Positions 1 to 64,000 of a DNA stretch of 64,000 nt are shown piece by piece (positions within the stretch are counted from its first letter, which is position 1; each line of letters starts with the position of its first letter). This DNA comes from Armatimonadota bacterium (GTDB lineage Bacteria > Armatimonadota > UBA5829 > DSUL01): contig JADLDK010000030.1 in assembly GCA_020846715.1 (NCBI GenBank), positions 1 through 64,000 on the forward strand, read 5' to 3'. Both the position numbers and the translations under genes were made by a program. The notes beneath the pieces were generated by a model, which made no database searches, was not told the DNA's origin, and saw only the letters and a list, made by a program, of their open reading frames with translations.

Positions 1-96
1 ATCTTCGACTACATCGAGGTGTTCTACAACAGGGTTCGCTTGCACTCAAGCCTGGGCTACTTGAGCCCCTTGGAGTTCGAACGAAAGACTAACTAA
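1..96 (+). CDS. IS3-family transposase (OrfB), C-terminal fragment
   Basis: An open frame enters from the left window edge and stops at TAA 94-96, giving the last 31 residues of a protein. They carry the YNxxRxHSxLGYxSPxxFE signature that ends the rve integrase domain of IS3-family OrfB transposases (DDE enzymes that move the element by a circular intermediate). The catalytic DDE residues lie outside the window, so intactness cannot be judged. About 25-31 nt downstream, near 101-127, the sequence read on the minus strand starts TGGACTGTCAACGG, which looks like an IS3-type terminal inverted repeat starting with TG; the element may therefore end near 127. The end is inferred because the left terminus is not visible. 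Confidence 0.8.
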
Positions 97-210
97 ACAA
101 ATTGTGCGTACAACCGTTGACAGTCCACCCTCTCACTTGCCCAAAGCACACACTCACTCACGTCAGGCAAAGGAACCCGCAGCGAGTCTTTAGGCGTTAT
201 CTCTCTCAGA

Positions 211-840
211 GTGTCCCTGAATTCCACCAGAGCCCTTGTCAATACAGCGATTGCCGCAGGCATTGTGCTTGTGCTTGCCGCAAGCGCCAGTTTCTATCTG
301 AGCCTGCGCAGCTCCCTCGCGCGCCCGAAGCTCAACATTGACGCCTCACGCACCGAAGTGATTCGCCAGATTCGCGGCATCAGCCGTCTGGAAACAGCCT
401 CATTCACCGTGGAGAAGATCATCGAGGCCGGGACAGATGGCAATGTGTTTCAGGAGATTCTCTACGGGGACCGGATTCTCCTGATAGCGCATGGAGAGGT
501 TGTCGCAGGTTTCGATCTCTCAGGTCTTTCCGGCCGGGATGTCCGGATAACGCAGGGCTCGCTGACACTGAACCTCCCGCCCCCGCGTATCCTGTTTGTG
601 CGTCTGGACAACTCCCGCACGCGTGTGTATGACCGCAAACGCGGATTGCTTTCACGCGGAGATAAAGACCTGGAATCAAAGGCGCGGGTGGTCGCGGAAA
701 ACTCCATTCGCTCGGCTGCCTGCGAGGGCGGAATCCTGTCGCAAGCCTCAAAACAGGCAGCTCGCCAACTTGCAGCGCTGTTCAGATCAGCGGGCTTTGA
801 GTCTGTGCGGGTGAATATTCCAGATACCGTCTGTGACTGA
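211..840 (+). CDS. DUF4230 family membrane-anchored protein
   Basis: A 209-residue protein with a GTG start. Residues about 10-30 form one hydrophobic segment (signal anchor). The rest looks extracytoplasmic and matches the DUF4230 pattern: VIRQIRGISRLETASFTVEK, then ILLIAHGEVVAGFDLSGL, then LNLPPPRILFVRLDNSRTRVYDRKRG, and a C-terminal GFESVRV segment. The biochemical role of this family is not established. No strong Shine-Dalgarno is seen before the GTG. The gene lies directly after the IS3 remnant and ends 5 nt from the convergent URO-D gene, so it is probably transcribed alone. The family call is from remembered motif order. Confidence 0.75.
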   Translation: MSLNSTRALVNTAIAAGIVLVLAASASFYLSLRSSLARPKLNIDASRTEVIRQIRGISRLETASFTVEKIIEAGTDGNVFQEILYGDRILLIAHGEVVAGFDLSGLSGRDVRITQGSLTLNLPPPRILFVRLDNSRTRVYDRKRGLLSRGDKDLESKARVVAENSIRSAACEGGILSQASKQAARQLAALFRSAGFESVRVNIPDTVCD

Positions 841-845
841 AGGCG

Positions 846-1847
846 CTAAGCGACGGCTTTTTGTGTGTACTCCTCCAGCAGCCGCAGAAACAGCCGGTAG
901 TCTTCAAGGGAAACTCCCGGCGGCGTTTGATGATCTACAGACGGGATGAAATAGCCACTCTTCATCACCGGCATCAACCGTTCGAACTCCTGCCGCATGC
1001 GCTCCTCGCCAAGATGCATTACCGTTTTGTCAAATCCACCCATCAGCTTCCATTCGGGGTGGTTGCGGCGGATTCTGTTTACGTCAACGCCCGCCATTCT
1101 CTCCAGCGGCAGAATGCCTTCCAGTCCGACGGACTCAAACCACGGAATGAGAGGTTCGATGTCTCCGTCCGAGTCGATGATCGGAACAATGCCGTGATCT
1201 TTCAGGCGCGGAACGACCTGTTGATAGTAGGGTGAAAGAAACTCATCGAAGAGCTTGCGGGAGACCATCGGACCGTGGTTGTAAGACATGTCCTCAGCAA
1301 AGGTCATGAAATCGGGCGTGCAGACCTCGCAAAACGTGTCAATGCAGCGCAGCATGTGGCGAGTCTGATCCTCATTAATGCGATGCATCAGATCACTTTC
1401 ATCGTAGAAGGCGTACATGTGTGGCTCGATCCCGAAGAGTTCTCGTGGCCACCAGAAAAATCCCGAAAGTGTCACCCAGACCACAACGCTGCCCTCTTCC
1501 TGCTCAACCCTCCAGCGCGCGATCACGTCCCGGTCAAACAGCCCCTGATCGGGATAGAGAAATGGTCTGAGACGTTCGTAGTCCTGGGCATTGCTGATCC
1601 AGCCCTGGCCGTGCTCCGTGGGCCTGTTCGGAGCGCCGGGGAGGATCTGTGGAAACCAGTGCTGATAATCCACATCCAGATTGAAATAGCGCTTGATCGC
1701 ATGGCCGTCCAGGTCCTGCGGAAGCCCTTCAGTGTGCCAGCGCTGGATTGTCTTGTCCCACCACACAGCCCATTCCATGCGCGGTAGATGATCCTCTGGC
1801 GCCTCTCCCCGCATAGCCTTTTGAAACCTTGATCGAACTGTTTCCAC
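846..1847 (-). CDS. Uroporphyrinogen decarboxylase (URO-D) family protein, likely corrinoid/methyl transfer type
   Basis: A 333-residue protein, close to the usual 330-360 of the family. The start is GTG at 1847 because GGAGGG lies 6-11 nt upstream on the minus strand. The C-terminal two thirds show the URO-D-like TIM-barrel features: DFMTFAEDMSYNHGPMVS, a LKDHGIVPIIDSDGD strand (HemE-like proteins have an H-SDGD motif here), GILPLERMAGVDV and KLMGGFDKTVM. True HemE's N-terminal substrate arginines are not obvious, and stand-alone members of this type in environmental bacteria are usually methyltransferase-like or of unknown substrate rather than haem enzymes. No corrinoid protein is adjacent. 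A cre/LacI-like operator sits 33 nt upstream of the start, suggesting carbon-source control. Confidence 0.8.
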   Translation of the reverse strand: METVRSRFQKAMRGEAPEDHLPRMEWAVWWDKTIQRWHTEGLPQDLDGHAIKRYFNLDVDYQHWFPQILPGAPNRPTEHGQGWISNAQDYERLRPFLYPDQGLFDRDVIARWRVEQEEGSVVVWVTLSGFFWWPRELFGIEPHMYAFYDESDLMHRINEDQTRHMLRCIDTFCEVCTPDFMTFAEDMSYNHGPMVSRKLFDEFLSPYYQQVVPRLKDHGIVPIIDSDGDIEPLIPWFESVGLEGILPLERMAGVDVNRIRRNHPEWKLMGGFDKTVMHLGEERMRQEFERLMPVMKSGYFIPSVDHQTPPGVSLEDYRLFLRLLEEYTQKAVA

Positions 1848-1879
1848 TTATCCCTCCGGCACATTCGCATCTGCGGCTG

Positions 1880-1893
1880 TGCAAGCGCTTTCC
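1880..1893. promoter_or_regulatory. LacI/GalR-type (cre-like) operator
   Basis: TGCAAGCGCTTTCC contains the palindromic core AAGCGCTT and matches the LacI-family pattern TGNAANCGNTNNCA at every fixed position but the last. It lies 33 nt upstream of the URO-D gene's GTG, where a repressor would block transcription. Immediately beyond it, CAGGAA-N5-TTCCTG (about 1900-1916) forms a second inverted repeat. No LacI regulator is encoded in the window. Confidence 0.45.
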
Positions 1894-2036
1894 CTAATCA
1901 GGAAAGCCATTCCTGCAGATAATAAGAACTGCGCACCGCCAAAACCAGGTTCTTCGCTGGACAAGAGGCTTCTCGCGTTGTCTCGTCTCTCTGCACGGGC
2001 TACGAATGAGAGGCTAATTTACAGCATCGTTTCTGA

Positions 2037-2053
2037 TTGGCACGGATTTTGCA
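2037..2053 (+). promoter_or_regulatory. Sigma-54 (RpoN) -24/-12 promoter
   Basis: TTGGCACGGATTTTGCA is a complete match to the sigma-54 consensus TGGCACG-N4-TTGCW, with the invariant GG (2039-2040) and GC (2051-2052) separated by exactly 10 nt. It points toward the PEP-CTERM gene starting at 2201 and predicts a transcript start near 2064 with a leader of about 137 nt. Control of PEP-CTERM genes by RpoN with the PrsK/PrsR two-component system is known in other bacteria; neither regulator is in this window. Confidence 0.85.
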
Positions 2054-2078
2054 CTTGATATTTCTGATATGTGAGCAG

Positions 2079-2118
2079 GCTCGGCTGTTGTTGGGACAGT
2101 TCGGGCTGAGCGTTTTTT
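2079..2118 (+). terminator. Terminator-like hairpin inside the PEP-CTERM leader
   Basis: The arm at 2079-2086 (GCTCGGCT) pairs with 2103-2111 (GGGCTGAGC) through 8 bp including two G-U pairs, followed by a run of six T at 2113-2118. It begins only about 15 nt after the predicted sigma-54 start site and precedes the coding region by 83 nt. It could be an attenuator or a pause site; the stem is modest. Confidence 0.4.
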
Positions 2119-2200
2119 GATTTCGTCCGCATCGCCACGAAAGGATGACTTTGTTGTTCGCGGTGGCGGGCAGATGTTGCGATACAAAGGAGGCAGGAGT

Positions 2201-2971
2201 ATGATACGACGCGGATTGATAGCCGCAGCCGCCGCGCTGGCGCTTGTCGCCGGTATGGGACAAATCGCTTCCGCTCAGGGTGGCGTAAACTTTCTGGTAG
2301 TAATCAACAATCTGGGACCGCAGCCGCTTTCGCCGATTTTCCTGGCGACAGGCAACTCCGGCTACGACATTTTTACGCTGGGGCAGCCCGCCTCGCCTGC
2401 GCTTCAGGCGATCGCGGAAAGTGGTGATGTGGCGCCGCTACAGGCTGATGCCGCGGCTGCACAGACTGCTGGCAATGTGGCGGATCATCAGGTGGTGCAT
2501 CCTGGCTCTCCTCTGCCGGCCGGCCAGTCCGCCTTCACGTTCATCGTCGCTGACCCTGCGCACCCGTGGTTGTCGCTTGTCTCGATGCTGGGTTTGAGCA
2601 ATGACGCCTTTGTGGGCTTCAGCTACGGCGCGACGGACAGAGGCGTGAACCTTTTCCCCAACGGAACGCCTTTGAACGCTCACTTCACCCTGTCATTCCT
2701 GGACGCATGGGACGCTGGGACCGAGGTGAACGATGAGCTGAGCGCCAATCTGGTCGCTTACGGTGGCAACGGGCACGTGGCGGAGAATGGTGTTGTTACG
2801 GGGCCGCACCCTGGGCTGACCGGAAACGGCGCCATACCGCTGAGCGCGAACTGGTACGGACGCGACATCGCCCGCGTCACCATTATCCCGACCGTAATTC
2901 CAGAGCCGGCGACAATGACCGTGCTGGGTATGGGTCTGGCGAGCCTGCTGATTCGCAAGCGTTCTCGCTAA
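2201..2971 (+). CDS. PEP-CTERM sorting domain protein
   Basis: A 256-residue exported protein. The ATG at 2201 is chosen because AAAGGAGG (2186-2193) sits 7 nt upstream and because it opens a clean signal peptide (MIRRGLIAAAAALALVAG, cleavage after about ASA-QG near residue 26). The middle (residues 30-225) is a low-complexity beta-rich region with no recognised enzyme motif; part resembles spondin-type repeats only in general composition. The last 23 residues are a PEP-CTERM tail: PEPATMTVL, a hydrophobic helix, then RKRSR, the signal recognised by exosortase for surface anchoring and often linked to exopolysaccharide. The gene is monocistronic between a sigma-54 promoter and a strong terminator. 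Confidence 0.85.
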   Translation: MIRRGLIAAAAALALVAGMGQIASAQGGVNFLVVINNLGPQPLSPIFLATGNSGYDIFTLGQPASPALQAIAESGDVAPLQADAAAAQTAGNVADHQVVHPGSPLPAGQSAFTFIVADPAHPWLSLVSMLGLSNDAFVGFSYGATDRGVNLFPNGTPLNAHFTLSFLDAWDAGTEVNDELSANLVAYGGNGHVAENGVVTGPHPGLTGNGAIPLSANWYGRDIARVTIIPTVIPEPATMTVLGMGLASLLIRKRSR

Positions 2972-2997
2972 CGCATTTACTCTGGATTAGCATAGTG

Positions 2998-3033
2998 AAA
3001 GCCCTCGATCTGTTCGGATCGAGGGCTTTTTTT
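2998..3033 (+). terminator. Intrinsic terminator of the PEP-CTERM gene
   Basis: Perfect 13-bp stem AAAGCCCTCGATC / GATCGAGGGCTTT (2998-3010 with 3017-3029) with a 6-nt loop and a run of T through 3033. It ends transcription 27 nt after the stop codon and may also serve the opposite strand, because the stem begins with AAA. Confidence 0.9.
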
Positions 3034-3108
3034 CTGTGTTGTATCTCTTCCAGATGCCCTTTGCTTGTTCGGAGCCAAGTATTGAACGATTCTGCAGCGC
3101 TTCCTGCT

Positions 3109-4854
3109 CTACTGCGCTGTTGAGCGCGCCAGATGATCGAGCTGCTGGGCAATCAACCTCATCAGCGGTTCAATTGTCTCAGTGTCAAATCTGAACTGGC
3201 ATCCCGCCCGTTCAAACAGATCCGGCAGAGGCCTGGAACCACCCAGTTCCAAAGCCGTCTGATAGTCACGCAGCGCCTTCACTTTGTCCTGGCGTGAGTT
3301 GCGCCACACCTGCAGCGCCCCAAGTTGGGCAATACCATACTCCACGTAGTAGAACGGTGAGAGGAAGATGTGAAGCTGGCGGTGCCAGAGATTGGCTCGC
3401 GCCTCCTCATATCCACTGTAATCTACGTCACCGCCAAAGCGGTTCATCAGCTCCTCGAAGGCTCGCGTGCGCTCTTCGCGGGAGTGACCCGGATGCGTAT
3501 AAATCCAGTGCTGAAAAGCATCAACTGTCGCCATCCACGGGAAGAAGCTGATGATACCTTCCAGATGCGTCTTGCGAGCGCGATCGGCTTCATCGCGCGG
3601 ATAAAACTCTTCCAGAAACTCGCTGCCAAGAAGCTCCATAGACATCGAAGCCACCTCGCAAAACTCCAGTGGCGCGTGCCGATAGGTGAACAAATCCTCG
3701 TCCTGTGTAGCCAGTGCGTGGAAAGCGTGTCCGGATTCGTGCAGCATCGTCTCGACGTCTCTTTGCACGCCAACAGCGTTCATGAAGATGAACGGCAATC
3801 GGGCTTCTGAGAGAGTTGACTGATAGCCACCGGGAGCTTTGCCTTTCCTGTTGTCGAGGTCGAGAAGATGTAGATCGCGCATTTTTCCAAAACCGCGAGA
3901 CAGACCGCCATCGAGCCTCTCAAAGATGGCCTGCGTTTTGCTCACCAGCTCTCCAACGTTTTCAAACGGCTTGAGCGCAGGCCGGTTGAGCGGATCAACC
4001 GCCATATCCCACGGGCGAAGCGCGCCCACGTTCATCTGCCCTCTGCGCTCGGCCTGCAGTTTGCGGACCGCCGGCATAATTGAGCGCTCGACCGCCTCAT
4101 GAAAACTCAGGCAGTCCTGTGGCGTGTAATCGAAGCGCGCCTTCGCCTTGAACGCATAGTCACGGTAGTTTTCGAAGCCCGCGTTGTGCGCAATTTGTTC
4201 ACGTATCTTTACGAGCTGATCGAATATCTCTTCAAAGCGCTCTCGCTCCTGCAGCCGCCTTGCCGACACCAGTTCCCACACTTCCTGGCGAAGCGCCCTG
4301 TCCGGCTCTTCCAGAAACTTGCCCATCTGCGTCAGCGTCATCTCTTCGCTGCGGAAGCTCACAGTGAGTGATCCGGACAACTCCTGATACTGCTGTTCGA
4401 GCTTAGCTTCTTCCGTTTGCAGCGGGACGTTCTCCTCGCGAAACAGCTCCACGTGAAGCCTTGCGTATCTGTCGTAGATTTCATAGCGCGGAGTTGGGAG
4501 TTGGCTGCGCAGGGGATGCTGCACGTATATCTGGGACAGCTTGAACTCGCGCGGTTTGATTCTGGGTTCAATCTGTTCCACAAAGCGCAGATAGGCTTCT
4601 TTGGCCTCTTCGCTGTCGGTGTGACAAGTCATTGCGATGTAGAGACGCGTGCTCTGTTCGTCCAGGGCCGCTCCCATTTCTTCGTGGTTACAGATCCATT
4701 TTTGGAAAAGCTCAAGCGTCGAAGCCTGAGCCGCCTGCTCTTCCAGACGGTCGTACAGAGACTCAATTGTGTCCCAGGACGACAGATCAGCGTCAGCCGG
4801 GACAAAAGTGCGCTCCTTAAACGGAGCGAGCTGACCAAACGGTAAAAGACTCAT
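3109..4854 (-). CDS. M3 family oligoendopeptidase (PepF-type)
   Basis: A 581-residue cytosolic zinc peptidase that degrades short peptides. HESGH at residues 372-376 is the HExxH zinc/catalytic motif, within the M3 context VETMLHESGHAFHAL; the third ligand should be one of the Glu residues in PLEFCEVASMSMELL (400-407). The N-terminal 200 residues are the helical domain typical of oligoendopeptidase F. Length fits (560-610). The ATG at 4854 has no Shine-Dalgarno, but a TATGCT hexamer lies 7 nt upstream, so the mRNA may be leaderless. It is divergent from ppc with 26 nt between start codons. Confidence 0.9.
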   Translation of the reverse strand: MSLLPFGQLAPFKERTFVPADADLSSWDTIESLYDRLEEQAAQASTLELFQKWICNHEEMGAALDEQSTRLYIAMTCHTDSEEAKEAYLRFVEQIEPRIKPREFKLSQIYVQHPLRSQLPTPRYEIYDRYARLHVELFREENVPLQTEEAKLEQQYQELSGSLTVSFRSEEMTLTQMGKFLEEPDRALRQEVWELVSARRLQERERFEEIFDQLVKIREQIAHNAGFENYRDYAFKAKARFDYTPQDCLSFHEAVERSIMPAVRKLQAERRGQMNVGALRPWDMAVDPLNRPALKPFENVGELVSKTQAIFERLDGGLSRGFGKMRDLHLLDLDNRKGKAPGGYQSTLSEARLPFIFMNAVGVQRDVETMLHESGHAFHALATQDEDLFTYRHAPLEFCEVASMSMELLGSEFLEEFYPRDEADRARKTHLEGIISFFPWMATVDAFQHWIYTHPGHSREERTRAFEELMNRFGGDVDYSGYEEARANLWHRQLHIFLSPFYYVEYGIAQLGALQVWRNSRQDKVKALRDYQTALELGGSRPLPDLFERAGCQFRFDTETIEPLMRLIAQQLDHLARSTAQ

Positions 4855-4880
4855 GTTTCACAGCATACCCTCTAAGACCG

Positions 4881-7814
4881 TTGCTCAGCCAGAGATACGC
4901 TGTCACCCGAAAGATGCCGCACCAGGCGCTGTTTGGTCACAATGGTTCTATGGACACAGAGCGCCGCGCACAACTACCGAAGAAATCACTCCTGGGACTT
5001 ACACCGCGCAAATACGATCTATCCGACTCTTTGTCGCAGGACGTTGAACTTCTGGATCAGACTCTGGGGCAGGTGTTGGCCGAGCACGAGGGCGAGAGCG
5101 TGATATCCCTTGCTAACCAACTGTTGCAGGACTATGGGGAAGCCGGTACGCTCCTTGAGCGTATTCCCGAACTGCAGGATGCTTCGAAAGCTGGCAAGCT
5201 GCTGCGAGCGTTCACCATTCTGTTTCAGCTCCTCAACACGGCAGAACAAAAGGAGATCGTGCGCGTAAACCGCGCTCGCTTCGATCCTTCCAGTGTTTCG
5301 TCCCGGCCAGAATCGATCTCAGAGGCGGTTATCAGGCTCAAGGACTCAGGTCTTTCTGCTGATGAAATGCAGCAGCTACTGAACACGATAGATATCTGCC
5401 CGACCATCACCGCGCATCCCACGGAAGCTCGCCGGCGGGCTGTGCTCGATAAGCTACAGGCTGTGGCCCGCGTCCTCGCGGAGCGCTCACTGCCGCCGGA
5501 TGCGCCACTCCTGGATCAGCCGCTCACACAGGCGCGACGGCCAGAGCGGGAGCTCAGGCAGCTTCTCACGCATCTCTGGCAGACAAGCGAGGTGCGCTCC
5601 GGCGCAATGACAGTGTCCGATGAGGTGCGCAACGCCCTCTACTACTTCGAAAACACCATTCTCAAAGTCATTCCCTGGCTCCACGAAGACCTTAGAGAAG
5701 CCCTGTCGCGAGCCTATCCTGAGCACACTTTCGACATTCCGCCCTTCATTCAGTTTCGATCGTGGGTGGGTGGAGACCGGGATGGCAACCCAAATGTGAC
5801 TCCTAAGGTGACGTGGGAAACCCTTGTTCAGCACAAGCGCGCGGTGCTTCATCTGTATGCGGAACGCGTCGCTGCGCTGCGGCGCCTATTCACTCAAAGT
5901 CACAGGCTCGTCAACGCCTCTGACGCGCTGCTGAAGTCACTGGAGCGCGACCGTCAGAGCGCTCCGTTGTCCGCCCGCACCCTCGAGCGCCACCGTGACG
6001 AACCCTACGTCCTGAAGTTTTTGCATATGCGGGCAAGAGTGCTGGCTGCGCAGAGGCATCTCTCGCGCCTGGAGGACTCCCGAAGCTCCAACCTGGAGAC
6101 GCCGTTGCCGAGTGGGGCATACACCTGCGCGGAGGAGCTACTGGATGATCTGCGGTTGGTGCAGCAGAGCCTGATTGCCTCAGGCGCTCGTGACATCGCC
6201 ACGTACGGCCCTCTGGCGGACCTCGTTACGCAGGTGAAAACATTCGGCTTCTGCCTGGCTGCGCTTGATGTCCGTCAGCACAGTGAGGAACACGAGAAGG
6301 CTCTCGGGGAATTGCTCGAAGCGGGAGGCGCACTCTCGGCTGGAACCAGCTATTCTGCCCTGTCTGAAGCGCAAAAGCTCGAAGTCCTGACTCGTGAGCT
6401 CTCCAATCCACGCCCGCTAGTGTCGCAGGACTGGGAAGGCTCAGAGCATTCACGGGAGATGCTGCGCCTCTTTGAGGTGATTCGTCTTGCGCAGAAGCAC
6501 CTGTCACCCGGCTCCGTCAGCACCTACGTTATCAGCATGACCCATGGGATCAGTGATATTCTGGAAGTCTTGCTGCTTGCCAAGGAATCCGGGCTGGTAA
6601 AGTGGACGCACAAAGGGCTGCACAGTGATCTGGACGTCGTCCCGTTGTTTGAGACCATAGACGATCTCAACCGTTGTGATGGCCTTCTCAGAGAGCTTTT
6701 TGACAACCAGGCTTACAGACAACATCTGCAGGCTCGGGGTGACTTCCAGGAAATCATGCTCGGATACTCTGACAGCAGCAAAGACGGCGGGTATCTGGCG
6801 GCAAACTGGGCGCTGTTCGACACACAGAAGCGCATTGCGGCTGCGTGCCGGGAGGCGGGTCTGCAGTTCCGGCTGTTCCATGGGCGCGGGGGCACGGTAG
6901 GAAGGGGAGGCGGCCGGGCTAATCGAGCCATCATGTCCATGCCAGTTGGCAGCTTTAACGGGCGAATCCGTATGACGGAACAGGGTGAAGTAGCTTCTTT
7001 CCGGTACGGTCTTGCGCCGATTGCCCACAGGCATCTGGAGCAGATAGCCAACGCCGTGCTGCTGGCTACAGCCAGCCGTCCCGCTCCAGAGCCCGCCGCA
7101 CAGGAGTGGCAGGACGCGCTGCGTCAGATGGCTGCGCGCTCTCGCGAGATATATCGCGCCCTGGTATATGAGGATTCTGATTTCTGGGATTTCTACACAA
7201 AGGCGACCCCGATCGGACACATAAGCCGTCTGCCGATCACGTCGCGTCCAGTCTTTCGTCCGGGGCGTGCACTGGTGGGGCTGCAAGACCTTCGAGCCAT
7301 TCCGTGGGTGTTTGCCTGGGTACAGAGTCGCTATGTGTTGCCAGGGTGGTTTGGCCTGGGTAGCGCTATTGAGTGGTTCTGCGAGCAGGCGCCAGGCAAC
7401 AGAGATATGTTGAAGCGTATGTGCGCGCAGTGGCCGTTCTTTGGCAACGTCCTCAGCAACGCTCAGCTCGAGCTTATGCGCGCTCACATGCCTACCGCTC
7501 AGATGTATGCTGTGCGCGTGCAGTCCGCCAGCGCCGGGCGCATCGACGCGGCTATTCAGCAGGAGTACCGGAAGACTCTTGAGTTCGTTCTGGCTGTAGC
7601 GGGTCAGCAGGAGCTTCTTGAGTCTGCGCCAGTCGTCAAACGCACTGTTGAATTTCGCAATCCCATAGTACAACCGCTCAGCAAACTGCAGGTTGCTCTT
7701 CTTGAAGCGTGGGACCGCAATCTTTCAAAAGACGAGGAGACGAACGCTCCCTGGCGGCTTGACATCCTGCTGAGTATCGCCGGTATTGCCGCTGCTATGC
7801 AGAGCACGGGCTAG
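4881..7814 (+). CDS. ppc: Phosphoenolpyruvate carboxylase
   Basis: Converts PEP and bicarbonate to oxaloacetate to refill the TCA cycle. The 977-residue frame shows the full set of PEPC landmarks: TAHPTEARRR with catalytic His179, GYSDSSKDGGY at about 628, the glycine-rich loop FHGRGGTVGRGGG at about 666, RMTEQGEVASFRYG shortly after, and a C-terminus ending QSTG (the family usually ends QNTG). The start is uncertain: TTG 4881 gives the longest frame, while ATG 4914 and ATG 4950 are alternatives; none has a clear ribosome binding site. Its stop is 6 nt from the convergent dapL stop. Confidence 0.95.
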   Translation: MLSQRYAVTRKMPHQALFGHNGSMDTERRAQLPKKSLLGLTPRKYDLSDSLSQDVELLDQTLGQVLAEHEGESVISLANQLLQDYGEAGTLLERIPELQDASKAGKLLRAFTILFQLLNTAEQKEIVRVNRARFDPSSVSSRPESISEAVIRLKDSGLSADEMQQLLNTIDICPTITAHPTEARRRAVLDKLQAVARVLAERSLPPDAPLLDQPLTQARRPERELRQLLTHLWQTSEVRSGAMTVSDEVRNALYYFENTILKVIPWLHEDLREALSRAYPEHTFDIPPFIQFRSWVGGDRDGNPNVTPKVTWETLVQHKRAVLHLYAERVAALRRLFTQSHRLVNASDALLKSLERDRQSAPLSARTLERHRDEPYVLKFLHMRARVLAAQRHLSRLEDSRSSNLETPLPSGAYTCAEELLDDLRLVQQSLIASGARDIATYGPLADLVTQVKTFGFCLAALDVRQHSEEHEKALGELLEAGGALSAGTSYSALSEAQKLEVLTRELSNPRPLVSQDWEGSEHSREMLRLFEVIRLAQKHLSPGSVSTYVISMTHGISDILEVLLLAKESGLVKWTHKGLHSDLDVVPLFETIDDLNRCDGLLRELFDNQAYRQHLQARGDFQEIMLGYSDSSKDGGYLAANWALFDTQKRIAAACREAGLQFRLFHGRGGTVGRGGGRANRAIMSMPVGSFNGRIRMTEQGEVASFRYGLAPIAHRHLEQIANAVLLATASRPAPEPAAQEWQDALRQMAARSREIYRALVYEDSDFWDFYTKATPIGHISRLPITSRPVFRPGRALVGLQDLRAIPWVFAWVQSRYVLPGWFGLGSAIEWFCEQAPGNRDMLKRMCAQWPFFGNVLSNAQLELMRAHMPTAQMYAVRVQSASAGRIDAAIQQEYRKTLEFVLAVAGQQELLESAPVVKRTVEFRNPIVQPLSKLQVALLEAWDRNLSKDEETNAPWRLDILLSIAGIAAAMQSTG

Positions 7815-7820
7815 GGGGCT

Positions 7821-9056
7821 TTACACCCGTAGCCCTTTGCGCAGTCGCCTGACGGCTTCCTCAACGTTCTCTCGGGTGTTGAACGCGCTGAGGCGGAAGT
7901 AGCCTTCACCCGCCGCGCCAAATCCGCTTCCCGGCGTGCTGACGATGTGCGTCTGAGATAGCATCTGGTCGAAGAAGTCCCAGCTTCTGACGTTGCCGGG
8001 AGTCTTGACCCACACGTACGGCGCGTTCACTCCGCCGTAGACTTCCAGCCCGATCTCTGTCAGCCCCTCGCGAATGATGCGTGCGTTTTCCAGATAAAAC
8101 GCGACAAGCCCGTGCACCTGCGCCTGCCCGTCGGGAGTGTAGACGGCCTCTGCGCCGCGCTGTGTGATGTAGGATACTCCGTTGAACTTGGTTGTATGCC
8201 GGCGCATCCAAAGGCGCGAGATTGAGATATCTTCACCGGAGTTTGATTTTGCCCTCAGAGTCTTTGGAATCACGACACAGGCGCAGCGCACACCCGTAAA
8301 GCCAGCGATTTTTGAGAAGCTGCGAAACTCAATGGCGACTTCTCTCGCGCCGGGGATCTCAAAAATGGAGTGCGGGATATCCGGATTGGTAATATAGGCT
8401 TCGTAAGCGGCGTCGAAGAAGATAATGGAGTTGTTCACTCGCGCGTATTCCACCCAGCGAGTCAGAGTCTCCCGCGACGCAACAGTTCCCGTCGGGTTGT
8501 TCGGGTAGCACAGATAGACGATGTCAACGCGCTGCTTCGGGATCTCAGGAGTAAAGTCGTTTTCTGCCGTTGCGGGGAGATAAATCAGCCCTTCAAACTC
8601 TCCGTCGTCGTTTGCCGGGCCGGTGTGCCCTGCCATGACATTCGTGTCCACGTACACCGGATACACCGGGTCCGTAACTGCTATGGTGTTGTCCGGACCG
8701 AAGATGTCCAGAATGTTCCCGGTATCGCATTTGCTGCCGTCCGAGATGATGATCTCGTCAGCTTCTATCTCGCAGCCTCGAGCCTGAAAATCGTGCTCCG
8801 CAATCTTCTCACGCAGCCACAAATATCCCTGTTCAGGTCCGTAGCCGTGGAAACTCTCGCGCTTGCCCATTTCATCTACGGCTGCATGCATCGCCTGAAC
8901 GACGGCTTGTGGCAGAGGCTCTGTGACATCGCCGATGCCCAGCCGAATAATCTGCGCGTCTGGATTGGTCTGTGCGAAGGCCTGCACGCGGCGGGCGATC
9001 TCCGGAAAAAGATACCCCGCCTTAAGCTTCAGAAAATTGTCATTGATGTGTGCCAT
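7821..9056 (-). CDS. dapL: LL-diaminopimelate aminotransferase
   Basis: A fold-type I PLP enzyme that converts tetrahydrodipicolinate directly to LL-diaminopimelate for lysine and peptidoglycan synthesis, bypassing DapC/D/E. The 411 residues match the family length (about 408-411). [23 protein letters not shown] is the typical DapL N-terminus; [10 protein letters not shown] (181-190), FDAAYEAY (214-221) and [12 protein letters not shown] with the PLP Lys249 are all present. A GGAG Shine-Dalgarno lies just before the ATG. The dapL variant is typical of plants, Chlamydiae, spirochaetes and several environmental phyla, so it is a useful lineage clue. Confidence 0.95.
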
Positions 9057-9135
9057 AAGCTCCGAGACAGATTATGTAGCACACAGCTTCTGCATTGTCA
9101 CCTGAGCCGCCTCGGCGCTGCTGTGTAAGCACAAC

Positions 9136-9164
9136 AAAAAGGGCCTGCGCGCCAGCGCAGGCCC
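9136..9164 (-). terminator. Intrinsic terminator of the M6 protease gene
   Basis: A 10-bp GC-rich stem, GGGCCTGCGC/GCGCAGGCCC (9141-9150 with 9155-9164), with a GCCA loop. On the minus strand it is followed by five T (9140-9136). It lies 30 nt downstream of the protease stop codon and upstream of dapL, insulating the two genes. Confidence 0.85.
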
Positions 9165-9193
9165 CAGACCTTGGACCGGTCTCTTGACCAGCC

Positions 9194-12100
9194 TTACTGC
9201 CTGCCGTAGTTCTTCAACAGGAAGTCAATATCTGCCAGTATCTTGCAGCCAGCCGGGTTCTCCCGCGTATTGGCTACACCGGTTCCTGGGCCGCTTGGCG
9301 CCGGAAACGCCGGGCTCTGGCTCAGGCACATGTCCGCTACCTGAAGCTCGATCTGAGACAGGATATCAGCAATTTCAACCTGAGTAGGCGCTGCCTTTGC
9401 CTGCGCCATCTTGCCCTTCAGCCACGCGTACGCATTCTCATCCGAGATAAGCGGCACTTGATCCAGTCCGAACGGCACGGTGTGAAATGCGTCCAGCAGC
9501 GTGTCCAGAGAGTCCAGCGTAACTTCGACGCGCCATCTCCACTGATCGCGGTGCACGAAGCCCGCATTTCGCTCACCCGGGAGCTTCACGCTCTTCGGGG
9601 TCCCGTAAAGGATCGTCAGCGTCCACGTCGTGCCTGGTGGCTCATACATCAGCGGCCACCACAAGCGCACGTTCGGCGTTCCCTGCTGGCCGATGGGCCC
9701 TGCGGCAAAGACGTCGTAGCACTGTCTGAGCGCTGCGTGCTCCTTCTGAAGCACGACATTCTTGAGGCAGTAGCTGGCGCATCCAGCCGTCGCGTTTACG
9801 AAGTTTGCCCACTTGCTGCCGGGGTCGATCTCAAAGACGCCGCCAATCGCGCTGATTGGATCGACAGTCTTCCCAGCGTAGCCAGCGAAACCTGTCTGCC
9901 CCAGCGAGTTGTTGCCGGGCGGCGGTTCAACAGAAGCCAGTTGCACGGGTGATGCGCCAAGGGATCGTGCAGGATACGCCTGATAGAGCGGACAGATGCT
10001 CTGCGTATCTCTGACGGCCAGGTCCTGCGTGACATCCTCGCACTTTACGCGGAACGGTACGCAGCGATCGACGGCGGACCCTACCGGCGCATAGCCGTAG
10101 GTTCCACTCTCAGAGATCTTGTAGATTCCTGGCGCCAGTTCTCCAAAGCGGAACGAGCCGTCCGACTTGGTATTCGTGCAGTTGTAAACCAGGCTCTGGC
10201 AATCCGGATCGGTCGCCATCAGTGGTAGCGGCATAAAGGTGAGCGTTGGCTCAACTTTGGCTACCTTCAGGCACACCTGCCAGCCCTCCAGTGGGTCTGG
10301 AATGCTGTCCGGGCAGTTTTTCAACGACAGTGTGCCGGTGATGCTCGCCAGACAGACATTGCCGAACTCAAATGGAGCGACGTCAGCGCATTCGGCGTAA
10401 TCGATGCTGTGCACGACCGGCGTCGTTGCCAACCACCGCCGCCCCTCATGTGTGCTCTTTAGGCGGTCCGGTTGAGGAGCGATAGCCCCAGCGCACCAAT
10501 CGATCGAGCCGTCACACCACTCAGAGTCCTGGTAGATCTTGTAAGAGCCGGGCGGGATATCCTTGATGTCAATGCAACCACCCGCATCAGTCGTTGTCTT
10601 GATGGGGCCAATGCACCGGCCATCAGCGGATGTCCCGCAGACCGTAACCGGCCAGTTCGGTTGAGTTTCTTCAGCATCGTCCCACACGCCGTTCGCGAAG
10701 CTGTCAACAAAGGGCTCGGCGGGGTCCCAGACTCCGTTGCCATTCTCATCTCGCAGAGGCTCGGCGTCATCCCAGCAGAGGTTGCCATTCAGGTCCGTGA
10801 ATGGTTCTCCAGAGTCGTAGCGGCCGTTGTGGTTCTTGTCCACATAAGGTTCGGCAGGGTCCCACATCCCATTGTTGTTGAGATCACCGTAGAGCTCTGC
10901 AGGGTCCCATTTACCGTTGCCATTGATGTCCGTATAGCTTTCCGCAACGGTTTCGCGTGTCCCGCTCATATTCTTGTCGTAGAACACGCACGCGCTCAGA
11001 GTCCCCAGACAGACATTGCCAAATCTGTTGTTGAGGTCTTGCCCTTCGCCAAGAACAGAAATCTGCTCAATAGCTGTGGTTGCCTGCCAGCGCTTTCCAG
11101 CGTGGGAGGTCCGGTTTACCGAGTAGCCGTCCGTTGCGCACGGCTGTGCGCTCTCCCAGGTCAGGTCCTCACGGGCTGCGTAACCTGTCGCGTCACTTGG
11201 CAGCAGATCGCGGAATACATAGTCGCCGGTTGCGTCGGTGCTACCGGTCAGGTTGATGTCCGCGCCGTTGATGGCCTTGCCCGTCAGGCGGAATGGCCAC
11301 CCCGCAATACCAGCCTCGGAGCCGTCCTGAGCGCCATTCATACTTGCGTCATCGAATTTGTGAGCGGTGATGGTTCCAAGCTGAACAACTCCAAACTCCA
11401 CTACTGTCGGAGTTGAGCAGTTGGGCGTTACAGTTGCGCTAATGGGCGTTGTCAGCTTCCAGCGTTTGCCAGTGCCGGTTGGGTCATTGAAGTTGCCGTT
11501 TCCGTCCACGCTCACCTTCAGTTGCACATCCGTGGAGCAGGGCGGCTGGTCATCGAACAGATCCACACACTGTCCGGAGGCTATCGTTCCGGTGCCACTT
11601 GCACCACAGACTGTCCAGTCGATTTCCCAGTTCGTGAAATCTCCGCCTTCGCCAGGGTCCTTGACGCCGTTTGCATTGCTGTCGCGGAAAATACACGCCG
11701 TGACCTTCGCGGTGGTGCAATCGACATATTGTGCCGTCATGACCTCAGCTTTTGCTGAGATATCGCACAGGCCGAGGTCCGTTTTTGTGCCGTCGTACAG
11801 CTTGGAGCTTGGAGTTGTGCTATTGAGAAAAGTAGAATTCTGTGGGTCGAAGAAGACGTCGTCAATAGTCCCCTGATTTGCTGGTGGGACGCTCAAAATA
11901 CTGCCGTTGGTAGTAGTGGCTTCGACGGCGACAACGCCCTGATGCTGCCCTGTCACGTACAGGTTAATGTCGTTGTTCGCCGGACTCCCAATGTTGTTGT
12001 CAACGTGTTCAATCAGCAGAGCGCCACCCCAGTTTTTGCCAAGGTACTTCTCAAGACCGAGGTCCCAGCTCTTTGGATAGCGATTTTCCACCAGAAAGTA

Positions 12101-13423
12101 CTCTGTCGTGCTGGCAGAAGGCTTTACAATCTTCAATGGGGAGTTGGTGGTGTCGAGGGGCGGCGGGAAGCTGACTGGCCCGGAGCTACCGGGAATCCTC
12201 ACCGTAGACCAGCCGAGGTACTCGCGGCACCACGCGTCCATCGCAACAGGAGTTTCTCCCGAATCAGTGTCTGCATCCGCCTTCCCCCACGAGCCAAAGG
12301 ACATGAGTGAAAACCCACCAAGTCCGTTGTTCTTATAGTCCGGGTCATACAGATCCGGAAGCCCGCACATCTGGTGTCCCAGTTCGTGCGCGATGACTCC
12401 CATCGGATGGCGTCGGCTAGCGTCGTTCAACTCACCGTTCATTGCCCAGTGCTGAAGCGTCTTGCCGTCGACCGTCACCTCATTGCCGGACCACGCGTGC
12501 GCCCACACGTTCGGATGCTTGGATGAGCCGGAGGCGTCGTAGCCCGCAGGGATGAAGTAGATGACACATTCGCTCTGGGATATTACTCCGTCGTTGTTGG
12601 AGTCCATAGTGCTGTAGTCAACAAACGGCGCAGCGGCCGCAAGCGCGGCCTTCAACCACGGAGCTTCAGTTGCTTTGGTGTAGTTGTCCGCATAATCAGG
12701 ATGATTATTACTGATCGTCACCGTCACGATTCCCGCTGGATTTCCAGCCTGGGTATGCGCGTATGGCGAAACGCTCAGCGTTCCAAAGGAGTTGTCTTTG
12801 TAGAAGTTGGCTACCGACTTGACACCAGGGGTTGTAGAAAAGATAGCGTCGTTCCAATCGTTCGCTGTTGTGGTTAACGCTCTGTCAGCAAAGTTGACCA
12901 GAATTATCAACAGCTGTCTGGATCCTGAAACCGGTGTCGGCGTCCAGGTGGCGAGATGTGAGCCGTTCAGCCCTGCGAGAACTGAGGGCAGTGAAGCAAC
13001 CTCGCTCTTGTGGTCCTTTTTTTTGGGTGGGCGAAGGTGTTTTTCCAAGCCGGAAGGCGGCGCCTTGTCCGGATCCACGACAACGTCTGGATTCGCAGTC
13101 GCATCCATGGCATGGATCTGTCGTCCACTTGTGCCGTCCGCATACACCCACTCGCGGGCGAATGGATTGGCTGGATCAGGAGGGCTCAGCGGGCGCGGAA
13201 GAATAGTGTAGCCGTCAGAGGTCTCAATCCATCCTTGCGTCTCATCTCCATAGATATGCGCAGTAAAGACCTTGCCGTTTGGCTGAGTAATCTGGATGGG
13301 GTCGTCATTGGCCACGACCGCAGCGGCCGGACTTACGAACGCTGCGCTAACTGCTAGCGCGGTCACGGAGGCTGCCAGCAACCTCCACGGAGCTTTCTTA
13401 ATCAATGGGAATCCAAGCCTCAT
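9194..13423 (-). CDS. Secreted M6-type metalloprotease with SdrD_B-like and Ca-loop repeats
   Basis: A 1409-residue exported protein. The start is ATG 13423 (AAAGGAGGGG lies 5 nt upstream); it opens a signal peptide cut near residue 35 (SPAAA). The catalytic domain (about 165-480) is of the immune-inhibitor-A/M6 type with HELGHQMCGLPDLYD; HELGH is at 346-350. It is followed by SdrD_B/prealbumin-like units (ACIFRDSNANGVKDPGE and similar), then six 15-residue DxNxNGxWDxAEP units at about 822-917 that look like calcium-binding loops, further beta-sandwich units, and a conserved 210-residue C-terminal domain starting FEIDPGSKW. From the first SdrD_B-like unit onward it parallels the neighbouring M4 protein. 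Probably cell-surface or matrix associated; no LPXTG or PEP-CTERM tail is present. Confidence 0.85.
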   Translation of the reverse strand: MRLGFPLIKKAPWRLLAASVTALAVSAAFVSPAAAVVANDDPIQITQPNGKVFTAHIYGDETQGWIETSDGYTILPRPLSPPDPANPFAREWVYADGTSGRQIHAMDATANPDVVVDPDKAPPSGLEKHLRPPKKKDHKSEVASLPSVLAGLNGSHLATWTPTPVSGSRQLLIILVNFADRALTTTANDWNDAIFSTTPGVKSVANFYKDNSFGTLSVSPYAHTQAGNPAGIVTVTISNNHPDYADNYTKATEAPWLKAALAAAAPFVDYSTMDSNNDGVISQSECVIYFIPAGYDASGSSKHPNVWAHAWSGNEVTVDGKTLQHWAMNGELNDASRRHPMGVIAHELGHQMCGLPDLYDPDYKNNGLGGFSLMSFGSWGKADADTDSGETPVAMDAWCREYLGWSTVRIPGSSGPVSFPPPLDTTNSPLKIVKPSASTTEYFLVENRYPKSWDLGLEKYLGKNWGGALLIEHVDNNIGSPANNDINLYVTGQHQGVVAVEATTTNGSILSVPPANQGTIDDVFFDPQNSTFLNSTTPSSKLYDGTKTDLGLCDISAKAEVMTAQYVDCTTAKVTACIFRDSNANGVKDPGEGGDFTNWEIDWTVCGASGTGTIASGQCVDLFDDQPPCSTDVQLKVSVDGNGNFNDPTGTGKRWKLTTPISATVTPNCSTPTVVEFGVVQLGTITAHKFDDASMNGAQDGSEAGIAGWPFRLTGKAINGADINLTGSTDATGDYVFRDLLPSDATGYAAREDLTWESAQPCATDGYSVNRTSHAGKRWQATTAIEQISVLGEGQDLNNRFGNVCLGTLSACVFYDKNMSGTRETVAESYTDINGNGKWDPAELYGDLNNNGMWDPAEPYVDKNHNGRYDSGEPFTDLNGNLCWDDAEPLRDENGNGVWDPAEPFVDSFANGVWDDAEETQPNWPVTVCGTSADGRCIGPIKTTTDAGGCIDIKDIPPGSYKIYQDSEWCDGSIDWCAGAIAPQPDRLKSTHEGRRWLATTPVVHSIDYAECADVAPFEFGNVCLASITGTLSLKNCPDSIPDPLEGWQVCLKVAKVEPTLTFMPLPLMATDPDCQSLVYNCTNTKSDGSFRFGELAPGIYKISESGTYGYAPVGSAVDRCVPFRVKCEDVTQDLAVRDTQSICPLYQAYPARSLGASPVQLASVEPPPGNNSLGQTGFAGYAGKTVDPISAIGGVFEIDPGSKWANFVNATAGCASYCLKNVVLQKEHAALRQCYDVFAAGPIGQQGTPNVRLWWPLMYEPPGTTWTLTILYGTPKSVKLPGERNAGFVHRDQWRWRVEVTLDSLDTLLDAFHTVPFGLDQVPLISDENAYAWLKGKMAQAKAAPTQVEIADILSQIELQVADMCLSQSPAFPAPSGPGTGVANTRENPAGCKILADIDFLLKNYGRQ

Positions 13424-13585
13424 CTCTCCCCTCCTTTCGACGAGCGACTTCTTATCCGAAGTCACGTTGCCACAGAGTTCATGTTCCTCCCGCTCCCTGT
13501 TCCTGTCAACTGGTAGAAATAACAGTGTATGTTCTGCCGCCTGCGGGAATAGGCAATCACAGGCGGCCGAACACGCTGGTAGGCG

Positions 13586-16500
13586 CTAAAGCTTCCCGTA
13601 TTGCTTCAACAGGTAGTCGAGATCCGCCATAACTTTGCACCCTGCCGGGTTTTCCTTGGTCTGGGCGATACCCAATCCGGGGCCGGAAGGCCTGGGGAGC
13701 GCAGGGCTGGCAGAGATGCACATGTCAGCCGTCAACAGCTCCAGGTCGGACAGAGCCTGCATTCGTTGCTGGTTGTTACCGGCAGACGCTGCGGCCGCAA
13801 CCAGTGACTTCATAGCCAGATAGCCCTGTTCGTCCGAGATCAGCCCGACCTCGTCTGTCCCGAATGGCACGCTGTGAAACACATCCAGCAGAAGGTCCAA
13901 CGACTCGAGAGTCACCTGCACCTGCCACTTCCACTGATCGCTGTGTACCACGCCTGGAACTGCCTCACCGGGAAGCTGAACTGGCGTGCTGGTCCCGTAG
14001 AGGATGTTGAGCGTCCACGTAGTGCCGGGCGATTCATAAAGCAGTGGCCACCACGTGCGGATATTGCGTGTCCCCTGCTGATGGATCACGCCTGCAGGGA
14101 ACACATCAGTGCACTGCCGCAGCGCAAAGTGCTCTTTGGTCAGCGTTACGTTCTTCAGGCAGTAAGGGACGCACCCTCCCATCGCGTTCACGAAGTTCCC
14201 CCATTTGGAGCCGGGGTCAATGGAGAACACGCCAGCCGTCGCCCAGACCGGATTCAGATAGCCTATGCCATTGCCGAGCTGGGCCAGAGCGACGCCCTCA
14301 CCAGGCCCTTCCTCTTCCGGCGGGCCTTCCACGGCGGCCAGTAAGGAGGTCGGATAGGCCTGATACAGCGGACAGACCGAGTTGATGTCACGCACCTCAA
14401 GCTGCTTGTCAATGTCTTCGCAGGAGATGCGGTAAGGCACACACAAGTCCACAGGGCTGCCCATCGGGTTGTAACCAACCTGAGGCGTCTCCCGCGCCAG
14501 ATAGACTCCCGGCACGAGTTCGCCGAACCGGAACGAACCATCCCCCAGCGTCGTGGTGCAGTTGCCCGCAAGATTTACGCAGTCGGGATTAGTCGCCAAT
14601 GTAGGCAGCGGCGCGAAGGTAATAGTCGGTTCCACATAAGCCTGTGTCAAACACACCTGCCATCCGCCAAGCGGCGTTGGTATATCGTCCGGACAGTTTT
14701 TCAGGCTCAGATTGCCTGTAATCGTCGCCAGGCACACAGTGCCGAACTCAAAGCTGCTGAGAACCTCACACTCACCCATCTGAAGCGAGTTGGTAATCGC
14801 CGTAGTCGCAAGCCACCTGCGTCCGTTGTAGGTCGTTTTGCACTGGTCAACAGGTGGCATAGCTCCGCCGTTGCACCAGTCCACTTTGCCCCCGCACCAT
14901 ACCGAGTCCTGATAGACCTGGAAGTTACCGGGCGGGATATCCTTGAGGGTCACACAACCGGATGCGTCCGTGCTTCCCGCGATCGGCCCAACGCATTTGC
15001 CGTCGGCGGAGGTTCCACATACAGCCATCGGCCAGTTCGGAAGAAGCTCCTCGGCGGCGTCCCACACGCCGTTTGCGAAGGTGTCCACCCACGGCTCGGC
15101 AGGATCCCACACGCCGTTTCCGTTTTCGTCTCGCAGCGGCTCACCATCATCCCAGCACAAGCTTCCGTTCAGGTCAGTGAACGGCTCGCCGGAGTCGTAG
15201 CGTCCGTTGTGGTTGCTGTCCACGTAAGGCTCGGGTGCGTCCCAGATGCCATTGTGGTTGATATCGCCAAACAGCTCCGCCGGGTCCCACTTGCCGTTGC
15301 TGTTGGTATCGGTGAAGTTCTCCGCCACAGCCTGGCGCGATCCGCTCATATTCCGGTCGTAATAGGCGCAGGCCGTAATGGTTCCCAGGCAGACGTTCCC
15401 AAACTCACGGACAGCATCATCGCCCTCCGCCAGGGTGTATGCCTGCTCGATTCCCGTCGTCGCCTGCCAGCGCTTACCCTGGAAGGTCACGCGGTTTACC
15501 GTAGAGGGATCGGTCGCGCACGGCTGCACGGTCTCCCATGGCAGGTCTTCCTTGATAGTGTAGTTACCCGGAGGCAGGTCCACAAACTTGGCTTCCGTAA
15601 CACCGTTCTGCGGCCACGTCGGCGGACACAGGGGCGCAGTCGGCCCGTCCAGGCGGATCGGCCAGCCGCTCAGGTAGCTCTCTGTCACGCCCTTCGCCTT
15701 GTTCATGTCAGCGTCGTCGAACTTACGGACCGTAATCGTCCCCAGCTCCACAACGCCAAACTCAACAGTCGTCGTCAAGCCGCACGTTACGTTCAGCGCA
15801 ACCGTCTTCGCGGTGGTTAGCTGCCAGCGCTTCCCGTTGCCCGTCGGATCGTCAAATTTGCAGTTTGTATCGTTGACGTTCAGCGTTATGTTGTAGGTGC
15901 CGGGAGCCTGCTGTCCAAAAAGGCGGACGCATCGTCCCTGAGTAATGGTCTGGGAGCCGCCACAGCCTCCATCCCACGTAAAGCCCCATCCGATGAAGGA
16001 AACATTGGTCTCCCCTGCATCTTTCACGCCGTTGGCGTTGTGATCGTCGAAGATACACGCCGTCACGTCGTTCGCGCAGCCGTTCGGGACGATTTCTACG
16101 GCGCACAGGGCTTCACGCAGGTTGTCCTGCTGCGCCTGACTCCATCCCAGATTGATAGCGGCCTGTGTAAGCTGCGTACCAAGGTCCGCATAGTCCGACG
16201 AAGAGTTCAGCAGATTTGTCTGCGCCTCGTAGAACAGGTCCGCCGTCGTGGAGTTGCCCATTCCGGAGACCGTATGCCCGTTGAAGGTGTCTCCCTCGGC
16301 CAACAGATACGCCAGCTTGTTGCCGACGCCGCTGTTGGTGTGGACGCCGCCCTGGTCGTTCGAATCGTCCGGTGTCGCAACGTTTGGCCGCAGCAGCGGA
16401 CTCCCCATGCGATCAGGGTCGTTATAAAGCGTCGGGTCCTTCATGCTGCGGATCGCTCCGCCCGGCAGGTCCTCTCCCATCAGCCACTTCACGTTCGCCG

Positions 16501-17815
16501 CGTCATTTCCGGTCGGCGTCACCTGGTCAATGAACTCACCCCAGATGTCGGAAAAGCTCTCGTTGATGGCCCCGGACTGGTTCTGGTACTTCAGTCCAGA
16601 CTCAAACTGCGTCACTCCGTGCGTCAACTCATGACCCGTCACATCGTCCAGCGCATAGCCATCACCAAAGTACATCCGCTTGCCGCTTCCACTCCAGAAA
16701 GCGTTGCGCATCGGGCATGCCGCGGGAGGCTTGGGCGCGGGCGGATCGGCAGGACAATAGCGGGCCGTAGCGCTCATCGTCAGACCGGCGTTGTCAACGC
16801 TGTCCCGCCCGTGCTCATTGGAGTAGAAGTTGTACGTCGCCCCGAAGTTGTCGTAGATGCCGTTAACGTCGGCGATGGATGAAGCCGGGTCGCCTTCATC
16901 CCGCTCCAGTGTGCCTGGATTCGTGCCCTTAACGTTATTCGCGTCATAGACTTCCCGGTCCAGCGCGCCCTCCATCGTGGTGAAGTGGAAAACAACCTCT
17001 CCGCTGACAGCGTCCACAAGAATCTCTTCTTCAAAGAGCGATCCGTCTGTCGCGCGAACGTTCATCTTCCATACCAGACGAACATCGCCCTCAAAGCCCA
17101 GCACACTCGGAGCGAAAATCATGAGTACCGGCGCGGAAGTGATCTCGTGCTGTGTTCCCTCCTGATGGCTCACCATCCACGCAATAGCTGCCTGCTGAGC
17201 CTTTTCGGAGGTCTTTGCAGGCCGGGTTGGGACTGCGCCGCTGTTCAGGGAGCTCAGGTCGCGCAGCATAACCGCATTCACGCTTTCAATGCCGATCTCG
17301 GCGGTAGCCGCCAGCTTCGGCCCCTGGAACTCAGGGTATCCAACCTGAACAATGACCTCTCCACCATAGACAGGCACACGGTTGTAAAGCTGCTGCAAGC
17401 GGACGTAGAAGCGATCAGTCCCCTCCCTCTGCCGCAGAACGTCAAATGTAGTGGGGCCGGGAGAGACGAACGCCGTAAGATGCTGGCTCATAAAGAGCTT
17501 CGCCACCGCGCCCGCCTCGCTGTTTGTGATCTCTGGCACGGGGAAGTAGCACGGTGGAGGGGCGCCAATGGAGCGAATGTAGTCGCCGTCCAGCGTCAGG
17601 CGAATCGGCGGGATGACCGTGGCGCTCGGCCCCGGAGCCGAGCAGCGCAAGCTGTCCTTCAGGGCCTGAATCGCTGCCTGAGGGTCCGGTGACTGACCCC
17701 ACACAACCCCTGACGCTGGCCACAATGCCGCAACGGCAGCGAGGAACACTGCTAAACGCCCCGATAGAGCTTTGGCTGATCTACGATGACTTGCCTGGAG
17801 CATGGTCCCACCCAT
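13586..17815 (-). CDS. Secreted M4 (thermolysin-like) metalloprotease with the same C-terminal scaffold
   Basis: A 1409-residue exported protein. ATG 17815 is preferred because the signal peptide (LAVFLAAVAALWPASGVVWG) follows; GTG 17878 and ATG 17803 are alternatives. Residues about 60-330 form a propeptide with FTP/PepSY-like segments. The M4 catalytic domain has HELTH at 395-399 and the third zinc ligand Glu419 in INESFSDIWGE, exactly 24 residues after the first His as in thermolysin; GGVHTNSG carries the catalytic His. After it come SdrD_B-like units, six 15-residue DxNxNGxWDxxEP loops, and a C-terminal domain from FSIDPGSKW that is closely similar to that of the M6 neighbour 162 nt downstream. 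The two probably share a surface location and fold. Confidence 0.88.
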   Translation of the reverse strand: MGGTMLQASHRRSAKALSGRLAVFLAAVAALWPASGVVWGQSPDPQAAIQALKDSLRCSAPGPSATVIPPIRLTLDGDYIRSIGAPPPCYFPVPEITNSEAGAVAKLFMSQHLTAFVSPGPTTFDVLRQREGTDRFYVRLQQLYNRVPVYGGEVIVQVGYPEFQGPKLAATAEIGIESVNAVMLRDLSSLNSGAVPTRPAKTSEKAQQAAIAWMVSHQEGTQHEITSAPVLMIFAPSVLGFEGDVRLVWKMNVRATDGSLFEEEILVDAVSGEVVFHFTTMEGALDREVYDANNVKGTNPGTLERDEGDPASSIADVNGIYDNFGATYNFYSNEHGRDSVDNAGLTMSATARYCPADPPAPKPPAACPMRNAFWSGSGKRMYFGDGYALDDVTGHELTHGVTQFESGLKYQNQSGAINESFSDIWGEFIDQVTPTGNDAANVKWLMGEDLPGGAIRSMKDPTLYNDPDRMGSPLLRPNVATPDDSNDQGGVHTNSGVGNKLAYLLAEGDTFNGHTVSGMGNSTTADLFYEAQTNLLNSSSDYADLGTQLTQAAINLGWSQAQQDNLREALCAVEIVPNGCANDVTACIFDDHNANGVKDAGETNVSFIGWGFTWDGGCGGSQTITQGRCVRLFGQQAPGTYNITLNVNDTNCKFDDPTGNGKRWQLTTAKTVALNVTCGLTTTVEFGVVELGTITVRKFDDADMNKAKGVTESYLSGWPIRLDGPTAPLCPPTWPQNGVTEAKFVDLPPGNYTIKEDLPWETVQPCATDPSTVNRVTFQGKRWQATTGIEQAYTLAEGDDAVREFGNVCLGTITACAYYDRNMSGSRQAVAENFTDTNSNGKWDPAELFGDINHNGIWDAPEPYVDSNHNGRYDSGEPFTDLNGSLCWDDGEPLRDENGNGVWDPAEPWVDTFANGVWDAAEELLPNWPMAVCGTSADGKCVGPIAGSTDASGCVTLKDIPPGNFQVYQDSVWCGGKVDWCNGGAMPPVDQCKTTYNGRRWLATTAITNSLQMGECEVLSSFEFGTVCLATITGNLSLKNCPDDIPTPLGGWQVCLTQAYVEPTITFAPLPTLATNPDCVNLAGNCTTTLGDGSFRFGELVPGVYLARETPQVGYNPMGSPVDLCVPYRISCEDIDKQLEVRDINSVCPLYQAYPTSLLAAVEGPPEEEGPGEGVALAQLGNGIGYLNPVWATAGVFSIDPGSKWGNFVNAMGGCVPYCLKNVTLTKEHFALRQCTDVFPAGVIHQQGTRNIRTWWPLLYESPGTTWTLNILYGTSTPVQLPGEAVPGVVHSDQWKWQVQVTLESLDLLLDVFHSVPFGTDEVGLISDEQGYLAMKSLVAAAASAGNNQQRMQALSDLELLTADMCISASPALPRPSGPGLGIAQTKENPAGCKVMADLDYLLKQYGKL

Positions 17816-18065
17816 CTTTCTTACAGACCAAGGAGACAGTGAAGAGAAAATCTCAATCGTCGCAAAGCGACATTTCACCGCCTTCCATCATAAAACCTTC
17901 ACGCCCTGACAGTCACTAGCAAAAATACTTGTTTTCAATAGCAACAAGGGCGCCTCGATGCACTTGGTTTCGCGCTGTGAACGCCCCGGAATTGCCGTGT
18001 CTCCATTTGTCACACTTCAGGGAGCTTACAGGGGCAGTGTTTGCGTAGAGAGCTGTAGAACAGAT

Positions 18066-19511
18066 ATGCTCAATTCAAGTGGGAGAGTGCGTGAAATTTT
18101 GACAGATACAAAAGACATTCTTCAGAAAATTCGCGACGAAGGGATAAATCGCGGGGCAAGCTTCGTGGAAGTGCGGCTCAACGAGCGCGAATCCACCAGC
18201 ATCGCGCTGCAGGACGGGCAGGCTGACAAGCTGTTTCAGTCGTCCTCCACGGGTTTGGGCGTGCGTGTGCTGGTGGAGGGCTCGTGGGGTTTTGCGAGCG
18301 CCAATGGTCTCGATCTGACGCAGGGACTCAGTGTGTTGGACGAGGCCGTGGCCGGAGCCCGCGCCACCCGCGCAGGACGAGCACACGAAGCCTGCGTGGC
18401 TGAAGTGGCAGCGGTGCAGGACAGCAGGCGGACGCCATTTGAGATTGATCCGCGCTCAGTGCCTTTGTCCCGCAAAATGGACAAGCTGCAGGCGCTGGAC
18501 AGTGCGGGCCTTGCGAAAGGGCAGGGCAAGCTGGTCAACCGGGTTGTCTCTTACGGAGATGGATATCAGCGCGAGACTGTCTGCAACAGCTTTGGCTCTT
18601 TTATCGAATCCGAATATGTCCGCACAAGCGCTACTGCAACCCTGTTCGCTCAGGACGGCGATGTCCGCCAGCGGGGGTACACGCGCAAGGCCGCTCTGGC
18701 CGGCTATGAGCTTCTGGACACTCTGGAACCAGCGGATTTCTCTGAAGAAGCAGCCGAAAAGGCAGTGGATTTGCTCTCAGCGCGCAAAGCTCCCTCCGGC
18801 AAGTTCCCGGTCATTTTCCATCCCTCTATCACCGGATTGCTCACCCACGAAGCGCTTGGTCACAACGCTGAGGCCGACCACATCGTCACCGGAACGTCCA
18901 TTCTGGAAGGCCGCCAGGGAGACCAGGTCGCCAGCCCGCTGATTACGATTGTGGACGACGCCACTTTGCCTGGATTGTGGGGTTCGTACTTTTATGACTC
19001 AGAGGGCACGCAGGCCCAGCGCAGAGTACTGATTGAAGACGGAAGACTTGTCGGATTTATGCACAATCTGGAAACCGCCGCGAAAATGGGAGTTGCGCCC
19101 AATGGCAGCGGACGCGCCCAGGACTACCACTATCGCCCACTTGTGCGAATGAGCAATACCTTCATACTGCCCGGAGAGACAAAGCTGGCGGACATGCTGA
19201 AAGACATTGATCTTGGCGTCTACCTCACTGGCGGGCACTGGGGATATGTTTTCTGTGAACGTGGACAGTTCACGTGTCACGCTGGCGGCGGGTGGATCAT
19301 CCGCAATGGGGAGCTTGCCGAGCCGATTCGCGATGTTTCCGTTGCCGGGCTGACGCTTGAAACGCTGGCCAACGTGGACGCGATAAGCGATGAGTTTGAG
19401 ATGACCATGCCCGGAATGTGCGGCAAATGCGGTCAGGGGATGCCGGTCAACGCAGGTGGCCCTCACGTGCGTGTGAAAGAGCTGGTAGTCGGAGGGCAGC
19501 AGAGCGTATGA
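18066..19511 (+). CDS. tldD: TldD metalloprotease subunit
   Basis: A 481-residue protein of the TldD/PmbA family. With TldE it forms a heterodimeric zinc protease that trims unfolded or modified peptides. The HExxxH motif HEALGH is at 261-266 within LLTHEALGHNAEAD, and later blocks (GRLVGFMHNLETA, GRAQDYHYRPLVRMSN, GGWIIRNGELAEPIRDVSVAG, GMCGKCGQGMPVNAGGP) are all diagnostic. ATG 18066 is preferred over an upstream in-frame extension to 17958 because the family begins near here; no strong Shine-Dalgarno is visible. The stop overlaps the next gene's start by 4 nt (ATGA), so the pair is translationally coupled. Confidence 0.93.
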   Translation: MLNSSGRVREILTDTKDILQKIRDEGINRGASFVEVRLNERESTSIALQDGQADKLFQSSSTGLGVRVLVEGSWGFASANGLDLTQGLSVLDEAVAGARATRAGRAHEACVAEVAAVQDSRRTPFEIDPRSVPLSRKMDKLQALDSAGLAKGQGKLVNRVVSYGDGYQRETVCNSFGSFIESEYVRTSATATLFAQDGDVRQRGYTRKAALAGYELLDTLEPADFSEEAAEKAVDLLSARKAPSGKFPVIFHPSITGLLTHEALGHNAEADHIVTGTSILEGRQGDQVASPLITIVDDATLPGLWGSYFYDSEGTQAQRRVLIEDGRLVGFMHNLETAAKMGVAPNGSGRAQDYHYRPLVRMSNTFILPGETKLADMLKDIDLGVYLTGGHWGYVFCERGQFTCHAGGGWIIRNGELAEPIRDVSVAGLTLETLANVDAISDEFEMTMPGMCGKCGQGMPVNAGGPHVRVKELVVGGQQSV

Positions 19512-20833
19512 CACAGCAGGAGTTGCTCAGCATAGCCGAAGAAGCTTGCAGCGTCGCATCAAATGCCGGGGCCGATTTCGCGGAAGTCCGCGTCAGTGAA
19601 GGCCGCTCAACCAGTGTCCGTCTGGAGCGCTCCGCTATTGACACCACCCAGATATCCTTCTCCTCTGGCGCTGGCATCAGGGTGTACATCAACGGCGGAC
19701 TTGGATCTGTCTCGCTTGATGGCCTCGACCTCGATCGTTTGAAACTCGCGGCGCAGCAGGCTGTTGATCTCGCGCGCCTGGCTACGCCGGACAAAGACTT
19801 TGTCTCTCTGCCAGAGCCTCAGGATGGCTCAAGCGTGCCGGGGCTTTACGACCCGGGAATCGAGAATCTCGGCGTGTCGGACATGGCGCGTATCGCGCTG
19901 GAGTGTGTGGACGCTGCGCGATCCGTTGCGCCGGAGGCCATCTGCACAGGTTCCGCTGGCTGCGGCAGTGGGCGCTCCGCGATAGCCAACAGCCTCGGTG
20001 TCGCGCGCTCTTCCGAAAGCTCCAGCATCTCTGCCTGGATTGAGCCGATTGTCAAGCGCAATGGCGATGTGGGGGCATTCTACGACTTTGACTCCGCGCG
20101 CCTTCTGGCCGATTTTGACCACACAGGCATCGGAATGAGCGCCGCCCAGACAGCTGTCCAGTTCCTTGGGGCGCGTAAAATAGAAAGCGGTGTCATGCCT
20201 GTGATTCTGGGCCCGCTGTCGTCGGGATCGGTTTTTGGGGCGCTGGCTGCAGGAGCCGAAGCGGAGAGCCATCAGCGAGGGCGGTCCTGGTTGCTCGGCA
20301 AACTGGGGCGGAAGGTCGCCGCGGATATTCTGACCGTCCGGGATGACGCCACAATTCCCGCGGGACTCAGTTCACGCTCACACGACTCAGAAGGTGTGCC
20401 TACCCGGCCGATCACAATAGTCGAGAACGGCGTTCTGATTAATTTTCTGCACAATTCTTATACTGCGCACAAAGCAAAGGCAAACCTCACCGGCCATGCG
20501 CGGGGCGGTGGCATTGGGCCGACGAATGTCAATGTCGAGTTGGGGGAGGCAAGCGCGGCACAGATTATTCGCGATACAAAGCGAGGGCTCTACATAAATA
20601 TGGGTCGTCTGTCGCCAGATTCGACAACCGGGGAAGTCTCCGCGATGGTAGATTTCGGCTTCATGATTGAAAACGGTGAGATTGCCTATCCGGTCGCGGG
20701 TGTTATGGCCGGCATTAACGGGCTTGAGATGATGGCCAACATAGATGCTATCAGCTCTGATGGGCGCGTGGAGCCGGGCTCGGTCTCTCCAACAATCCGT
20801 ATTCAGAACATCCGCATTGCGGGAGGTAAGTAA
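19508..20833 (+). CDS. tldE: TldE/PmbA metalloprotease partner subunit
   Basis: A 441-residue TldE/PmbA homologue. It lacks the HExxxH motif, as expected for the E subunit, which supplies the structural half of the TldD-TldE protease. Diagnostic blocks are FAEVRVSEGRSTSVRLERSAI near the start, the SHDSEGVPTRP segment with ITIVENGVLINFLHNSYTAHKA, LTGHARGGGIGPTNVNVE and GFMIENGEIAYPVAGVMAGING. The ATG overlaps the tldD TGA, and GGAGG lies upstream inside tldD. Modified-peptide clusters often recruit TldD/E, but no precursor peptide or maturase is nearby. Confidence 0.93.
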   Translation: MTQQELLSIAEEACSVASNAGADFAEVRVSEGRSTSVRLERSAIDTTQISFSSGAGIRVYINGGLGSVSLDGLDLDRLKLAAQQAVDLARLATPDKDFVSLPEPQDGSSVPGLYDPGIENLGVSDMARIALECVDAARSVAPEAICTGSAGCGSGRSAIANSLGVARSSESSSISAWIEPIVKRNGDVGAFYDFDSARLLADFDHTGIGMSAAQTAVQFLGARKIESGVMPVILGPLSSGSVFGALAAGAEAESHQRGRSWLLGKLGRKVAADILTVRDDATIPAGLSSRSHDSEGVPTRPITIVENGVLINFLHNSYTAHKAKANLTGHARGGGIGPTNVNVELGEASAAQIIRDTKRGLYINMGRLSPDSTTGEVSAMVDFGFMIENGEIAYPVAGVMAGINGLEMMANIDAISSDGRVEPGSVSPTIRIQNIRIAGGK

Positions 20834-20881
20834 GGCTTTGGTGTCCGGAAGAAGTCGACTGCGGATAGAGTTCTGCGCCCT

Positions 20882-21367
20882 ATGAAGTGTGCCCGCCACC
20901 CCAAAGTGGACACAGAGCTCACGTGCACAGTCTGCGGCACTCCGATATGTCCAGACTGCGCTGTTCCGGCTGCGGTTGGTTTCAAGTGCCCGCGATGCGC
21001 GCGCCCGGACCGCACCGTTTACGACATTCCACCTCCGCTCTTGATCCGGTGCATCGCCGCTACGCTGGCAACCTCTGTTGCCGCCTGGATGTTTGCTCCG
21101 ATGATTCCCTTTTTCGGAGCGATTATCGTTGGGTACGCGGTCGGGCATGTCGCGCTGGTCTCCTCAGGTCGGCGCGCCGGGTCCACAGTTGAAGCTGTCG
21201 CTGTAGTGAGCATCCTGATCGGCCTGTTCGGTCCAGCTATCATGAGCGCTATCGCAGCGGGCGGCAGTGCGAATTTCTTAGCTGTCTTCGGTCCCGGCAA
21301 CATCTGGTCGTACATAGGCGCTGCAATCGCGATTTTTGTCGCTCTCGGACGGCTGCGCTACCCCTGA
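20882..21367 (+). CDS. B-box-like zinc finger membrane protein
   Basis: A 161-residue protein with an N-terminal zinc-binding module: CARHP, CTVCGTPICPDC and CPRCARP supply eight Cys/His ligands within the first 40 residues. It is followed by about four hydrophobic segments (55-75, 78-92, 104-125, 138-157). The same finger precedes rhomboid-family membrane domains in other bacteria, but here there is no catalytic GxSG/H pair, so it is not a rhomboid protease. The function is unknown. It follows tldE by 48 nt and may be co-transcribed; it overlaps the convergent marR gene by 10 nt. Confidence 0.7.
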   Translation: MKCARHPKVDTELTCTVCGTPICPDCAVPAAVGFKCPRCARPDRTVYDIPPPLLIRCIAATLATSVAAWMFAPMIPFFGAIIVGYAVGHVALVSSGRRAGSTVEAVAVVSILIGLFGPAIMSAIAAGGSANFLAVFGPGNIWSYIGAAIAIFVALGRLRYP

Positions 21368-21783
21368 CCGTGTTGCAGCATTGCCAACGTCCGGCGCAGC
21401 TCCGGCGCCAGTTGGGCCAGCTCTGTCTTGTGTGCCTCTGAGAGACTTTCCAGCAGCTTTTCCCCTTCGTTCGTGACAACGATTTGAACGCGTCGCTTGT
21501 CTTCAGTAGAGGTCTGACGTCGAACGAAACCCTGCTTCTCCATCCGATCAACCAGCTCCACAGCGCTGTTTGGTTTGATCTGCAGACGCTCTGCCAACTC
21601 TCCCACGGTGATACATTTATGGCCCGCAAAGCCGCGAGCAGCCAGAAGCGCCTGGTGTTGAGTTGGCGCCAGTCCCGCCCGGCGTGCCGCCTGCTCGCTG
21701 AATCTCAAAAACCGTCGCAAAGCGTAGCGAAAATCAGCCAGCGCCTCATAATCGCCGTCACTAATCCCTTGCTGCATTGACAC
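21358..21783 (-). CDS. MarR family transcriptional regulator
   Basis: A 141-residue winged-helix dimer-forming repressor. HQALLAARGF, TVGELAERLQIKPNSAVELVDRMEKQGFVRR (recognition helix and wing region) and a final helix GEKLLESLSEAHKTELAQL follow the MarR layout, and the length is typical (140-150). The start has a GAGGAG Shine-Dalgarno. A perfect inverted repeat lies in the 148-nt divergent space to the ClC gene, so autoregulation and control of clc is likely. Confidence 0.88.
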   Translation of the reverse strand: MSMQQGISDGDYEALADFRYALRRFLRFSEQAARRAGLAPTQHQALLAARGFAGHKCITVGELAERLQIKPNSAVELVDRMEKQGFVRRQTSTEDKRRVQIVVTNEGEKLLESLSEAHKTELAQLAPELRRTLAMLQHGQG

Positions 21784-21830
21784 TCCTCCTCAGCTATTAT
21801 GCGCGCTTCCGCCGGAAAGGTTTGGAAATG

Positions 21831-21849
21831 TATATCGTATTCCGATATA
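21831..21849. promoter_or_regulatory. MarR operator candidate
   Basis: TATATCG-TATTC-CGATATA is a perfect 7-bp inverted repeat with a 5-nt centre in the divergent marR/clc spacer. The size and position fit a MarR dimer site that could repress both directions. The AT-rich stretch next to it (TATAATATATGTGAT) can hold a -10 element. Confidence 0.65.
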
Positions 21850-21931
21850 ATATATGTGATACAGGCAGCTTGCCTGACGCGTGTGCGGATGCGTCAGTGA
21901 ATACGTCAAAGGAAAGAGAGAGTCCTGAGCT

Positions 21932-23758
21932 TTGCGTGAAATCGGTTCTTCGGTAGCCCGTCAGACTGGGCGTGAGTTTGAGACCACAGAGTTCAGGCTC
22001 CTGTTGATGTCGGTGCTGGCTGGCGCGATAGGGCTGGTGGCCGGATTCATCGCCTTTGGTCTCTACAAGCTGATCGGATTCTTTACCAATCTATTCTTCT
22101 ACGGCAGGCTCTCCACTGCTCTGGTCAGCCCGGCGCACACGCATCTGGGCTTCTGGATTGTTGGGATCACAACGCTCGGTGGATTGGTCATCGGCATAAT
22201 GGCGCGCTACGGATCGTCGGCGATTCGCGGGCACGGAATTCCAGAGGCGATGGAAGCGATCCTGATAAACAACAGCCGGATTTCTCCGAGAGTTGGCGTA
22301 CTCAAACCGATCTCCGCAGCCTTGGCTATTGGAACCGGCGGCCCTTTCGGAGCTGAAGGCCCGATCATACAGACGGGCGGCGCTTTTGGCTCCTTCATTG
22401 GCCAGTTACTTCACACAACTGCGGCGGAGCGCAAGGTCTTGCTGGCGTGCGGCGCGGCGGCAGGCATGGCGGCCACGTTCAGCGCTCCCATAGCAAGCGT
22501 GATTCTTGCCATTCAGCTCCTGCTGGTTGAGTTTCGTTCGCGCTCGTTCATCCCGCTGGTTATCGCGAGCGCTCTCGCGGCTGGAGTGCACCTGCAGCTT
22601 CTCGGCCGCGGAGCCATGTTCAGTGTTGGAAACGTGAACTTTGGAATGCCGTATCAGTTGCCGGTCTTTGCCGTGCTGGGGCTGATTTGCGGCGTCGCGG
22701 CGTCCTTGTTTACGAGAGTGTTGTACTGGATGGAAGACACTTTCGAGCGCCGGCCGCTCGATCCACTCTGGTGGCCGGCTATTGCTGGCATCGGGCTGGG
22801 TGTCTTGGGTGTGATTGAACCGCGAGTGCTCGGTGTGGGCTACGATACCATTTCCGATATCCTCCACAACAATCTGGCGTTTCAGACGTTGCTCGCGGTG
22901 ATGGCGCTCAAACTTGCGGCTCTCGTCCTGACTATTGGGTCCGGTACTTCTGGAGGTCTGCTCGCTCCGATGTTTATGGCGGGTGCGGCTCTTGGCGGCG
23001 TTTTCGCTATGGCCGCGAACGCTGTATTTCCCTGGCTCGGACTTGCGCCGTCCGCTTATGCTGTGGCGGGAATGGCGGCGCTGTTTGGGTCGGCGTCCCG
23101 CGCGGGTTTTGCTCTGATCGTCTTTGCTTTCGAGATCACGCGAGACTACGATTCTATATTGCCGCTTATGGTTACCGTGGTGATTGCCGAAGGTATCGCG
23201 ATAGCGACCAGCCGCAATTCAGTGATGACCGAAAAGCTGGCCAGGCGAGGTATTCGGGTGCCGCAGGATTTTGAATCTGACGTGTTCGCACAGGTTTCAG
23301 TTCAGCAAGTTATGGAAAGCGAAGTGCAGACTGTCCCGGCGACTATGACAGCGGGTGATCTGGCTGAACGGGTGACGCGCCGCGATCCCTCTCTCGCTCA
23401 TTATCACGCTTTTCCCGTTGTCTCTGAATCCGGGGCTCTTGTGGGAATGGTGACGCGTTCCGATATCATGCGCGCGCTCGAACGGGGGCAGGAAGAGTTG
23501 ACTGTCGAGCAAGCCGGGACAACGGACGTGATCGTAGCGTACCCCGACGAGCCACTTCACGACGCCGTCGCCCGGATGCTGTGGGCGGATGTCGGCCGCC
23601 TCCCGGTTGTCAAGCGCGAGAGGCCGGATCAGCTCGTCGGATATCTCGACAGAGCCTGCGCCCTGGGCGCCCGCCTGGAACGGTTGCGGCGGGAACACGT
23701 TCGCGAGACGGGATGGTTGCGTGCGCTCAAAGGAGCGGCGGGCAGGCGTACTCTCTAG
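21932..23758 (+). CDS. ClC-family chloride channel/antiporter with CBS domains
   Basis: A 608-residue protein: about 430 residues of ClC membrane domain, then two CBS motifs (about 450-580). Selectivity-filter motifs are GHGIPEAM (100-107), GPFGAEGPIIQTGG (137-150) and GSGTSGG. Glu142 in GAEGP is the gating/proton glutamate, which favours a Cl-/H+ exchanger over a channel. The CBS pair (EVQTVPATMTAGDLAERV, VVSESGALVGMVTRSDIMRAL, and a second unit ending GYLDRA) probably senses nucleotides. The start is TTG 21932 behind GGAAAGAGAG; no ATG precedes the first membrane helix. Control by the divergent MarR is inferred. Confidence 0.9.
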   Translation: MREIGSSVARQTGREFETTEFRLLLMSVLAGAIGLVAGFIAFGLYKLIGFFTNLFFYGRLSTALVSPAHTHLGFWIVGITTLGGLVIGIMARYGSSAIRGHGIPEAMEAILINNSRISPRVGVLKPISAALAIGTGGPFGAEGPIIQTGGAFGSFIGQLLHTTAAERKVLLACGAAAGMAATFSAPIASVILAIQLLLVEFRSRSFIPLVIASALAAGVHLQLLGRGAMFSVGNVNFGMPYQLPVFAVLGLICGVAASLFTRVLYWMEDTFERRPLDPLWWPAIAGIGLGVLGVIEPRVLGVGYDTISDILHNNLAFQTLLAVMALKLAALVLTIGSGTSGGLLAPMFMAGAALGGVFAMAANAVFPWLGLAPSAYAVAGMAALFGSASRAGFALIVFAFEITRDYDSILPLMVTVVIAEGIAIATSRNSVMTEKLARRGIRVPQDFESDVFAQVSVQQVMESEVQTVPATMTAGDLAERVTRRDPSLAHYHAFPVVSESGALVGMVTRSDIMRALERGQEELTVEQAGTTDVIVAYPDEPLHDAVARMLWADVGRLPVVKRERPDQLVGYLDRACALGARLERLRREHVRETGWLRALKGAAGRRTL

Positions 23759-23866
23759 GATCAATCTGCCGGCGCCAGACTCTGGCAGGAAAGCTTGCGG
23801 GGCACGGAGAAACTGGCAATGCGCTGGTTCTCGCGCGTTTTGTACACTGACGCTTGAGGAGATTAG

Positions 23867-24325
23867 ATGGAATCCGGATTGCCCGCACAGTCATCCCACA
23901 CTGCCCGCGACGTGGGATACCTTATTATTCGGCTTGTCCTGGGGATTGTATTTTTTGCCCACGGCTCGCAGAAGCTGCTCGGCCTGTTCGGTGGCGAAGG
24001 GCCGGCTGCGTTTGTACAACAGGCCGGTGTCCCGGCAGTGCTTGCGTGGGTGGCAATGTTTGCTGAGTTCTTCGGCAGCTTTGGCCTCATCTCCGGTGTC
24101 CTTCCAAGACTTTCCGCTCTGGGCATCCTGGTTGTGATGGTCGTTGCAGTCCTCCGCGTCCACCTTCGCAACGGGTTTTTCATGAACTGGGGTGGCAAGG
24201 CTCCCGGAGAGGGATTTGAGTATCACATTCTCGTCATGGCGATGTGTCTGTTGATCGTGCTCTCTGGGCCAGGCCGGTTTGCGCTGATGCCCAACTGGGA
24301 AGGGCGTCTTGTCACTGGCCGCTAG
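23867..24325 (+). CDS. DoxX family membrane protein
   Basis: A 152-residue protein with four membrane helices. GYLIIRLVLGIVFFAHGSQKLLGLFGG is the family's N-terminal signature, and the later blocks AMFAEFFGSFGLISGVLPRLSALGI and HLRNGFFMNW agree. Members are small redox-linked integral proteins (some pair with thiosulfate:quinone oxidoreductase or superoxide dismutase), but no such partner is adjacent. GAGGAG lies 5 nt upstream of the ATG. Confidence 0.9.
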   Translation: MESGLPAQSSHTARDVGYLIIRLVLGIVFFAHGSQKLLGLFGGEGPAAFVQQAGVPAVLAWVAMFAEFFGSFGLISGVLPRLSALGILVVMVVAVLRVHLRNGFFMNWGGKAPGEGFEYHILVMAMCLLIVLSGPGRFALMPNWEGRLVTGR

Positions 24326-24414
24326 AGCGCGCCGGTTTATTGCCAGTTGAGCTCCCGCAGCGCACCGCTGGCAAGATTGCAATGCGTCTGTGTTAGCGCA
24401 ATCACAAGCTCGAC

Positions 24415-24423
24415 TGCTATACT
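24415..24423 (+). promoter_or_regulatory. Extended -10 promoter
   Basis: TGCTATACT is an extended -10 element (TG-N-TATACT). There is no clear -35 hexamer, as is usual for this class. It lies 66 nt before the GTG of the small membrane protein gene. Confidence 0.45.
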
Positions 24424-24488
24424 GTGGGCACTCCTACCCATACTTCGAAGTGAGAGTAACAAGAGCAATTTGAAAGGAGCGTCTGAAC

Positions 24489-24920
24489 GTGCCTTATACC
24501 GGAGATCCTGACCTGCCTGTCCGCCGGACGGAAGAGTGGTTTCTGGCCATCGTAACGGGCTGTATGATAGTGGTCATTCTGGTTGGAATAGTCGGGTTTA
24601 TGAGAGCGCACGACACCGCCGGGATGGCCGGCCCCACAATGGCGCCTCAGTTGGGAATTGGTGTTGACGTAAGCCGCGGGACGGCTGCTGTAGGGTCGTC
24701 TCGGTCCGGGAGCAGCCCATTCTCTGAGCGCGGAGCGGTGAGTTATGGGAGCTGGCAGGAGCCGCGTCACGTTCCGGAAGGCGGTATTGATCTCAGCAAC
24801 GCCAGGCGCGGAACTGGCGCAGGACCGTCCGGTTGCTACGCAAACCCAAAACTCGACAAAGGAGCTGTTGACATCGGTCCTTCTCAGATTGAACAGACCA
24901 TCAAGCAGCTCAGCATCTGA
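24489..24920 (+). CDS. Hypothetical single-pass membrane protein
   Basis: A 143-residue protein I do not recognise. The GTG start is supported by GAAAGGAG about 10 nt upstream. Residues 18-40 (WFLAIVTGCMIVVILVGIVGF) form one membrane helix; the tail beyond it (about 100 residues) is rich in Gly, Ser and Arg and lacks hydrophobic segments. No catalytic motif is seen. It precedes lemA by 142 nt, with lemA's own promoter in between, so it is probably a separate unit. Confidence 0.65.
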   Translation: MPYTGDPDLPVRRTEEWFLAIVTGCMIVVILVGIVGFMRAHDTAGMAGPTMAPQLGIGVDVSRGTAAVGSSRSGSSPFSERGAVSYGSWQEPRHVPEGGIDLSNARRGTGAGPSGCYANPKLDKGAVDIGPSQIEQTIKQLSI

Positions 24921-24950
24921 ACTGCTCTGCCGTCTGCCTCGTGTGTTGTC

Positions 24951-24980
24951 TTGACAGGGGAACACGGACAGCAGTACTAT
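24951..24980 (+). promoter_or_regulatory. Sigma-70-type promoter of lemA
   Basis: TTGACA (24951-24956), an 18-nt spacer and TACTAT (24975-24980; the shifted reading TATACT follows at 24978). It predicts a start near 24988 and a leader of about 75 nt before the lemA ATG. Confidence 0.65.
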
Positions 24981-25062
24981 ACTTGCGCGGCTGAGATCTC
25001 TCTTGATCTAGTAGCTATCTGAGGGTTTTCGCTTTGTGTATCAGCGCTAACGGAGGCGCAAA

Positions 25063-25629
25063 ATGGGTTTTCTAGCTGTAGTGCTGCTTGGTTTCATACT
25101 GCTTGCAGTGATAGTCGCGCTCTGGTGGATTGGCATCTACAACCGCCTGATAGCGCTGCGAAACGAGATTGAGAACCTGTGGAGCCAGATTGACGTTCAG
25201 TTGCGTCGCCGCTTTGATCTGATTCCAAATCTCGTCGAGACGGTCAAAGGCTATGCGTCCCACGAGAAGGAGATTTTTGAAAAAGTCGCCGAAGCCAGAG
25301 CGCAGATGTTGAACGCAAAGAGCCCCACAGACCAGGTTCAAGCGGACAACATGCTGACCGGGGCACTCAAGAGCCTCTTCGCTGTTGCCGAAGCCTACCC
25401 GGACCTCAAGGCAAATCAAAACTTCCTCAGCCTTCAGGAGGAACTTTCGTCCACGGAAACCCAGATTGCGCGCGCTCGAGAGACGTACAACGACGCCGTA
25501 ATGAGCTATAACACACTCAAACAGTCGTTCCCCGCCAGCATCGTCGCCAGTACCGGTGGCTTTGGCGCGAAGCCTTACTTCCCTGTAGAGGAAGAGGCAC
25601 GCGAGCCGGTCAAGGTCAGCTTCGCCTAG
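25063..25629 (+). CDS. LemA family protein
   Basis: A 188-residue protein matching LemA throughout: one N-terminal helix (residues 4-25), YNRLIALRNEIENLWSQIDVQLRRRFDLIPNLVETVKGYASHEKE (25-70), then VAEAYPDLKANQNFLSLQEELSSTETQIARARETYNDAVMSYN. The helical bundle faces the periplasm or outside. The molecular role is unclear; it is often found beside M48 peptidase or TPM-domain genes, neither of which is here. A GGAGG lies 9 nt upstream of the ATG. Confidence 0.93.
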   Translation: MGFLAVVLLGFILLAVIVALWWIGIYNRLIALRNEIENLWSQIDVQLRRRFDLIPNLVETVKGYASHEKEIFEKVAEARAQMLNAKSPTDQVQADNMLTGALKSLFAVAEAYPDLKANQNFLSLQEELSSTETQIARARETYNDAVMSYNTLKQSFPASIVASTGGFGAKPYFPVEEEAREPVKVSFA

Positions 25630-25670
25630 ACTCCTTCAACGCCATCCTCGTTTGTTGAGTCAGACGTCGC

Positions 25671-26399
25671 CTATTCGATGATGCTGCGCACAACGCGCAC
25701 CCCGTTAAGCGCCAGATGGTACAGGAAGACGGTGTGCATGAGGTCGCCGGGATGTGGCAGCGCTCCCAGTTGTCGCGCGGTCTGCACGCTCAAATCATAG
25801 GTCTGGACACAGTCTGCCGGGACGATAACATCCATCTTTTCACCAGCCGCGTTGGCGCCTGTGCGCAGATGCGTCGCGAGCTGGTACACGCACAGATCTG
25901 TGCAGTCTCCTACGCAAATTGCCGTATGCAGATTTGCTTCGTGTACCGTCGCGTCAAAAGCCGTGTTCGGACTTGGGTTTGTTGAGTACTTGGGAATTAT
26001 CTGAAACAGTTCTGCGAATGGCAATGAGCGAAGAGGCTCAATGGTATCAGCTTCGGAAGTCCCGGCCACACAGTGCGGCGGCCACGACGCAAACTCCGGA
26101 GAATCGGCGGGGTGGGCGTCCTGTGGCAGGATAAACGTCCGTACGCCCACTTCATAGACCCGTGTGAAGAGATCGGCGACACGGCTCGCAATGGCTTCGA
26201 CACGTGGGCTGGCCAGCGCTCCCTCGTAGCAGAAGCCGTTGATCATATCCACACAGAAAACCCCTATGCGCTCCGGTCCACCGCTGGCTAGCGCAATCTG
26301 CTCCAGACTCATATCCTCCAGATTGCTTTGCCAGTCCGATAACCAGTCCAGAAATTCGTGCGCGGATGCCGTAAGTTCGTTTTCAGTCTGTGCTTGCAT
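25671..26399 (-). CDS. Nicotinamidase-like cysteine hydrolase (isochorismatase family)
   Basis: A 242-residue enzyme. ATG 26399 is chosen over a longer frame because AGAGGAGGAG lies just upstream. The family's D-K-C triad is visible as Asp51 (VDMINGFC), Lys137 (PKYSTNP) and Cys170 (GDCTDLCVYQLA). PQDAHPADSPEFASWPPHCV (93-111) resembles the nicotinamidase metal-site block D-x-H, so deamidation of nicotinamide or a related amide is the most likely reaction; isochorismate hydrolysis is less likely. It stands alone, with a terminator 61 nt upstream insulating it from the PEP-CTERM gene. Confidence 0.82.
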   Translation of the reverse strand: MQAQTENELTASAHEFLDWLSDWQSNLEDMSLEQIALASGGPERIGVFCVDMINGFCYEGALASPRVEAIASRVADLFTRVYEVGVRTFILPQDAHPADSPEFASWPPHCVAGTSEADTIEPLRSLPFAELFQIIPKYSTNPSPNTAFDATVHEANLHTAICVGDCTDLCVYQLATHLRTGANAAGEKMDVIVPADCVQTYDLSVQTARQLGALPHPGDLMHTVFLYHLALNGVRVVRSIIE

Positions 26400-26460
26400 A
26401 GTATTGCTCCTCCTCTGAGATTGTACCGGCAAGCGCCACGACCGGCATGCGCCCAAAGCC

Positions 26461-26490
26461 AAAAAAGCGCCCTGAGACACTCAGGGCGCT
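26461..26490 (-). terminator. Intrinsic terminator of the second PEP-CTERM gene
   Basis: Stem AGCGCCCTGA / TCAGGGCGCT (26466-26475 with 26481-26490), loop GACAC, followed on the minus strand by at least six T (26466-26461). It lies 25 nt after the stop codon of the gene at 26515-27036. Confidence 0.9.
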
Positions 26491-26514
26491 TCAATGTTTA
26501 TATTGGAGCCGGCG

Positions 26515-27036
26515 TCAGGCTCTCTTGCGGCGAAGAAGACCCAGGCTGCTGAGTCCGCCTAGCATAGCAATCAGAGCGCTCGGCTCAGGGACGACAGTGC
26601 GCGGGACGTAAATTGGGACAATCTCTTCGTGTTGGTCAGAGAAACGAATCGTTGACTGGACTGTCACCGGACCCGCGTCGCTCGTTGTGTCGCTGAATCC
26701 GAAGAGTTCGGTGGTGTCAGCCGGTCCCCAGGGCAGCGGGCCATCTGGCGACGTGTAATCACCCAGATCGAACACGTTTCCACCAGCCCATGTCCAGGAC
26801 ATAATGCCCTTGTCGCTGGAAGAGTTGTCCAGCTCCCAGTAATAATAGAAGACTGGGAAGCTGTCGGTCGGCTCCTGCACGAAGGAATCGTAGTAGTACT
26901 GGTAGCCGGGCCCAACCGGAGGGATGTCGTTCAGGGCCGGATACACATATTCAAAGTCCGCCCGGGCAGCTGTGGCCAAAGCGGCTATGGAGACAAGCGC
27001 AAGCAGATAAGCGCAGCATTTGCGAAGTCGGGTCAT
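26515..27036 (-). CDS. PEP-CTERM sorting domain protein
   Basis: A 173-residue exported protein with a signal peptide (YLLALVSIAALATAARA, cut near residue 26), a Tyr- and Asp-rich central part with no known enzyme motif, and a C-terminal tail VPEPSALIAMLGGLSSLGLL followed by RRKRA, the exosortase recognition signal. GAGGATAA lies before the ATG. No sigma-54 promoter was found upstream, in contrast to the PEP-CTERM gene at 2201, so the two are probably regulated differently. No exosortase gene is in the window. Confidence 0.85.
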   Translation of the reverse strand: MTRLRKCCAYLLALVSIAALATAARADFEYVYPALNDIPPVGPGYQYYYDSFVQEPTDSFPVFYYYWELDNSSSDKGIMSWTWAGGNVFDLGDYTSPDGPLPWGPADTTELFGFSDTTSDAGPVTVQSTIRFSDQHEEIVPIYVPRTVVPEPSALIAMLGGLSSLGLLRRKRA

Positions 27037-27222
27037 AGTGGTTATCCTCGTTTCTTAACTTACTCCGGCACGCGTCAACGGATCATCTGGCGCTCTGCTG
27101 GAAATTCCTTAGCGAGTATCCGTAACAGTGCAGAATCGCAGATTTGCCGGAGAAGGTTTATGAATCCGAGCCGGGTGCGCGCTGCTCACCCATTGCCGTT
27201 TGGCTTGAGATGCCGGCGCTTT

Positions 27223-27260
27223 GTGCTATGGCGCCAGTGCTATAGCGCCAGTGCTATAGC
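27223..27260. repeat. 14-bp direct tandem repeat, 2.7 copies
   Basis: GTGCTATGGCGCCA, GTGCTATAGCGCCA and GTGCTATAGC follow each other without gaps. Each unit contains two small palindromes (GCTATAGC and GGCGCC). It could be a set of protein-binding sites or slipped-strand variation. It lies in non-coding DNA. Confidence 0.7.
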
Positions 27261-27554
27261 ATTGATGCGTTCGCACCAGTGTGGTCGCAACGGACGCGTT
27301 GGATACACTTATGCGTGTCATCTCAGAGTGAGCGTAATGCGCATTCGCGGTTCGCGCTATGTGCAGTGAACGGAGCTTCGGGGGCAGCGAAGCAGCCGCT
27401 TTGAACCAAAGTTGACTCGAATATTGAGCCTGAAGACGAATACAGTATCCAGGCTCCCTTCTATCTTAGCTCCCAGCAGGCGTCAGGTCAAGCTCTTCTG
27501 ATCAAAACTGGTACCCTTACCGGCAGTACACAATGGATTGCCGCGCCTCTGAGA

Positions 27555-27560
27555 TATAAT
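27555..27560 (+). promoter_or_regulatory. -10 box 6 nt from the ATG (leaderless candidate)
   Basis: A perfect TATAAT is separated by only 6 nt from the ATG at 27567, and no Shine-Dalgarno is present. A transcript from this box would start at or within a nucleotide or two of the start codon. Confidence 0.6.
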
Positions 27561-27566
27561 TCGACT

Positions 27567-28373
27567 ATGGAACCTACCATCACCGTATCCGCTCAGCAGA
27601 TTGACTTTTTCCGCCGCAACGGATTTCTCTCCATTGAAGCCATAACGGACGCCAGTGAAATCGCGAGTCTGCGCCAAGTCTATGACAGCCTCTTTGAGAG
27701 GCGCGCCGGACGGGAAGTCGGGGATGAGTTTGATCTGGCCGGCGCGGATCAGGACGGCGAAGTCGCCCGCCTTCCCCAGATTCTCTCACCCAGCAAGTAC
27801 GCGCCGGAGTTCGCTGAGGGTCTCATGCGTGTGAACGCGCTGCAGGTAGCGCGCCAGCTTCTTGGTGAGGAAGCTGATTGGGGTGGGGATCACGCCATCT
27901 TCAAGCCTGCGCTCTACGGAGCTGAAACGCCGTGGCATCAGGACGAGGCGTACTGGGACTCCTCACTTTCGTACAACAGCATCAGCATCTGGGTTCCATT
28001 GCAGGAAGCGACGGTGGAAAACGGGTGCATGTGGTTTGTTCCGGGCAGTCAGAACAGCCCGCTTCTACCTCACCACTCAATAGGCCATGACCCGCGCGTG
28101 CACGGGCTGGAAGTTGACCGGGAGCCGATGGACGCCGCGGTGGATCTTTCCAGCGCGGTTGCATGTCCTCTACCGCCCGGGGGCGCAACCATCCATCACA
28201 ATCGCACGCTCCACTACACCGGGCCGAACACTTCTCCTGTTCCAAGGCGCGCCTATATCATGGCCTTCGCGTTACCGCCACAGAAGCTGGATGAGCCGCG
28301 AGATTTCTACTGGAACCGCATCAAGCAGGCGCCTCGCCAGGAAAGAGCCGCCCGCGCCGCAGCCGGCGCCTAA
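27567..28373 (+). CDS. Phytanoyl-CoA dioxygenase (PhyH) family protein
   Basis: A 268-residue Fe(II)/2-oxoglutarate oxygenase that hydroxylates an unknown small substrate. The facial triad is visible: His124 and Asp126 in PWHQDEAYW, and His216 in HHNRTLHYTGPN; an Arg in SPVPRRAY should hold 2-oxoglutarate. Length is normal. The ATG has no ribosome binding site; TATAAT is 6 nt upstream. Its stop codon overlaps that of a convergent second member of the same family by 4 nt. Such genes are abundant in some environmental phyla and usually have no assigned substrate. Confidence 0.9.
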   Translation: MEPTITVSAQQIDFFRRNGFLSIEAITDASEIASLRQVYDSLFERRAGREVGDEFDLAGADQDGEVARLPQILSPSKYAPEFAEGLMRVNALQVARQLLGEEADWGGDHAIFKPALYGAETPWHQDEAYWDSSLSYNSISIWVPLQEATVENGCMWFVPGSQNSPLLPHHSIGHDPRVHGLEVDREPMDAAVDLSSAVACPLPPGGATIHHNRTLHYTGPNTSPVPRRAYIMAFALPPQKLDEPRDFYWNRIKQAPRQERAARAAAGA

Positions 28374-29203
28374 CTCACACCCAGAGCGCGCTGAACCTCA
28401 GCCTCCCAGGTCCCAGCGACCGTAACACCGTACTCGCGCAGGCCTCCTGTCGCCTTCGGTCCGGTCATATAGGGGCGGTAGTCTCGATCTGGTTCGATCA
28501 GATCGCTCGCCGCGTAGTTCACGTGAAGAAAGTGAAGAGCAACTCCCGCGCGCTCATGGTCTGAGTTGTTCGGGCCGGTGCAATGGGGTGTCCCATAACA
28601 GAAGAAGATGGCGCCTCCTGCCGCGAGCTCCACTGGAACGCCTTCATCCTCGCACGGGTAGCATCGGATGTGGTGGTCGCTGTCTGGATCGCGAACGTGC
28701 TCCATCTCTTCTCGAAAACGATTCGGGATGACTCGCATGGTCCCGTTCTCCACGGTCGCGCCATGCACGGCAGTCCACAGCGCCGTTCCCTTCATAGGAT
28801 CAGATATTCGGAAGTACGCGTTGTCCTGGTGCCAGTTCGTGCCAGTTCCGGCCCGGGCAGGCTTCCAGAAGACCTGGTCCAGATGAAGAATGAACGGATT
28901 CCCAATCAGCTTTCCAACCGCATCTATCACTTTCGGCGCAAAAGGCATGGCCCGGAAGAGCGCGCTGTGGTCGTACATGGGACACAGTTGCAGATTCTCT
29001 TTTGAGCGCGAGGGGGTCTTGCCATCCCCGTCCGTCGCAACATTTCGCATGGCGCCGGAGCCTTTCAGACGCTCCAGCTCCTTGCGCATAGCCGCTACTT
29101 CGCGCTTAGTCCAGAACTCCGGAACAGCCACCCAGCCATGCTCGTGGAACTTCAGCGCCTGCTCATCCGTCAACTGATTCCCGTCTGATTCCAATCCGCT
29201 CAT
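28370..29203 (-). CDS. Phytanoyl-CoA dioxygenase (PhyH) family protein
   Basis: A 277-residue second member of the family. The iron triad is His125 and Asp127 (TNWHQDNAYF) with His207 (YGTPHCTGPNNSDHERAG, where the Arg would bind 2-oxoglutarate). It is only distantly similar to the convergent neighbour, mainly around the HxD and H-x-TGPN motifs, so it is not a recent duplicate. An N-terminal helix (QALKFHEHGWVAVPEFWTKREVAAMR) is typical. The upstream neighbour on the same strand is a serine hydrolase running in the same direction, 47 nt away. Confidence 0.88.
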   Translation of the reverse strand: MSGLESDGNQLTDEQALKFHEHGWVAVPEFWTKREVAAMRKELERLKGSGAMRNVATDGDGKTPSRSKENLQLCPMYDHSALFRAMPFAPKVIDAVGKLIGNPFILHLDQVFWKPARAGTGTNWHQDNAYFRISDPMKGTALWTAVHGATVENGTMRVIPNRFREEMEHVRDPDSDHHIRCYPCEDEGVPVELAAGGAIFFCYGTPHCTGPNNSDHERAGVALHFLHVNYAASDLIEPDRDYRPYMTGPKATGGLREYGVTVAGTWEAEVQRALGVS

Positions 29204-29250
29204 GCCTCCCCGCCAGATTCTGCGCTCTTTGTCGCAGGTCCACCGGCGCT

Positions 29251-30423
29251 CTAGCCGCCCATTGACCCTGCTCCTGCTCCAGCGTCCAGCGCCGCCCGGA
29301 GGACGCTGCGGCGAATAGCAAATAGACTGGCTGTCGGCTTCGCAGGACTCGGAAACACTGAATTGGTCAGAAACACCACGTACGCGCCCGTGCCCTTATC
29401 CATCCAGACGAACGTGCCGGTGAAGCCAGTATGACCGATGAAGACGCCCTTCTCCGCATCGGCTTCTCGCGGGCCGAAAGCGCCAGACCGGTAGATATCC
29501 CAGCCGAATCCCCGCCAGTCGTTTATGGACGGGGCAAGCTGAAGACGGGTCGCCCGCCTGACCAGCGCTTCATCCAGAACTCTGACTCCGTCCAGTTCCC
29601 CGCCGTTCAAAATCATCTGGCAAAACCGCGCCAGGTCCGGTCCGGTTGAGAACAGCCCTGCGTTTCCGGGAGTGTGAGTCTCACACCCGTAGTAGCGGGC
29701 CAGCGGATCGTGCACGCGGCCTTGTAGGAGCGAGCCGTCTGGAAGCGGGACAGTCGGCGCGGCCCGGCGCATCTGATCTGGACTAAGTGAGTAAGCCGTG
29801 TCACGCATACCGATGGGATTCCAGACTCTGCGCCGCAGAATGTCCTCCATCCGCTCTCCCGATGCGTTCTCGACAACGCGAGCCAGCGTCTGCATATTCA
29901 GACAGCTATAGTTGACCCGCGTGGCGCGGGGGAAGGGGCGTTTCAGGGTGGCGTAGTGGTTGATCAGTGCATCGGCGTTTGACTCGCCTTCTGCCCGCGT
30001 TTTCTCCACAGCCGGCGCGCTGTCGTAAGCCGGCATGCCAGAGGTATGGGTCAGCAGGTCACGGATGACAATGTCGTTCTTCTCGCCCGCAGCATAGGCT
30101 GGAATATAGCTGGCCACGCGGTCCCAGACAGAAAAACGCCCGTCCTCCAGCATCAGAAGCGCCGCTGTCGTCGTTCCCACCACCTTTGAAACCGACGCCA
30201 GATCCCACAACGTATCCAGCTTCACAGGAGCCGAGTCAGCGGAGTAAGTCATGCGCCCGTACGCCGCCTGATGCACAATCCTGCCATTGCAGCCGATAAC
30301 CACCACAGCTCCGGGATAGGCGTGTCCGTCCACGCCGCTCTGTACCAGCCTGTCCACGTCAGCCAGATTCGCATGACAGGCGCCGGCGACAAGACAGAGC
30401 ACAAGCGTCAGCCATCTCCTCAT
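29251..30423 (-). CDS. Serine hydrolase, class C beta-lactamase fold
   Basis: A 390-residue exported hydrolase. ATG 30423 is chosen because it overlaps the upstream TGA as ATGA and begins a signal peptide (MRRWLTLVLCLVAGACHA). The catalytic SxxK is S77-V-S-K80 in DLASVSKVVGTT; the second motif is Y172-S-C rather than the usual Y-x-N, and the third is HTG in FIGHTGFTG. The family includes esterases, DD-peptidases and D-aminopeptidases; the altered second motif argues against assuming true beta-lactamase activity. It is translationally coupled to the flavoprotein gene upstream. Confidence 0.88.
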   Translation of the reverse strand: MRRWLTLVLCLVAGACHANLADVDRLVQSGVDGHAYPGAVVVIGCNGRIVHQAAYGRMTYSADSAPVKLDTLWDLASVSKVVGTTTAALLMLEDGRFSVWDRVASYIPAYAAGEKNDIVIRDLLTHTSGMPAYDSAPAVEKTRAEGESNADALINHYATLKRPFPRATRVNYSCLNMQTLARVVENASGERMEDILRRRVWNPIGMRDTAYSLSPDQMRRAAPTVPLPDGSLLQGRVHDPLARYYGCETHTPGNAGLFSTGPDLARFCQMILNGGELDGVRVLDEALVRRATRLQLAPSINDWRGFGWDIYRSGAFGPREADAEKGVFIGHTGFTGTFVWMDKGTGAYVVFLTNSVFPSPAKPTASLFAIRRSVLRAALDAGAGAGSMGG

Positions 30424-31667
30424 TCTGTTGTTGCTTTCAGCGCCGCTCTTGCCGCCGATCGTCCCGCCACCGCTCCGCTGCTCCACGCCCATTGACAGTT
30501 GTATCCTCCCAGCCAGCCATCCACGTCCAGAATCTCGCCTGCGAAAAACAGTCCGGGGCGCAGCCGGCTCTGCATGGTCGCCGGTTCCAGATCGTCCAGC
30601 GCCACTCCCCCCGCCGTCGCTTCCGCAAATCGGTAGCCGCCGATCCCACTCACGGGAAGGCGCTGGTCCAGCGTCAGTTCGCGCAGCCTCTCCTGGGTCT
30701 CCCTGTTCAGCTTTCCAAGAGGTGTTCGGCCCGCCGCAGCTTCAGCCGCCATCATCTCTGCCAGGCGGTGCGGCAAAAGCGTTGAAAGCGCATTTGACGT
30801 CGTTTTGCGCGCATGCGTCTTGACCAGATTCTGCCAGAACACCCGCTCCTGCCCATCCTCAATCTCAGGCGCAAACCGCGCGTACACCTGCGCTTCGGGA
30901 TGTGTCCATCGCTGCCGGACAACATGCCGGCTCAGGTTCAGCGCCGCGGGACCGCTGTAGCCCGTGTGCGTGAACAGGAAGGAACCGGTGAAAGACGCCA
31001 GTGTTTCATTTTTCTCCCGAAGCTGCAAGCGGACCGGCAGGGTGACACCGGAAAGCTGAGCGTGTACAGGCGGCTCCGCAAAGAGCGGGGACAGCGCAGG
31101 CGTCGTCGGTACAAGCGTATGTCCCAGAGTCTGCGCCCACGGGTATCCTGCGCCGTTTGACCCGGATTTCGGAAGCGCCAGCCCGCCTGTGCACACCACA
31201 ACTGATCTCGCCGAGTAGCTACCCTCCTGCGTCCGCACCCTCCACAACGCGCCCTCCGGCCGAATATCCTCCACCTTCATGCCGGTCCTGAGTTCGCCGC
31301 CCGCGCTGCTGAGCGCCTCAAGTAGCGCCGTCAGAACCGCTTTGCCGGAGTTGGCGACCGGAAAGTACTTGCCCGTCTTCTCCAGCTTGAGAGGAACCCC
31401 GATGCGCTCAAAGAAGCGGTGGGTCTCCTCCACATTGAACGCATGCAAAACGCGGTCCACAAAGCGCTCCGAGCCTGAGTTGAAGCACGACGGATGGACA
31501 TATTCATTCGTGACGTTGCACCTGCCCCCGCCCGCCACCAGAATCTTCGCCCCGATCTTCGTCTGCGAATCCAGCGCCAGCGCATGCGCCCCGCGCTCAG
31601 CGGAGGCAATGGCAGCCATCAACCCCGCCGCTCCCGCTCCGACGACGATCACATCCCAGTCCTTCAC
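30420..31667 (-). CDS. NAD(P)/FAD-dependent oxidoreductase, BaiN/HI0933 family
   Basis: A 415-residue flavoprotein. VIVVGAGAAGLMAAIASAERG (7-27) is the FAD-binding Rossmann motif; KIGAKILVAGGGRCNVTNE is the diagnostic HI0933/YhiN block; VVVCTGGLALPKSGSNGAGY and GLFFAGEILDVDGWLGGYNCQWAWSSG close the FAD site. The substrate is unknown (BaiN reduces bile-acid intermediates in gut clostridia, which does not transfer here). GTG 31667 is preferred: it sits directly before the FAD motif, and TGCTACAAT (extended -10) is 6 nt upstream with no Shine-Dalgarno, so the mRNA may be leaderless. Confidence 0.88.
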   Translation of the reverse strand: MKDWDVIVVGAGAAGLMAAIASAERGAHALALDSQTKIGAKILVAGGGRCNVTNEYVHPSCFNSGSERFVDRVLHAFNVEETHRFFERIGVPLKLEKTGKYFPVANSGKAVLTALLEALSSAGGELRTGMKVEDIRPEGALWRVRTQEGSYSARSVVVCTGGLALPKSGSNGAGYPWAQTLGHTLVPTTPALSPLFAEPPVHAQLSGVTLPVRLQLREKNETLASFTGSFLFTHTGYSGPAALNLSRHVVRQRWTHPEAQVYARFAPEIEDGQERVFWQNLVKTHARKTTSNALSTLLPHRLAEMMAAEAAAGRTPLGKLNRETQERLRELTLDQRLPVSGIGGYRFAEATAGGVALDDLEPATMQSRLRPGLFFAGEILDVDGWLGGYNCQWAWSSGAVAGRSAARAALKATTE

Positions 31668-31756
31668 GCGTGGATTGTAGCACAGGCGCACGCGTGCCGA
31701 GAGCGCTCAGCGGCTACGTGATAGTCTGCGGAGCTATCGGCTCCTGCGCATTGCTC

Positions 31757-33427
31757 TCATCGCGCCAGCCAGAGAACCAGCACCTGAGCGGAGATAACGC
31801 GCAGGATCATCACGAGCGGATAGACCGTTGCATAGGCGACAGAAGCTCCCTCAGAGCCGGTCACGGAGGTGGCAAAGGCCAGGGCGGGCGGGTCGGTCAT
31901 GCTTCCGGCCAGCAACCCGCAGAGCGAGACAAAGTTCAAACGATAAACAGCTCTGGCTACCAGCGCCACTACCAGCAGCGGAAGCAGCGTGATCAGAGTC
32001 GCCCATCCCATCCACGCAAACCCTGCGCCCTGAGTCAGTGTCTGAACAAACTGGTCACCCGCCTTCAGCCCGACACACGCGAGAAACAGCACAATGCCGA
32101 TCTGCCTGAGCATGAAGTTGGCGCTTATGGGCATAAACATACTCACAGGGCCGATCTGCCCGACGCGGCTGAGGAGGATGGCGACAATCAGCGGGCCGCC
32201 CGCCAGCCCCAGTTTGACCGGCGCGGGCATTCCCGGTATGCTGATCGGAACACTGCCGAGAATCACTCCCAGAGTGATCCCCAGAAAGACGGAGATGAGC
32301 TGTGGGTGGTTCAGCTTGGAGACGGAGTTGCCCAGCTCGCGAGAGACGCTGTCAAGAGACTGTTCATCTCCAACCACAGTCACAGTGTCAGCAAACTGCA
32401 GTTTGAAGTCAGCCGTCACAGGCAGCTCAAACTCTGCGCGGTTGACCCGGGTGATCTGCACTCCAAAGCGCTGAGGAAGCGCAAGCTCCAGAATGGATTT
32501 TCCGATAGCAGCGCTCTTGGTTACGCGCAGCCGCCGGGTGCTGAGATGACTGGGCACGGCGCGCAGATCAACATCAGACTCCTCGCCCACAATCAGCCGC
32601 AGGTCTCGCAGCTTCTCGCGGGGCCCTACCGCAAGCAGGACATCACCCTGCGCCAGGGTAGTTGTCGCATCTGCCACCTGCATGCGGTCGTCGTGGAGGA
32701 TGCGCGAGACGACCACACCCGATCCGCCAAGTCCCGGAACCTCCTGCAGGCGCACCCCTTCCAGATTCTTGTTAGACACCTGCAGACTGGCGGCGATCAG
32801 CCCGGAAGTCTCCGCGGACTGGTGGGCGACAACGGCATCCGCCTCTTTTCTCGTGTCAACGCGAAAAACGCGCCGAACAAGCAGCATCGACAGAATTGTG
32901 CCAACGATGCCGAAAGGATAAGCGATTGCATACCCCAGTCCCGGCATCTTGCTGGCTTCGTCCGTGATTCCTGGCAGATCTTTGAGCGCCTGCTGGGCCG
33001 CGCCAAGTCCGGGCGTATTAGTCACGCCGCCAGTGTAGAGTCCAACAGCTGCCTTGATGTCAATATGCGCCAGAAAAACCAGCCCCAGCGTCACAATGAC
33101 ACCAATTCCGACAATCGCCGCCGCCATCAAGTTGAGAGCTAATCCTTGTCGCCGCAGTGAAGCGATGAATCCGGGACCCACCTGCAGACCAATCGTGTAA
33201 ACGAAAAGTATCAGTCCGAAGTCCCGCGCGAAGTCCAGGACCTCTTCATTCAGGGTGAGGTTGTAGTGCCCGAAGATCAGTCCGGCAAAGAGTACGCCTG
33301 CAATGCCCAGACTGATTCCGAAGATTTTGATGTTGCCGATGGCCAGCCCGAGCGCCGCGACCAGCCCGATAATCACAACTGCGTGAGCGACAGAATCCTG
33401 CGTGAAGAGCTCAACTAGAAATGACAT
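31757..33427 (-). CDS. Aspartate:alanine exchanger (AAE) family transporter with two TrkA_C domains
   Basis: A 556-residue membrane protein with the duplicated YidE/YbjL-type layout: about five helices, a cytoplasmic insert (about 205-370) holding two RCK_C/TrkA_C modules, then five or six more helices. Each half carries the conserved GLYTGGVTNTPGLGAAQQAL / GLLAGSMTDPPALAFAT signature. Homologues exchange dicarboxylates or amino acids; the substrate here is unknown. The ATG at 33427 lacks a Shine-Dalgarno; TATAGT lies 8 nt upstream. It is in the same direction as the ActP-type gene, 126 nt downstream of it. Confidence 0.88.
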   Translation of the reverse strand: MSFLVELFTQDSVAHAVVIIGLVAALGLAIGNIKIFGISLGIAGVLFAGLIFGHYNLTLNEEVLDFARDFGLILFVYTIGLQVGPGFIASLRRQGLALNLMAAAIVGIGVIVTLGLVFLAHIDIKAAVGLYTGGVTNTPGLGAAQQALKDLPGITDEASKMPGLGYAIAYPFGIVGTILSMLLVRRVFRVDTRKEADAVVAHQSAETSGLIAASLQVSNKNLEGVRLQEVPGLGGSGVVVSRILHDDRMQVADATTTLAQGDVLLAVGPREKLRDLRLIVGEESDVDLRAVPSHLSTRRLRVTKSAAIGKSILELALPQRFGVQITRVNRAEFELPVTADFKLQFADTVTVVGDEQSLDSVSRELGNSVSKLNHPQLISVFLGITLGVILGSVPISIPGMPAPVKLGLAGGPLIVAILLSRVGQIGPVSMFMPISANFMLRQIGIVLFLACVGLKAGDQFVQTLTQGAGFAWMGWATLITLLPLLVVALVARAVYRLNFVSLCGLLAGSMTDPPALAFATSVTGSEGASVAYATVYPLVMILRVISAQVLVLWLAR

Positions 33428-33553
33428 ATGTTTGTACTATATATCACAGACTATTTCTGTGCTTCAATGTTGTACTCGCAAGGTTACCCGGGCGAGGCTC
33501 ACATCAGTTCAGGATAGCCTATCGCCGCCAGAAATGCGAAGCGCCAGGCCTTC

Positions 33554-35482
33554 TCAGGCTGTTGTCGCCTCCGTCACCTCGCTTACCGTCTGTACAGGCT
33601 GAGTGAGCAGCGATACGGCGACCAGTGTCACGAAGCTGAGCGGCATAGCGATAATCGCCGGGCTGTCCAGCCCAATCGGCGCTGCATCTGCGCTCAGGTG
33701 ATAAACGCTCTCGTACATCGTCGGTGACAGCAGAATCAGCGCTACAGATATGGCCAGACCCGCAACAATCGAAGCGGATATTCCGGCAGCGGTCGTGCGC
33801 TTCCAGAACAGCAGCATCACCAGCGCCGGCAGGTTCGCTGAAGCGGCCACGGCAAATGCCCAGCCCACCAGATACGAAACGTTCATTCCCTCGTAGCGTA
33901 TACCGAGGAAAATCGCCACGACACCAACCGCCACTGCTGCAAGTTTCCCGGCGACCACACGGCCACTGTCAGACACAGTACCCCCAAAAAACCGGTCAAT
34001 CAGATCGTGCGCCACCGCGCCGGACGCGGCCACTATCAATCCGCTGACTGTCCCCAGCACCGTCGCAAACGCAATGGCGGAAATGCAGGCAAACAGAAAC
34101 GTGCCAAACGAGCGCGCCAGAAGCGGCGCGGACATGTTGTTGTCCGTCACGTCAATCACCCCGCTGACCATAGCGCCCAGCCCCATAAATAGCGTCAGAA
34201 TGTAAAAGAACCCGATCGCGGAAATCGCGACGATAGTGGATTTTCTCGCGGCGGCGACATCCGGCACGGTGTAGTAGCGAATGAGAATGTGCGGCAGTGC
34301 AGCCGTACCACAGAAGAGCGCCAGCATTAAGGAGACGAAGTTCAGGCGGTCGGTAGAGCTGGCGCCTTTGTCAACCTTGAACTTCAGCCCCGGCCGCATC
34401 ACATCAGAGCCCGGAGTGGGCTTCTGGAAGTAGATCGCAATCTGGTTGTCTCCGTCTGCGATTGTCTCCTTGTCCCAGCGAATTACTGTGCTGCGCTGCA
34501 AGACAGACAAAAACTCCAGAGGCCCGAGCGCGCCAGTCTGTGCCACCGATCTCCCATTCTGAATAATCTTGCTTGCCTGTCCGACCTGGTGGAATTTCCC
34601 GGCCGACAAAGGAGCGCCGTTGTAGAGCTTCGATCCATCCGGGCGGGTCGTAACTGTCAGAGTTTCTTCAAGAGTGTTGGATGTCTGTGACACCTTCCAG
34701 ACCGAGATTGCACCGTCATGACGAACCTTTATATAGCCTTTGCGAACCAGTTCGGAGTTTTCCTGTCCGGGTACGACTGAGTAGCCAGGCCGGTCAATTC
34801 TGAGGTTGCCCGATGTGTCCAGGTGGAAAGGCATGGAAACCAGGTCAGATCCTGAGGGTGTTGTCGAGATTCCTCGCAGCAGCACCGCTCCCGCCAGAAT
34901 AGTCGAAAAGAGAATCAGCAGCCCGCCTTTGAGGAACTGCACGTACGTGGTCGAGGCCATTCCGGCGGTCGCTACGATAAAGATGACAATCCCGCCCACA
35001 AGAACTACGCCGAAGGTGTGTGGGATGCCCAGAAGCGGCGTCACCAGCGATCCCGCGCCAACCATCTGCGGGATCAGATAGAAAAGTGATACCACGAGCG
35101 TGCTGATGGCTGCGGTGAACTGGACGCTGCGCGCGTTGAATCGGGAGTTCAAAGCGTCCGCAAAAGTGTACCTGCCGAGTCTCTTGACCGGCTCAGCGAC
35201 AACAAACAGCGCAACAATCCAGCCTGCGAGATAGCCGATTGAATACAAGAAGCCGTCGTAGCCGGCTGTGGCGATCATCCCGCAAATTCCCAGAAACGAT
35301 GCCGCTGAGAGATAGTCCCCAGCGAACGCCAGACCGTTAACCGCCCAGTGAATGGAGCCGTCCGCCGCATAATAGCCGTGGGCGGTTTTTGCCCGGCGAG
35401 CCAGATAAACCGCAATCCACAGTGAAAAGGCGACGAATGCCGCAAAGGTCGCTATTGCTATCGGAGAAGTCTCGTAGTTCAT
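33554..35482 (-). CDS. Sodium:solute symporter, ActP (cation-acetate) type
   Basis: A 642-residue SSS-family transporter, probably importing acetate or a similar monocarboxylate with Na+. YYAADGSIHWAVNGLAFAGDYLSAASFLGI is the ActP N-terminal signature, and the 12-13 helix core is present. It is longer than E. coli ActP (549) because of a polar extracytoplasmic insert at about 205-345. The ATG overlaps the last codons of the DUF485 gene by 4 nt, the classic yjcH-actP arrangement. Other carboxylates cannot be excluded. Confidence 0.9.
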   Translation of the reverse strand: MNYETSPIAIATFAAFVAFSLWIAVYLARRAKTAHGYYAADGSIHWAVNGLAFAGDYLSAASFLGICGMIATAGYDGFLYSIGYLAGWIVALFVVAEPVKRLGRYTFADALNSRFNARSVQFTAAISTLVVSLFYLIPQMVGAGSLVTPLLGIPHTFGVVLVGGIVIFIVATAGMASTTYVQFLKGGLLILFSTILAGAVLLRGISTTPSGSDLVSMPFHLDTSGNLRIDRPGYSVVPGQENSELVRKGYIKVRHDGAISVWKVSQTSNTLEETLTVTTRPDGSKLYNGAPLSAGKFHQVGQASKIIQNGRSVAQTGALGPLEFLSVLQRSTVIRWDKETIADGDNQIAIYFQKPTPGSDVMRPGLKFKVDKGASSTDRLNFVSLMLALFCGTAALPHILIRYYTVPDVAAARKSTIVAISAIGFFYILTLFMGLGAMVSGVIDVTDNNMSAPLLARSFGTFLFACISAIAFATVLGTVSGLIVAASGAVAHDLIDRFFGGTVSDSGRVVAGKLAAVAVGVVAIFLGIRYEGMNVSYLVGWAFAVAASANLPALVMLLFWKRTTAAGISASIVAGLAISVALILLSPTMYESVYHLSADAAPIGLDSPAIIAMPLSFVTLVAVSLLTQPVQTVSEVTEATTA

Positions 35483-35769
35483 CGAACGTCACTGTCCTCC
35501 GAAGCCGTGTCCTCCGAAGCATCGCTTTCTGCTCTGGCGCACAGAGAGTTGTAGATGAGGGCCAGAATGACTGCGAAAACAATCAACCCCAGCCCGTACA
35601 CTACGGCCAGGTTCACGCCCAGCATATCAAGGCCCATCAGGCGGGGGTGGAACGTGTTGATATACACAAATCCGCCGTAGATCAGCGCATACACCACAAA
35701 CATCCACAGGCCAAGTCTGGCCTTGTAGGCAATTAGCTCTTGATCCCGCCGCGTTGAAGGATCGTTCAT
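35479..35769 (-). CDS. DUF485 membrane protein (YjcH-like)
   Basis: A 96-residue protein with two membrane helices (about 20-42 and 53-75) separated by a short loop. AYKARLGLWMFVVYALIYGGFVYINTF and VYGLGLIVFAVILALIYN match the YjcH family, which is nearly always encoded just before an acetate symporter and is thought to assist it. AGGAGAG lies 7 nt upstream of the ATG. The C-terminal tail is acidic (SEDTASEDSD). Translationally coupled to the symporter gene. Confidence 0.9.
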   Translation of the reverse strand: MNDPSTRRDQELIAYKARLGLWMFVVYALIYGGFVYINTFHPRLMGLDMLGVNLAVVYGLGLIVFAVILALIYNSLCARAESDASEDTASEDSDVR

Positions 35770-35815
35770 AGGTCTCTCTCCTGTGAGATGATTTATGCTG
35801 AGGTCCTGGAGGTTC

Positions 35816-36184
35816 TCAGGACGCCGTACTGCCGTATTCTACACTGACGCTCGTCTGAATCCCGCCACGAGCCGTGAACTCCCCGCGCACCTGCATCCAC
35901 CTGGGGTCGCACGCAGCGACCAGATCATCAAGGATGAGGTTGGTCACGTGCTCGTAAAAACATCCTCTGTTGCGATAGTTCAGCAGGTAATACTTGAGGC
36001 TCTTAAGCTCGACGCACAGCTTTCCGGGACGGTAGACAATGACGATTGTGCCAAAGTCCGGCAGGCCTGTTTTAGGGCAGACACTTGTGAACTCAGGACA
36101 GGTAATGGTGATGAGGTAGTCGCGCTCTGGAAACTGATTCTCAAAGGTCTCGAGCGCATAATCCGGCTGTTTGTTCTCGCTCAT
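35816..36184 (-). CDS. queF: NADPH-dependent 7-cyano-7-deazaguanine reductase
   Basis: A 122-residue unimodular (type I) QueF that reduces preQ0 to preQ1 in queuosine synthesis. The nucleophile Cys36 and proton donor Asp43 lie in [14 protein letters not shown], seven residues apart as in B. subtilis QueF (C55/D62); [16 protein letters not shown] is the QueF signature. ATG 36184 is preferred over the longer frame from 36235 because the family starts there. The start has TGCTAGAAT (extended -10) 10 nt upstream. No other que gene or preQ1 riboswitch is nearby. Confidence 0.93.
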
Positions 36185-36274
36185 GGGTGAAGAGATTCTA
36201 GCATGGCGAGACGCCTTTTGCGCTTGGTGAACCAAACGCGTTGTGGCATGCCCGGCCGTTCAGATATCTGTTTT

Positions 36275-38185
36275 TCAGTTCACCAGCGTAATATGAGCCG
36301 GCACAGTGCGCAGAACGGACGGAGTGACGCTTGTGTCCAGCCTGCCCCGAGCAATCACAAAGTCACCCGTCTGAACTCCATGCCCGGAAGCTGCCACTCT
36401 CAGAGCACGGCCGGAACCGGCGTCCAGCGAGAATCCACTGGAATCACTGCTGATTGCCAGTCCCCAGACTCTGAATAGAAAGCGCGAGCTTGCGGTCGCA
36501 GGAATCTCGCTGAAAGCCAGGCCGTTCACACCTACGATTCGTACATCGTCATAGGTTGCGCTGTTGTCCACTGCCGTCAGTCCGTCCGTATCTGTCGCAA
36601 TGACGCTGACTGAATGTGTTGTGTAGCCTCCACCGGCGCTGATATCGCCCTGCCAGTCCACGCCGTTGTACACAAGCGAGACGCCATCCGCTGTGACCGC
36701 TGATAGACCTTCAATATCTGAAGCAAGCACTGTAACGTGCACAGTGTCACCCTGCGCCACGACTGTCGGGCTGAGCGTCACGCCGGAGATTGTAGGCGGC
36801 GTGTTAGCGGGGCCACTGACGCTAAGGCTCAGGGTGTAGCGTTGCGCGTCGTCAACAGAGCCGGGTGCATCAGAGACTTTGACGAAAAACACTCCTCCGG
36901 CGCCCGGGAGCGCGTAGTTGGACAGTACCTCATCCTGGCCCTTTCCGCTCGAATTCTGAGTCACGAGCAGCGAAGAGCCGTTAGAGTTGTACACCTGGAT
37001 CTGAAGGTCGCTGATGGCTCTTGTGTTGATCGTCGGTGTGTAGCCGCTGGAGCTTCCCACCTGATAGACACTGCCGAGGGGTGAGACTGTGACGTTCAGG
37101 CTGGACCCGGGCGCAACAGTGAACTTGAACCAGTCCTGATCTGCAGCATTTACAGTAGCCAGCGGGTCCGTGGTTAGGGTGGAGGAGCTCAACTGGCCCA
37201 GGTCTGTGGCTTTCGAAGAGGAGTTGTTCGGCTCAAAGGGATCGGCGTAATAGGAAGTTGCGCCGCGGATATCGTCATCCTGGGGGCCATCAAAGCTCAT
37301 TGTCAGCATTGGCTCCATCAGCTTTGTCCCATTTGTTGGATAGACATGCCCCAGCCCGATGCCGTGACCGTGCTCATGGGTCACGGTGTTGCGCAGGTAC
37401 CGGTAATCGTTCGAAGGATTCGCCCACGATTCACTGGTATCAAGCACCATGTCGCCGGTGTTAGGGTAGTAGCAATACGCCAGAACTCCGTAGGCCCCGT
37501 CTAGGTTGTGCCCACCGATGCGGATGTCACCTCGCTGGCCAACGGAGCCTGAGCTGGACGGAAAAGACGCGCCGTCATCCGCAACTTCCACGTACTGGAT
37601 GCCATAGACCGACGCCCACTCTGCAAATGCCTGCGCAAATTTCGCCTTCCACGCGCTTCGCGACCCAAAGGCCGCATCCAGCTTCGCCATCAGATTTGAC
37701 GGCCCCGCGGGATCGCCCGAGCCACTTGGTATGTACAACCCGTCCGGAACAAAGCTGTACGTAAGCGTGAAAGGAGTGTTCTTTGCCACCGTCCCGTTAG
37801 TCGCCGTGTAAGTCCAGCGGTTGCTGGCATTGTAGGCGAGCTGGACGTTGGGGATTGGCAGCTCTTCCAAAATCTGGCGCATTCGCTCCTCAGGCGTGCC
37901 GGGCGCTACACATACAGACAGGCGAGAAGTCTCAATGCACTGAGCTTTTTCCATGTGGTTGAGAACGGCCGCCCTGACGGCCTGCTCAATGGATTCACCC
38001 GGGGAGAGAATAGAAGCGCGCGGTGCGAAGCGGCGCGTCACGCTTTCAAGCGCATCCTCTGGTGCGAAGCTCTGAGCATCTGGTGCGGAGCTCTGAGCTT
38101 CAAAGCCTGCAACCCGCGCGCCGGCCAAAGCCAAAAACCCCGTGGCAACCGCCAATCTCCAGCACCAAGTCGCTTGCTTTGTCAT
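36275..38185 (-). CDS. Secreted matrixin-like (M10) zinc protease with PPC and OB-like C-terminal domains
   Basis: A 636-residue exported protein. ATG 38185 starts a signal peptide (ATWCWRLAVATGFLALAGARVAG). The metzincin motif HEHGHGIGLGH (270-280) supplies three zinc His and the catalytic Glu; the Met-turn is NGTKLMEPMLTMSF. After it come a pre-peptidase C-terminal domain (DPFEPNNSSSKATDLG ... QDWFKFTVAPGSSLNVTVS), a Big/cadherin-like region, and a last domain of about 80 residues (from SRFLFRVWGLAISSD) that resembles the OB-like units in the proteins at 44480 and 53019. -10-like TATACT and GAGGATTGGGAG precede the start. Extracellular proteolysis is likely; the substrate is unknown. Confidence 0.85.
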   Translation of the reverse strand: MTKQATWCWRLAVATGFLALAGARVAGFEAQSSAPDAQSFAPEDALESVTRRFAPRASILSPGESIEQAVRAAVLNHMEKAQCIETSRLSVCVAPGTPEERMRQILEELPIPNVQLAYNASNRWTYTATNGTVAKNTPFTLTYSFVPDGLYIPSGSGDPAGPSNLMAKLDAAFGSRSAWKAKFAQAFAEWASVYGIQYVEVADDGASFPSSSGSVGQRGDIRIGGHNLDGAYGVLAYCYYPNTGDMVLDTSESWANPSNDYRYLRNTVTHEHGHGIGLGHVYPTNGTKLMEPMLTMSFDGPQDDDIRGATSYYADPFEPNNSSSKATDLGQLSSSTLTTDPLATVNAADQDWFKFTVAPGSSLNVTVSPLGSVYQVGSSSGYTPTINTRAISDLQIQVYNSNGSSLLVTQNSSGKGQDEVLSNYALPGAGGVFFVKVSDAPGSVDDAQRYTLSLSVSGPANTPPTISGVTLSPTVVAQGDTVHVTVLASDIEGLSAVTADGVSLVYNGVDWQGDISAGGGYTTHSVSVIATDTDGLTAVDNSATYDDVRIVGVNGLAFSEIPATASSRFLFRVWGLAISSDSSGFSLDAGSGRALRVAASGHGVQTGDFVIARGRLDTSVTPSVLRTVPAHITLVN

Positions 38186-38278
38186 CCCTGCCAAATACTC
38201 CCAATCCTCAGTATATCATTAGTCGTGTTACTAACTGAAGTAGCTTCCGGGCTCCTGTGGGCCACTTGAGCGCACAGC

Positions 38279-39046
38279 CTAGATGATCAACTTCAAAGCA
38301 GCCAGCCCGGCGAGGATGAGCACCGCCGAATCGAACTGCTTCTGTGGAATACGTGGCAGAAGCCATGACCCGCTGAGCGCTCCTGCCGCGATAGCCGGCG
38401 CCACGGCCAGGTCAAACATCAGCGTCTGGTGCGTCATAATCGGTTGACCAGGCTGCAGATGCGTCAGCAGCAGGAAAATGGGCACTTTGGCAAGGTTGAA
38501 AATGAAAAAATAGAGTGCGGTGGTCCCCATAAACTGGTTCTTCCCCAAACCCATTCCGGTCAGGTAGATAGTCATAATCGGGCCAGCTGCGTTGGAGACT
38601 GTTGTCGAAAACCCCGCAAGCGCCCCTGTTGACACGACGCCCGCGCGTGAGTGCGGTGTCAGCCGGTCGCCCCACCTCTTTCTGGCGAGATGAAGCCCCA
38701 GCATTCCCAGCACCATGTACCCGATGACGATGCTCAACACGTCGCGCGTTTTCGTTCTTTCGCCCAGATACAGGAGAAATCCCGCTCCTCCAAGCATGCC
38801 CAGCACCACCCAGGGAACCAGCTCCAACAGCTTGTCCCAACGGGTGTGGCTCCGGTAGCGGGCGACCGCGAAACAGTCAGCGAAGCTGAGCATCGGCAGC
38901 ACCGCGCCCACTGAGAGCCTTCCACCGAATATTCCGGCCATCAGCGGAACGACCAGGATACCGACGCCGGGCACTCCCGTTTTGGAGAAACCGACAAGCA
39001 GCGCCGCCACAATACCAAGAAGCCAGTCGAGCGTTGTTAGATGCAC
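38279..39046 (-). CDS. TauE/SafE (sulfite exporter) family permease
   Basis: A 255-residue protein with about eight membrane helices in two halves. LLGIVAALLVGFSKTGVPGVGILVVPLMA and TGALAGFSTTVSNAAGPIMTIYL are the two repeats of the family signature. Members export or import small sulfur or carboxylate anions; the substrate here is not determinable. The GTG start has no Shine-Dalgarno but a CATAAT box 6 nt upstream, so it may be leaderless. No sulfur-metabolism gene is adjacent. Confidence 0.88.
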   Translation of the reverse strand: MHLTTLDWLLGIVAALLVGFSKTGVPGVGILVVPLMAGIFGGRLSVGAVLPMLSFADCFAVARYRSHTRWDKLLELVPWVVLGMLGGAGFLLYLGERTKTRDVLSIVIGYMVLGMLGLHLARKRWGDRLTPHSRAGVVSTGALAGFSTTVSNAAGPIMTIYLTGMGLGKNQFMGTTALYFFIFNLAKVPIFLLLTHLQPGQPIMTHQTLMFDLAVAPAIAAGALSGSWLLPRIPQKQFDSAVLILAGLAALKLII

Positions 39047-39091
39047 AGCGGAATTATGAGCGCTCAGCGCAACCCCTGTTGCTTGGGCAGG

Positions 39092-40960
39092 TTACAGCAG
39101 CGCTTCCTCCCACAGCCGGTACAGCTCTCTTATGCGTGACTCCAGCTCCTCGTGCTCCGCAAGGATCGCGGCAGAACTCTCGTGATCGGCAAATGTCTCC
39201 GGACGGCTCAGAATACCGGCAAGCTCGGATATTCGCGCCTCAGCGGACTCTATCTCGCGTTCAATTTTCTCAGGTGAAGAGCCTTTCTTCTTGCCGGGAG
39301 CCTGCCGTCGAGTGGGCGGCTTCGCCTTCTTTTTCTGACTCACGCGCGGGCGCAGCGCGTGCGCCTGCTGAGCGTATTCGTCATAGTTGCCCAGAAAAGA
39401 GCGCACGTTGCCGCTCGATATCTCCACAATGCGTGTTGCGATAGAGTTCAGAAGATACCGATCGTGCGAGATCAGAATAACTGTGCCCGAGTAGCTTTGA
39501 AGAGCTTCTCCAAGCGCTTCTCGCGAGTCGATGTCCAGATGGTTTGTGGGTTCGTCGAGGATCAGCAGGTTGGGGCGGCTGACCATCAGCTTTGCCAGCG
39601 CCACGCGATTGCGCTCTCCGCCGCTGAGGGAGGCCATCGCTTTGAACACGTCGTCACCTTTGAACAGAAACTGCGCCAGCATATTGCGCGCCTGAGCAGG
39701 TGTGAGGTCTGCGCTGTCCAGAAGCTCTTCGAGCACACTATTCTCCTCAGAAACCCCGGTCAGGTCCTGTGCAAAATAGCCAGTTTCAACACCACATCCA
39801 AGGCTGACACTTCCAGAGTCCGCAGCTTCCTTCCCGAGGATGATTCTGATGAGGGTCGTTTTGCCGGCTCCGTTTGGACCAACCAGCCCAATTCGCTCGC
39901 CCGCATCAACGCTCAGATCGAGATTGCGGAACAACGGCTCTGCTCCAAAGCTCTTTGTGACCGATTTGAGGTCCAGCACACTTCGCCCGCTGTGTTTGAG
40001 AGGCTCGATGGCGATATTGAGAGTGCTCTTCTGCTTTGGACGCTCCACGCGCTCCATTCTGCCCAGCAGCTTTTCCCGGCCACGCGCCTGCTTGCTGCGC
40101 TGCCCTGCCTTGTAGCGAAGAATGAAATCTTCCATCTTGTGGATTTCTTCCTGCTGTCGTTCGTAGCTCTCTTCCTGCGCGCGTTCCCGTTCCTGCTTGA
40201 GCTTTGCGAAGGCTGTGTAGTTGCCGGGGTAGCTGTGCGCAATGCGTCCCTGAAGATCCACAACTTTTGTCACAACTCTGTCCAGAAAGTAGCGGTCGTG
40301 AGAAACAACCAGCACCGCTCCCGAAAAACCCTGCAGAAACTCTTCCAGCCACTCAGTCGCTTCGATATCCAGGTGATTGGTCGGCTCATCCAGAAGCAGC
40401 GCATCCGGCTTCTGCAGCAACACTCTGGCCAGTGCCGCGCGCGTTTTCTGGCCGCCGCTGAGCACGTTCACGGGCTTGTCCCAGTGCGCCGCGCCTAATC
40501 CGAGCCCCGTGAGGGTCGCCTTGACCTCCGCCTCGAAGGCGTAGCCGCCCAGCCGTTCATATTCGTGTTGAACCTCACCGTACCTGGAAACAAGCGCGTC
40601 CATCTCGTCAGGCTCAGCGCGCGCCATATGTCCCTCGAGATCACGCATTTCCGCCTCCAGACGTCTCACTTCGCTGGATGCTCCGGAGACTGAAGACAAC
40701 AGAGGCTCTTGACCTGTCAGCTCACTGTCCTGCTGCACATAACCGATGGTGGCGCCTGGCAGAACACTCACCGCCCCTGAATCCGGTGTTTCCAGAGCGG
40801 CAATCAGGCGCAGAATTGTCGTCTTGCCCGATCCGTTTGGACCCACCAGCGCCACCTTTTCGGATGTGCCGACGGTGAAAGTCGCTTCGTCCAGCGCCTG
40901 GAAAGCGCCGTAAAACTTGCGGGCTGCATTCAGTGAAATCAGTGCCAAGTCAATCTCCAC
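39092..40960 (-). CDS. ABC-F family ATP-binding protein
   Basis: A soluble twin-ATPase of about 622 residues that acts on ribosomes rather than in transport. Two nucleotide-binding domains are complete: Walker A LVGPNGSGKTT and LVGPNGAGKTT, ABC signatures LSGGQKTRAALARV and LSGGERNRVALAKLM, Walker B ALLLDEPTNHLD and LLILDEPTNHLD. The linker between them is charged and helical (KQERERAQEESYERQQEE), and the C-terminal tail is a Lys-rich stretch plus coiled coil (about 540-622) as in Uup/EttA-like members. The start is uncertain: GTG 40960, 4 nt after a TATAAT box, or TTG 40948 behind a GGAG. The upstream extension to 41002 is unlikely. Confidence 0.9.
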   Translation of the reverse strand: MEIDLALISLNAARKFYGAFQALDEATFTVGTSEKVALVGPNGSGKTTILRLIAALETPDSGAVSVLPGATIGYVQQDSELTGQEPLLSSVSGASSEVRRLEAEMRDLEGHMARAEPDEMDALVSRYGEVQHEYERLGGYAFEAEVKATLTGLGLGAAHWDKPVNVLSGGQKTRAALARVLLQKPDALLLDEPTNHLDIEATEWLEEFLQGFSGAVLVVSHDRYFLDRVVTKVVDLQGRIAHSYPGNYTAFAKLKQERERAQEESYERQQEEIHKMEDFILRYKAGQRSKQARGREKLLGRMERVERPKQKSTLNIAIEPLKHSGRSVLDLKSVTKSFGAEPLFRNLDLSVDAGERIGLVGPNGAGKTTLIRIILGKEAADSGSVSLGCGVETGYFAQDLTGVSEENSVLEELLDSADLTPAQARNMLAQFLFKGDDVFKAMASLSGGERNRVALAKLMVSRPNLLILDEPTNHLDIDSREALGEALQSYSGTVILISHDRYLLNSIATRIVEISSGNVRSFLGNYDEYAQQAHALRPRVSQKKKAKPPTRRQAPGKKKGSSPEKIEREIESAEARISELAGILSRPETFADHESSAAILAEHEELESRIRELYRLWEEALL

Positions 40961-41138
40961 TACAATTATAGAGGCCGCACCGGACAAGCGGCAAAAGCGC
41001 ACGTGTTGTGGTTTGCACAGTGAATTGCCAGTCTCGCGCTCAGACCGCTTGCCGGAAGCGCCGTTACGCCGAGATTGCCTGCGGTTTTGATAGACTGTTT
41101 TGTGCGTTGGAAGGAATGCCTCAGTGAGCTGGTTTGCG

Positions 41139-41167
41139 TTGACACGGCTTCTGTGCGGTGCTAAAAT
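41139..41167 (+). promoter_or_regulatory. Sigma-70 promoter of the tRNA cluster
   Basis: A perfect TTGACA (41139-41144), a 17-nt spacer and TAAAAT (41162-41167). The predicted start, near 41174, is 16 nt before tRNA-Leu. This is the strongest vegetative promoter I see in the window, as expected for stable RNA. Confidence 0.85.
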
Positions 41168-41189
41168 GCGGTCGCTGGAGTCGCGTCCG

Positions 41190-41270
41190 GGGGATGTGGT
41201 GGAACGGTAGACACGCTGTCTTGAGGGGGCAGTGAGGAAACTCGTGAGAGTTCAAATCTCTCCATCCCCA
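41190..41270 (+). tRNA. tRNA-Leu (anticodon GAG)
   Basis: A class II tRNA of 81 nt. The acceptor GGGGATG pairs with CATCCCC (41263-41269); the anticodon stem CTGTC/GGCAG holds the loop TTGAGGG with anticodon GAG, reading CUC/CUU. A long variable arm (TGAG-GAAA-CTCG) and T-arm GAGAG-TTCAAAT-CTCTC are present. The discriminator is A; CCA is not encoded. Confidence 0.95.
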
Positions 41271-41370
41271 TTTTACTGAACTCCAGAAAAACCTGAGTTC
41301 AGTCAGGGGCTTGCCGGACAGGGCGTTTTACCTGCCCGTCGGCCAGGTCAGGCCCTCATTGGCTGTCCGG
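41271..41370 (+). other. Spacer between tRNA-Leu and tRNA-Val with a hairpin
   Basis: Contains a 9-bp inverted repeat ACTGAACTC / GAGTTCAGT (41275-41283 with 41295-41303), with an A-rich loop and no following T-run. It may be a processing stem for the tRNA precursor rather than a terminator. Confidence 0.5.
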
Positions 41371-41442
41371 GGGCGATTGGCGCAGTGGGAGCGCGCCTCG
41401 TTCACACCGAGGAGGTCACTGGTTCAAATCCAGTATCGCCCA
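41371..41442 (+). tRNA. tRNA-Val (anticodon CAC)
   Basis: 72 nt. The acceptor GGGCGAT pairs with ATCGCCC (41435-41441); the anticodon stem CCTCG/CGAGG encloses TTCACAC, anticodon CAC (reads GUG). The T-arm is ACTGG-TTCAAAT-CCAGT. Discriminator A; CCA is not encoded. Confidence 0.95.
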
Positions 41443-41538
41443 TTTTTGTTTTCCGTGGAAGAGCTGAGAGGCGCTGGGCGCCCTTTTGCCGGCCGCGCAG
41501 GTGGCGGTCGAAGCGACGGTGTGAATCTCAGACAGGCT

Positions 41539-41613
41539 GCGGGCGTAGTTCAGTGGTAGAGCGTCTGCTTCCCAAGCAGGATGTCGCGAGTTCGAATCTC
41601 GTCGCCCGCTCCA
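41539..41613 (+). tRNA. tRNA-Gly (anticodon CCC)
   Basis: 75 nt including an encoded CCA (41611-41613). The acceptor GCGGGCG pairs with CGCCCGC; the anticodon loop TTCCCAA gives CCC (reads GGG), with a stem TCTGC/GCAGG that has one T-G pair. It is the only tRNA of the four with an encoded CCA. A hairpin GAGGAGCGC/GCGCTCCTC follows at 41633-41656. Confidence 0.95.
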
Positions 41614-41689
41614 GTTTGTAAGTTTGCTCTTTGAGGAGCGCCCCTGAGCGCTCCTCTGTCTTTGTAAAGAGCGCCTCGCGAAAGATCGA

Positions 41690-41760
41690 GGCGGCGTAGC
41701 CAAGTGGTAAGGCAGGGGACTGCAAATCCTTCATCAGCGGTTCGATTCCGCTCGCCGCCT
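41690..41760 (+). tRNA. tRNA-Cys (anticodon GCA)
   Basis: 71 nt. The acceptor GGCGGCG pairs with CGCCGCC (41753-41759); the anticodon loop CTGCAAA gives GCA; discriminator T60 (U), as required for cysteine identity. The T-arm is AGCGG-TTCGATT-CCGCT. CCA is not encoded; TTTT follows directly and may terminate the cluster. Confidence 0.95.
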
Positions 41761-41861
41761 TTTCTCCCTCAAAACCTCCTCACACCGCAGAGGAACCGGA
41801 AGTCTCTGACTCTAACTCTGCGTCAACGTTTTCGCGCGGGGTCTGCTGAGGAGAGTTGGAC

Positions 41862-43130
41862 ATGACACACGTTTTCAAAAGCGCTCTTTCGCTGGTTTTC
41901 ATCGCTGCGGCGGTTGCTGGCGCGCTCTTACCGGTGCGGGCGTGGGCTGCTCCGGATCCAAAGGCAGACGGCAGCGCGGACGCGTCTTCCGCCATTCAGG
42001 CGAAGCTTGACGCCCTTGCCGGAGACGGCGGAGTTTACAGTCTGCCTGCAGGGCGGTACCGGCTGGACCACGGCATCAGCGTTCCCACCGGAGTTACACT
42101 GGCGGGAACCTGGCAGGCGCCTCACCACGCGGAGGGCAGGAAAGGCACCATTCTGCTTGGCTACGCCGGAAAGGGCAGGGAGGCGGGAGCGCCACTCATC
42201 CACCTGTCGCCCAACAGCACGCTCAAAGGTGTCACCATTTTCTACCCCGAGCAAAAGCTGCCGGATCCGTTCCCTTACCCGTGGACCATTCAGGGCGAAG
42301 GCATGCACGGCAGCGTTATTGACGTGACGCTTGTGAACTGCTACAAAGGCATAGACTTTGGCGACAAGCCAAACGAACTGCACTACATCCGCAACGTTTT
42401 TGGCTGTCCACTGAAGGCCGGTATCCACATCGACCAATGCACAGACATCGGGCGCATTGAGAATGTCCACTTCAATCCGCACTACTGGCAACGCTCCGGC
42501 GAGCCGGGCATCCCCTCCTGGGAGAATCTGCTGAGCTATCTCTTCCACAACCTCATTGCGTTCAGCATCGCCCGTAGCGACTGGGAGTTCATGCAGAACA
42601 CCTTTTCTTTCGGGGCAAAAGTCGGCTACCGCTTCTACTCCAGCAAAGCGGGCGCGTGCAATGGCAACTTTTCAGGAATCGCGGCGGACTGGGCCGAGAC
42701 CGCAGTCCTTGTTGAGCAAACTCAGCCGCCCGGACTGCTCATTACCAACGGTGAGTTTGTCGGCGGGAAAGGCAGCAAAGCGGTCATCGACGTGCGCCCG
42801 TCGCACAGTGGCGTCGTGCAGCTTTCCAACTGCGCCTTCTGGGGTCCCGTGGAGACGAATGTGCGCGTGGATGGGCCGGGCTATGTCAGCCTCAGTCAGT
42901 GCAACTTCGTCAACTGGGACGCAAATAATACAGGCGCCGCGTGTGTTCAGGCTGTCGGCGGTGAGATCAACATCGCGAACTGCATGTTCCGCGAAGACAA
43001 AAGCCAGATTGAGCTTCAGTCCGGTGTCCTCACCGCCACAGTGCTTGGAAACCGCTTCGCCGGCGCCCAGCGCATCCAGAATCAGAGCGCGGGAGATGTC
43101 CAGATCGCCAACAACGTGACGCGTAAATAA
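41862..43130 (+). CDS. Secreted right-handed beta-helix (pectate-lyase-like) protein
   Basis: A 422-residue exported protein. ATG 41862 follows GGAGAG and opens a signal peptide (FKSALSLVFIAAAVAGALLPVRAWA, cut near residue 30). ADGSADASSAIQAKLDALAGDGGVYSLPAGRYRL is the pectate-lyase-3/GH28-type N-terminal cap, and the remainder alternates short beta strands (GVTIFYPEQ, VIDVTLVNCYKGIDFG, GRIENVHFNPHYW, VQLSNCAFWGPVETNVRV, INIANCMFREDKSQIEL) typical of a parallel beta-helix. No pectate lyase Ca-site or GH28 Asp triad is evident, so it may be a carbohydrate-binding or structural member. It follows the tRNA cluster by about 100 nt. Confidence 0.75.
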   Translation: MTHVFKSALSLVFIAAAVAGALLPVRAWAAPDPKADGSADASSAIQAKLDALAGDGGVYSLPAGRYRLDHGISVPTGVTLAGTWQAPHHAEGRKGTILLGYAGKGREAGAPLIHLSPNSTLKGVTIFYPEQKLPDPFPYPWTIQGEGMHGSVIDVTLVNCYKGIDFGDKPNELHYIRNVFGCPLKAGIHIDQCTDIGRIENVHFNPHYWQRSGEPGIPSWENLLSYLFHNLIAFSIARSDWEFMQNTFSFGAKVGYRFYSSKAGACNGNFSGIAADWAETAVLVEQTQPPGLLITNGEFVGGKGSKAVIDVRPSHSGVVQLSNCAFWGPVETNVRVDGPGYVSLSQCNFVNWDANNTGAACVQAVGGEINIANCMFREDKSQIELQSGVLTATVLGNRFAGAQRIQNQSAGDVQIANNVTRK

Positions 43131-43175
43131 CGCGGCTTCCGTCTGTTACGCGGTGTCCACAGACCTCCTTGCCGG

Positions 43176-43970
43176 TCAGTCATACCCGTGCCCGTAGCCG
43201 TCTCTGCTGAACACACCATTTGGTGACACACGCTCGCTGTCGAAGCTGGTGGAGCTGGTCACAAACTGCGCGTGCCCATCAGCGAAAATCACGGTCGCGC
43301 CGCCGGGGTGCCACTGCCTGTACCAATCCGGGACATACCAGTAGCGCGTGCCTGTCGGGTCTTCCTTTGGCCCAGCCCAGGGCATCATCTCATCCCGCAT
43401 TATCCGCGTCTCAGAGGGAAACTCGAACTCGGCGTCCCTGATGATGTGGTGCGGTTTGTTCACCTGCGCGTCGTTCTGGGTGGAGTTGTCCGGGTTGCCT
43501 GGCTGATTCACGATGCTGAAGCAACCTTTAGTGAATCTGTAGCTGGACCCGAATTTTTTGGCGTAGCTTTCAATATTTTGGCCACCGTTGGGGCCGCCGG
43601 TATCGTCAGGACATTCGAAAATGCCCTGGCTTTTCGCATATGGCAGCACCTGCACTTCTACGCCTTTGTGAGGTGTCGTCGTGCAGTACATTTGAAAGAT
43701 AGGCCAGGAGCTGTTGTTGTCATCCACATACATGCGCACGGCAGTGCCCACTTGCCGCGCCTGCGTCAGGCATGTAGCTACCCTTGCCCGTTCTTTGGCG
43801 CTGGTGAATACAGGAAAGAGAATCGCCGCCAGAATAGCGATGATGGCGATGACAACCAGAAGCTCGATGAGCGTGAATCCGTGTTCGTGTTGTATCCCGA
43901 CGTGAGCTGAAGCGCGGCTGTGAGTCTGGTTGCGCGCGCCGCCTGCGTTGCGTCGTCTGAGTGCCCTCAT
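43176..43970 (-). CDS. Type II secretion-like pseudopilin with H-X9-DG C-terminus (DUF1559-like)
   Basis: A 264-residue prepilin-like protein. ATG 43970 has GGAGG 6 nt upstream. After a 30-residue leader the prepilin peptidase site is G-FTLIELLVVIAIIAILAAILF, with the conserved Glu5. The C-terminal part ends with HPGGATVIFADGHAQF, the H-X9-DG motif found in very large families of pseudopilins in Planctomycetes, Armatimonadetes and relatives. The leader is unusually long and charged (RRRNAGGARNQTHSRAS). Upstream on the same strand are an intrinsic terminator, a TPP riboswitch and a promoter, so expression may respond to thiamin status, which is unexpected for this family. Confidence 0.9.
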   Translation of the reverse strand: MRALRRRNAGGARNQTHSRASAHVGIQHEHGFTLIELLVVIAIIAILAAILFPVFTSAKERARVATCLTQARQVGTAVRMYVDDNNSSWPIFQMYCTTTPHKGVEVQVLPYAKSQGIFECPDDTGGPNGGQNIESYAKKFGSSYRFTKGCFSIVNQPGNPDNSTQNDAQVNKPHHIIRDAEFEFPSETRIMRDEMMPWAGPKEDPTGTRYWYVPDWYRQWHPGGATVIFADGHAQFVTSSTSFDSERVSPNGVFSRDGYGHGYD

Positions 43971-44002
43971 GGTGTACCTCCACCGGAGCGGCCACACAAA
44001 CG

Positions 44003-44038
44003 AAAACGCCGCCGACCGGAAACTCCCGGCCCGCGGCG
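44003..44038 (-). terminator. Intrinsic terminator after the TPP aptamer
   Basis: On the minus strand CGCCGC (44038-44033) pairs with GCGGCG (44012-44007), with an inner GGCCGG/CCGGTC stem and a 6-nt loop, followed by TTTTCGTTT. It lies about 73 nt after the aptamer and 33 nt before the pseudopilin ATG. It is well placed to be the expression platform of the riboswitch. Confidence 0.75.
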
Positions 44039-44110
44039 AAACAGACGATCCATTTAGAAGAAGGTCTCAATGAAGAGTGACGGAAGACGCTCCCGCAGCT
44101 CTTCGCTATT

Positions 44111-44203
44111 CCGCTTTCCTACGCCGGCATTATCCGGATCAGGTTCCTGGGGTCGCTCCGTTATTGCGGAGCCTCTCAGCCGGCGAACCGGCTCCCCCAG
44201 CGG
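44111..44203 (-). ncRNA. TPP (thiamin pyrophosphate) riboswitch aptamer
   Basis: Read on the minus strand. P1 is CCGCT (44203-44199) with AGCGG (44115-44111); P2 is CTGGGG (44200-44195) with CCCCAG (44152-44147). A hairpin GCCGG-TTCG-CCGGC leads into the invariant CTGAGA (44179-44174); P3a is GCTCCG-CAATAA-CGGAGC. The 3' half contains the second invariant block ACCTGATCCGGATAATGCCGGCGTAGG (44144-44118), including the CCGG-ATAATG-CCGG P5 stem. All THI-box elements are in order. The only gene downstream on this strand is the pseudopilin at 43176-43970; no thiamin gene is in the window. Confidence 0.93.
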
Positions 44204-44296
44204 TGACATCTCGCAGTCGGCATGCGGCGTGCGCCGCCCCGTTGCTGTTCAACGTACCTGCCGCGAGCCATTGGCTCGCTGGCAAGTCCCAACTTC

Positions 44297-44325
44297 ACTA
44301 TACCCATCCTGACCTCCATTCGCAA
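44297..44325 (-). promoter_or_regulatory. Promoter of the TPP riboswitch transcript
   Basis: On the minus strand TTGCGA (44325-44320), a 17-nt spacer and TATAGT (44302-44297). The predicted start near 44290 gives a leader of about 320 nt: a hairpin GCGAGCC-AAT-GGCTCGC, then the aptamer, then the terminator, then the pseudopilin. Confidence 0.6.
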
Positions 44326-44395
44326 CCAAACCTCGCCTTTGCCGCGCCACACATGCTGCAATCGACGTGCGCTGCTTGGAAAACTCCAGTTATTC

Positions 44396-44424
44396 TTGAC
44401 AGACCACCGATAGTAATGTAGCTT
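44396..44424 (+). promoter_or_regulatory. Promoter of the beta-propeller protein gene
   Basis: TTGACA (44396-44401), a 17-nt spacer and TAGCTT (44419-44424), predicting a start near 44431, about 50 nt before the ATG at 44480. It is divergent from the riboswitch promoter. Confidence 0.55.
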
Positions 44425-44479
44425 AGAGAATAACCTCTCATAATTCCGCGCTATCTGGCTCGAGTAATGTTGGTCTAAT

Positions 44480-47400
44480 ATGTCTGTGTTCACTTTCTTT
44501 CCTGAGTTCGCCTGTACTCCGGCTGTCCGGCGTCTGGCGCTAGCGTCTGTGTGGCTGACGCTTTTGTCTGCTGTTTTGGTCGGGGCTGACTGTATTACCG
44601 CTCCGGTTCCCGGGACTCCTTCAGTCTTTGGCGCGTCCACCAACAGCCTCAAAGTCGCCGCCTCCGCATCCGACCTGGACGATGTCTATATCGCCTTTCT
44701 GGTGACGGACGGCGCCTACACCCAGAGGTACGTTCAGGCTAACGGCGCTCTCGGCGCGTCTCCCGTCTGGAAGCTGCGCACGGACTGGAAAGCCGTCACA
44801 GTTACAGGGCTCTCGAGCGCAACATCCTACATCTTTCAGAGCATCGCCGCTCGGGATACAGGCGGCGCCTGTGCTTCGGAGCCAGGCTCTCCCGCAGAAG
44901 GCACAACGCTGATGATGTCCGGGGCATTCGCGGTGCCGCCAGGCTTCAGCGCCTCTCTGTGGATGAGCCCCGGGTCAGGCATCAACGGCGGAGATGGCGT
45001 CACGTTCGCTCCGTACACGGGTCCTGGAGGGGGCACACGGATGTTCATCACGAACGCCTACTGGGGATCTGGAAAGGTCTTTAGCGTCAAGATCAACGGA
45101 GATGGCTCAGCGGGCGTGACACAGGATTTTGCCTCCGGTTTTGAAGATCAGATAGTCAGCGCAACGTACAATCCAGCTAACGGCTACTGGTACGCGGGAG
45201 CGGGCACCAAAGTCTACTGGATGAAGGACAAAAACGGCGACGGTGATGCGCTGGACCCCGGAGAGAAGGGCGTACTGTTGAGCAACCTTGTAAGCGCTGG
45301 TAGCAAGCACGCTGTGGACAAGGTCCAGTTCAACCCGCAGAATCCGAGAGAACTGTTTTTTGGCGTGGGTTCTCATAGCGATCACGGCGAGTCTGCCGAC
45401 CCTGCCTATCAGGCGATTATCCGCCGGGCGATGCTCTCACCAACCAATCCGGAGCAGGTGACCGCCGAGTCTATCAACGACCCTTCGTACTACATTTACG
45501 CAAGCGGCTTGCGGAACTCAAGCGGTGAGGTTTTTCTGACCGATGGACGCCTCGTCGCCACAGAACATGCCCCGGACTGTGACGTTTCTGAGGAGCTGAA
45601 CGTCATCACCCAGGGTGCGTGTTATGGTTTTCCGGCGTGGTATGCAGACGGAACTGAGCCGACCGGAGGAGCGGTGTCGTGCTTCCCGCAAGGAACCTGC
45701 AACTTCACGTGTCCGTGCCCCAATGACTTTACAAAGCCTGTCGCTCTCTTCCCGCCCCACTCAGCGCCCATTGGCATCGTGCAGTACACGCTCACGCAGT
45801 TTCCACTCAAGTACAGAGGACGTCTCTTCGTAGCGGAGTTTGGCAATCTGGTGAATATGCAGGATACCTCCTCCGGGCGTCGCCTGAGCATGTTTCAACC
45901 GGACTCTGACGACGGCACAGGACACTGGCAGCGGGCCGATTTTTTCAGCGAGCCCAACACGAACGTCAATACGCGCCAGTTATCCTGGCTCGCCGATGTC
46001 CAGCAAGGACCGGACGGAGCGTTGTACGCTGTTGAGTTCTCAAACCAGGGTTTTGGCGGTAACAGCGGCTCTATCTTTCGCTTAAGCTTCTCCGACCCGA
46101 CTCCTCCCACTGCGATATCTGTTCAGGATGAAGGATCGGTTACGGGAAGCACAAGCACGTTGAATGTCACGTGGACTCCCTCGTTTGATCCGCAGTCCGG
46201 CATCCGCCAGTACTGGTACAGCGTTGGCACCGCGCCGGGGCTGGCAGATGTCAGGGGGTGGACTGGCGCTGGAAATGTGCTCAAAGCCTCAATTCAGGGA
46301 CTGTCTCTCCAGAACGGGCAGACCTACTACGTGAATGTTCGCGCCGAGAACGGTAACCTTGGGACCAGCTTCCAGGGCGTGTTCTCTCCCGTTGCGAGTA
46401 CCGACGGTATTACAGTCAGCGTCCTGCCACCTGTCTCATTGCAGATCGAAGCGCCCTCAGTGACTGCGACAGCGAGAGGCCCGGCGACGTTCCCCGTCAC
46501 CTACCTGAACGCCTCGTCTGTTTCGCTGAGTCCTTCAGACGTGACTCTGATTGCAACCGGAAGCGCATCCGGCACGATTTCCGTTGTTGGAAGCGGTCTC
46601 AGTCAGCGCGACGTCGTTGTGAGCGACATTACCGGAGATGGAACTCTGGCCATATCCATAGCCGCAGGAACTGCCTCCAATCTCAGTTCATCAGCGCCGG
46701 CCGCAGGGCCGTCCGCCGCTGTTGTGGTCGATACAACCGCCCCGATAGTGTCGCAGGCGTCTCTTGAACCGGATTGTGTCCACTCCGGCGGTCCTTTGAC
46801 TGTGCGGGCGACAGTTCAAGATAGCGGAACCGGAGTCAGTGCTTCCGGCGCTTTGTTGCTTGGTTCAAATATCGCACTCAACGCGGATTTTGAGGACGGC
46901 ACGCTGACCGGATGGGCCAACGGAAGCAACCCCGTATATACGGTTGACAACGCCTATCCGTCCCCCGGCACTGCCCGGAGCGGGCTGCACTGGGCGGGAG
47001 CCTCTTGCGCGTATTCAAGCGGAGTCAAGACGCCAGAGTTGCGCCAGACTGTCAGTGTGACCCCGGGCGTGCGTTACTATCTGTCCGCCTGGGTCAACAC
47101 ACAGGACAGTCCAAATTCGTGTTCGGCTTATCTACAATTCAAGGACGGCGCTCCCCCTTCGCAGGACGGTGAATGTCAGACAGTTCCAGGGCCACTCAGC
47201 TCCCTTACTGCCAACTCCACCGGGTGGCAGCGCTTGAGCGGAGTCGTTCAACCCTCTACGAATCAACTCACGATCTGTCTTAAACTGTCGTGGGCGTGCG
47301 ATGGCGCGGGTGGCGGTGGAAACTGGGACGCCGTAGAGATTCGTTCCGGAGCCTCAGCGTCTGAGTTGTCCAATGACATCGCGACGTGGAATGCTGTTGC

Positions 47401-48406
47401 GAACGCAGACGGATATCTTCTTGTCGCCGTGGACACTGTCGGCAATTCCTCCAGTGCCCTGTCAGTTCCGGCGCCGTCAATTGACGACGAAGCGCCAGTG
47501 ACCACGGCCTCCGCGCCCGCGACTGCGACGGGAGTGGTCAAGGTTGACTGGACGGCTTCCGATACCGGTTGCAGCGGACAAATTGCGACAGGCAGCGTCC
47601 GTTTGTTTGCTCGCAAAAGCACGGGCGTCTGGGCTGATAGTGGCCTTTCCGGACAGAGTGGCAACTCCGGGAGCTTCCTTTACATTCCATCTGAGGGAAG
47701 CGGGGACTACTACTTCGCAGTTGTCGCTTCCGATACAGCCGGCAATAGTTTGGCGGCGCCCTCAAGTGGAAGTGGCGCCGGTCAGACGGCGTGCACTGTT
47801 ACTCAGGGCACTCTCGTACAGCGCATCGGACAGCTCTGGAGTATGCCGGATGGTGTCGCGATTGCGCTTGCGGACAAGATAGTCTCCGCAAGCCTGGCGC
47901 AAGGCTTTGTGGTGCAGGAAAGCGACCGCTCCGCCGGCGTGCGTGTGTCGAGTTCTCAAGGCTCTTCCGCTGGTCAGACTGTGGCTATCGGTGGAGTGCT
48001 GGGTACCCAGGGATTGGAGCGTTACGTGGCAGCAGATACCGTGTATCTGCTCAACTCCGCATCGGCGCCGCAGCCTCTGTATCTCAGGCACAGAGATCTG
48101 GGCGGCACAACTGGTCTCGCGCCAACGCCAGGGGTCTCAGGGGCAATTTCACTGTTCAACGTCGGACTACTGGTGAAAGTCTCAGGAATTGTGACCTACG
48201 CGGAGGCGGGTTCCTTCTATCTTGACGACGGGAGCGGACTTCTGGACGGAAGTGGCCATCGCGGTGTCAGAGCCTATTCCAGCAAGCAAGTGTTGACTGG
48301 CGATTTCGTTACGGTCACAGGTATCTGCGGTCTGGAAGCTGCGCCTGCTGGCGCCAGGGCTGTTGTCCGCGCCCGCTCTGACTCGGACGTGACAGTATTG
48401 AACTGA
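44480..48406 (+). CDS. Secreted GSDH-like beta-propeller protein with FN3, CBM-like and OB-like domains
   Basis: A 1308-residue exported multidomain protein. An N-terminal hydrophobic segment (17-36) precedes an FN3-like unit. Residues about 155-535 resemble the soluble quinoprotein sugar dehydrogenase (YliI/GSDH) propeller: VTFAPYTGPGGGTRMFITN, YASGLRNSSGEVFLTDGRLVATEHAPDCDVSEELN, VALFPPHSAPIGIVQYTLTQFPLKYRGRLFVAEFGN. The catalytic residues and PQQ site are not confirmed. Then an FN3 domain (about 540-650), Ig-like units, a CBM4/9-like domain (about 795-960, ADFEDGTLTGWANGS) and a C-terminal pair of OB-like units (about 1110-1308). Possibly a surface sugar oxidase or glycan-binding protein; I see no anchoring signal. 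Confidence 0.78.
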   Translation: MSVFTFFPEFACTPAVRRLALASVWLTLLSAVLVGADCITAPVPGTPSVFGASTNSLKVAASASDLDDVYIAFLVTDGAYTQRYVQANGALGASPVWKLRTDWKAVTVTGLSSATSYIFQSIAARDTGGACASEPGSPAEGTTLMMSGAFAVPPGFSASLWMSPGSGINGGDGVTFAPYTGPGGGTRMFITNAYWGSGKVFSVKINGDGSAGVTQDFASGFEDQIVSATYNPANGYWYAGAGTKVYWMKDKNGDGDALDPGEKGVLLSNLVSAGSKHAVDKVQFNPQNPRELFFGVGSHSDHGESADPAYQAIIRRAMLSPTNPEQVTAESINDPSYYIYASGLRNSSGEVFLTDGRLVATEHAPDCDVSEELNVITQGACYGFPAWYADGTEPTGGAVSCFPQGTCNFTCPCPNDFTKPVALFPPHSAPIGIVQYTLTQFPLKYRGRLFVAEFGNLVNMQDTSSGRRLSMFQPDSDDGTGHWQRADFFSEPNTNVNTRQLSWLADVQQGPDGALYAVEFSNQGFGGNSGSIFRLSFSDPTPPTAISVQDEGSVTGSTSTLNVTWTPSFDPQSGIRQYWYSVGTAPGLADVRGWTGAGNVLKASIQGLSLQNGQTYYVNVRAENGNLGTSFQGVFSPVASTDGITVSVLPPVSLQIEAPSVTATARGPATFPVTYLNASSVSLSPSDVTLIATGSASGTISVVGSGLSQRDVVVSDITGDGTLAISIAAGTASNLSSSAPAAGPSAAVVVDTTAPIVSQASLEPDCVHSGGPLTVRATVQDSGTGVSASGALLLGSNIALNADFEDGTLTGWANGSNPVYTVDNAYPSPGTARSGLHWAGASCAYSSGVKTPELRQTVSVTPGVRYYLSAWVNTQDSPNSCSAYLQFKDGAPPSQDGECQTVPGPLSSLTANSTGWQRLSGVVQPSTNQLTICLKLSWACDGAGGGGNWDAVEIRSGASASELSNDIATWNAVANADGYLLVAVDTVGNSSSALSVPAPSIDDEAPVTTASAPATATGVVKVDWTASDTGCSGQIATGSVRLFARKSTGVWADSGLSGQSGNSGSFLYIPSEGSGDYYFAVVASDTAGNSLAAPSSGSGAGQTACTVTQGTLVQRIGQLWSMPDGVAIALADKIVSASLAQGFVVQESDRSAGVRVSSSQGSSAGQTVAIGGVLGTQGLERYVAADTVYLLNSASAPQPLYLRHRDLGGTTGLAPTPGVSGAISLFNVGLLVKVSGIVTYAEAGSFYLDDGSGLLDGSGHRGVRAYSSKQVLTGDFVTVTGICGLEAAPAGARAVVRARSDSDVTVLN

Positions 48407-48480
48407 GGCATTTGTGCAGCCAGGCAGGGAGAGCTTTGTTGGTTGTCGCACATTGAGATAACTCTTGAAGCGAGGCAGCC

Positions 48481-49740
48481 ATGATTTCGAAACAGAAAAC
48501 TCCTTTGGCTATTGACGGCGGTGAACCTGTGCGAAAGCGGCCATTTCCCACAATCAACGACGCTTCCGGGCGCACGCTGGGCAGTGAAGAGCTTGACAAC
48601 CTGCGTCAGGTCATTGATTCTGGCAAGCTGTTTCGCTTCGCCGGGAATTTTGTCTCAGAATTTGAGCGAGATCTCGCCAGCCTGTTGAACATGAAGCACG
48701 CGGTGGCCGTTTCCTCCGGTACGGCGGCGATTCACACCGCACTGGCAACTCTCAATCTGAATCCGGGTGATGAAGTGATTGTCCCTCCCATCACCGACAT
48801 GGGAACCATTGCGCCAGTGCTGGCGCTCAATCTCGTGCCCGTGTTCGCAGATGTGGACGAGCGAACGCTGACACTGGACCCGGAGTCCGTCACAGAGCGC
48901 ATCACAGAGCGCACACGCGCGATTGTCGCCGTCCATCTCGCGGGAAATATGTGTGATATGGACGTCCTCAAGAGCGTTGCTGGGGCCCACAGCATACGCC
49001 TGGTCGAAGACTGCGCCCAGGCGTACCTGAGCGCGGACAACGGCCGCCTAAGTGGAACCATCGGCGATATCGCTGCCTTCAGCCTCCAGCAGAGCAAGCA
49101 TGTCACGGCGGGTGACGGAGGCGCTGTTGTGACCTCAGACGACGACCTTGCGCGTCGAGCTGCTATGTTCATGGACAAGGGCTGGGATCGTGCCAGGGGC
49201 GGGCGTCACTACATCTTGCTCGGGCTGAATTACCGGATGAATGAATTGACCGGAGCAGTGGCGGCGGCGCAGATAAAGAAAGTGGAGGGCGTGGTGCAGT
49301 CACGCCGCGAGTCTGCCACGGCGCTCAGCGCCGCTATACGAGATCTGCCTGGCGTTGTCGTTCCGTATGTCCGGCCGGGCGTCCAGCACTCGTGGTGGTT
49401 CTATCCGATGCTGTGGGACCAGGCTCAATCTCGGTTCAACGCGCAGGAAGCCGCCGCAGCAATGCAGGCGGAGGGCATTCCGGCTTCTTACGGCTATATT
49501 GGGAAGCCAATCTTCGACAACCCATTCATGCAGGAGCGCAAAACCTACGGGGACTCAACATATCCGTGGGGCTCAGATGGACGCGACATTATCTATCGAA
49601 ATGAAGATGTGCCCCGAACATGCCGCGCTCTGGAGCGGCTGATTGTGCTGCCGATTAACGAGAACTTCACGGCGCAGGATGTCGCGGATATGGCGGAAGG
49701 CGTGCGCAAAGTCGCTCTCACCGGATCATTGGACTCCTGA
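48481..49740 (+). CDS. DegT/DnrJ/EryC1/StrS aminotransferase family protein
   Basis: A 419-residue PLP-dependent sugar aminotransferase-type enzyme. The PLP lysine is Lys206 in AFSLQQSKHVTAGDGGAVVT; AVSSGTAAIHTAL (76-88) and LVEDCAQAYLSADNGRLSGTIGDIAAFS (174-201) bind the cofactor. Its size suits family members acting on nucleotide-linked keto-sugars or inositols (for example AHBA synthase or scyllo-inosose type). No sugar-nucleotide pathway genes are adjacent, so the substrate is unknown. GCGAGG lies before the ATG. Confidence 0.9.
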   Translation: MISKQKTPLAIDGGEPVRKRPFPTINDASGRTLGSEELDNLRQVIDSGKLFRFAGNFVSEFERDLASLLNMKHAVAVSSGTAAIHTALATLNLNPGDEVIVPPITDMGTIAPVLALNLVPVFADVDERTLTLDPESVTERITERTRAIVAVHLAGNMCDMDVLKSVAGAHSIRLVEDCAQAYLSADNGRLSGTIGDIAAFSLQQSKHVTAGDGGAVVTSDDDLARRAAMFMDKGWDRARGGRHYILLGLNYRMNELTGAVAAAQIKKVEGVVQSRRESATALSAAIRDLPGVVVPYVRPGVQHSWWFYPMLWDQAQSRFNAQEAAAAMQAEGIPASYGYIGKPIFDNPFMQERKTYGDSTYPWGSDGRDIIYRNEDVPRTCRALERLIVLPINENFTAQDVADMAEGVRKVALTGSLDS

Positions 49741-49850
49741 CAGTGTTGACGCCTGCCCATTGGGCGTCTCGTCAGTGTTGCCCCTGAGTTGGAAATCTGA
49801 TACAGTGCTGTCGGTTTTTCGACTCCTCCGCGAAGAAAGGAATCCTCCGC

Positions 49851-50681
49851 TTGAATCTTTTTCAGGCTGCCGTTCTGGGTGCAGTCCAGGGTGCGACCGA
49901 GTTCATACCCGTCTCAAGCACCGGGCATCTCATTCTGATTCCCTACATTCTGGGCTGGCCGAAGGCGGGGCTGACATTTGATCTGGCCGCCCACGTGGGC
50001 ACGCTTGTTGCCTTGCTGTGGTACTTCTGGCAGGAATGGGTTCTGATTTACACGTCCCTCGTGCGGGTCATTATGAACGCTGGCAAGTGCGACCAGGCGA
50101 CGCGGCACAGAGCATCGGTAGGCGTCTGGATTCTTCTGGCGTCCATACCTGCTGCGCTGGCCGGTGTTGCCCTTGACAAGTTTGTCGAAGAGACGCTTCA
50201 CAAAAGCTACGTCTTTATCGCGCTCAGCACAGGACTCGTTGCTTTCGTCATGCTGGCGGCGGACAGGCTGGGGCGCAAGAATCGCTCGTGGGGAGAAGCG
50301 GGTCTGCGCGATTGGCTTGGAATAGGCATAGCTCAGGCTCTGGCTCTGTTGCCGGGTGTATCCCGGTCAGGCATCACAATCAGCGCAGGGCTTGCGGAAG
50401 GGCTGGACAGACCGGCTGCCGCGCGCTGCAGCTTCCTCCTTTCGGCGCCTATCATCGGCGGGGCCGCAGCAATGCACATCGTAAAAGATGTCCTCCACGG
50501 TGGCATACCCTCCAGTGAGCTCAAACTTTTTGCTGTCGCGGCGCTTACTTCGGGGCTGGTAGGGTATCTCTGTATTAGATTTTTACTGAACTATCTGCGT
50601 CAGCATACGCTCGTACCTTTTGTGTGGTATCGGGTTGTTCTGGCGCTGTTTATTCTCAGCCTGGTGTTTGTACGCAGGTAG
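49851..50681 (+). CDS. uppP: Undecaprenyl-diphosphatase
   Basis: A 276-residue BacA/UppP phosphatase that recycles the lipid carrier for peptidoglycan and other wall polymers. Both signatures are intact: AVQGATEFIPVSSTGHL (11-27, with the catalytic Glu and Ser-rich region) and LLPGVSRSGITISAGL (about 164-180). It has about eight membrane helices and the typical length. The start is TTG 49851 behind AAAGGA. It confers intrinsic bacitracin tolerance in other bacteria. Confidence 0.95.
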   Translation: MNLFQAAVLGAVQGATEFIPVSSTGHLILIPYILGWPKAGLTFDLAAHVGTLVALLWYFWQEWVLIYTSLVRVIMNAGKCDQATRHRASVGVWILLASIPAALAGVALDKFVEETLHKSYVFIALSTGLVAFVMLAADRLGRKNRSWGEAGLRDWLGIGIAQALALLPGVSRSGITISAGLAEGLDRPAAARCSFLLSAPIIGGAAAMHIVKDVLHGGIPSSELKLFAVAALTSGLVGYLCIRFLLNYLRQHTLVPFVWYRVVLALFILSLVFVRR

Positions 50682-50720
50682 CCGCTGGATGCGGTGCACG
50701 GTGGTAGGACGCTGAAAGGG

Positions 50721-51875
50721 ATGCCATCTCCAATAGCTTCTCCGCTTGAGCAGACGAAATGGGATAAATGGGCACAGGCGCTCGCAACGCGCTACGACGC
50801 GGACACAGAGCTTGCGCTTCTCAGCGGCAGCGTCTCGGACTGGAGTGTGTGCGTAAAGGAACTTCACGAGCGCCGCCTGTCCGGCGCCGTCTGGACGACC
50901 TTCCGGGACCAGGGGCTCCAGCGTCTTCTTCCCCAGTCCGTACAGCAGAGCTTTTCGCACGAATGGTCGCGGGCTGTGCGGATGAACTCCGAGTCTCACG
51001 CTCCTGTGAGCCGCCTTGCCGCTCTCCTGGACAACGAGCGCATCCCGTGGGTTCTGCTCAAAATCCCCTCAGCGTCTGATTTCCTTTACTTCCCTGAACC
51101 AGCGGACTACGTCGCCACGTCAGTTGTGCTCACCAAACCTGAAAGCTACAACCGGACACTCAAGCTGCTTGCGAAAAATCAGTGGGAGCTCAGAGAAGAC
51201 ATGCCGCCAGAGTACACGGCGCTCGGAAGCGCCACTCTGACACACATCTCACACGGCGCGGCTCAGGTGAGAGTCCTGTGCCATCTCTGGAGTCCTCTGG
51301 CGAGGCCCAGCGAAGAGGTTCTGTGGGAGAGCCTGGAAAAGGCAGACCTGGACGAGCGCAGCGTGCAGCTGCTTGGGTCTGCCGATAGGGCTTTGTGGAG
51401 CGCTGTGGGCAGTGTATTTGATCGCAGGCTCCACGAGACCTGGCAGCTTCTCGACATCGCACTGGCCCTTGGACGTCTGGATCGGGAAGGTTGGCTGCTT
51501 CTCCTGGATCATGCTCAGCGGATGGATGTTCTGCCAGAGGCCAGTATGGCAATTCAGGCGTGTGCTCACCGCACGGACCTGAGGCCGCCACCGGGAGTTT
51601 CTGACTTCATTGCGCAGGCGATGCCAAAGGGCCGGCGCGCTCAGATCCCTTCACTCATGTTCAGAGAGGACGCATCAACCACAGACTTGACTCTCGCGCG
51701 AATCTCGCTTCTACATACGCGCTCCGAGCGCCGTCATTACTGTCACTTTGCCAAATCGCCGCCTTATGGATGGCGTGAAGAGCATCGGAAGTATGAGCCG
51801 GATGACCTGCTGTGTGAAAAGCCGTTCAAAGGGTTCTGGGGAGCATTGCGCCATATCCTGTGCGGTTGGTGGTAA
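50721..51875 (+). CDS. Hypothetical protein, possible degenerate nucleotidyltransferase-fold protein
   Basis: A 384-residue soluble protein. ATG 50721 is preferred because GAAAGGG precedes it; it starts 40 nt after uppP and is probably co-transcribed. The layout (N-terminal helical domain, then LLDNERIPWVLLKIPSASDF, then YVATSVVLTKPESYNRTLKLLAKNQWELRED, then HISHGAAQVRVLCHLWSPL) loosely recalls the NTP_transf_5 (PF14907) family, in which an aspartate-rich 'DIDLLV' block sits where this protein has DYVATSVVL. The catalytic aspartates are therefore missing. I am not certain of the family. No membrane segment is seen. Confidence 0.5.
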   Translation: MPSPIASPLEQTKWDKWAQALATRYDADTELALLSGSVSDWSVCVKELHERRLSGAVWTTFRDQGLQRLLPQSVQQSFSHEWSRAVRMNSESHAPVSRLAALLDNERIPWVLLKIPSASDFLYFPEPADYVATSVVLTKPESYNRTLKLLAKNQWELREDMPPEYTALGSATLTHISHGAAQVRVLCHLWSPLARPSEEVLWESLEKADLDERSVQLLGSADRALWSAVGSVFDRRLHETWQLLDIALALGRLDREGWLLLLDHAQRMDVLPEASMAIQACAHRTDLRPPPGVSDFIAQAMPKGRRAQIPSLMFREDASTTDLTLARISLLHTRSERRHYCHFAKSPPYGWREEHRKYEPDDLLCEKPFKGFWGALRHILCGWW

Positions 51876-52373
51876 CCTTCAGGAAGCGCCGCAAAAAACC
51901 GATGGATAAAAAGCAGGATAGCTTACTAACTTGTGGAAGTGATATAATAATAGCGTAAGCATTTCATGCCAGTGTGATCAGAAGATTGGCGCTGGCTTTT
52001 GGGACGCTGGAGGCGGCGAGACGGACTTGATACCATATCGCACAATTCCCGATTCGGAGCAAGGACCACTGGTCTTGTTTCGGGCAGCACGGCTGCTCAC
52101 ACTGAGTAGAGCCGTGCTCGCTGACCTCCTCTCCGCTCCTCTCCCCTCTTCTCGTTATCTTCTTCGTGTTCACCTGACTGTCCGCTCTTTTGTGACTCTT
52201 TGCACCCGTACCACTGTTACCGCTTTTCTGCCGCTCTTCGCGTCAGAGACAGTCAGGCTTCTTGTCCAGCCAGCGCCTGCCTATTCGCACGGCGCTAATC
52301 GTGATCTGCAGCGTCTTGTTCCGGTCACAAGGCCGGGCGGGCGCTGTTTGTTTCTTCGGAGGAATAGCAACTG
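51876..52373 (+). other. Long leader/intergenic region before the TRAM gene
   Basis: About 500 nt without a convincing gene. Near its left end is an extended -10 box, TGATATAAT (51940-51948). At 51968-51996 GCCAGTG pairs with CGCTGGC and is followed by TTTT, which resembles an early attenuator. From about 52122 to 52260 the plus strand is strongly pyrimidine-rich (CTCCTCTCCGCTCCTCTCCC and similar). A good Shine-Dalgarno (GGAGGAA) ends the region. I checked for tmRNA, RNase P and SRP RNA signatures and saw none. Confidence 0.5.
51940..51948 (+). promoter_or_regulatory. Extended -10 promoter for the TRAM transcript
   Basis: TGATATAAT contains a perfect TATAAT with the TG-N extension; no convincing -35. 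It would give a leader of about 420 nt before the TRAM gene ATG at 52374. Confidence 0.5.
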
Positions 52374-52586
52374 ATGAAAAAATACCATCGCGGTGATGAG
52401 ATGAGTGTTTGTGTGGAACGAACGGGTCTGGAGCCCCAGGAAGGAATCGCACATCTTCCTGACGACACCATGGTTATCGTGCTTGGTGCTGGTGACCGTG
52501 TTGGGCAGAGGTGCGACGTTGTGATCACGAGCGACATTCAGACGTCCCTGGGAGACTCGCTCATCGCCTCGTTGAAGGCCAGCTAG
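52374..52586 (+). CDS. Stand-alone TRAM-domain small protein
   Basis: A 70-residue protein preceded by a strong Shine-Dalgarno (CGGAGGAATAGCAACTG-ATG). Residues about 12-68 read as a single TRAM fold: GLEPQEGIAHLPDDTMVIVLG followed by DRVGQRCDVVITSDIQTSLGDSLIA, matching the pattern G-GVGYLDDGTMVVVE...IG..V.VVVTSVLQTSAGR found at the C-terminus of YacL-type PIN-TRAM proteins and in MiaB/RumA. TRAM is an OB-type RNA-binding fold. Free-standing TRAM proteins are known mainly in archaea, where they act as cold-shock-like RNA chaperones; a similar role here is inference. It could also be a remnant of a PIN-TRAM gene, but the start signals argue for a real gene. Confidence 0.7.
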   Translation: MKKYHRGDEMSVCVERTGLEPQEGIAHLPDDTMVIVLGAGDRVGQRCDVVITSDIQTSLGDSLIASLKAS

Positions 52587-52759
52587 GCGCAGTTCACTAA
52601 TGCCAATCTGAAGCCACAGCGCTCACAGGCCAGCTCTTCCGGAGTCTTTGTGATCAGAGACTGCGGTTAGTGGTCGGTAGAGCCTGAGCGCAGCAGTGGT
52701 GATTGGAGTGACGTTCAGAGCAGGCGGCCTCTCAACAATCCGCGATTGCATCGAACGTA
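52587..52759 (+). other. Non-coding stretch after the TRAM gene
   Basis: The spacer between the TRAM stop codon and the small RNA candidate. I see no frame with a ribosome binding site and no clear hairpin of terminator type here, so the TRAM transcript may read through to 52840. Confidence 0.4.
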
Positions 52760-52809
52760 TATGATGTAGCCGGGATGAGCCCGGCGAAAACTGGAGAACT
52801 TCACTGAGA
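52760..52809 (+). ncRNA. Candidate small RNA or 3' UTR structure
   Basis: Downstream of a TATGAT box (52760-52765) there are two successive GC-rich hairpins: GCCGGG-ATGAG-CCCGGC (52769-52785), a single-stranded purine-rich linker (GAAAACTGGAGAACTTCACTGA), then the terminator at 52810. No coding frame fits. It could be a small RNA of about 70 nt or simply the 3' end of the TRAM transcript. No -35 box is evident. Confidence 0.35.
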
Positions 52810-52840
52810 AGGCCCGGGCGGCAGTAGCCCGGGCCTTTTT
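52810..52840 (+). terminator. Strong intrinsic terminator
   Basis: A perfect 10-bp stem AGGCCCGGGC / GCCCGGGCCT (52810-52819 with 52827-52836), loop GGCAGTA, then TTTT (52837-52840). It ends the TRAM transcript and/or the small RNA candidate. Confidence 0.9.
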
Positions 52841-53018
52841 CTGCCACAGTCACAATCAGTCTGAAAGCTCCCGCGTTTCAGCTCGCTTTATCCCACGTCA
52901 CTCATCCCTGCTGCGTGTGGTGTACTCTTGCGTTTATTTTGAGGCTCTCACACGTTGGCAGTAAGGCGCTCTGCCCGACAGGTAAGCAGGTGCTCGACGG
53001 TGAGACTCTGCTAAACCG

Positions 53019-53963
53019 TTACTGGACTTTTGTCTGGATATCTCCCGCCTCGCGCACCCTCAGAAGAGAGTAGAGGTTGTTGCCGACCTTCTCGCAACTG
53101 CTGATGCCAGTTACCGTGACCAGCTCATTTATATTCGGCAGGGTCAGTCCTGGCGCCCATACACGCACCCCATTATTCCCGTCTGCCGCCGTAATGGAGG
53201 AGCCGTCCCAGACAGTGAACGTGTTAGCCGTTTCGTCAACGGATGTCACATGGCCGCATATTTGAACGAGAAGGCCAATGTTGTTAAGGCCGTAGGAGCC
53301 GAAAACTCCTCGCTGACCCTTCCCGGTCGCGAGATCATAGAACCAGTCCCCTCCACCGAGAGCATCTGTGATCAACGTCAGCGGCTCTGGGCGGGCGCCG
53401 GATTTCAGGACAGCAACTCTGGTCGGCTGAACATACCTTTCAAGATCGGCATTGGTCTGAATTGTGCCTGCGGAGCGGATGCTGTCGCCTGGATGGACCG
53501 GTGCTGAAGAGGCAAACCTAATGCCTCCACTGCGCATCTCGTCCTGCGCATAAAAGAAGCCGTCCCAGACCGCTGTCACCACTAGCGGAAGCTCGTAGAG
53601 AATTTCGCTGTCGGCAAGCTTCTTCGCGGCCAGTAACCCACCAGCGTACGCGGAAAACTCCCGGCTGATGGCATCTACAGGCGAAGCCGATGAATCTTGC
53701 CCGACGTAGGCCGTGAACTCCCGGCTGATGGCATCTACAGGCGAAGCCGATGAATCTTGCCCGACGTAGGCCGAGAACTCCCGGCTGATGGCATCTACAG
53801 GCGATGCAGAGGAGTCTTGCCCGACGTAGGCCGAAAACTCCCGGCTGATCGCATCCACCGGAACTGGTGCGTCCGCCGAGATAGCTATGCACAGACTTGC
53901 TAGAGCAACTGTAAACAGTGCATACATCGAATATTTGAGGTTCCTAGCCAACTCACACCTCAT
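53019..53963 (-). CDS. Secreted repeat protein with four 20-residue SREFS repeats and OB-like C-terminal domain
   Basis: A 314-residue exported protein. GTG 53966 and ATG 53963 are adjacent; ATG is preferred, behind AGAGGG. After a signal segment (about 13-32, MYALFTVALASLCIAISADA) come four consecutive 20-residue units PVDAISREFSAYVGQDSSAS (the last diverges after SAYAG). Residues about 125-314 form two OB-like units (GFFYAQDEMRSGGIRF ... LERYV, and NNIGLLVQICGHVTSVDETANTF ... ELVTVTGI) that match the C-terminus of the 1308-residue protein at 44480. A DAxSREFSxY motif occurs as repeats in other bacterial surface proteins as far as I recall; its role is unknown. Confidence 0.75.
   Translation of the reverse strand: MRCELARNLKYSMYALFTVALASLCIAISADAPVPVDAISREFSAYVGQDSSASPVDAISREFSAYVGQDSSASPVDAISREFTAYVGQDSSASPVDAISREFSAYAGGLLAAKKLADSEILYELPLVVTAVWDGFFYAQDEMRSGGIRFASSAPVHPGDSIRSAGTIQTNADLERYVQPTRVAVLKSGARPEPLTLITDALGGGDWFYDLATGKGQRGVFGSYGLNNIGLLVQICGHVTSVDETANTFTVWDGSSITAADGNNGVRVWAPGLTLPNINELVTVTGISSCEKVGNNLYSLLRVREAGDIQTKVQ
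53641..53880 (-). repeat. Four tandem 60-bp repeats inside the coding region
   Basis: Four units of exactly 60 bp (53641-53700, 53701-53760, 53761-53820, 53821-53880) each encode one 20-residue block. Units 1 and 2 are nearly identical over the 48 nt from AACTCCCGGC onward, unit 3 differs at several positions in its last third, and unit 4 has diverged in its last 30 nt. The in-frame period means copy-number change by slippage would not break the gene. Confidence 0.95.
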
Positions 53964-54009
53964 CACCCTCTCAAGAGTCAGACGCCTGGTTACAGCGCCA
54001 GCTCAAACG

Positions 54010-54426
54010 CTATGGCTTTGCCGCACGGACCTGGATCGCGGTAATGCCTTCCGGCAGATTGACGTCACCTTCCCAAGTCGAAGACGAGACATCTCCTGAG
54101 GTCATCGCGAGGTCCACAAACTGTGCGTTGGCTCCACGTGATATTACCCTGGCCTTGACGATCCACTCCGCGGGTACGTTGGACGCATGCACGACGATGT
54201 GCTGCGAGCCCGCTCCGGTGAAGGCCAGATCTGTTTCGCCAATCGACATACTTGCACGTGGATCGGTGCCAACGGCCTGCCCACCAAGAGATACCACATC
54301 TATGCGGGGGCGGCTCGCGGCAGGCCAAACGTCGGCTTGTGTTAATGTAGCGGTATCTACTGAAGCCACTGGGCTGACGGTGCCGCCTGCGGCCACGGTG
54401 TTTGCGCGTAGTCGTACTCGTCCTGT
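54010..54426 (-). pseudogene. C-terminal part of the Gly-rich secreted gene, after an in-frame TGA
   Basis: This segment continues in the same frame as the gene at 54427-55245, directly after its TGA (54429-54427). Translated without a break it reads TGRVRLRANTVAAGGTVSP and then a beta-rich domain of about 120 residues (PRIDVVSLGGQAV ... STWEGDVNLPEGITAIQVRAAKP) ending at its own stop. In related Gly-rich beta-helix proteins, G-(S/A)-GG(R)-I-RLEA follows this point, so the TGA most likely replaced a GGA (Gly) by one base change. No internal start with a ribosome binding site is visible, so without readthrough this part is not made. Confidence 0.7.
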
Positions 54427-55245
54427 TCAAAGACCATCAGCGCCGACTGCAGAAATCTTCCCGGCAATATCTATTGCGTCAGCTACTATTTTTATGGCGC
54501 CACCGGCGGCGTAGCTGCCGTACGATATGATTGCATCTGCTGTAAGCTGACCCGCAACGGATACGAAACCTGATGCGGCGATCAACAGAGCGCCACCTCC
54601 GCTGCCGCCGCTGCCCACGGTGCCCACGGTGCCGCCGGCTTTGCCTGCTCCGCCACTGCCGCCTATGAGCTGACTCACTAGTGGGTCACCATAGGTCACT
54701 GCTATGACACTTGCTGGGTACCGGGACCCAGCGACGGCGTAGGAGCCGTTAGCGTAGTCGTAATAGCCCGGATTATAGGAGTTTCCGCCGCCGGGGCCAA
54801 ACCCGGGAGAGGAGCCGAGACCCGCTTGCGGACCAAAACCTCCTCGAAAACCACCTGGGCCCGGCTCAACCAGAGTGCCATTAGAGAGACCAGATTTTCC
54901 GTTTAGAGAAACCGTCCCTGCTATACTGACGGTCCCGTTTACCAGCCAGACAACCGGCGCGCGAGAAGGGTGGTTCTTGAACGTGACAGTGCAGCCCGCG
55001 GGTACGTTAACGGAGGAATATTTGAAGACGACGGCCCACTTCTCCGGGTCGTAAACACCGTTACCGGCTACTGTTGGTGCGCTGTCCCACTGACCAGTGC
55101 TTGCGAGAGACAGGTCAACCACATAACTCGTGCCGGTGGGATTGAAGGCGCCGTCGGACCCGTCTGCGCCCGGAACGACGATATCTGCGGTCGAAAAAGA
55201 GGCGGCAAGCGCCAGTACAAGCGAAGCGAGTAAAGCTCTCAACAT
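54427..55245 (-). CDS. Secreted Gly-rich protein, N-terminal part, truncated by TGA
   Basis: A 272-residue exported protein. The ATG at 55245 has GAGGAGGG about 7 nt upstream. The signal peptide is MLRALLASLVLALAASFSTA. Residues 25-110 hold a beta-rich cap (SSVNVPAGCTVTFKNHPSRAPVVWLVNGTVSIAGTVSLNGKSG), followed by a Gly-rich region (GGFRGGFGPQAG, GGSGGAGKAGG) and VSVAGQLTADAIISYGSYAAGGAIKIVADAIDIAGKISAVGADG. The layout is that of a large Gly-rich surface protein whose C-terminal part lies beyond the TGA. The truncated product would be exported but incomplete. Confidence 0.7.
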   Translation of the reverse strand: MLRALLASLVLALAASFSTADIVVPGADGSDGAFNPTGTSYVVDLSLASTGQWDSAPTVAGNGVYDPEKWAVVFKYSSVNVPAGCTVTFKNHPSRAPVVWLVNGTVSIAGTVSLNGKSGLSNGTLVEPGPGGFRGGFGPQAGLGSSPGFGPGGGNSYNPGYYDYANGSYAVAGSRYPASVIAVTYGDPLVSQLIGGSGGAGKAGGTVGTVGSGGSGGGALLIAASGFVSVAGQLTADAIISYGSYAAGGAIKIVADAIDIAGKISAVGADGL

Positions 55246-55394
55246 AATATACCCTCCTCACGGCGGCTGTTCCGGCGCCACTTTTACGGCATGGTCAACC
55301 CGGGCCGGCTGGCTAGCTGAATACAGGAGTCCGCTACGGGGGGTTCTCCTCCCGGAACGCTCCTCACGGCTGCCATAAGCCACCAATCTCACCA

Positions 55395-55423
55395 ACGATA
55401 AAGCACTCTGCGCGTGCTGTCAA
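55395..55423 (-). promoter_or_regulatory. Sigma-70 promoter of the Gly-rich gene
   Basis: On the minus strand, TTGACA (55423-55418), a 17-nt spacer and TATCGT (55400-55395). It predicts a leader of about 140 nt before the ATG at 55245. This intact promoter suggests the locus is still transcribed. Confidence 0.7.
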
Positions 55424-55642
55424 TACTCCTTAGCAAAAAATGCAAGAAAATTTCGCAGCGCCAGCCGCTCTCCGGCCCTCGGAACCGCTCGCAAGAGCCG
55501 TGACCTCACACCAGCTTGGACAGGTTTCGCCTACCGCGTAGTTCGCTGCAAAGAGGACAGCGCTTAATCCTGGCTGGGTCTGTCTGAGCTTTCTATCCAG
55601 TCAGCCTGCGCTAGGCTTCTGACCGTAGTACAATCCGGTGAT
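55424..55642. other. Intergenic region before the DMT exporter gene
   Basis: Divergent spacer with no frame that has a ribosome binding site and no RNA signature I can recognise. It ends with TACAAT (55629-55634), 8 nt before the presumed TTG start of the next gene. Confidence 0.4.
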
Positions 55643-56584
55643 TTGAGCAGGGTTCATCACAACATCGCCTCCGGTTTTTCTGCGCTCAGCGGCAACCTTT
55701 ACGTTCTGACGGGCGCGCTCCTGTGGAGCACCGGCGGTGCGGGAATCAAGCTAATCTCCGGGCTTTCGCCGCTGGCCATAGCGGGCGGACGCTCGTTAGT
55801 CTGCGCCGTGTTTTTCGCTGCTCTCCTGCGCGGACGTGTTATGCCCAAGGGGCGGTTCTCGCTGATTGCGGCCGGAGCGCTCGCCTACGCTGGAGTCGTA
55901 ATCGGTTTTGTTGTCTCCACCCGTTTCACTACTGCCGCCAACACCATCATCCTGCAGTACACATCGCTGATCTGGGTCATCGTTCTCGGGTGGCTGTTTC
56001 TGAAGGAGCGCGCTCAGACTCACGAGATCATCGCAGTCGCAATCGGATTGGCAGGCGTTGTTCTTTGCGCTGGCGGAGGCTTCTCGCTGTGGCGCAGCAC
56101 AGGTGTGTTGTCTCTTGCGTCACTGGGCGATGGCCTGGCGCTTTTCTCCGGGTTGTGCTTCGCGCTGACAACTCTTGCCCTGCGGCGCTTGCGCAGCGCC
56201 GCCTCCGCTTCTGAGGAGCAGCCCGGTGATTACGCAGCGCTTGTCACTCTGTTCTTCGGCAACACTCTGGCCGCAGTCGTTGGATTGCCGTCTCTATTGC
56301 GTGACCTGCAAACGCCTGTAGCCGGCCAGAGCGTGGGCCTGTGGATTGTCGCCTGGCTTGGAATCGCGCAACTGGGTGGCGGTTACTGGTTTTTTCAACG
56401 GGGGCTGAAGACCACTCGCGCCCTGAGCGCCAACCTGATATCTCTGGTGGAGCCGCTGCTCAATCCTCTGTGGGTCGCGCTGTTTGTGGGGGAGACTCCC
56501 AGCCGGGAAACGACGGCCGGCGGGCTACTCATCCTCGGCGCGATCGTGCTGACATTTGGCCTGCGCCCGCGTCAGCTCAAATAG
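55643..56584 (+). CDS. EamA/DMT superfamily permease
   Basis: A 313-residue protein with ten predicted membrane helices in two EamA repeats: the first begins LYVLTGALLWSTGGAGIKLISG, and the second contains ALFSGLCFALTTLALRRLR. The conserved end of each repeat is visible (TANTIILQYTSLIWVIVLGWLFLKE; RALSANLISLVEPLLNPLWVALFVGE). Members export amino acids or metabolites; the substrate is unknown. The TTG start at 55643 has no Shine-Dalgarno, with TACAAT 8 nt upstream, so it may be leaderless; other starts are less likely because the first helix follows closely. Confidence 0.85.
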   Translation: MSRVHHNIASGFSALSGNLYVLTGALLWSTGGAGIKLISGLSPLAIAGGRSLVCAVFFAALLRGRVMPKGRFSLIAAGALAYAGVVIGFVVSTRFTTAANTIILQYTSLIWVIVLGWLFLKERAQTHEIIAVAIGLAGVVLCAGGGFSLWRSTGVLSLASLGDGLALFSGLCFALTTLALRRLRSAASASEEQPGDYAALVTLFFGNTLAAVVGLPSLLRDLQTPVAGQSVGLWIVAWLGIAQLGGGYWFFQRGLKTTRALSANLISLVEPLLNPLWVALFVGETPSRETTAGGLLILGAIVLTFGLRPRQLK

Positions 56585-56635
56585 CCCGCACAGCGACTGC
56601 GCTGCCCGCGACCTCCCAGCCTTTCCTCGCCAGCC

Positions 56636-57289
56636 TCAGGCGAACACTGCCGCCAGCTTTTCTTCCTGCGCTTCCTCCACAATCGCCACAAGTGTATCGT
56701 CCACTGCCAGCACCGTATCGGCCTGCGGAATTCGCGCTTCGCCGTTTCGCAGCATTGTAATAATCAACGACCGGTCCGGCAGGTCCAGGGCGTCAATTCG
56801 CTTCCCGGCCACTTTTGACTTCGGCCCGACATGCACCTCAACAATCTCGATATCGCCCTTCTGCAGTGCGGCAAGCGGGACAACCTCATCGGTCTCGATG
56901 CTCTGCTCCAGCAGATTGTAAATCAGGCGCGTACTGTTGACAGTTTCTGCCACGCCGAGCTTTTGAAAAATCGGCTGATTTGCGGGGTCGTTGACGCGCG
57001 CCAGCACGCGAGGGACATTGAAGTGCCACTTCGCCACCTGACACACGACAAGGTTGTCTTCGTCGTCACCGGTTACCGCAACTACGACGTCAGCCCGCCG
57101 AAACCCGGCCGCTTCCATGTACTGGATCTCCGCGCCGTCGCCGTGAAAGGCTACCTCTCCAAGCTCAGACTGCAAAAACGCCAGTCTGTTGCGGTCCTTC
57201 TCCATCAGCAGTAGTTCGTAGTCCTGATTCATTAACTCCTTGGACAGGTAGTAGCCGACTTTCCCCCCGCCTACAATAATCACATACAT
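56636..57289 (-). CDS. TrkA/RCK potassium-uptake regulator (CeoC-like)
   Basis: A 217-residue two-domain RCK protein. YVIIVGGGKVGYYLSKEL (2-19) is the NAD-binding Rossmann motif, with a TrkA_N domain to about 135 and a TrkA_C domain at about 140-215. The ATG follows the upstream trkA stop by 2 nt, with AAGGAGAGG inside that gene's end, so the pair is translationally coupled. It is the last gene of the five-gene operon; a TrkH/KtrB channel subunit is absent, which suggests the RCK pair regulates the permease encoded upstream. Confidence 0.9.
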   Translation of the reverse strand: MYVIIVGGGKVGYYLSKELMNQDYELLLMEKDRNRLAFLQSELGEVAFHGDGAEIQYMEAAGFRRADVVVAVTGDDEDNLVVCQVAKWHFNVPRVLARVNDPANQPIFQKLGVAETVNSTRLIYNLLEQSIETDEVVPLAALQKGDIEIVEVHVGPKSKVAGKRIDALDLPDRSLIITMLRNGEARIPQADTVLAVDDTLVAIVEEAQEEKLAAVFA

Positions 57290-57291
57290 GG

Positions 57292-57750
57292 TCAGGCGCC
57301 CTCTCCTTCAGGCAACAGCGGTTCGATGTAATCCGTTATTTTTCCCCATTCCTGCTCCAGCACGTAATCCCGCAGCAGTCCCGCGGCCAGCAGCGGAGTA
57401 CACAGCGTCTGGATTCCCATCTCCCGATACGCCTGCGCGCGACTGGGATCATACATCCGCGCGACACACCTGGCGACTCCAAACTCATTTTTCGCAATCT
57501 GCGTGGACATGATATTGGTGTTGTCGCCGTTGGTCACCGCAATGAAGACGTCTGCATTCTCAATGCCAGCGCGGCGCAATACGTCCAGATCAATGCCAGA
57601 GCCGACCACTTCCGTCACCTCTGGCAGGTTTCCCAGCCGTCGAAACGCGTCCGCGTTGAAGTCGATGATGGTGACGTCGTGTCCGGCTTCGCTCAACATT
57701 CGCGCCGTAATCGAACCCGCGCGTCCACATCCCAGTATGATGATTTTCAT
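57292..57750 (-). CDS. TrkA_N single-domain RCK protein (CeoB-like)
   Basis: A 152-residue protein with only the NAD-binding half. IIILGCGRAGSITARMLSEAGHDVTIIDFN (3-32) is the Rossmann GxGxxG site with an acidic residue at the strand end, and residues 60-120 complete the domain (ADVFIAVTNGDNTNIMSTQIAK). It lacks TrkA_C and probably pairs with its two-domain neighbour. The neighbourhood permease, TrkA, TrkA recalls the M. tuberculosis Rv2690c-ceoB-ceoC locus. CAGGGAGA lies before the ATG. Confidence 0.9.
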   Translation of the reverse strand: MKIIILGCGRAGSITARMLSEAGHDVTIIDFNADAFRRLGNLPEVTEVVGSGIDLDVLRRAGIENADVFIAVTNGDNTNIMSTQIAKNEFGVARCVARMYDPSRAQAYREMGIQTLCTPLLAAGLLRDYVLEQEWGKITDYIEPLLPEGEGA

Positions 57751-57801
57751 CTAAAATCTCCCTGTGGTGAGCCACCTGTCTCTGTCAAGGGCTTGCTGGC
57801 G

Positions 57802-58218
57802 CTACATTCGCGCAATCCACACCTCGCACGCGGCGCGGTCAAGCACTGTCTGAACAACTCGTCTGTTCTGCTCCGCGCTGATTTCCTCTTGCTCCAGCCC
57901 CGCTTCCATTATGATCAGATCAGCTTTTATATCCGACGCCGCCTGCGCTATCGCAGCCCCTGCGTCTCGCACTGCAAACACGTCTGTGTGTATCTTCAGA
58001 CCCAGCGTCCGTGCCAGATTTTCGGCTTTGTCCATCAGGTCATTAGCTTCACTTAGCCCCGGCGCGGTTTCGTCCTCCATTGCAACAGACATTGGGACAG
58101 CTACGAAACGAGCGGCTGTTACGCGAGCGTTTTGAGAACGGGCCATGCGGCAGACCATTTCCAGCAGGGTGTCGTCTCTAGGAGTACCGCGGTAGGGCAT
58201 TAGAATGTGCCTGGGCAC
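57802..58218 (-). CDS. Universal stress protein (UspA) family
   Basis: A 138-residue single USP domain. GTG 58218 is preferred over the longer frame because GAGAGGAGG lies about 8 nt upstream. It begins PRHILMPYRGTPRDD and continues with the Usp alpha/beta core. The ATP-binding G-2x-G-9x-G(S/T) motif is degenerate (MEAGLEQEEISAEQNR), so it may be a non-ATP-binding type. It lies 32 nt after the STAS-USP gene and 52 nt before the TrkA pair. Confidence 0.82.
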   Translation of the reverse strand: MPRHILMPYRGTPRDDTLLEMVCRMARSQNARVTAARFVAVPMSVAMEDETAPGLSEANDLMDKAENLARTLGLKIHTDVFAVRDAGAAIAQAASDIKADLIIMEAGLEQEEISAEQNRRVVQTVLDRAACEVWIARM

Positions 58219-58249
58219 GCGTAGGGCCTCCTCTCTGGTCTTCCACACT

Positions 58250-59083
58250 TCATACGCGCACTCGCCTCTGGCTCTTCATCTTTATCTTCATTGGCGGCCC
58301 GGCGGCTATTTGTTCCGGCGTCAAGGCCGTTCGCGCCAGCAGCAGAGGGCAGTTTCCGCGTTCAAAAAGTTTTGCAATAAGCACGTGGAGTTCATCCGAT
58401 CGCCGTTCGTTCTGAGTGACGCTCAACACCAGAAATGTCGCGTGGTGTTCGTCGATCTGCCGCAACAGGCCTTCTGAAAGATCTCTCACGAGCTCGATGT
58501 GCGTTTGATACGCCACTCCCGCTTTCTCAGCAGCAGCCGCGGCGCCCTGCAACAGGTCGCGGCCTCTTTGCTCCAGTTCGGGAAGCGGAGTGCCAAGCGG
58601 CACATCCCGTGGCACTTCGATGCAGTAGTGCAGGATGAGAGGCACCGAATACGCGCGCGCCAGACCTGCCGCGACTTCGATGTCGTCTGTGTAGTCCAGG
58701 CCGTACATCACAGGCACCAGAATGCCTCGGTCGGCCTGGGAAGATGCCAGGGCGCTTGCCTGAAGTGATGCCCGCGCAAGCTCCACCGAGTCCGCGACCG
58801 GCACTCGAGATCGCAGACCAGGAACAGACTTGATCTCTTCGCGGACATCATCCGGAATATTCGCCATAATCATCCGCGCGCCAGACTGCCGGATATCCCT
58901 GGCAGCGTCAACAAAAGTGTGAGCGCCCTCCTCGGAGATGTCGGCCAGGTCCACGCAGTCGATGATGATGCCTTCAGGGTGTTCGCGAAGTAGAAGATTC
59001 GCGGCGGCTTTGATGGTGAGCCAGTAGTTCCTGTGAAGGTTCCCCGAGAGTGAGACCAGGTCGTCTTTGGCGTAAACGATCAT
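58250..59083 (-). CDS. STAS-USP fusion protein
   Basis: A 277-residue fusion. Residues about 1-105 form a STAS domain (VYAKDDLVSLSGNLHRNY ... EGIIIDCVDLADISEEGAHTFVDAARDIRQSGARMIMANIPDDVREEI), the anti-sigma-antagonist/transporter-tail fold with Ser or Thr as a possible phosphorylation site. Residues about 120-270 form a USP domain (RGILVPVMYGLDYTDDIEVAAGLARAY). It sits 12 nt after the permease gene. STAS domains often regulate anion transporters or sigma factors, and this one probably works on the permease next to it. I know of no experimental study of this combination. Confidence 0.75.
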   Translation of the reverse strand: MIVYAKDDLVSLSGNLHRNYWLTIKAAANLLLREHPEGIIIDCVDLADISEEGAHTFVDAARDIRQSGARMIMANIPDDVREEIKSVPGLRSRVPVADSVELARASLQASALASSQADRGILVPVMYGLDYTDDIEVAAGLARAYSVPLILHYCIEVPRDVPLGTPLPELEQRGRDLLQGAAAAAEKAGVAYQTHIELVRDLSEGLLRQIDEHHATFLVLSVTQNERRSDELHVLIAKLFERGNCPLLLARTALTPEQIAAGPPMKIKMKSQRRVRV

Positions 59084-59095
59084 CAGCGCGTACCG

Positions 59096-61153
59096 CTACG
59101 TCCGAGTGTCAATCGCGTGCTCCTTCTGCTGAGCGCTCATACGCGCGAGGGTCTCCGCATCCACCTCGCGATCCAGAAAATACCGCACATTGGTGACGAT
59201 AACACCGGGTCTGTTAAGCAGATACAGCCGCAGCAACAGCCCGTTTTTGTTGTGCAGAAGAGAGTGGTACCACTTGCTGGACACGTACTCAGGCACGATG
59301 ACAGTAACTGTGTGGTTCTCTCTCTCCTTCTGAACCTCATCCAGATAGACGAGCATCGGCGCAATGAGAGACCGGTAGAGGCTAGGCAGGATCACGAGTG
59401 GGACTTCGTCTCCTACGTACTGCTCCCACTCCTTGCGCAGACGGGCGGTATCCGCGGGATCAATCTCGATATGCAGAGCGCGGCAGTCGTTGAATAGCGA
59501 GCGCGCGTAGTCCAGCGCCGGGAAAATACCCCGGTGCAGTGAGGGTACAGGAATCAGGGCAGTGTGGCGGGTCGGCAGGTCTCGCTCCGGCTTCCAGTTG
59601 ACAATAGAAAGCTTGCGCCGCATGTATTCATAGTGCGCCCAGATCAGCTTGAACATCGTGAACAGAACCGCGCCCGCGATGATCGCCCAGTAAGCGCCGT
59701 GAACGAACTTCTCTGCGACGATGACACACAGCACCATAAAGGTACAGATTGCGCCGAAACCGTTGATGCTCGCGCGCAAGTGCCAGCCAAAGCTTTTCAA
59801 CTTGATCCAGTGCCGCGCCATCCCGCTCTGCGAGAGAGTAAACGCCGTGAAAACGCCCAGGGCGTAGAGGGGAATCAGAGCGTCAACGCTCCCGTGAAAC
59901 GCCACAATCAGCACGATGGCCAGGATGCCGAGTAACCCAATACCATTTGAGAAAACCAGCTTGTCGCCCAGGTTGGCGAGCTGGCGCGGGAGGAATCTGT
60001 CGCGGGACATAAAGTACGCAAGCCTGGGGAAGTCAGCGAAAGCGGTATTTGCCGCCACAAGCAGAATGCCTGCCGTGGATGCCTGCATCGTCCAGTAGAG
60101 TACTGCGCGAAGCCCTCCTGCGTGGCTGCCAAAGATTGCTCCCGAAAGCTGTTCGACTACAGCATTGGCGTGCTGGTGTTCTGTGGACCAGTAGACCACA
60201 TGCAGGCGTGTCGACAGCAGGCTGAAGCCGCCGATGAGAAAGGTCATTATGCTGGCCATCATCACCAACGTGAGGGCGGCGTTTCTGGGCTGCGGTTTGC
60301 GGAACGCAGGCACTCCGTCCGCTACGGCTTCGGTCCCCGTCATAGCTGCGCACCCGGAGGCGAAAGCCTTGAGCGCCACCGCGATGAGCACCACCGGCGC
60401 CAGGGAGGCGGCCGTACCAGCGTGGCCTCCTTTGAAGGTCTGGTTTACAGTGTCCTCATAGATCGTCCAACCCAGGTGCGGCCCCACGGTTCCAAGAATT
60501 ATCATCAGCCCGGCGCAGGATATGAACAGGTACGTTGGGACAGCGAACATGGTGCCGCTTTCCTTGAGGCCACGAAGATTTGCGAGTGTAAGTATGCCAA
60601 TGAAGCATACACACAACAGCACCGGGTCGAGGTTGTAGGCGCGCCCCAGAGGAGTGCTGGTGAGGTTTTGCACGCCGGAGGCGACCGACACCGCAACTGT
60701 CAACACATAGTCAATAAGAAGTGCGGCGCCAGCTATCAGGGATGGGTTGGTGCCCAGATTTTCTCTGCTTACAATATAGGATCCGCCGCCGTGCACATAC
60801 GCAAATATCGTTTGCCAGTAGCTGGTTACCACGATCCACAGCAGCGCCACGATGGCCACGGTGATTCCAATCGTCATTTTGCTGTAGAGCGCCGCCAGTC
60901 CCGGAGCGGCCAGTCCCGCTGCGCCAAGCGCCAGAAGAATTTCCTGGATGGCATACGCGGAGGAGGATATCGCGTCAGAAGAAAAAACGGGTAGCGCGAC
61001 GACCTTCGGCAAGAGAGCGTGCTGCTGGTGTTCGGTCTCAATCGGCTGACCGAAGAGCAGACGCCGAAATCCCGAAATTTCGTGGTGCAGACCGCCGCCG
61101 CGGGTGCGGCGGCCGCCTCCCGACGGTGGTTGTGGCGAAGTGTCTTGACTCAT
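59096..61153 (-). CDS. APC-superfamily permease, KimA/YdaO-like
   Basis: A 685-residue protein: an N-terminal cytoplasmic tail (SQDTSPQPPSGGGRRTRGGG), about 12 membrane helices (residues 50-490) and a C-terminal cytoplasmic domain of about 190 residues. PVFSSDAISSSAYAIQEILLALG and IFAYVHGGGSYIVSRENLGTNPSLIAGAALLIDYVLTVAVSVASG match KimA/YdaO-type K+ importers, and ALKAFASGCAAMTGTEAVADGVPAFRKP is the second signature. K+ uptake is likely, given the TrkA proteins in the operon. No recognisable c-di-AMP (ydaO) riboswitch was found upstream. Confidence 0.87.
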   Translation of the reverse strand: MSQDTSPQPPSGGGRRTRGGGLHHEISGFRRLLFGQPIETEHQQHALLPKVVALPVFSSDAISSSAYAIQEILLALGAAGLAAPGLAALYSKMTIGITVAIVALLWIVVTSYWQTIFAYVHGGGSYIVSRENLGTNPSLIAGAALLIDYVLTVAVSVASGVQNLTSTPLGRAYNLDPVLLCVCFIGILTLANLRGLKESGTMFAVPTYLFISCAGLMIILGTVGPHLGWTIYEDTVNQTFKGGHAGTAASLAPVVLIAVALKAFASGCAAMTGTEAVADGVPAFRKPQPRNAALTLVMMASIMTFLIGGFSLLSTRLHVVYWSTEHQHANAVVEQLSGAIFGSHAGGLRAVLYWTMQASTAGILLVAANTAFADFPRLAYFMSRDRFLPRQLANLGDKLVFSNGIGLLGILAIVLIVAFHGSVDALIPLYALGVFTAFTLSQSGMARHWIKLKSFGWHLRASINGFGAICTFMVLCVIVAEKFVHGAYWAIIAGAVLFTMFKLIWAHYEYMRRKLSIVNWKPERDLPTRHTALIPVPSLHRGIFPALDYARSLFNDCRALHIEIDPADTARLRKEWEQYVGDEVPLVILPSLYRSLIAPMLVYLDEVQKERENHTVTVIVPEYVSSKWYHSLLHNKNGLLLRLYLLNRPGVIVTNVRYFLDREVDAETLARMSAQQKEHAIDTRT

Positions 61154-61175
61154 ATCTGAATCGAGCGCAACCGGC

Positions 61176-61205
61176 AGTTTAGCCCCAAGCGCAGTGATGC
61201 GTCAA
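61176..61205 (-). promoter_or_regulatory. Promoter of the K+/stress operon
   Basis: On the minus strand, TTGACG (61205-61200), an 18-nt spacer and TAAACT (61181-61176), 22 nt before the ATG at 61153. It drives the five-gene operon permease, STAS-USP, USP, TrkA_N, TrkA. Confidence 0.6.
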
Positions 61206-61341
61206 GGCTAGGTGACAACGGCTCGCCAGGCGCGGATCCCAAACCGGCCGCACGGAGCTTGCAGCGTAGACGCAGGGACATTTGGCACGCACGTGGAACA
61301 CGGTGGCAATCTGCCTGTGTCGGCAGATCAGTGAGGTGCCA

Positions 61342-64000
61342 ATGTTGAATCTGCGCTGTCTCTTCTTCGTTTTTTCGCTTATTGCGCCGTTTTGTGTGCC
61401 GATTTCGGCTGCCGGTCTCATCAATCCGTCCATCCCTAATGCCGGCTTTGAAAACGGCAGTGAGGGCTGGACCTGGGTTCTGAGCAGCGGCTGTCAGGCG
61501 GGCTTCCGGTTCGACACCGGGAATCCGCACTCCGGCAAGCAGTGCGTCGTCTTTTCCAGCAACACTCCGCTGATTCCGAATGTTTACGGCCGCCTGTCGG
61601 TGAATGCGGAAGTGCTGCCCTCAACGAAGTACGAACTGAGCTGCTGGGTGCGAGCTAAAGACGCATCGGACACGGGTGGCGTTTCTCATCTCACGGACTG
61701 GTCCAGGTACACGCTTTCACTCCCCGGTGGAACCTACGGCTGGCGCAGGGTCTCGACCGAGTTCACAACCAATGCCGGCCAGACAACGCTCAACATCGGC
61801 ATCAACATTGTCAACACGTGTAAGGAGCTGGCTATAGACGATATCGCGCTGCGGCCTGTTGGCGGACAGCTTCAAGGCGCGGGAATAAGCGGCGTCATCC
61901 TGAATCTGGACAAAGTCATCGGTCACAACAGTCCGGTTCCGATATCGGTTCTGCTGGATTGCTCCAATCGCAAGGCAGCCACGCTTGAAGGCTCCATCCT
62001 GAGCAATGACCGCGTGATCAAGACCATGCGCAGCCCTCTGAGACGGGGCGAGACGAAGGTGACGTGGGAGTGGAACACTGGCAACCGGCCCTTTGGAGAC
62101 TACACTCTGCGAGTGCGGGTGCTGGACGCTCTCGGCAGTGAACTCACCAGCGCCACAACAAAGTTTTCCTCCAGCGATTCGCCGCTCTTCGCACAGATCC
62201 AGCAGGTGGAAGAGCGCAAGAAGGGCTTTGATGCGCTCTTTCGAGAATGCCAGCGCAGAGGTGTCCGGCTGGACTATCCCGCCGCCGCGAAGGAAACGCT
62301 GGAGCAGTTCATTCCCTATGCAAAGGCCGATGTGCGTGCCGGGATGGACTACCGCGTGAAATGGGCGCTGTCTGACTTTGACGCCATCATAGACACCGCC
62401 CAGGCCGAAATGCAGGCCTATCTGAGCGATCCGGAGCTTGCTCCCGTCGCCCGTCGCTACAGGACCGGAGCGGTCGATGTCCAGGGTCTCAGCTTCATCG
62501 GCGATCGCGTCACCTCCACTGGTGAAAATGACCGCGGGCCGGTCTTTCTGGTCGGTTACGGACATTTCACTCAGCTTCGCACGGACATGAAGCGATTTCC
62601 GCGCTATGGCACGAACATTATCCAGTTCTCAGAGTTTGGGCCAAGCGCCGTCTTCCCGGAGGAGAACAAGGTCTCCTACGACTATATCAAGATACTTCAG
62701 CGTACGCTGGACGAAGCGGCCAAAAACAATGTACGCGTGGACTTTCTCATTTCGCCTCACTACTTTCCCGCATGGGCAATGCAGAAGTATCCACAGCTTG
62801 GCAAAGGTGGCGGTGGGTTTCTCGGTTTCTGCGTGGACGATCCCGTAGCCAAAGATATTATCGAGCGCTATCTGCGCGTCGTCATTCCTATGATCAAGGA
62901 CAAGCCCGCGCTTGGCTCGTTCTGCCTGACCAACGAGCCTGTCTTCGACAACACCGTCAACTGCGAGAATACAAAGCAGATCTGGGTGGACTATCTAAAG
63001 CGTGTGCACAAGGACATAGCTACCCTGAATGCCCGCTATGGGACCAGTTACCCCAGCTTTGACGAGGTTCCCTACAGCGGAGACCCGCAGGCGTACGACT
63101 GGCTGATGTGCGCCATGGAGCGCTTTGCCGGGTGGCACAAATGGATGGGGGACATCATCCACGAAATGGCGCCCAATATTCCAGTACACGCAAAAGTCAT
63201 GTCTTTTGCGTTCAATCCGAACTATAACGGTTTCGCCACCGATCAGGAGCTTTTCGGCCAACTGCTCGACCTGAACGGCAACGACTGTTACGAGTTTCCC
63301 GGAAGCCCGGACTGGCCGATGGACGCATGGATGATGAATACCTCCTACGACCTCCAGCGCTCCTTTGCCCGCAAGCCTATCTTCAACTCCGAGAACCACA
63401 TCGCCCCGGACGGCTCCAACTACTACATCTCACCCGGCAACTTCCGGACCGCCCTGTGGCAGGGGGCCATACACGGCCAGAGCGCCACTACCATCTGGGT
63501 CTGGGAGCGCGCCTTTGACAACCTGTACGGCTTCATCGGCAGCGTGATGGACCGCCCCGCATGCGCCGAAGCCGTCGGAGTGACCTGCCTGGACCTGAAC
63601 CGCTTTGCGGGTCGCGTGACTGCGCTCCAGAACGCCACAGCGCCTGCAGCCATCCTCTACTCGCGCTCCAGCATGGTCCGGCACGGCCAGGCGCACTCCG
63701 CGGCGATGACGCGCGTCTATCAGGCTTTGAACTTTATGGGCAACAAGGTGGATTTCATCTCTGAAAAGCAGCTTGCCGCCGGTAAAGCCTCAGACTATAA
63801 ACTTATCATCATCCCGGAAGTCGAGACTTTGACCGACGCCGCGTTCGCCGCGCTACAGAAAACAGACCCGTCTTCACTGCTGTTGCTGGGTGAGTGTTTC
63901 ACGCGCAACGAATACGGTCAGAAGCGTGATCCCGCAGCGGTATCCGCCCTGGTTTCTGGCGCTGCAAAGCTGAAAGACGGCGACCCGGAGAAGGACCTCT
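61342..64000 (+). CDS. GH42-like (beta-galactosidase-type) glycosidase with N-terminal CBM, incomplete
   Basis: The frame opens with ATG 61342 (GAGGTG upstream) and runs off the window end at 64000, giving 886 residues. A signal peptide (CLFFVFSLIAPFCVPISA) is followed by a jelly-roll CBM-like domain (NAGFENGSEGWTWV ... LAIDDIALRP, about 25-170) and a linker. The TIM-barrel resembles GH42: GTNIIQFSEFGPSAVFPEE, then Glu532 as the likely acid/base in LTNEPVFDN and Glu684 as the likely nucleophile in IFNSENHIAPDG, about 150 residues apart as expected. The C-terminal part (VYQALNFMGNKVDFI) is a beta-galactosidase trimerisation-like domain. The true substrate is unknown. Confidence 0.82.
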   Translation, partial: MLNLRCLFFVFSLIAPFCVPISAAGLINPSIPNAGFENGSEGWTWVLSSGCQAGFRFDTGNPHSGKQCVVFSSNTPLIPNVYGRLSVNAEVLPSTKYELSCWVRAKDASDTGGVSHLTDWSRYTLSLPGGTYGWRRVSTEFTTNAGQTTLNIGINIVNTCKELAIDDIALRPVGGQLQGAGISGVILNLDKVIGHNSPVPISVLLDCSNRKAATLEGSILSNDRVIKTMRSPLRRGETKVTWEWNTGNRPFGDYTLRVRVLDALGSELTSATTKFSSSDSPLFAQIQQVEERKKGFDALFRECQRRGVRLDYPAAAKETLEQFIPYAKADVRAGMDYRVKWALSDFDAIIDTAQAEMQAYLSDPELAPVARRYRTGAVDVQGLSFIGDRVTSTGENDRGPVFLVGYGHFTQLRTDMKRFPRYGTNIIQFSEFGPSAVFPEENKVSYDYIKILQRTLDEAAKNNVRVDFLISPHYFPAWAMQKYPQLGKGGGGFLGFCVDDPVAKDIIERYLRVVIPMIKDKPALGSFCLTNEPVFDNTVNCENTKQIWVDYLKRVHKDIATLNARYGTSYPSFDEVPYSGDPQAYDWLMCAMERFAGWHKWMGDIIHEMAPNIPVHAKVMSFAFNPNYNGFATDQELFGQLLDLNGNDCYEFPGSPDWPMDAWMMNTSYDLQRSFARKPIFNSENHIAPDGSNYYISPGNFRTALWQGAIHGQSATTIWVWERAFDNLYGFIGSVMDRPACAEAVGVTCLDLNRFAGRVTALQNATAPAAILYSRSSMVRHGQAHSAAMTRVYQALNFMGNKVDFISEKQLAAGKASDYKLIIIPEVETLTDAAFAALQKTDPSSLLLLGECFTRNEYGQKRDPAAVSALVSGAAKLKDGDPEKDL

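Follow-up and report, generated by a model that had tools for sequence, protein, structure and literature searches.

What is a TPP riboswitch doing in front of a pilin gene? Two decades of extensive mapping have linked TPP riboswitches to genes of thiamin synthesis or transport. H-X9-DG pilins occur in great numbers in some genomes and we know of no role assigned to them. In the stretch of Armatimonadota DNA analysed here (64,000 nucleotides, referred to as the window) the two follow one another on the minus strand (Table 1). The sequence-only reading of this locus offered two options, namely that thiamin status controls a secretion-type pilin, or that relocation or loss of its thiamin gene orphaned the leader and the pilin became inserted after it. 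Our analysis favours the former. At roughly two chances in three, we consider the pilin to be controlled by vitamin B1 through an OFF switch, to belong to the core of the thiamin-salvage regulon in Armatimonadota and to help auxotrophs to obtain thiamin. The regulatory link between the riboswitch and the pilin is well supported in itself.

Table 1. Features of the riboswitch–pilin locus, in window coordinates
Feature	Position	Strand	Evidence
Sigma-70-like promoter TTGCGA-17-TATAGT	44297–44325	−	9/12 consensus matches; consensus match only
TPP riboswitch aptamer (THI element), complete	44099–44208	−	RF00059, 78.9 bits, model 1–105
Intrinsic terminator stem-loop CGCCGCGGGCCGGGAGTTTCCGGTCGGCGGCG, expression platform	44007–44038	−	G+C-rich hairpin and U-rich tail
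U-rich terminator tail TTTTCGTTTG	43997–44006	−	Sequence
Shine-Dalgarno-like GGTGGAGG	43977–43984	−	Sequence; 6 nt before ATG
H-X9-DG pseudopilin, 264 aa, cleavage site HG/FTLIELLVV	43176–43970	−	PF07963, PF07596, TIGR02532, TIGR04294

The succession of promoter, aptamer, intrinsic terminator and pseudopilin gene given in that reading was confirmed. One promoter-like site was found, compared with 0.2 expected from shuffled sequences. The Rfam scan returned the aptamer with E=6.4e-14, well above the RF00059 gathering cut-off of 54.3 bits, and its alignment to the model contains few non-standard pairs. It is the single TPP aptamer in the whole genome to which the window belongs (G000; 3.2 Mb assembly, 94% complete). 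The pilin, starting with the ATG at 43970 (−), was rightly described as the only gene downstream: no gene follows on the same strand and the next one (41856–43130, encoding a beta-helix protein) is convergent, so that the pilin forms a transcription unit of its own. Between this beta-helix gene and a gene for an ABC-F type ATPase there are four consecutive tRNA genes (41190–41760, plus strand).

A generic terminator scanner misses the terminator of the window owing to a mismatch in the stem, and the hairpin is revealed by RNA folding. Its 5′ arm, UUUCGCCGC, has an alternative partner in the 3′ strand of the aptamer helix P1 (antiterminator). In silico folding of the growing transcript predicted that the P1 3′ strand and the nucleotides after it pair with this arm while the polymerase is inside the terminator; when P1 was constrained to stay closed, the effect expected of TPP, the terminator was free to form. 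P1 plus terminator on the one hand and the antiterminator on the other were mutually exclusive in these co-transcriptional folds, and transcriptional OFF switches are usually built on such an alternation. According to this model, the window riboswitch is most likely a transcriptional OFF switch, with the pilin made only at low TPP. With enough TPP, the ligand would keep P1 closed, the terminator (44038–44007) would form and the pilin would not be transcribed; at low TPP, the P1 3′ strand would pair with the 5′ arm of the terminator and the polymerase would read into the pilin gene. A strict scan for ungapped terminators, which misses the window's own, found one before the pilin in 14 of 66 leaders (0.5 in shuffled sequences). 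As a clear ungapped terminator is seen in only these, the leaders of many relatives may act on translation instead.

The protein carries the prepilin N-terminal motif (37.1 bits with PF07963, 34 bits with TIGR02532) and the H-X9-DG C-terminal motif (TIGR04294, 22.9 bits; cut-off 19), and its sequence matches in the PDB are to pilin helices. The PF07596 family bears the name SBP_bac_10/DUF1559 and is annotated as being of unknown function. Identity with GspG, the T2SS major pseudopilin, was rejected, because the TIGR01710 score of 39.8 bits is far below the equivalog cut-off of 88.85 and reflects a match of the N-terminal helix only. Two AlphaFold runs yielded models of low confidence (pLDDT 58 and 61), for which Foldseek comparison with the PDB returned nothing with E<0.001 and no binding-protein fold; consequently, the fold provides no argument for ligand capture.

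In the order to which the window belongs (four genomes searched, from three genera), five TPP aptamers were found and all five directly precede an orthologous pilin, 46–64% identical to that of the window. The pair of aptamer and pilin thus recurs in each related genome compared. In two of these genomes the next genes encode thiamin pyrophosphokinase (TPK; PF04263) and a sodium:solute symporter (SSS; PF00474), and at one locus two YkoE-like ECF components (PF09819) come next. None of the 34 TPP aptamers in other families of the class precedes a pilin; judging from their sequences, the ORFs behind them include thiE, thiC, thiG and thi4-like genes.

The phylum was searched with a profile built from the head domain of the pilin, the N-terminal helix that pilins share being left out, and the result on the pairing covers the Armatimonadota with 291 genomes. 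An orthologue was detected at E<=1e-25 in 136 of them, in exactly one copy in 130. All 136 contain a TPP aptamer, and in 135 it is located directly upstream of the pilin, as established from coordinates or direct scans. In the remaining genome (G046, locus L087) the aptamer heads two tandem pilin ORFs followed by TPK. Such tandem TPP-regulated pilins behind one aptamer were also observed at L121 (G035) and L129 (G204), in the latter with a YkoE-like gene between them. Named hosts of the orthologue include members of the Chthonomonadaceae, Armatimonadaceae and Fimbriimonadaceae.

Pilins are numerous in these organisms, with at least 40 pilins detected in G000 and at least 51 in G001. A scan of 20 paralogous pilins from these two genomes with all Rfam models found no riboswitch nearby, which rules out that pairing with a riboswitch is a general habit of pilins; among the pilins scanned, the orthologue group alone possesses one. 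Like other H-X9-DG/DUF1559 (SBP_bac_10) pseudopilins of Planctomycetes, Verrucomicrobia and Armatimonadota, its members have the prepilin motif, the H-X9-DG C-terminus and a CP motif in the head. They differ from these by a head signature of their own (IF-x-AYN, H-x-G-x-E, YGSSYRF, TRIMRDEM-x-PW). The head domain is strongly conserved within the group, its residues H101, G103, E105, Y136, S163, R192, M195 and W220 being near-invariant there and rare or absent in the paralogues. Pairwise dN/dS values of 0.04–0.08 between orthologues indicate strong purifying selection on the pilin.

Presence of the pilin was compared with that of ThiC, for which 117 of the 291 genomes were positive. Both were found in 6 genomes, the pilin only in 130, ThiC only in 111 and neither in 44 (Fisher 1e-35, a value that ignores phylogeny); both states occur within each of the families f6, f11, f12, f13 and f20. 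Each of the six genomes with pilin and ThiC has two TPP aptamers. In one of them, G072, pilin-TPK-SSS follows one aptamer and a thiE-thiS-thiG operon follows the other; ThiE is present in this genome. None of the eight ThiC-less pilin genomes tested has ThiE, and neither ThiC nor ThiE was found in the window genome at its 94% completeness. The avoidance of ThiC, together with the absence of ThiE in these eight, argues that the pilin belongs to the core of the regulon by which auxotrophs salvage thiamin.

A second pilin of the H-X9-DG type was met in the ThiC-less genomes that have a listed TPP aptamer and no match to the profile. It lies behind the aptamer in five of these eight (G242/L112, G257/L114, G243/L115, G249/L116 and G258/L118; families f35, f39 and f42), followed in G257 and G258 by TPK and SSS. 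This second pilin does not share the main group's head signature and forms a separate clade (support 100/96). In G175, a pilin behind the aptamer runs off the contig end, so that only G087, with a thiG-like gene, and G205, with a membrane protein, have no pilin in this position. The G205 aptamer (L113, positions 274–381) precedes a 227-aa membrane protein of the BPSS1780 family, neither a thiamin gene nor a pilin, which could possibly be an unrecognised thiamin transporter. In G021, which has neither ThiC nor the pilin, TPP switches (L022, L038, L039) stand before genes that from their sequences resemble CytX, ThiD and YkoF/ThiL, and these look like canonical precursor salvage.

That no thiamin gene is nearby, as the sequence-only reading had it, holds for the annotated part of the window but not for the relatives. 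Among the loci whose sequence extends far enough downstream, about half have TPK, usually with SSS, or a gene for a YkoE-like ECF component behind the pilin, and these loci place the pilin inside a thiamin-salvage regulon. At the remaining loci, that of the window among them, the genes after the pilin are unrelated or convergent. The window genome (94% complete) also contains no recognisable TPK or thiamin-type SSS elsewhere, so that the co-occurrence with salvage genes does not extend to it; its full salvage route is therefore unaccounted for, which counts against the preferred explanation. Its sole PF04263 match, in a 447-aa ORF between RecN-like and envelope-protein-like ORFs, was discarded as a TPK candidate since the ORF reads as SteA-like.

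The pilin is probably an undescribed part of how thiamin auxotrophs obtain vitamin B1, because a TPP switch stands directly before the same pilin almost only in species unable to make the vitamin. A role in acquisition is most likely in view of the tie to full auxotrophy, the operons shared with thiamin phosphorylation and transport, and the near-invariant residues H101, E105, R192 and W220, which are rare or absent in the paralogues. We propose that prepilin peptidase would process the pilin, which would then become part of a type IV pilus or type II secretion-like filament or be exposed on one. In the simplest form of the role, it would bind thiamin, or a ligand that carries thiamin, on the outside of the cell and so supply a transporter in the inner membrane. 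The published genome of Fimbriimonas ginsengisoli fits this view: the enzymes of thiamin biosynthesis are completely absent except for thiamin pyrophosphokinase, and there are 79 pseudopilin genes (PMC4072686).

Taken by itself, the window genome, with no thiamin gene after the pilin and no recognisable TPK or thiamin SSS, would be compatible with an orphaned leader, the thiamin gene having been lost and the pilin standing behind it by chance. We give this hardly any credence, given that aptamer and terminator are intact and that the same pair recurs in all related genomes of the order and, across the phylum, in 135 of the 136 genomes with the pilin. This phylum-wide conservation, under purifying selection, refutes the orphaned leader with an inserted pilin and strongly supports the other option of the sequence-only reading, control of the pilin by thiamin status. 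It also bears on the idea of a hitch-hiker, that is a mobile pseudopilin which landed between an old TPP leader and a thiamin operon and was kept by inertia. Pilins are abundant, in some loci the pilin does lie between the TPP switch and thiN-SSS, and the second, unrelated clade fills the same slot in f35, f39 and f42. Such an origin nevertheless seems very improbable, because TPP switch and pilin are kept together in the half or so of the loci in which thiN, SSS or YkoE is missing, dN/dS is low and the orthologue tracks the absence of ThiC. With the pilin as the constant part and enzymes and transporters as the variable one, the distribution argues against hitch-hiking.

A more serious alternative, albeit one that we consider unlikely, is that thiamin starvation induces a pilus serving behaviour, i.e. 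attachment, twitching or aggregation that takes the auxotroph to producers or to dead biomass, or else a piston that secretes enzymes freeing bound thiamin, with no role in uptake. Type IV pilins have roles in adhesion, motility and secretion, in many of the genomes the pilin is the only TPP-controlled gene, and pili under the control of a c-di-GMP riboswitch are already known. The non-motile cells of F. ginsengisoli have fimbriae, which were assigned by the authors to attachment (PMC4072686). What speaks against a purely behavioural pilus is that one specific pilin among at least 40–51 per genome is tied to TPP, that operons are shared with TPK and transporters and not with pilus machinery, and that the head domain is strongly conserved, unlike that of a generic major pilin.

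The sequence-only reading did not recognise the arrangement from described systems, and for a TPP riboswitch controlling a pilin no earlier description was found in the literature searched. Nothing relevant was retrieved on TPP riboswitches with a pilin or with Armatimonadetes, most subscription papers lying outside this search. In a survey of 564 TPP sites the targets were thiamin biosynthesis and the transport of thiamin and its precursors (PMC3766115). The Armatimonadota loci share with such salvage regulons the aptamer (RF00059), the partners thiN/TPK, SSS and YkoE-like in half of the loci, and the prominence in auxotrophs; they differ in that the constant target is a pseudopilin, and the survey's main text mentions neither a pilin nor Armatimonadota. 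The closest functional analogue of the proposed system is the Bacteroides OMthi, a TPP-linked TonB-dependent outer-membrane protein serving thiamin uptake with PnuT (PMC5613172). The likeness lies in a diderm whose surface protein is linked to a TPP riboswitch and would serve thiamin together with a transporter of the inner membrane and a pyrophosphorylase; OMthi, however, is a TonB-dependent transporter backed by genetic evidence, whereas here it is a pseudopilin known from sequence. In Clostridioides difficile, a c-di-GMP riboswitch controls type IV pili (PMC6200980, PMC6366702). There too a riboswitch precedes pilus genes, but its ligand is a signalling nucleotide and not a vitamin, and there is no nutrient-acquisition operon.

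That the constant target in half a phylum is a pseudopilin suggests either a new route of vitamin capture or a vitamin-controlled surface behaviour, and gives a first functional handle on H-X9-DG pilins. Since two hosts appear to be cultured, Fimbriimonas ginsengisoli and probably Chthonomonas calidirosea, the question is directly testable.

A bolder version, which we hold as tentative and on balance doubtful, sees in the pseudopilin a dedicated thiamin receptor, the head binding thiamin or a thiamin-bearing carrier and the extension and retraction of the filament delivering it across the envelope to the TPK/SSS/YkoE salvage machinery. If true, H-X9-DG pilins, whose paralogues number tens to hundreds in a genome, would be a general class of nutrient-specific surface receptors, and the present one the first with its substrate named by a riboswitch. 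Other pilins of G000 and G001 (L141, L149, L155, L146, L142 and L135) adjoin genes for glucoamylase-like, aldolase, MFS, GntR/LacI-type regulator and PepSY_TM proteins. Neighbours of this kind, as read from their sequences, would fit nutrient-linked roles for further pilins. Four short pilin-like ORFs lie in tandem at G000:C1:3979-5972, and probably represent the core pseudopilin cluster of a real T2SS/T4P machine.

Follow-up and report, generated by a model that had tools for sequence, protein, structure and literature searches.

The question raised by this locus is whether an in-frame TGA is the proper end of a short gene, a nonsense mutation, an error of the consensus, or a codon that the cell reads as an amino acid. 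The window, i.e., the whole stretch of 64,000 nucleotides that was analysed, carries on its minus strand a Gly-rich open reading frame of 272 codons (54427..55245) closed by a TGA (54427..54429, context CTT TGA A), and the same frame continues for another 138 codons to a TAG (54010..54426). We believe that a recent nonsense allele in the gene of an accessory exported protein is the best reading, with a probability of about 0.7, and that we most likely deal with a loss-of-function allele rather than with a new decoding of the genetic code.

The frame starts at the ATG at 55245, has the TGA as codon 273 of the family frame and, if continued, ends with the TAG at 54012-54010 (minus strand), which gives 410 sense codons for the whole. 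The sequence-only reading described “a large secreted Gly-rich gene”; it is Gly-rich and exported, while its size is modest. From the open reading frame list, the fold prediction and the matches in two related genomes (G029 and G056), the part before the stop consists of an N-terminal hydrophobic helix, which reads as signal-peptide-like, and a β-helix-like Gly-rich domain; from sequence, homology and fold, the continuation holds the last β-helix strands (276-297) and an Ig-like β-sandwich (about 311-411). The ribosome binding site is intact, as had been claimed: the Shine-Dalgarno sequence GAGGAGGG (55252..55259, minus strand) is well spaced, 6 nt 5' of the ATG. The claimed intact sigma-70 promoter proved weak, being one match of 10/12 at 55423-55395 in a region where two matches were found and 1.1 +/- 1.0 are expected by chance. 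Re-initiation past the stop was considered and rejected, the nearest in-frame start, a GTG some 30 nt further at 54396, having no well-placed Shine-Dalgarno run.

The pieces before and after the stop (272 and 138 codons) were searched apart against the genome itself and 100 relatives. The N-terminal piece gave eight strong matches, five in G056 and three in G029 (E down to 5e-63), and the C-terminal piece alone gave the same eight genes, directly downstream and in the same frame (E down to 5e-17). All eight are uninterrupted frames of 408-506 aa in these two other Armatimonadota genomes; two weak matches per piece in other genomes (E 0.003-0.008) were left unused. Since both pieces match the same eight genes in one frame, the frame past the stop is homologous coding sequence. 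The TGA thus splits a gene that continues unshifted beyond it, as the sequence-only reading proposed. The window copy also matches positions 3-404 of 404 of a family profile (E 3.6e-157) with one TGA; it is itself one of the nine rows of that profile, and the separate searches with the two pieces are independent of the profile.

Relatives differ from the window copy at exactly this codon. Of 66 full-length GTDB relatives, 37 have Gly at the position of the stop, 14 have Ser, another 14 have some other residue and one has a gap, so that a stop at the window's codon occurs in 0/66 of them, and likewise in 0/8 of the genes of G029 and G056. The run of the GG-RIRLEA type that had been noticed is present in the relatives, with G-R-[IV]-R beginning two residues past the stop: G in 65/66 relatives at column 275, R in 60/66 at column 276 and R in 63/66 at column 278. 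The window retains G-R-V-R, departs at column 280 (R versus E in 65/66 relatives), and matches the family up to its exact C-terminus. The test of whether relatives all end here, with no homology past the stop, gave the opposite outcome: these relatives are uninterrupted and the homology continues. A frameshift in place of a nonsense change was considered and rejected; the homology runs on in the 0 frame, a stop closes the +1 frame after 23 codons, and no resemblance is seen by eye in the -1 frame. A single nonsense change, or a consensus error, in an open gene is therefore supported by eight unbroken genes and 66 unbroken GTDB copies, of which at least five are shared between the two sets; orthologues or paralogues are intact across the stop, as is expected for a nonsense pseudogene. 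The 138 codons past the stop are open, in frame and homologous, and reach the family C-terminus; the lesion should therefore be young compared with the divergence of the family.

The gene belongs to a widespread family of exported proteins that has no name as yet and combines a β-helix-like domain with a C-terminal Ig-like sandwich. The homology extends over the family length, and the conserved motifs GPGGFRGG, GGSGG, GGGA and GR[IV]R are present; the window copy departs from a single uninterrupted reading frame by the one TGA inside it. The profile of nine sequences matched 17 of 291 Armatimonadota genomes at E <= 1e-6, with at most six candidates per genome scored, so that copies may be missed, and with four of the 17 (G114, G115, G116 and G120) matching through short Gly-rich stretches only. 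Leaving out these four and one Gly-rich stretch in G238, and taking pieces of one copy as one, we count 27 copies in the phylum among the scored candidates, no more than six per genome. Four of the 27 are broken, the window copy included (TGA at profile position 267). The copy G238:C3 (L163) changes frame near positions 44-48 and again between 288 and 299; G212:C1 changes frame near position 66, with a TAG; G194:C2 (L164) changes frame at about 270, its N-terminal part was not found, and a TAG was also counted there in the phylum search. None of these three has a nonsense codon at the position of the window's stop. Two of them have lesions near it (G194:C2 within about 5 and G238:C3 within 20-30 profile positions), which may be a coincidence or may reflect repeated loss of the C-terminal domain. 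The nonsense reading did not predict such nearby breaks; with so few lesions, they are indistinguishable from chance. That three of the 26 other copies in the phylum are broken, each by other lesions, is best fitted by a recent nonsense allele in a dispensable gene.

Outside this search, a GTDB scan found 62 loci in Verrucomicrobiota, Planctomycetota, Armatimonadota, Eisenbacteria, Sumerlaea and a few others. They contain the 66 distinct full-length copies used above, with internal stops in 0/66, the scan selecting conserved motifs and being biased to intact copies; the 66 do not include the shorter matches in L125, L145, L158 and L162, nor a further stretch in L147. At least ten of the 66 are common with the copies of the phylum search (five in G056, three in G209 and two in G239). 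These members are 35-44% identical to the window copy and share its domain order and its ends. Tandem arrays of two to five full-length copies were observed at L115 (three), L131, L147 (five) and L148, labelled Chthonomonas, Verrucomicrobiales, Eisenbacteria and Sumerlaeaceae. The window protein matches no Pfam or NCBIfam model; of 67 family members, one touches Big_4 and one gliding_AgmC_N. No viral relative was confirmed among 120 stretches, no relative among solved structures was found by sequence at E up to 1, and the literature searched gave no paper on the family or on recoding in Armatimonadota.

The stop lies within a patch that is unusual in itself. Codons 238-280, the stop included (54406..54534, minus strand), are the most family-atypical stretch of the gene. 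Departures from conserved columns were counted over 82 rows (80 distinct sequences): codons 1-237 of the window copy depart at 3/70 columns, which is ordinary (rank 45 of 82), codons 238-272 at 6/9 (the worst of 82 rows), codons 274-280 at 1/4 (third) and codons 281-411 at 2/14 (rank 12). A count over 67 rows gave 4/18 for the C-terminal part (third worst) and 10/82 for the N-terminal part (seventh worst). Both parts have long terminal branches (ranks 14 and 9 of 82). The ratios of C-terminal to N-terminal identity, 0.53-0.73 in pairs with the window copy, fall inside the 0.50-0.92 of pairs of intact copies, and the continuation shows no obvious decay; outside the patch the gene is close to normal or slightly divergent. 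The patch was picked after the data had been seen; a separate test on it showed that its codon usage is lower than all but 1 of 285 gene windows of the same length. Several family glycines are lost there, the codons are AT-rich and unusual, and GC3 falls to 0.23 over codons 251-280; in the gene as a whole it is 0.57 before the stop and 0.57 after it, lower than the 0.63-0.71 of ten other window genes compared. An origin of the patch by exchange with another copy, or with a repeat acting as template, was rejected, as the 181-bp stretch searched has no second match in its own genome. The departures are spread over codons 238-280 and are thus not explained by one recent point change; constraint may have been relaxed before the stop arose or since.

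This patch bears on the possibility, unlikely in our view but worth keeping in mind, that the consensus is in error and the organism itself carries a sense codon. The genome is a draft of 69 contigs, 94% complete, the remainder of the frame is open, and the GTDB scan, in which near-identical records were possibly omitted, turned up the locus in no other assembly; all this agrees with an error. A random base error would nevertheless leave the anomalous 43 codons unexplained. Nor was a poor consensus indicated when 464 kb of this genome were scanned for stops that separate coding-like stretches of one frame: the 14 candidates (TAG 7, TAA 4, TGA 3) are ordinary gene junctions by eye, with a start codon 0-17 codons on, in a scan that missed the window's own site and has low power.

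One could also propose that evolution has made the 272-residue protein a working short form whose end was remodelled. The last coil ahead of the stop, being the most atypical for the family, looks as if reworked, the preceding 237 codons are normally conserved, and the two other copies that are broken close to this point would agree with it. Against this, an established truncation should have allowed decay, and the sequence past the stop is still family-like to the exact C-terminus; no other copy was seen ending at this codon. We therefore hold such a short form to be very improbable.

The suggestion of a phase-like variant finds little support. There is no simple tandem repeat at the stop and no shifted frame, and the repeats touching the site are imperfect: a direct pair of 27 nt (74%) that spans the stop and, bracketing it, an inverted pair of 17 nt (82%) with arms 643 nt apart. 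Neither a repeat tract nor good invertible repeats, as phase variation would have at the lesion, are found.

The more exciting option was that UGA is recoded. UGA is a working stop in this genome. The RF2 gene prfB is present (518 bits versus a cut-off of 370), and it can be read only with a +1 shift at CTT TGA C, the other frame having no upstream start codon; TGA terminates 7 of the 19 reference genes in the window. As an aside, prfB (L053 1500-1560) retains CTT TGA C, while the Shine-Dalgarno-like AGGGGG run upstream, described in PMC12421855, is not evident. There is no UCA anticodon in 40 tRNAs (ARAGORN, 34 loci covering all 40 tRNA places), in a genome that is 94% complete and where some tRNAs that one would expect, such as those for Ile and Tyr, were unseen, so that a tRNA may have been missed. 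The single match to tRNA-Sec over the cut-off (48.1 versus 47) is a tRNA-Ser(tga), and selA scores 20.6 bits versus a cut-off of 267.9, which one of 14 control genomes exceeds. Thus the selA and tRNA-Sec pair of selenoprotein producers was not found, and neither was a UCA tRNA or the loss of RF2 that marks UGA-recoded genomes (codes 4/25). The tRNA-Trp anticodon is CCA, and the molecule, with a 5-bp anticodon stem, A9 and G24, reads as canonical. The RF2 frameshift at UGA, the TGA terminators and the tRNA set together make genome-wide recoding very unlikely.

The broader proposal, that UGA is recoded here in a programmed or genome-wide manner (as Trp, Gly or selenocysteine) or that the ribosome shifts frame at CTT TGA as in prfB, has next to no probability in our opinion. 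CTT TGA is indeed common to the site and the prfB motif; however, CTTTGA is found 403 times in 464 kb on both strands, no Shine-Dalgarno-like run lies just upstream, and the +1 frame after CTTT is the one that soon ends, not the homologous one. The idea of recoding is hence contradicted; what may stand of the earlier suggestion is readthrough of UGA-A at a low level.

Trace readthrough of this kind is conceivable. As an explanation of the locus, it would mean that tRNA-Trp misreads UGA-A at a low rate and that a little full-length protein accompanies the truncated form; we consider this improbable. UGA followed by A is particularly prone to misreading by tRNA-Trp in E. coli, according to PMC5289835, which cites older work, and PMC7918605 reports in-frame stops of bacteria whose dN/dS is below 1; the open downstream frame also agrees. 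On the other side, no relative has the stop (0/66 and 0/8), which conserved programmed readthrough would have kept at this codon in relatives, the RNA downstream forms no stable structure (z = 1.11 and 1.23), and the tRNA-Trp(CCA) as read lacks the features that PMC13092985 ties to UGA readthrough. It is tempting to go further and to propose that UGA-A is a tolerated leaky stop yielding mostly truncated protein and a few percent of the full-length one with the Ig-like domain, that the patch is an adaptation to either end, and that the nearby breaks in two other copies are parallel losses of the C-terminal domain; this composite proposal is still more doubtful. If true, a leaky stop would be a means of lowering expression or an isoform switch in an exported protein.

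The consequences of the stop for the protein can be considered on a predicted fold. AlphaFold2, given the stop as W and the 66 relatives as the alignment, returned a model (mean pLDDT 92.0, pTM 0.91) with an N-terminal helix, a strand-rich domain and a C-terminal β-sandwich; residue 273 lies in a predicted loop ahead of the long strand 276-286. According to this model, the truncated product would be without strands 276-286 and 289-297 and without the sandwich 311-411. Foldseek found nothing in the PDB at E up to 0.001. VIA-align relates the C-terminal domain (313-411) to a common β-sandwich arrangement (Z 8.7, rmsd 2.4, 82 residues) and the N-terminal domain to an Akkermansia enzyme chain (Z 7.2, rmsd 5.0, 176 residues); the strand pattern and this one Z 7.2 match suggest that the N-terminal domain is a β-helix. 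An assignment of function from the two matches was rejected, both being too modest.

The gene looks accessory in this lineage, and loss of an accessory gene would be tolerated. It is a single copy in its own genome, and no homologue was found in three other genomes of the same family (98, 80 and 69% complete). Of these three, only G002 has the Trk pair; no homologue of the interrupted gene was seen in the 12 kb listed after the pair there, and the genes in that place read as a ferredoxin-type cluster.

The downstream neighbour (53019..53966, minus strand) is a secreted-looking gene with an open frame and lies outside the lesion. It contains in its coding sequence, near the N-terminus, a 60-bp tandem repeat (3.5 copies, 92% match, 53645-53855), and the protein has no Pfam match over the cut-off. 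Its C-terminal module of about 190 residues recurs in otherwise different proteins: in the window at 53019-53966 (minus strand) and 44480-48406 (plus strand), and at L171, L178, L182, L187 and L196-L204. The module ends 0-7 residues from the C-terminus in 12 of 19 matched proteins and not in the other seven (e.g., L201, L202, L204, L173 and L175). It has at least 8 matches in 24 of 28 genomes of the same family or class, its own included, and at least 22 in 17 of them, the scoring being capped near 22; possibly it is a sorting or anchoring domain of the C-terminus that is specific to the class. A chimeric or foreign contig is not favoured, considering that the module of the adjacent gene is so common in these genomes.

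Returning to the nonsense allele, we presume the following course of events. Ribosomes would start at the ATG behind the good Shine-Dalgarno site, RF2 would terminate at the UGA after 272 residues, and the product, devoid of the last β-helix strands and the C-terminal sandwich, is predicted to be probably unstable or inactive. We infer in this way that the gene is expressed, that its function is lost and that the lesion is recent.

This is an ordinary kind of finding. If the locus is a nonsense allele, its importance is largely confined to annotation, in which the gene should be flagged as interrupted; the family, for which no Pfam or NCBIfam model covers the window copy, deserves a name. The locus can also serve usefully as a control when stop-codon recoding is claimed for draft genomes of uncultured bacteria, as UGA stops in the genome's own RF2 gene. 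More interesting nearby are the unnamed family itself and the C-terminal module recurring across the class.

Among known cases, the nearest are bacterial genes interrupted by nonsense codons and in-frame stops seen at the population level, where, in PMC7918605, a single in-frame stop with the downstream frame kept is likewise described and such stops are reported to tend to be short-lived; that survey is centred on stops common to at least two species, whereas the window's stop is known from one assembly. With the +1 frameshift of prfB at CTT TGA C, as presented in PMC12421855, the site shares CTT TGA; it differs in that the next base is A and not C, no Shine-Dalgarno-like run precedes it, and the continuation is in frame 0 and not +1. 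With UGA reassignment and the readthrough by a tRNA-Trp with a 4-bp stem, as described in PMC13092985, it shares an in-frame UGA in a gene; here, in contrast, tRNA-Trp is canonical as read, RF2 is present and UGA is in normal terminal use. Within the uncharacterised secreted β-helix/Ig-like family of Verrucomicrobiota, Planctomycetota, Armatimonadota and others, to which the gene belongs, the window copy is distinguished by its interruption.
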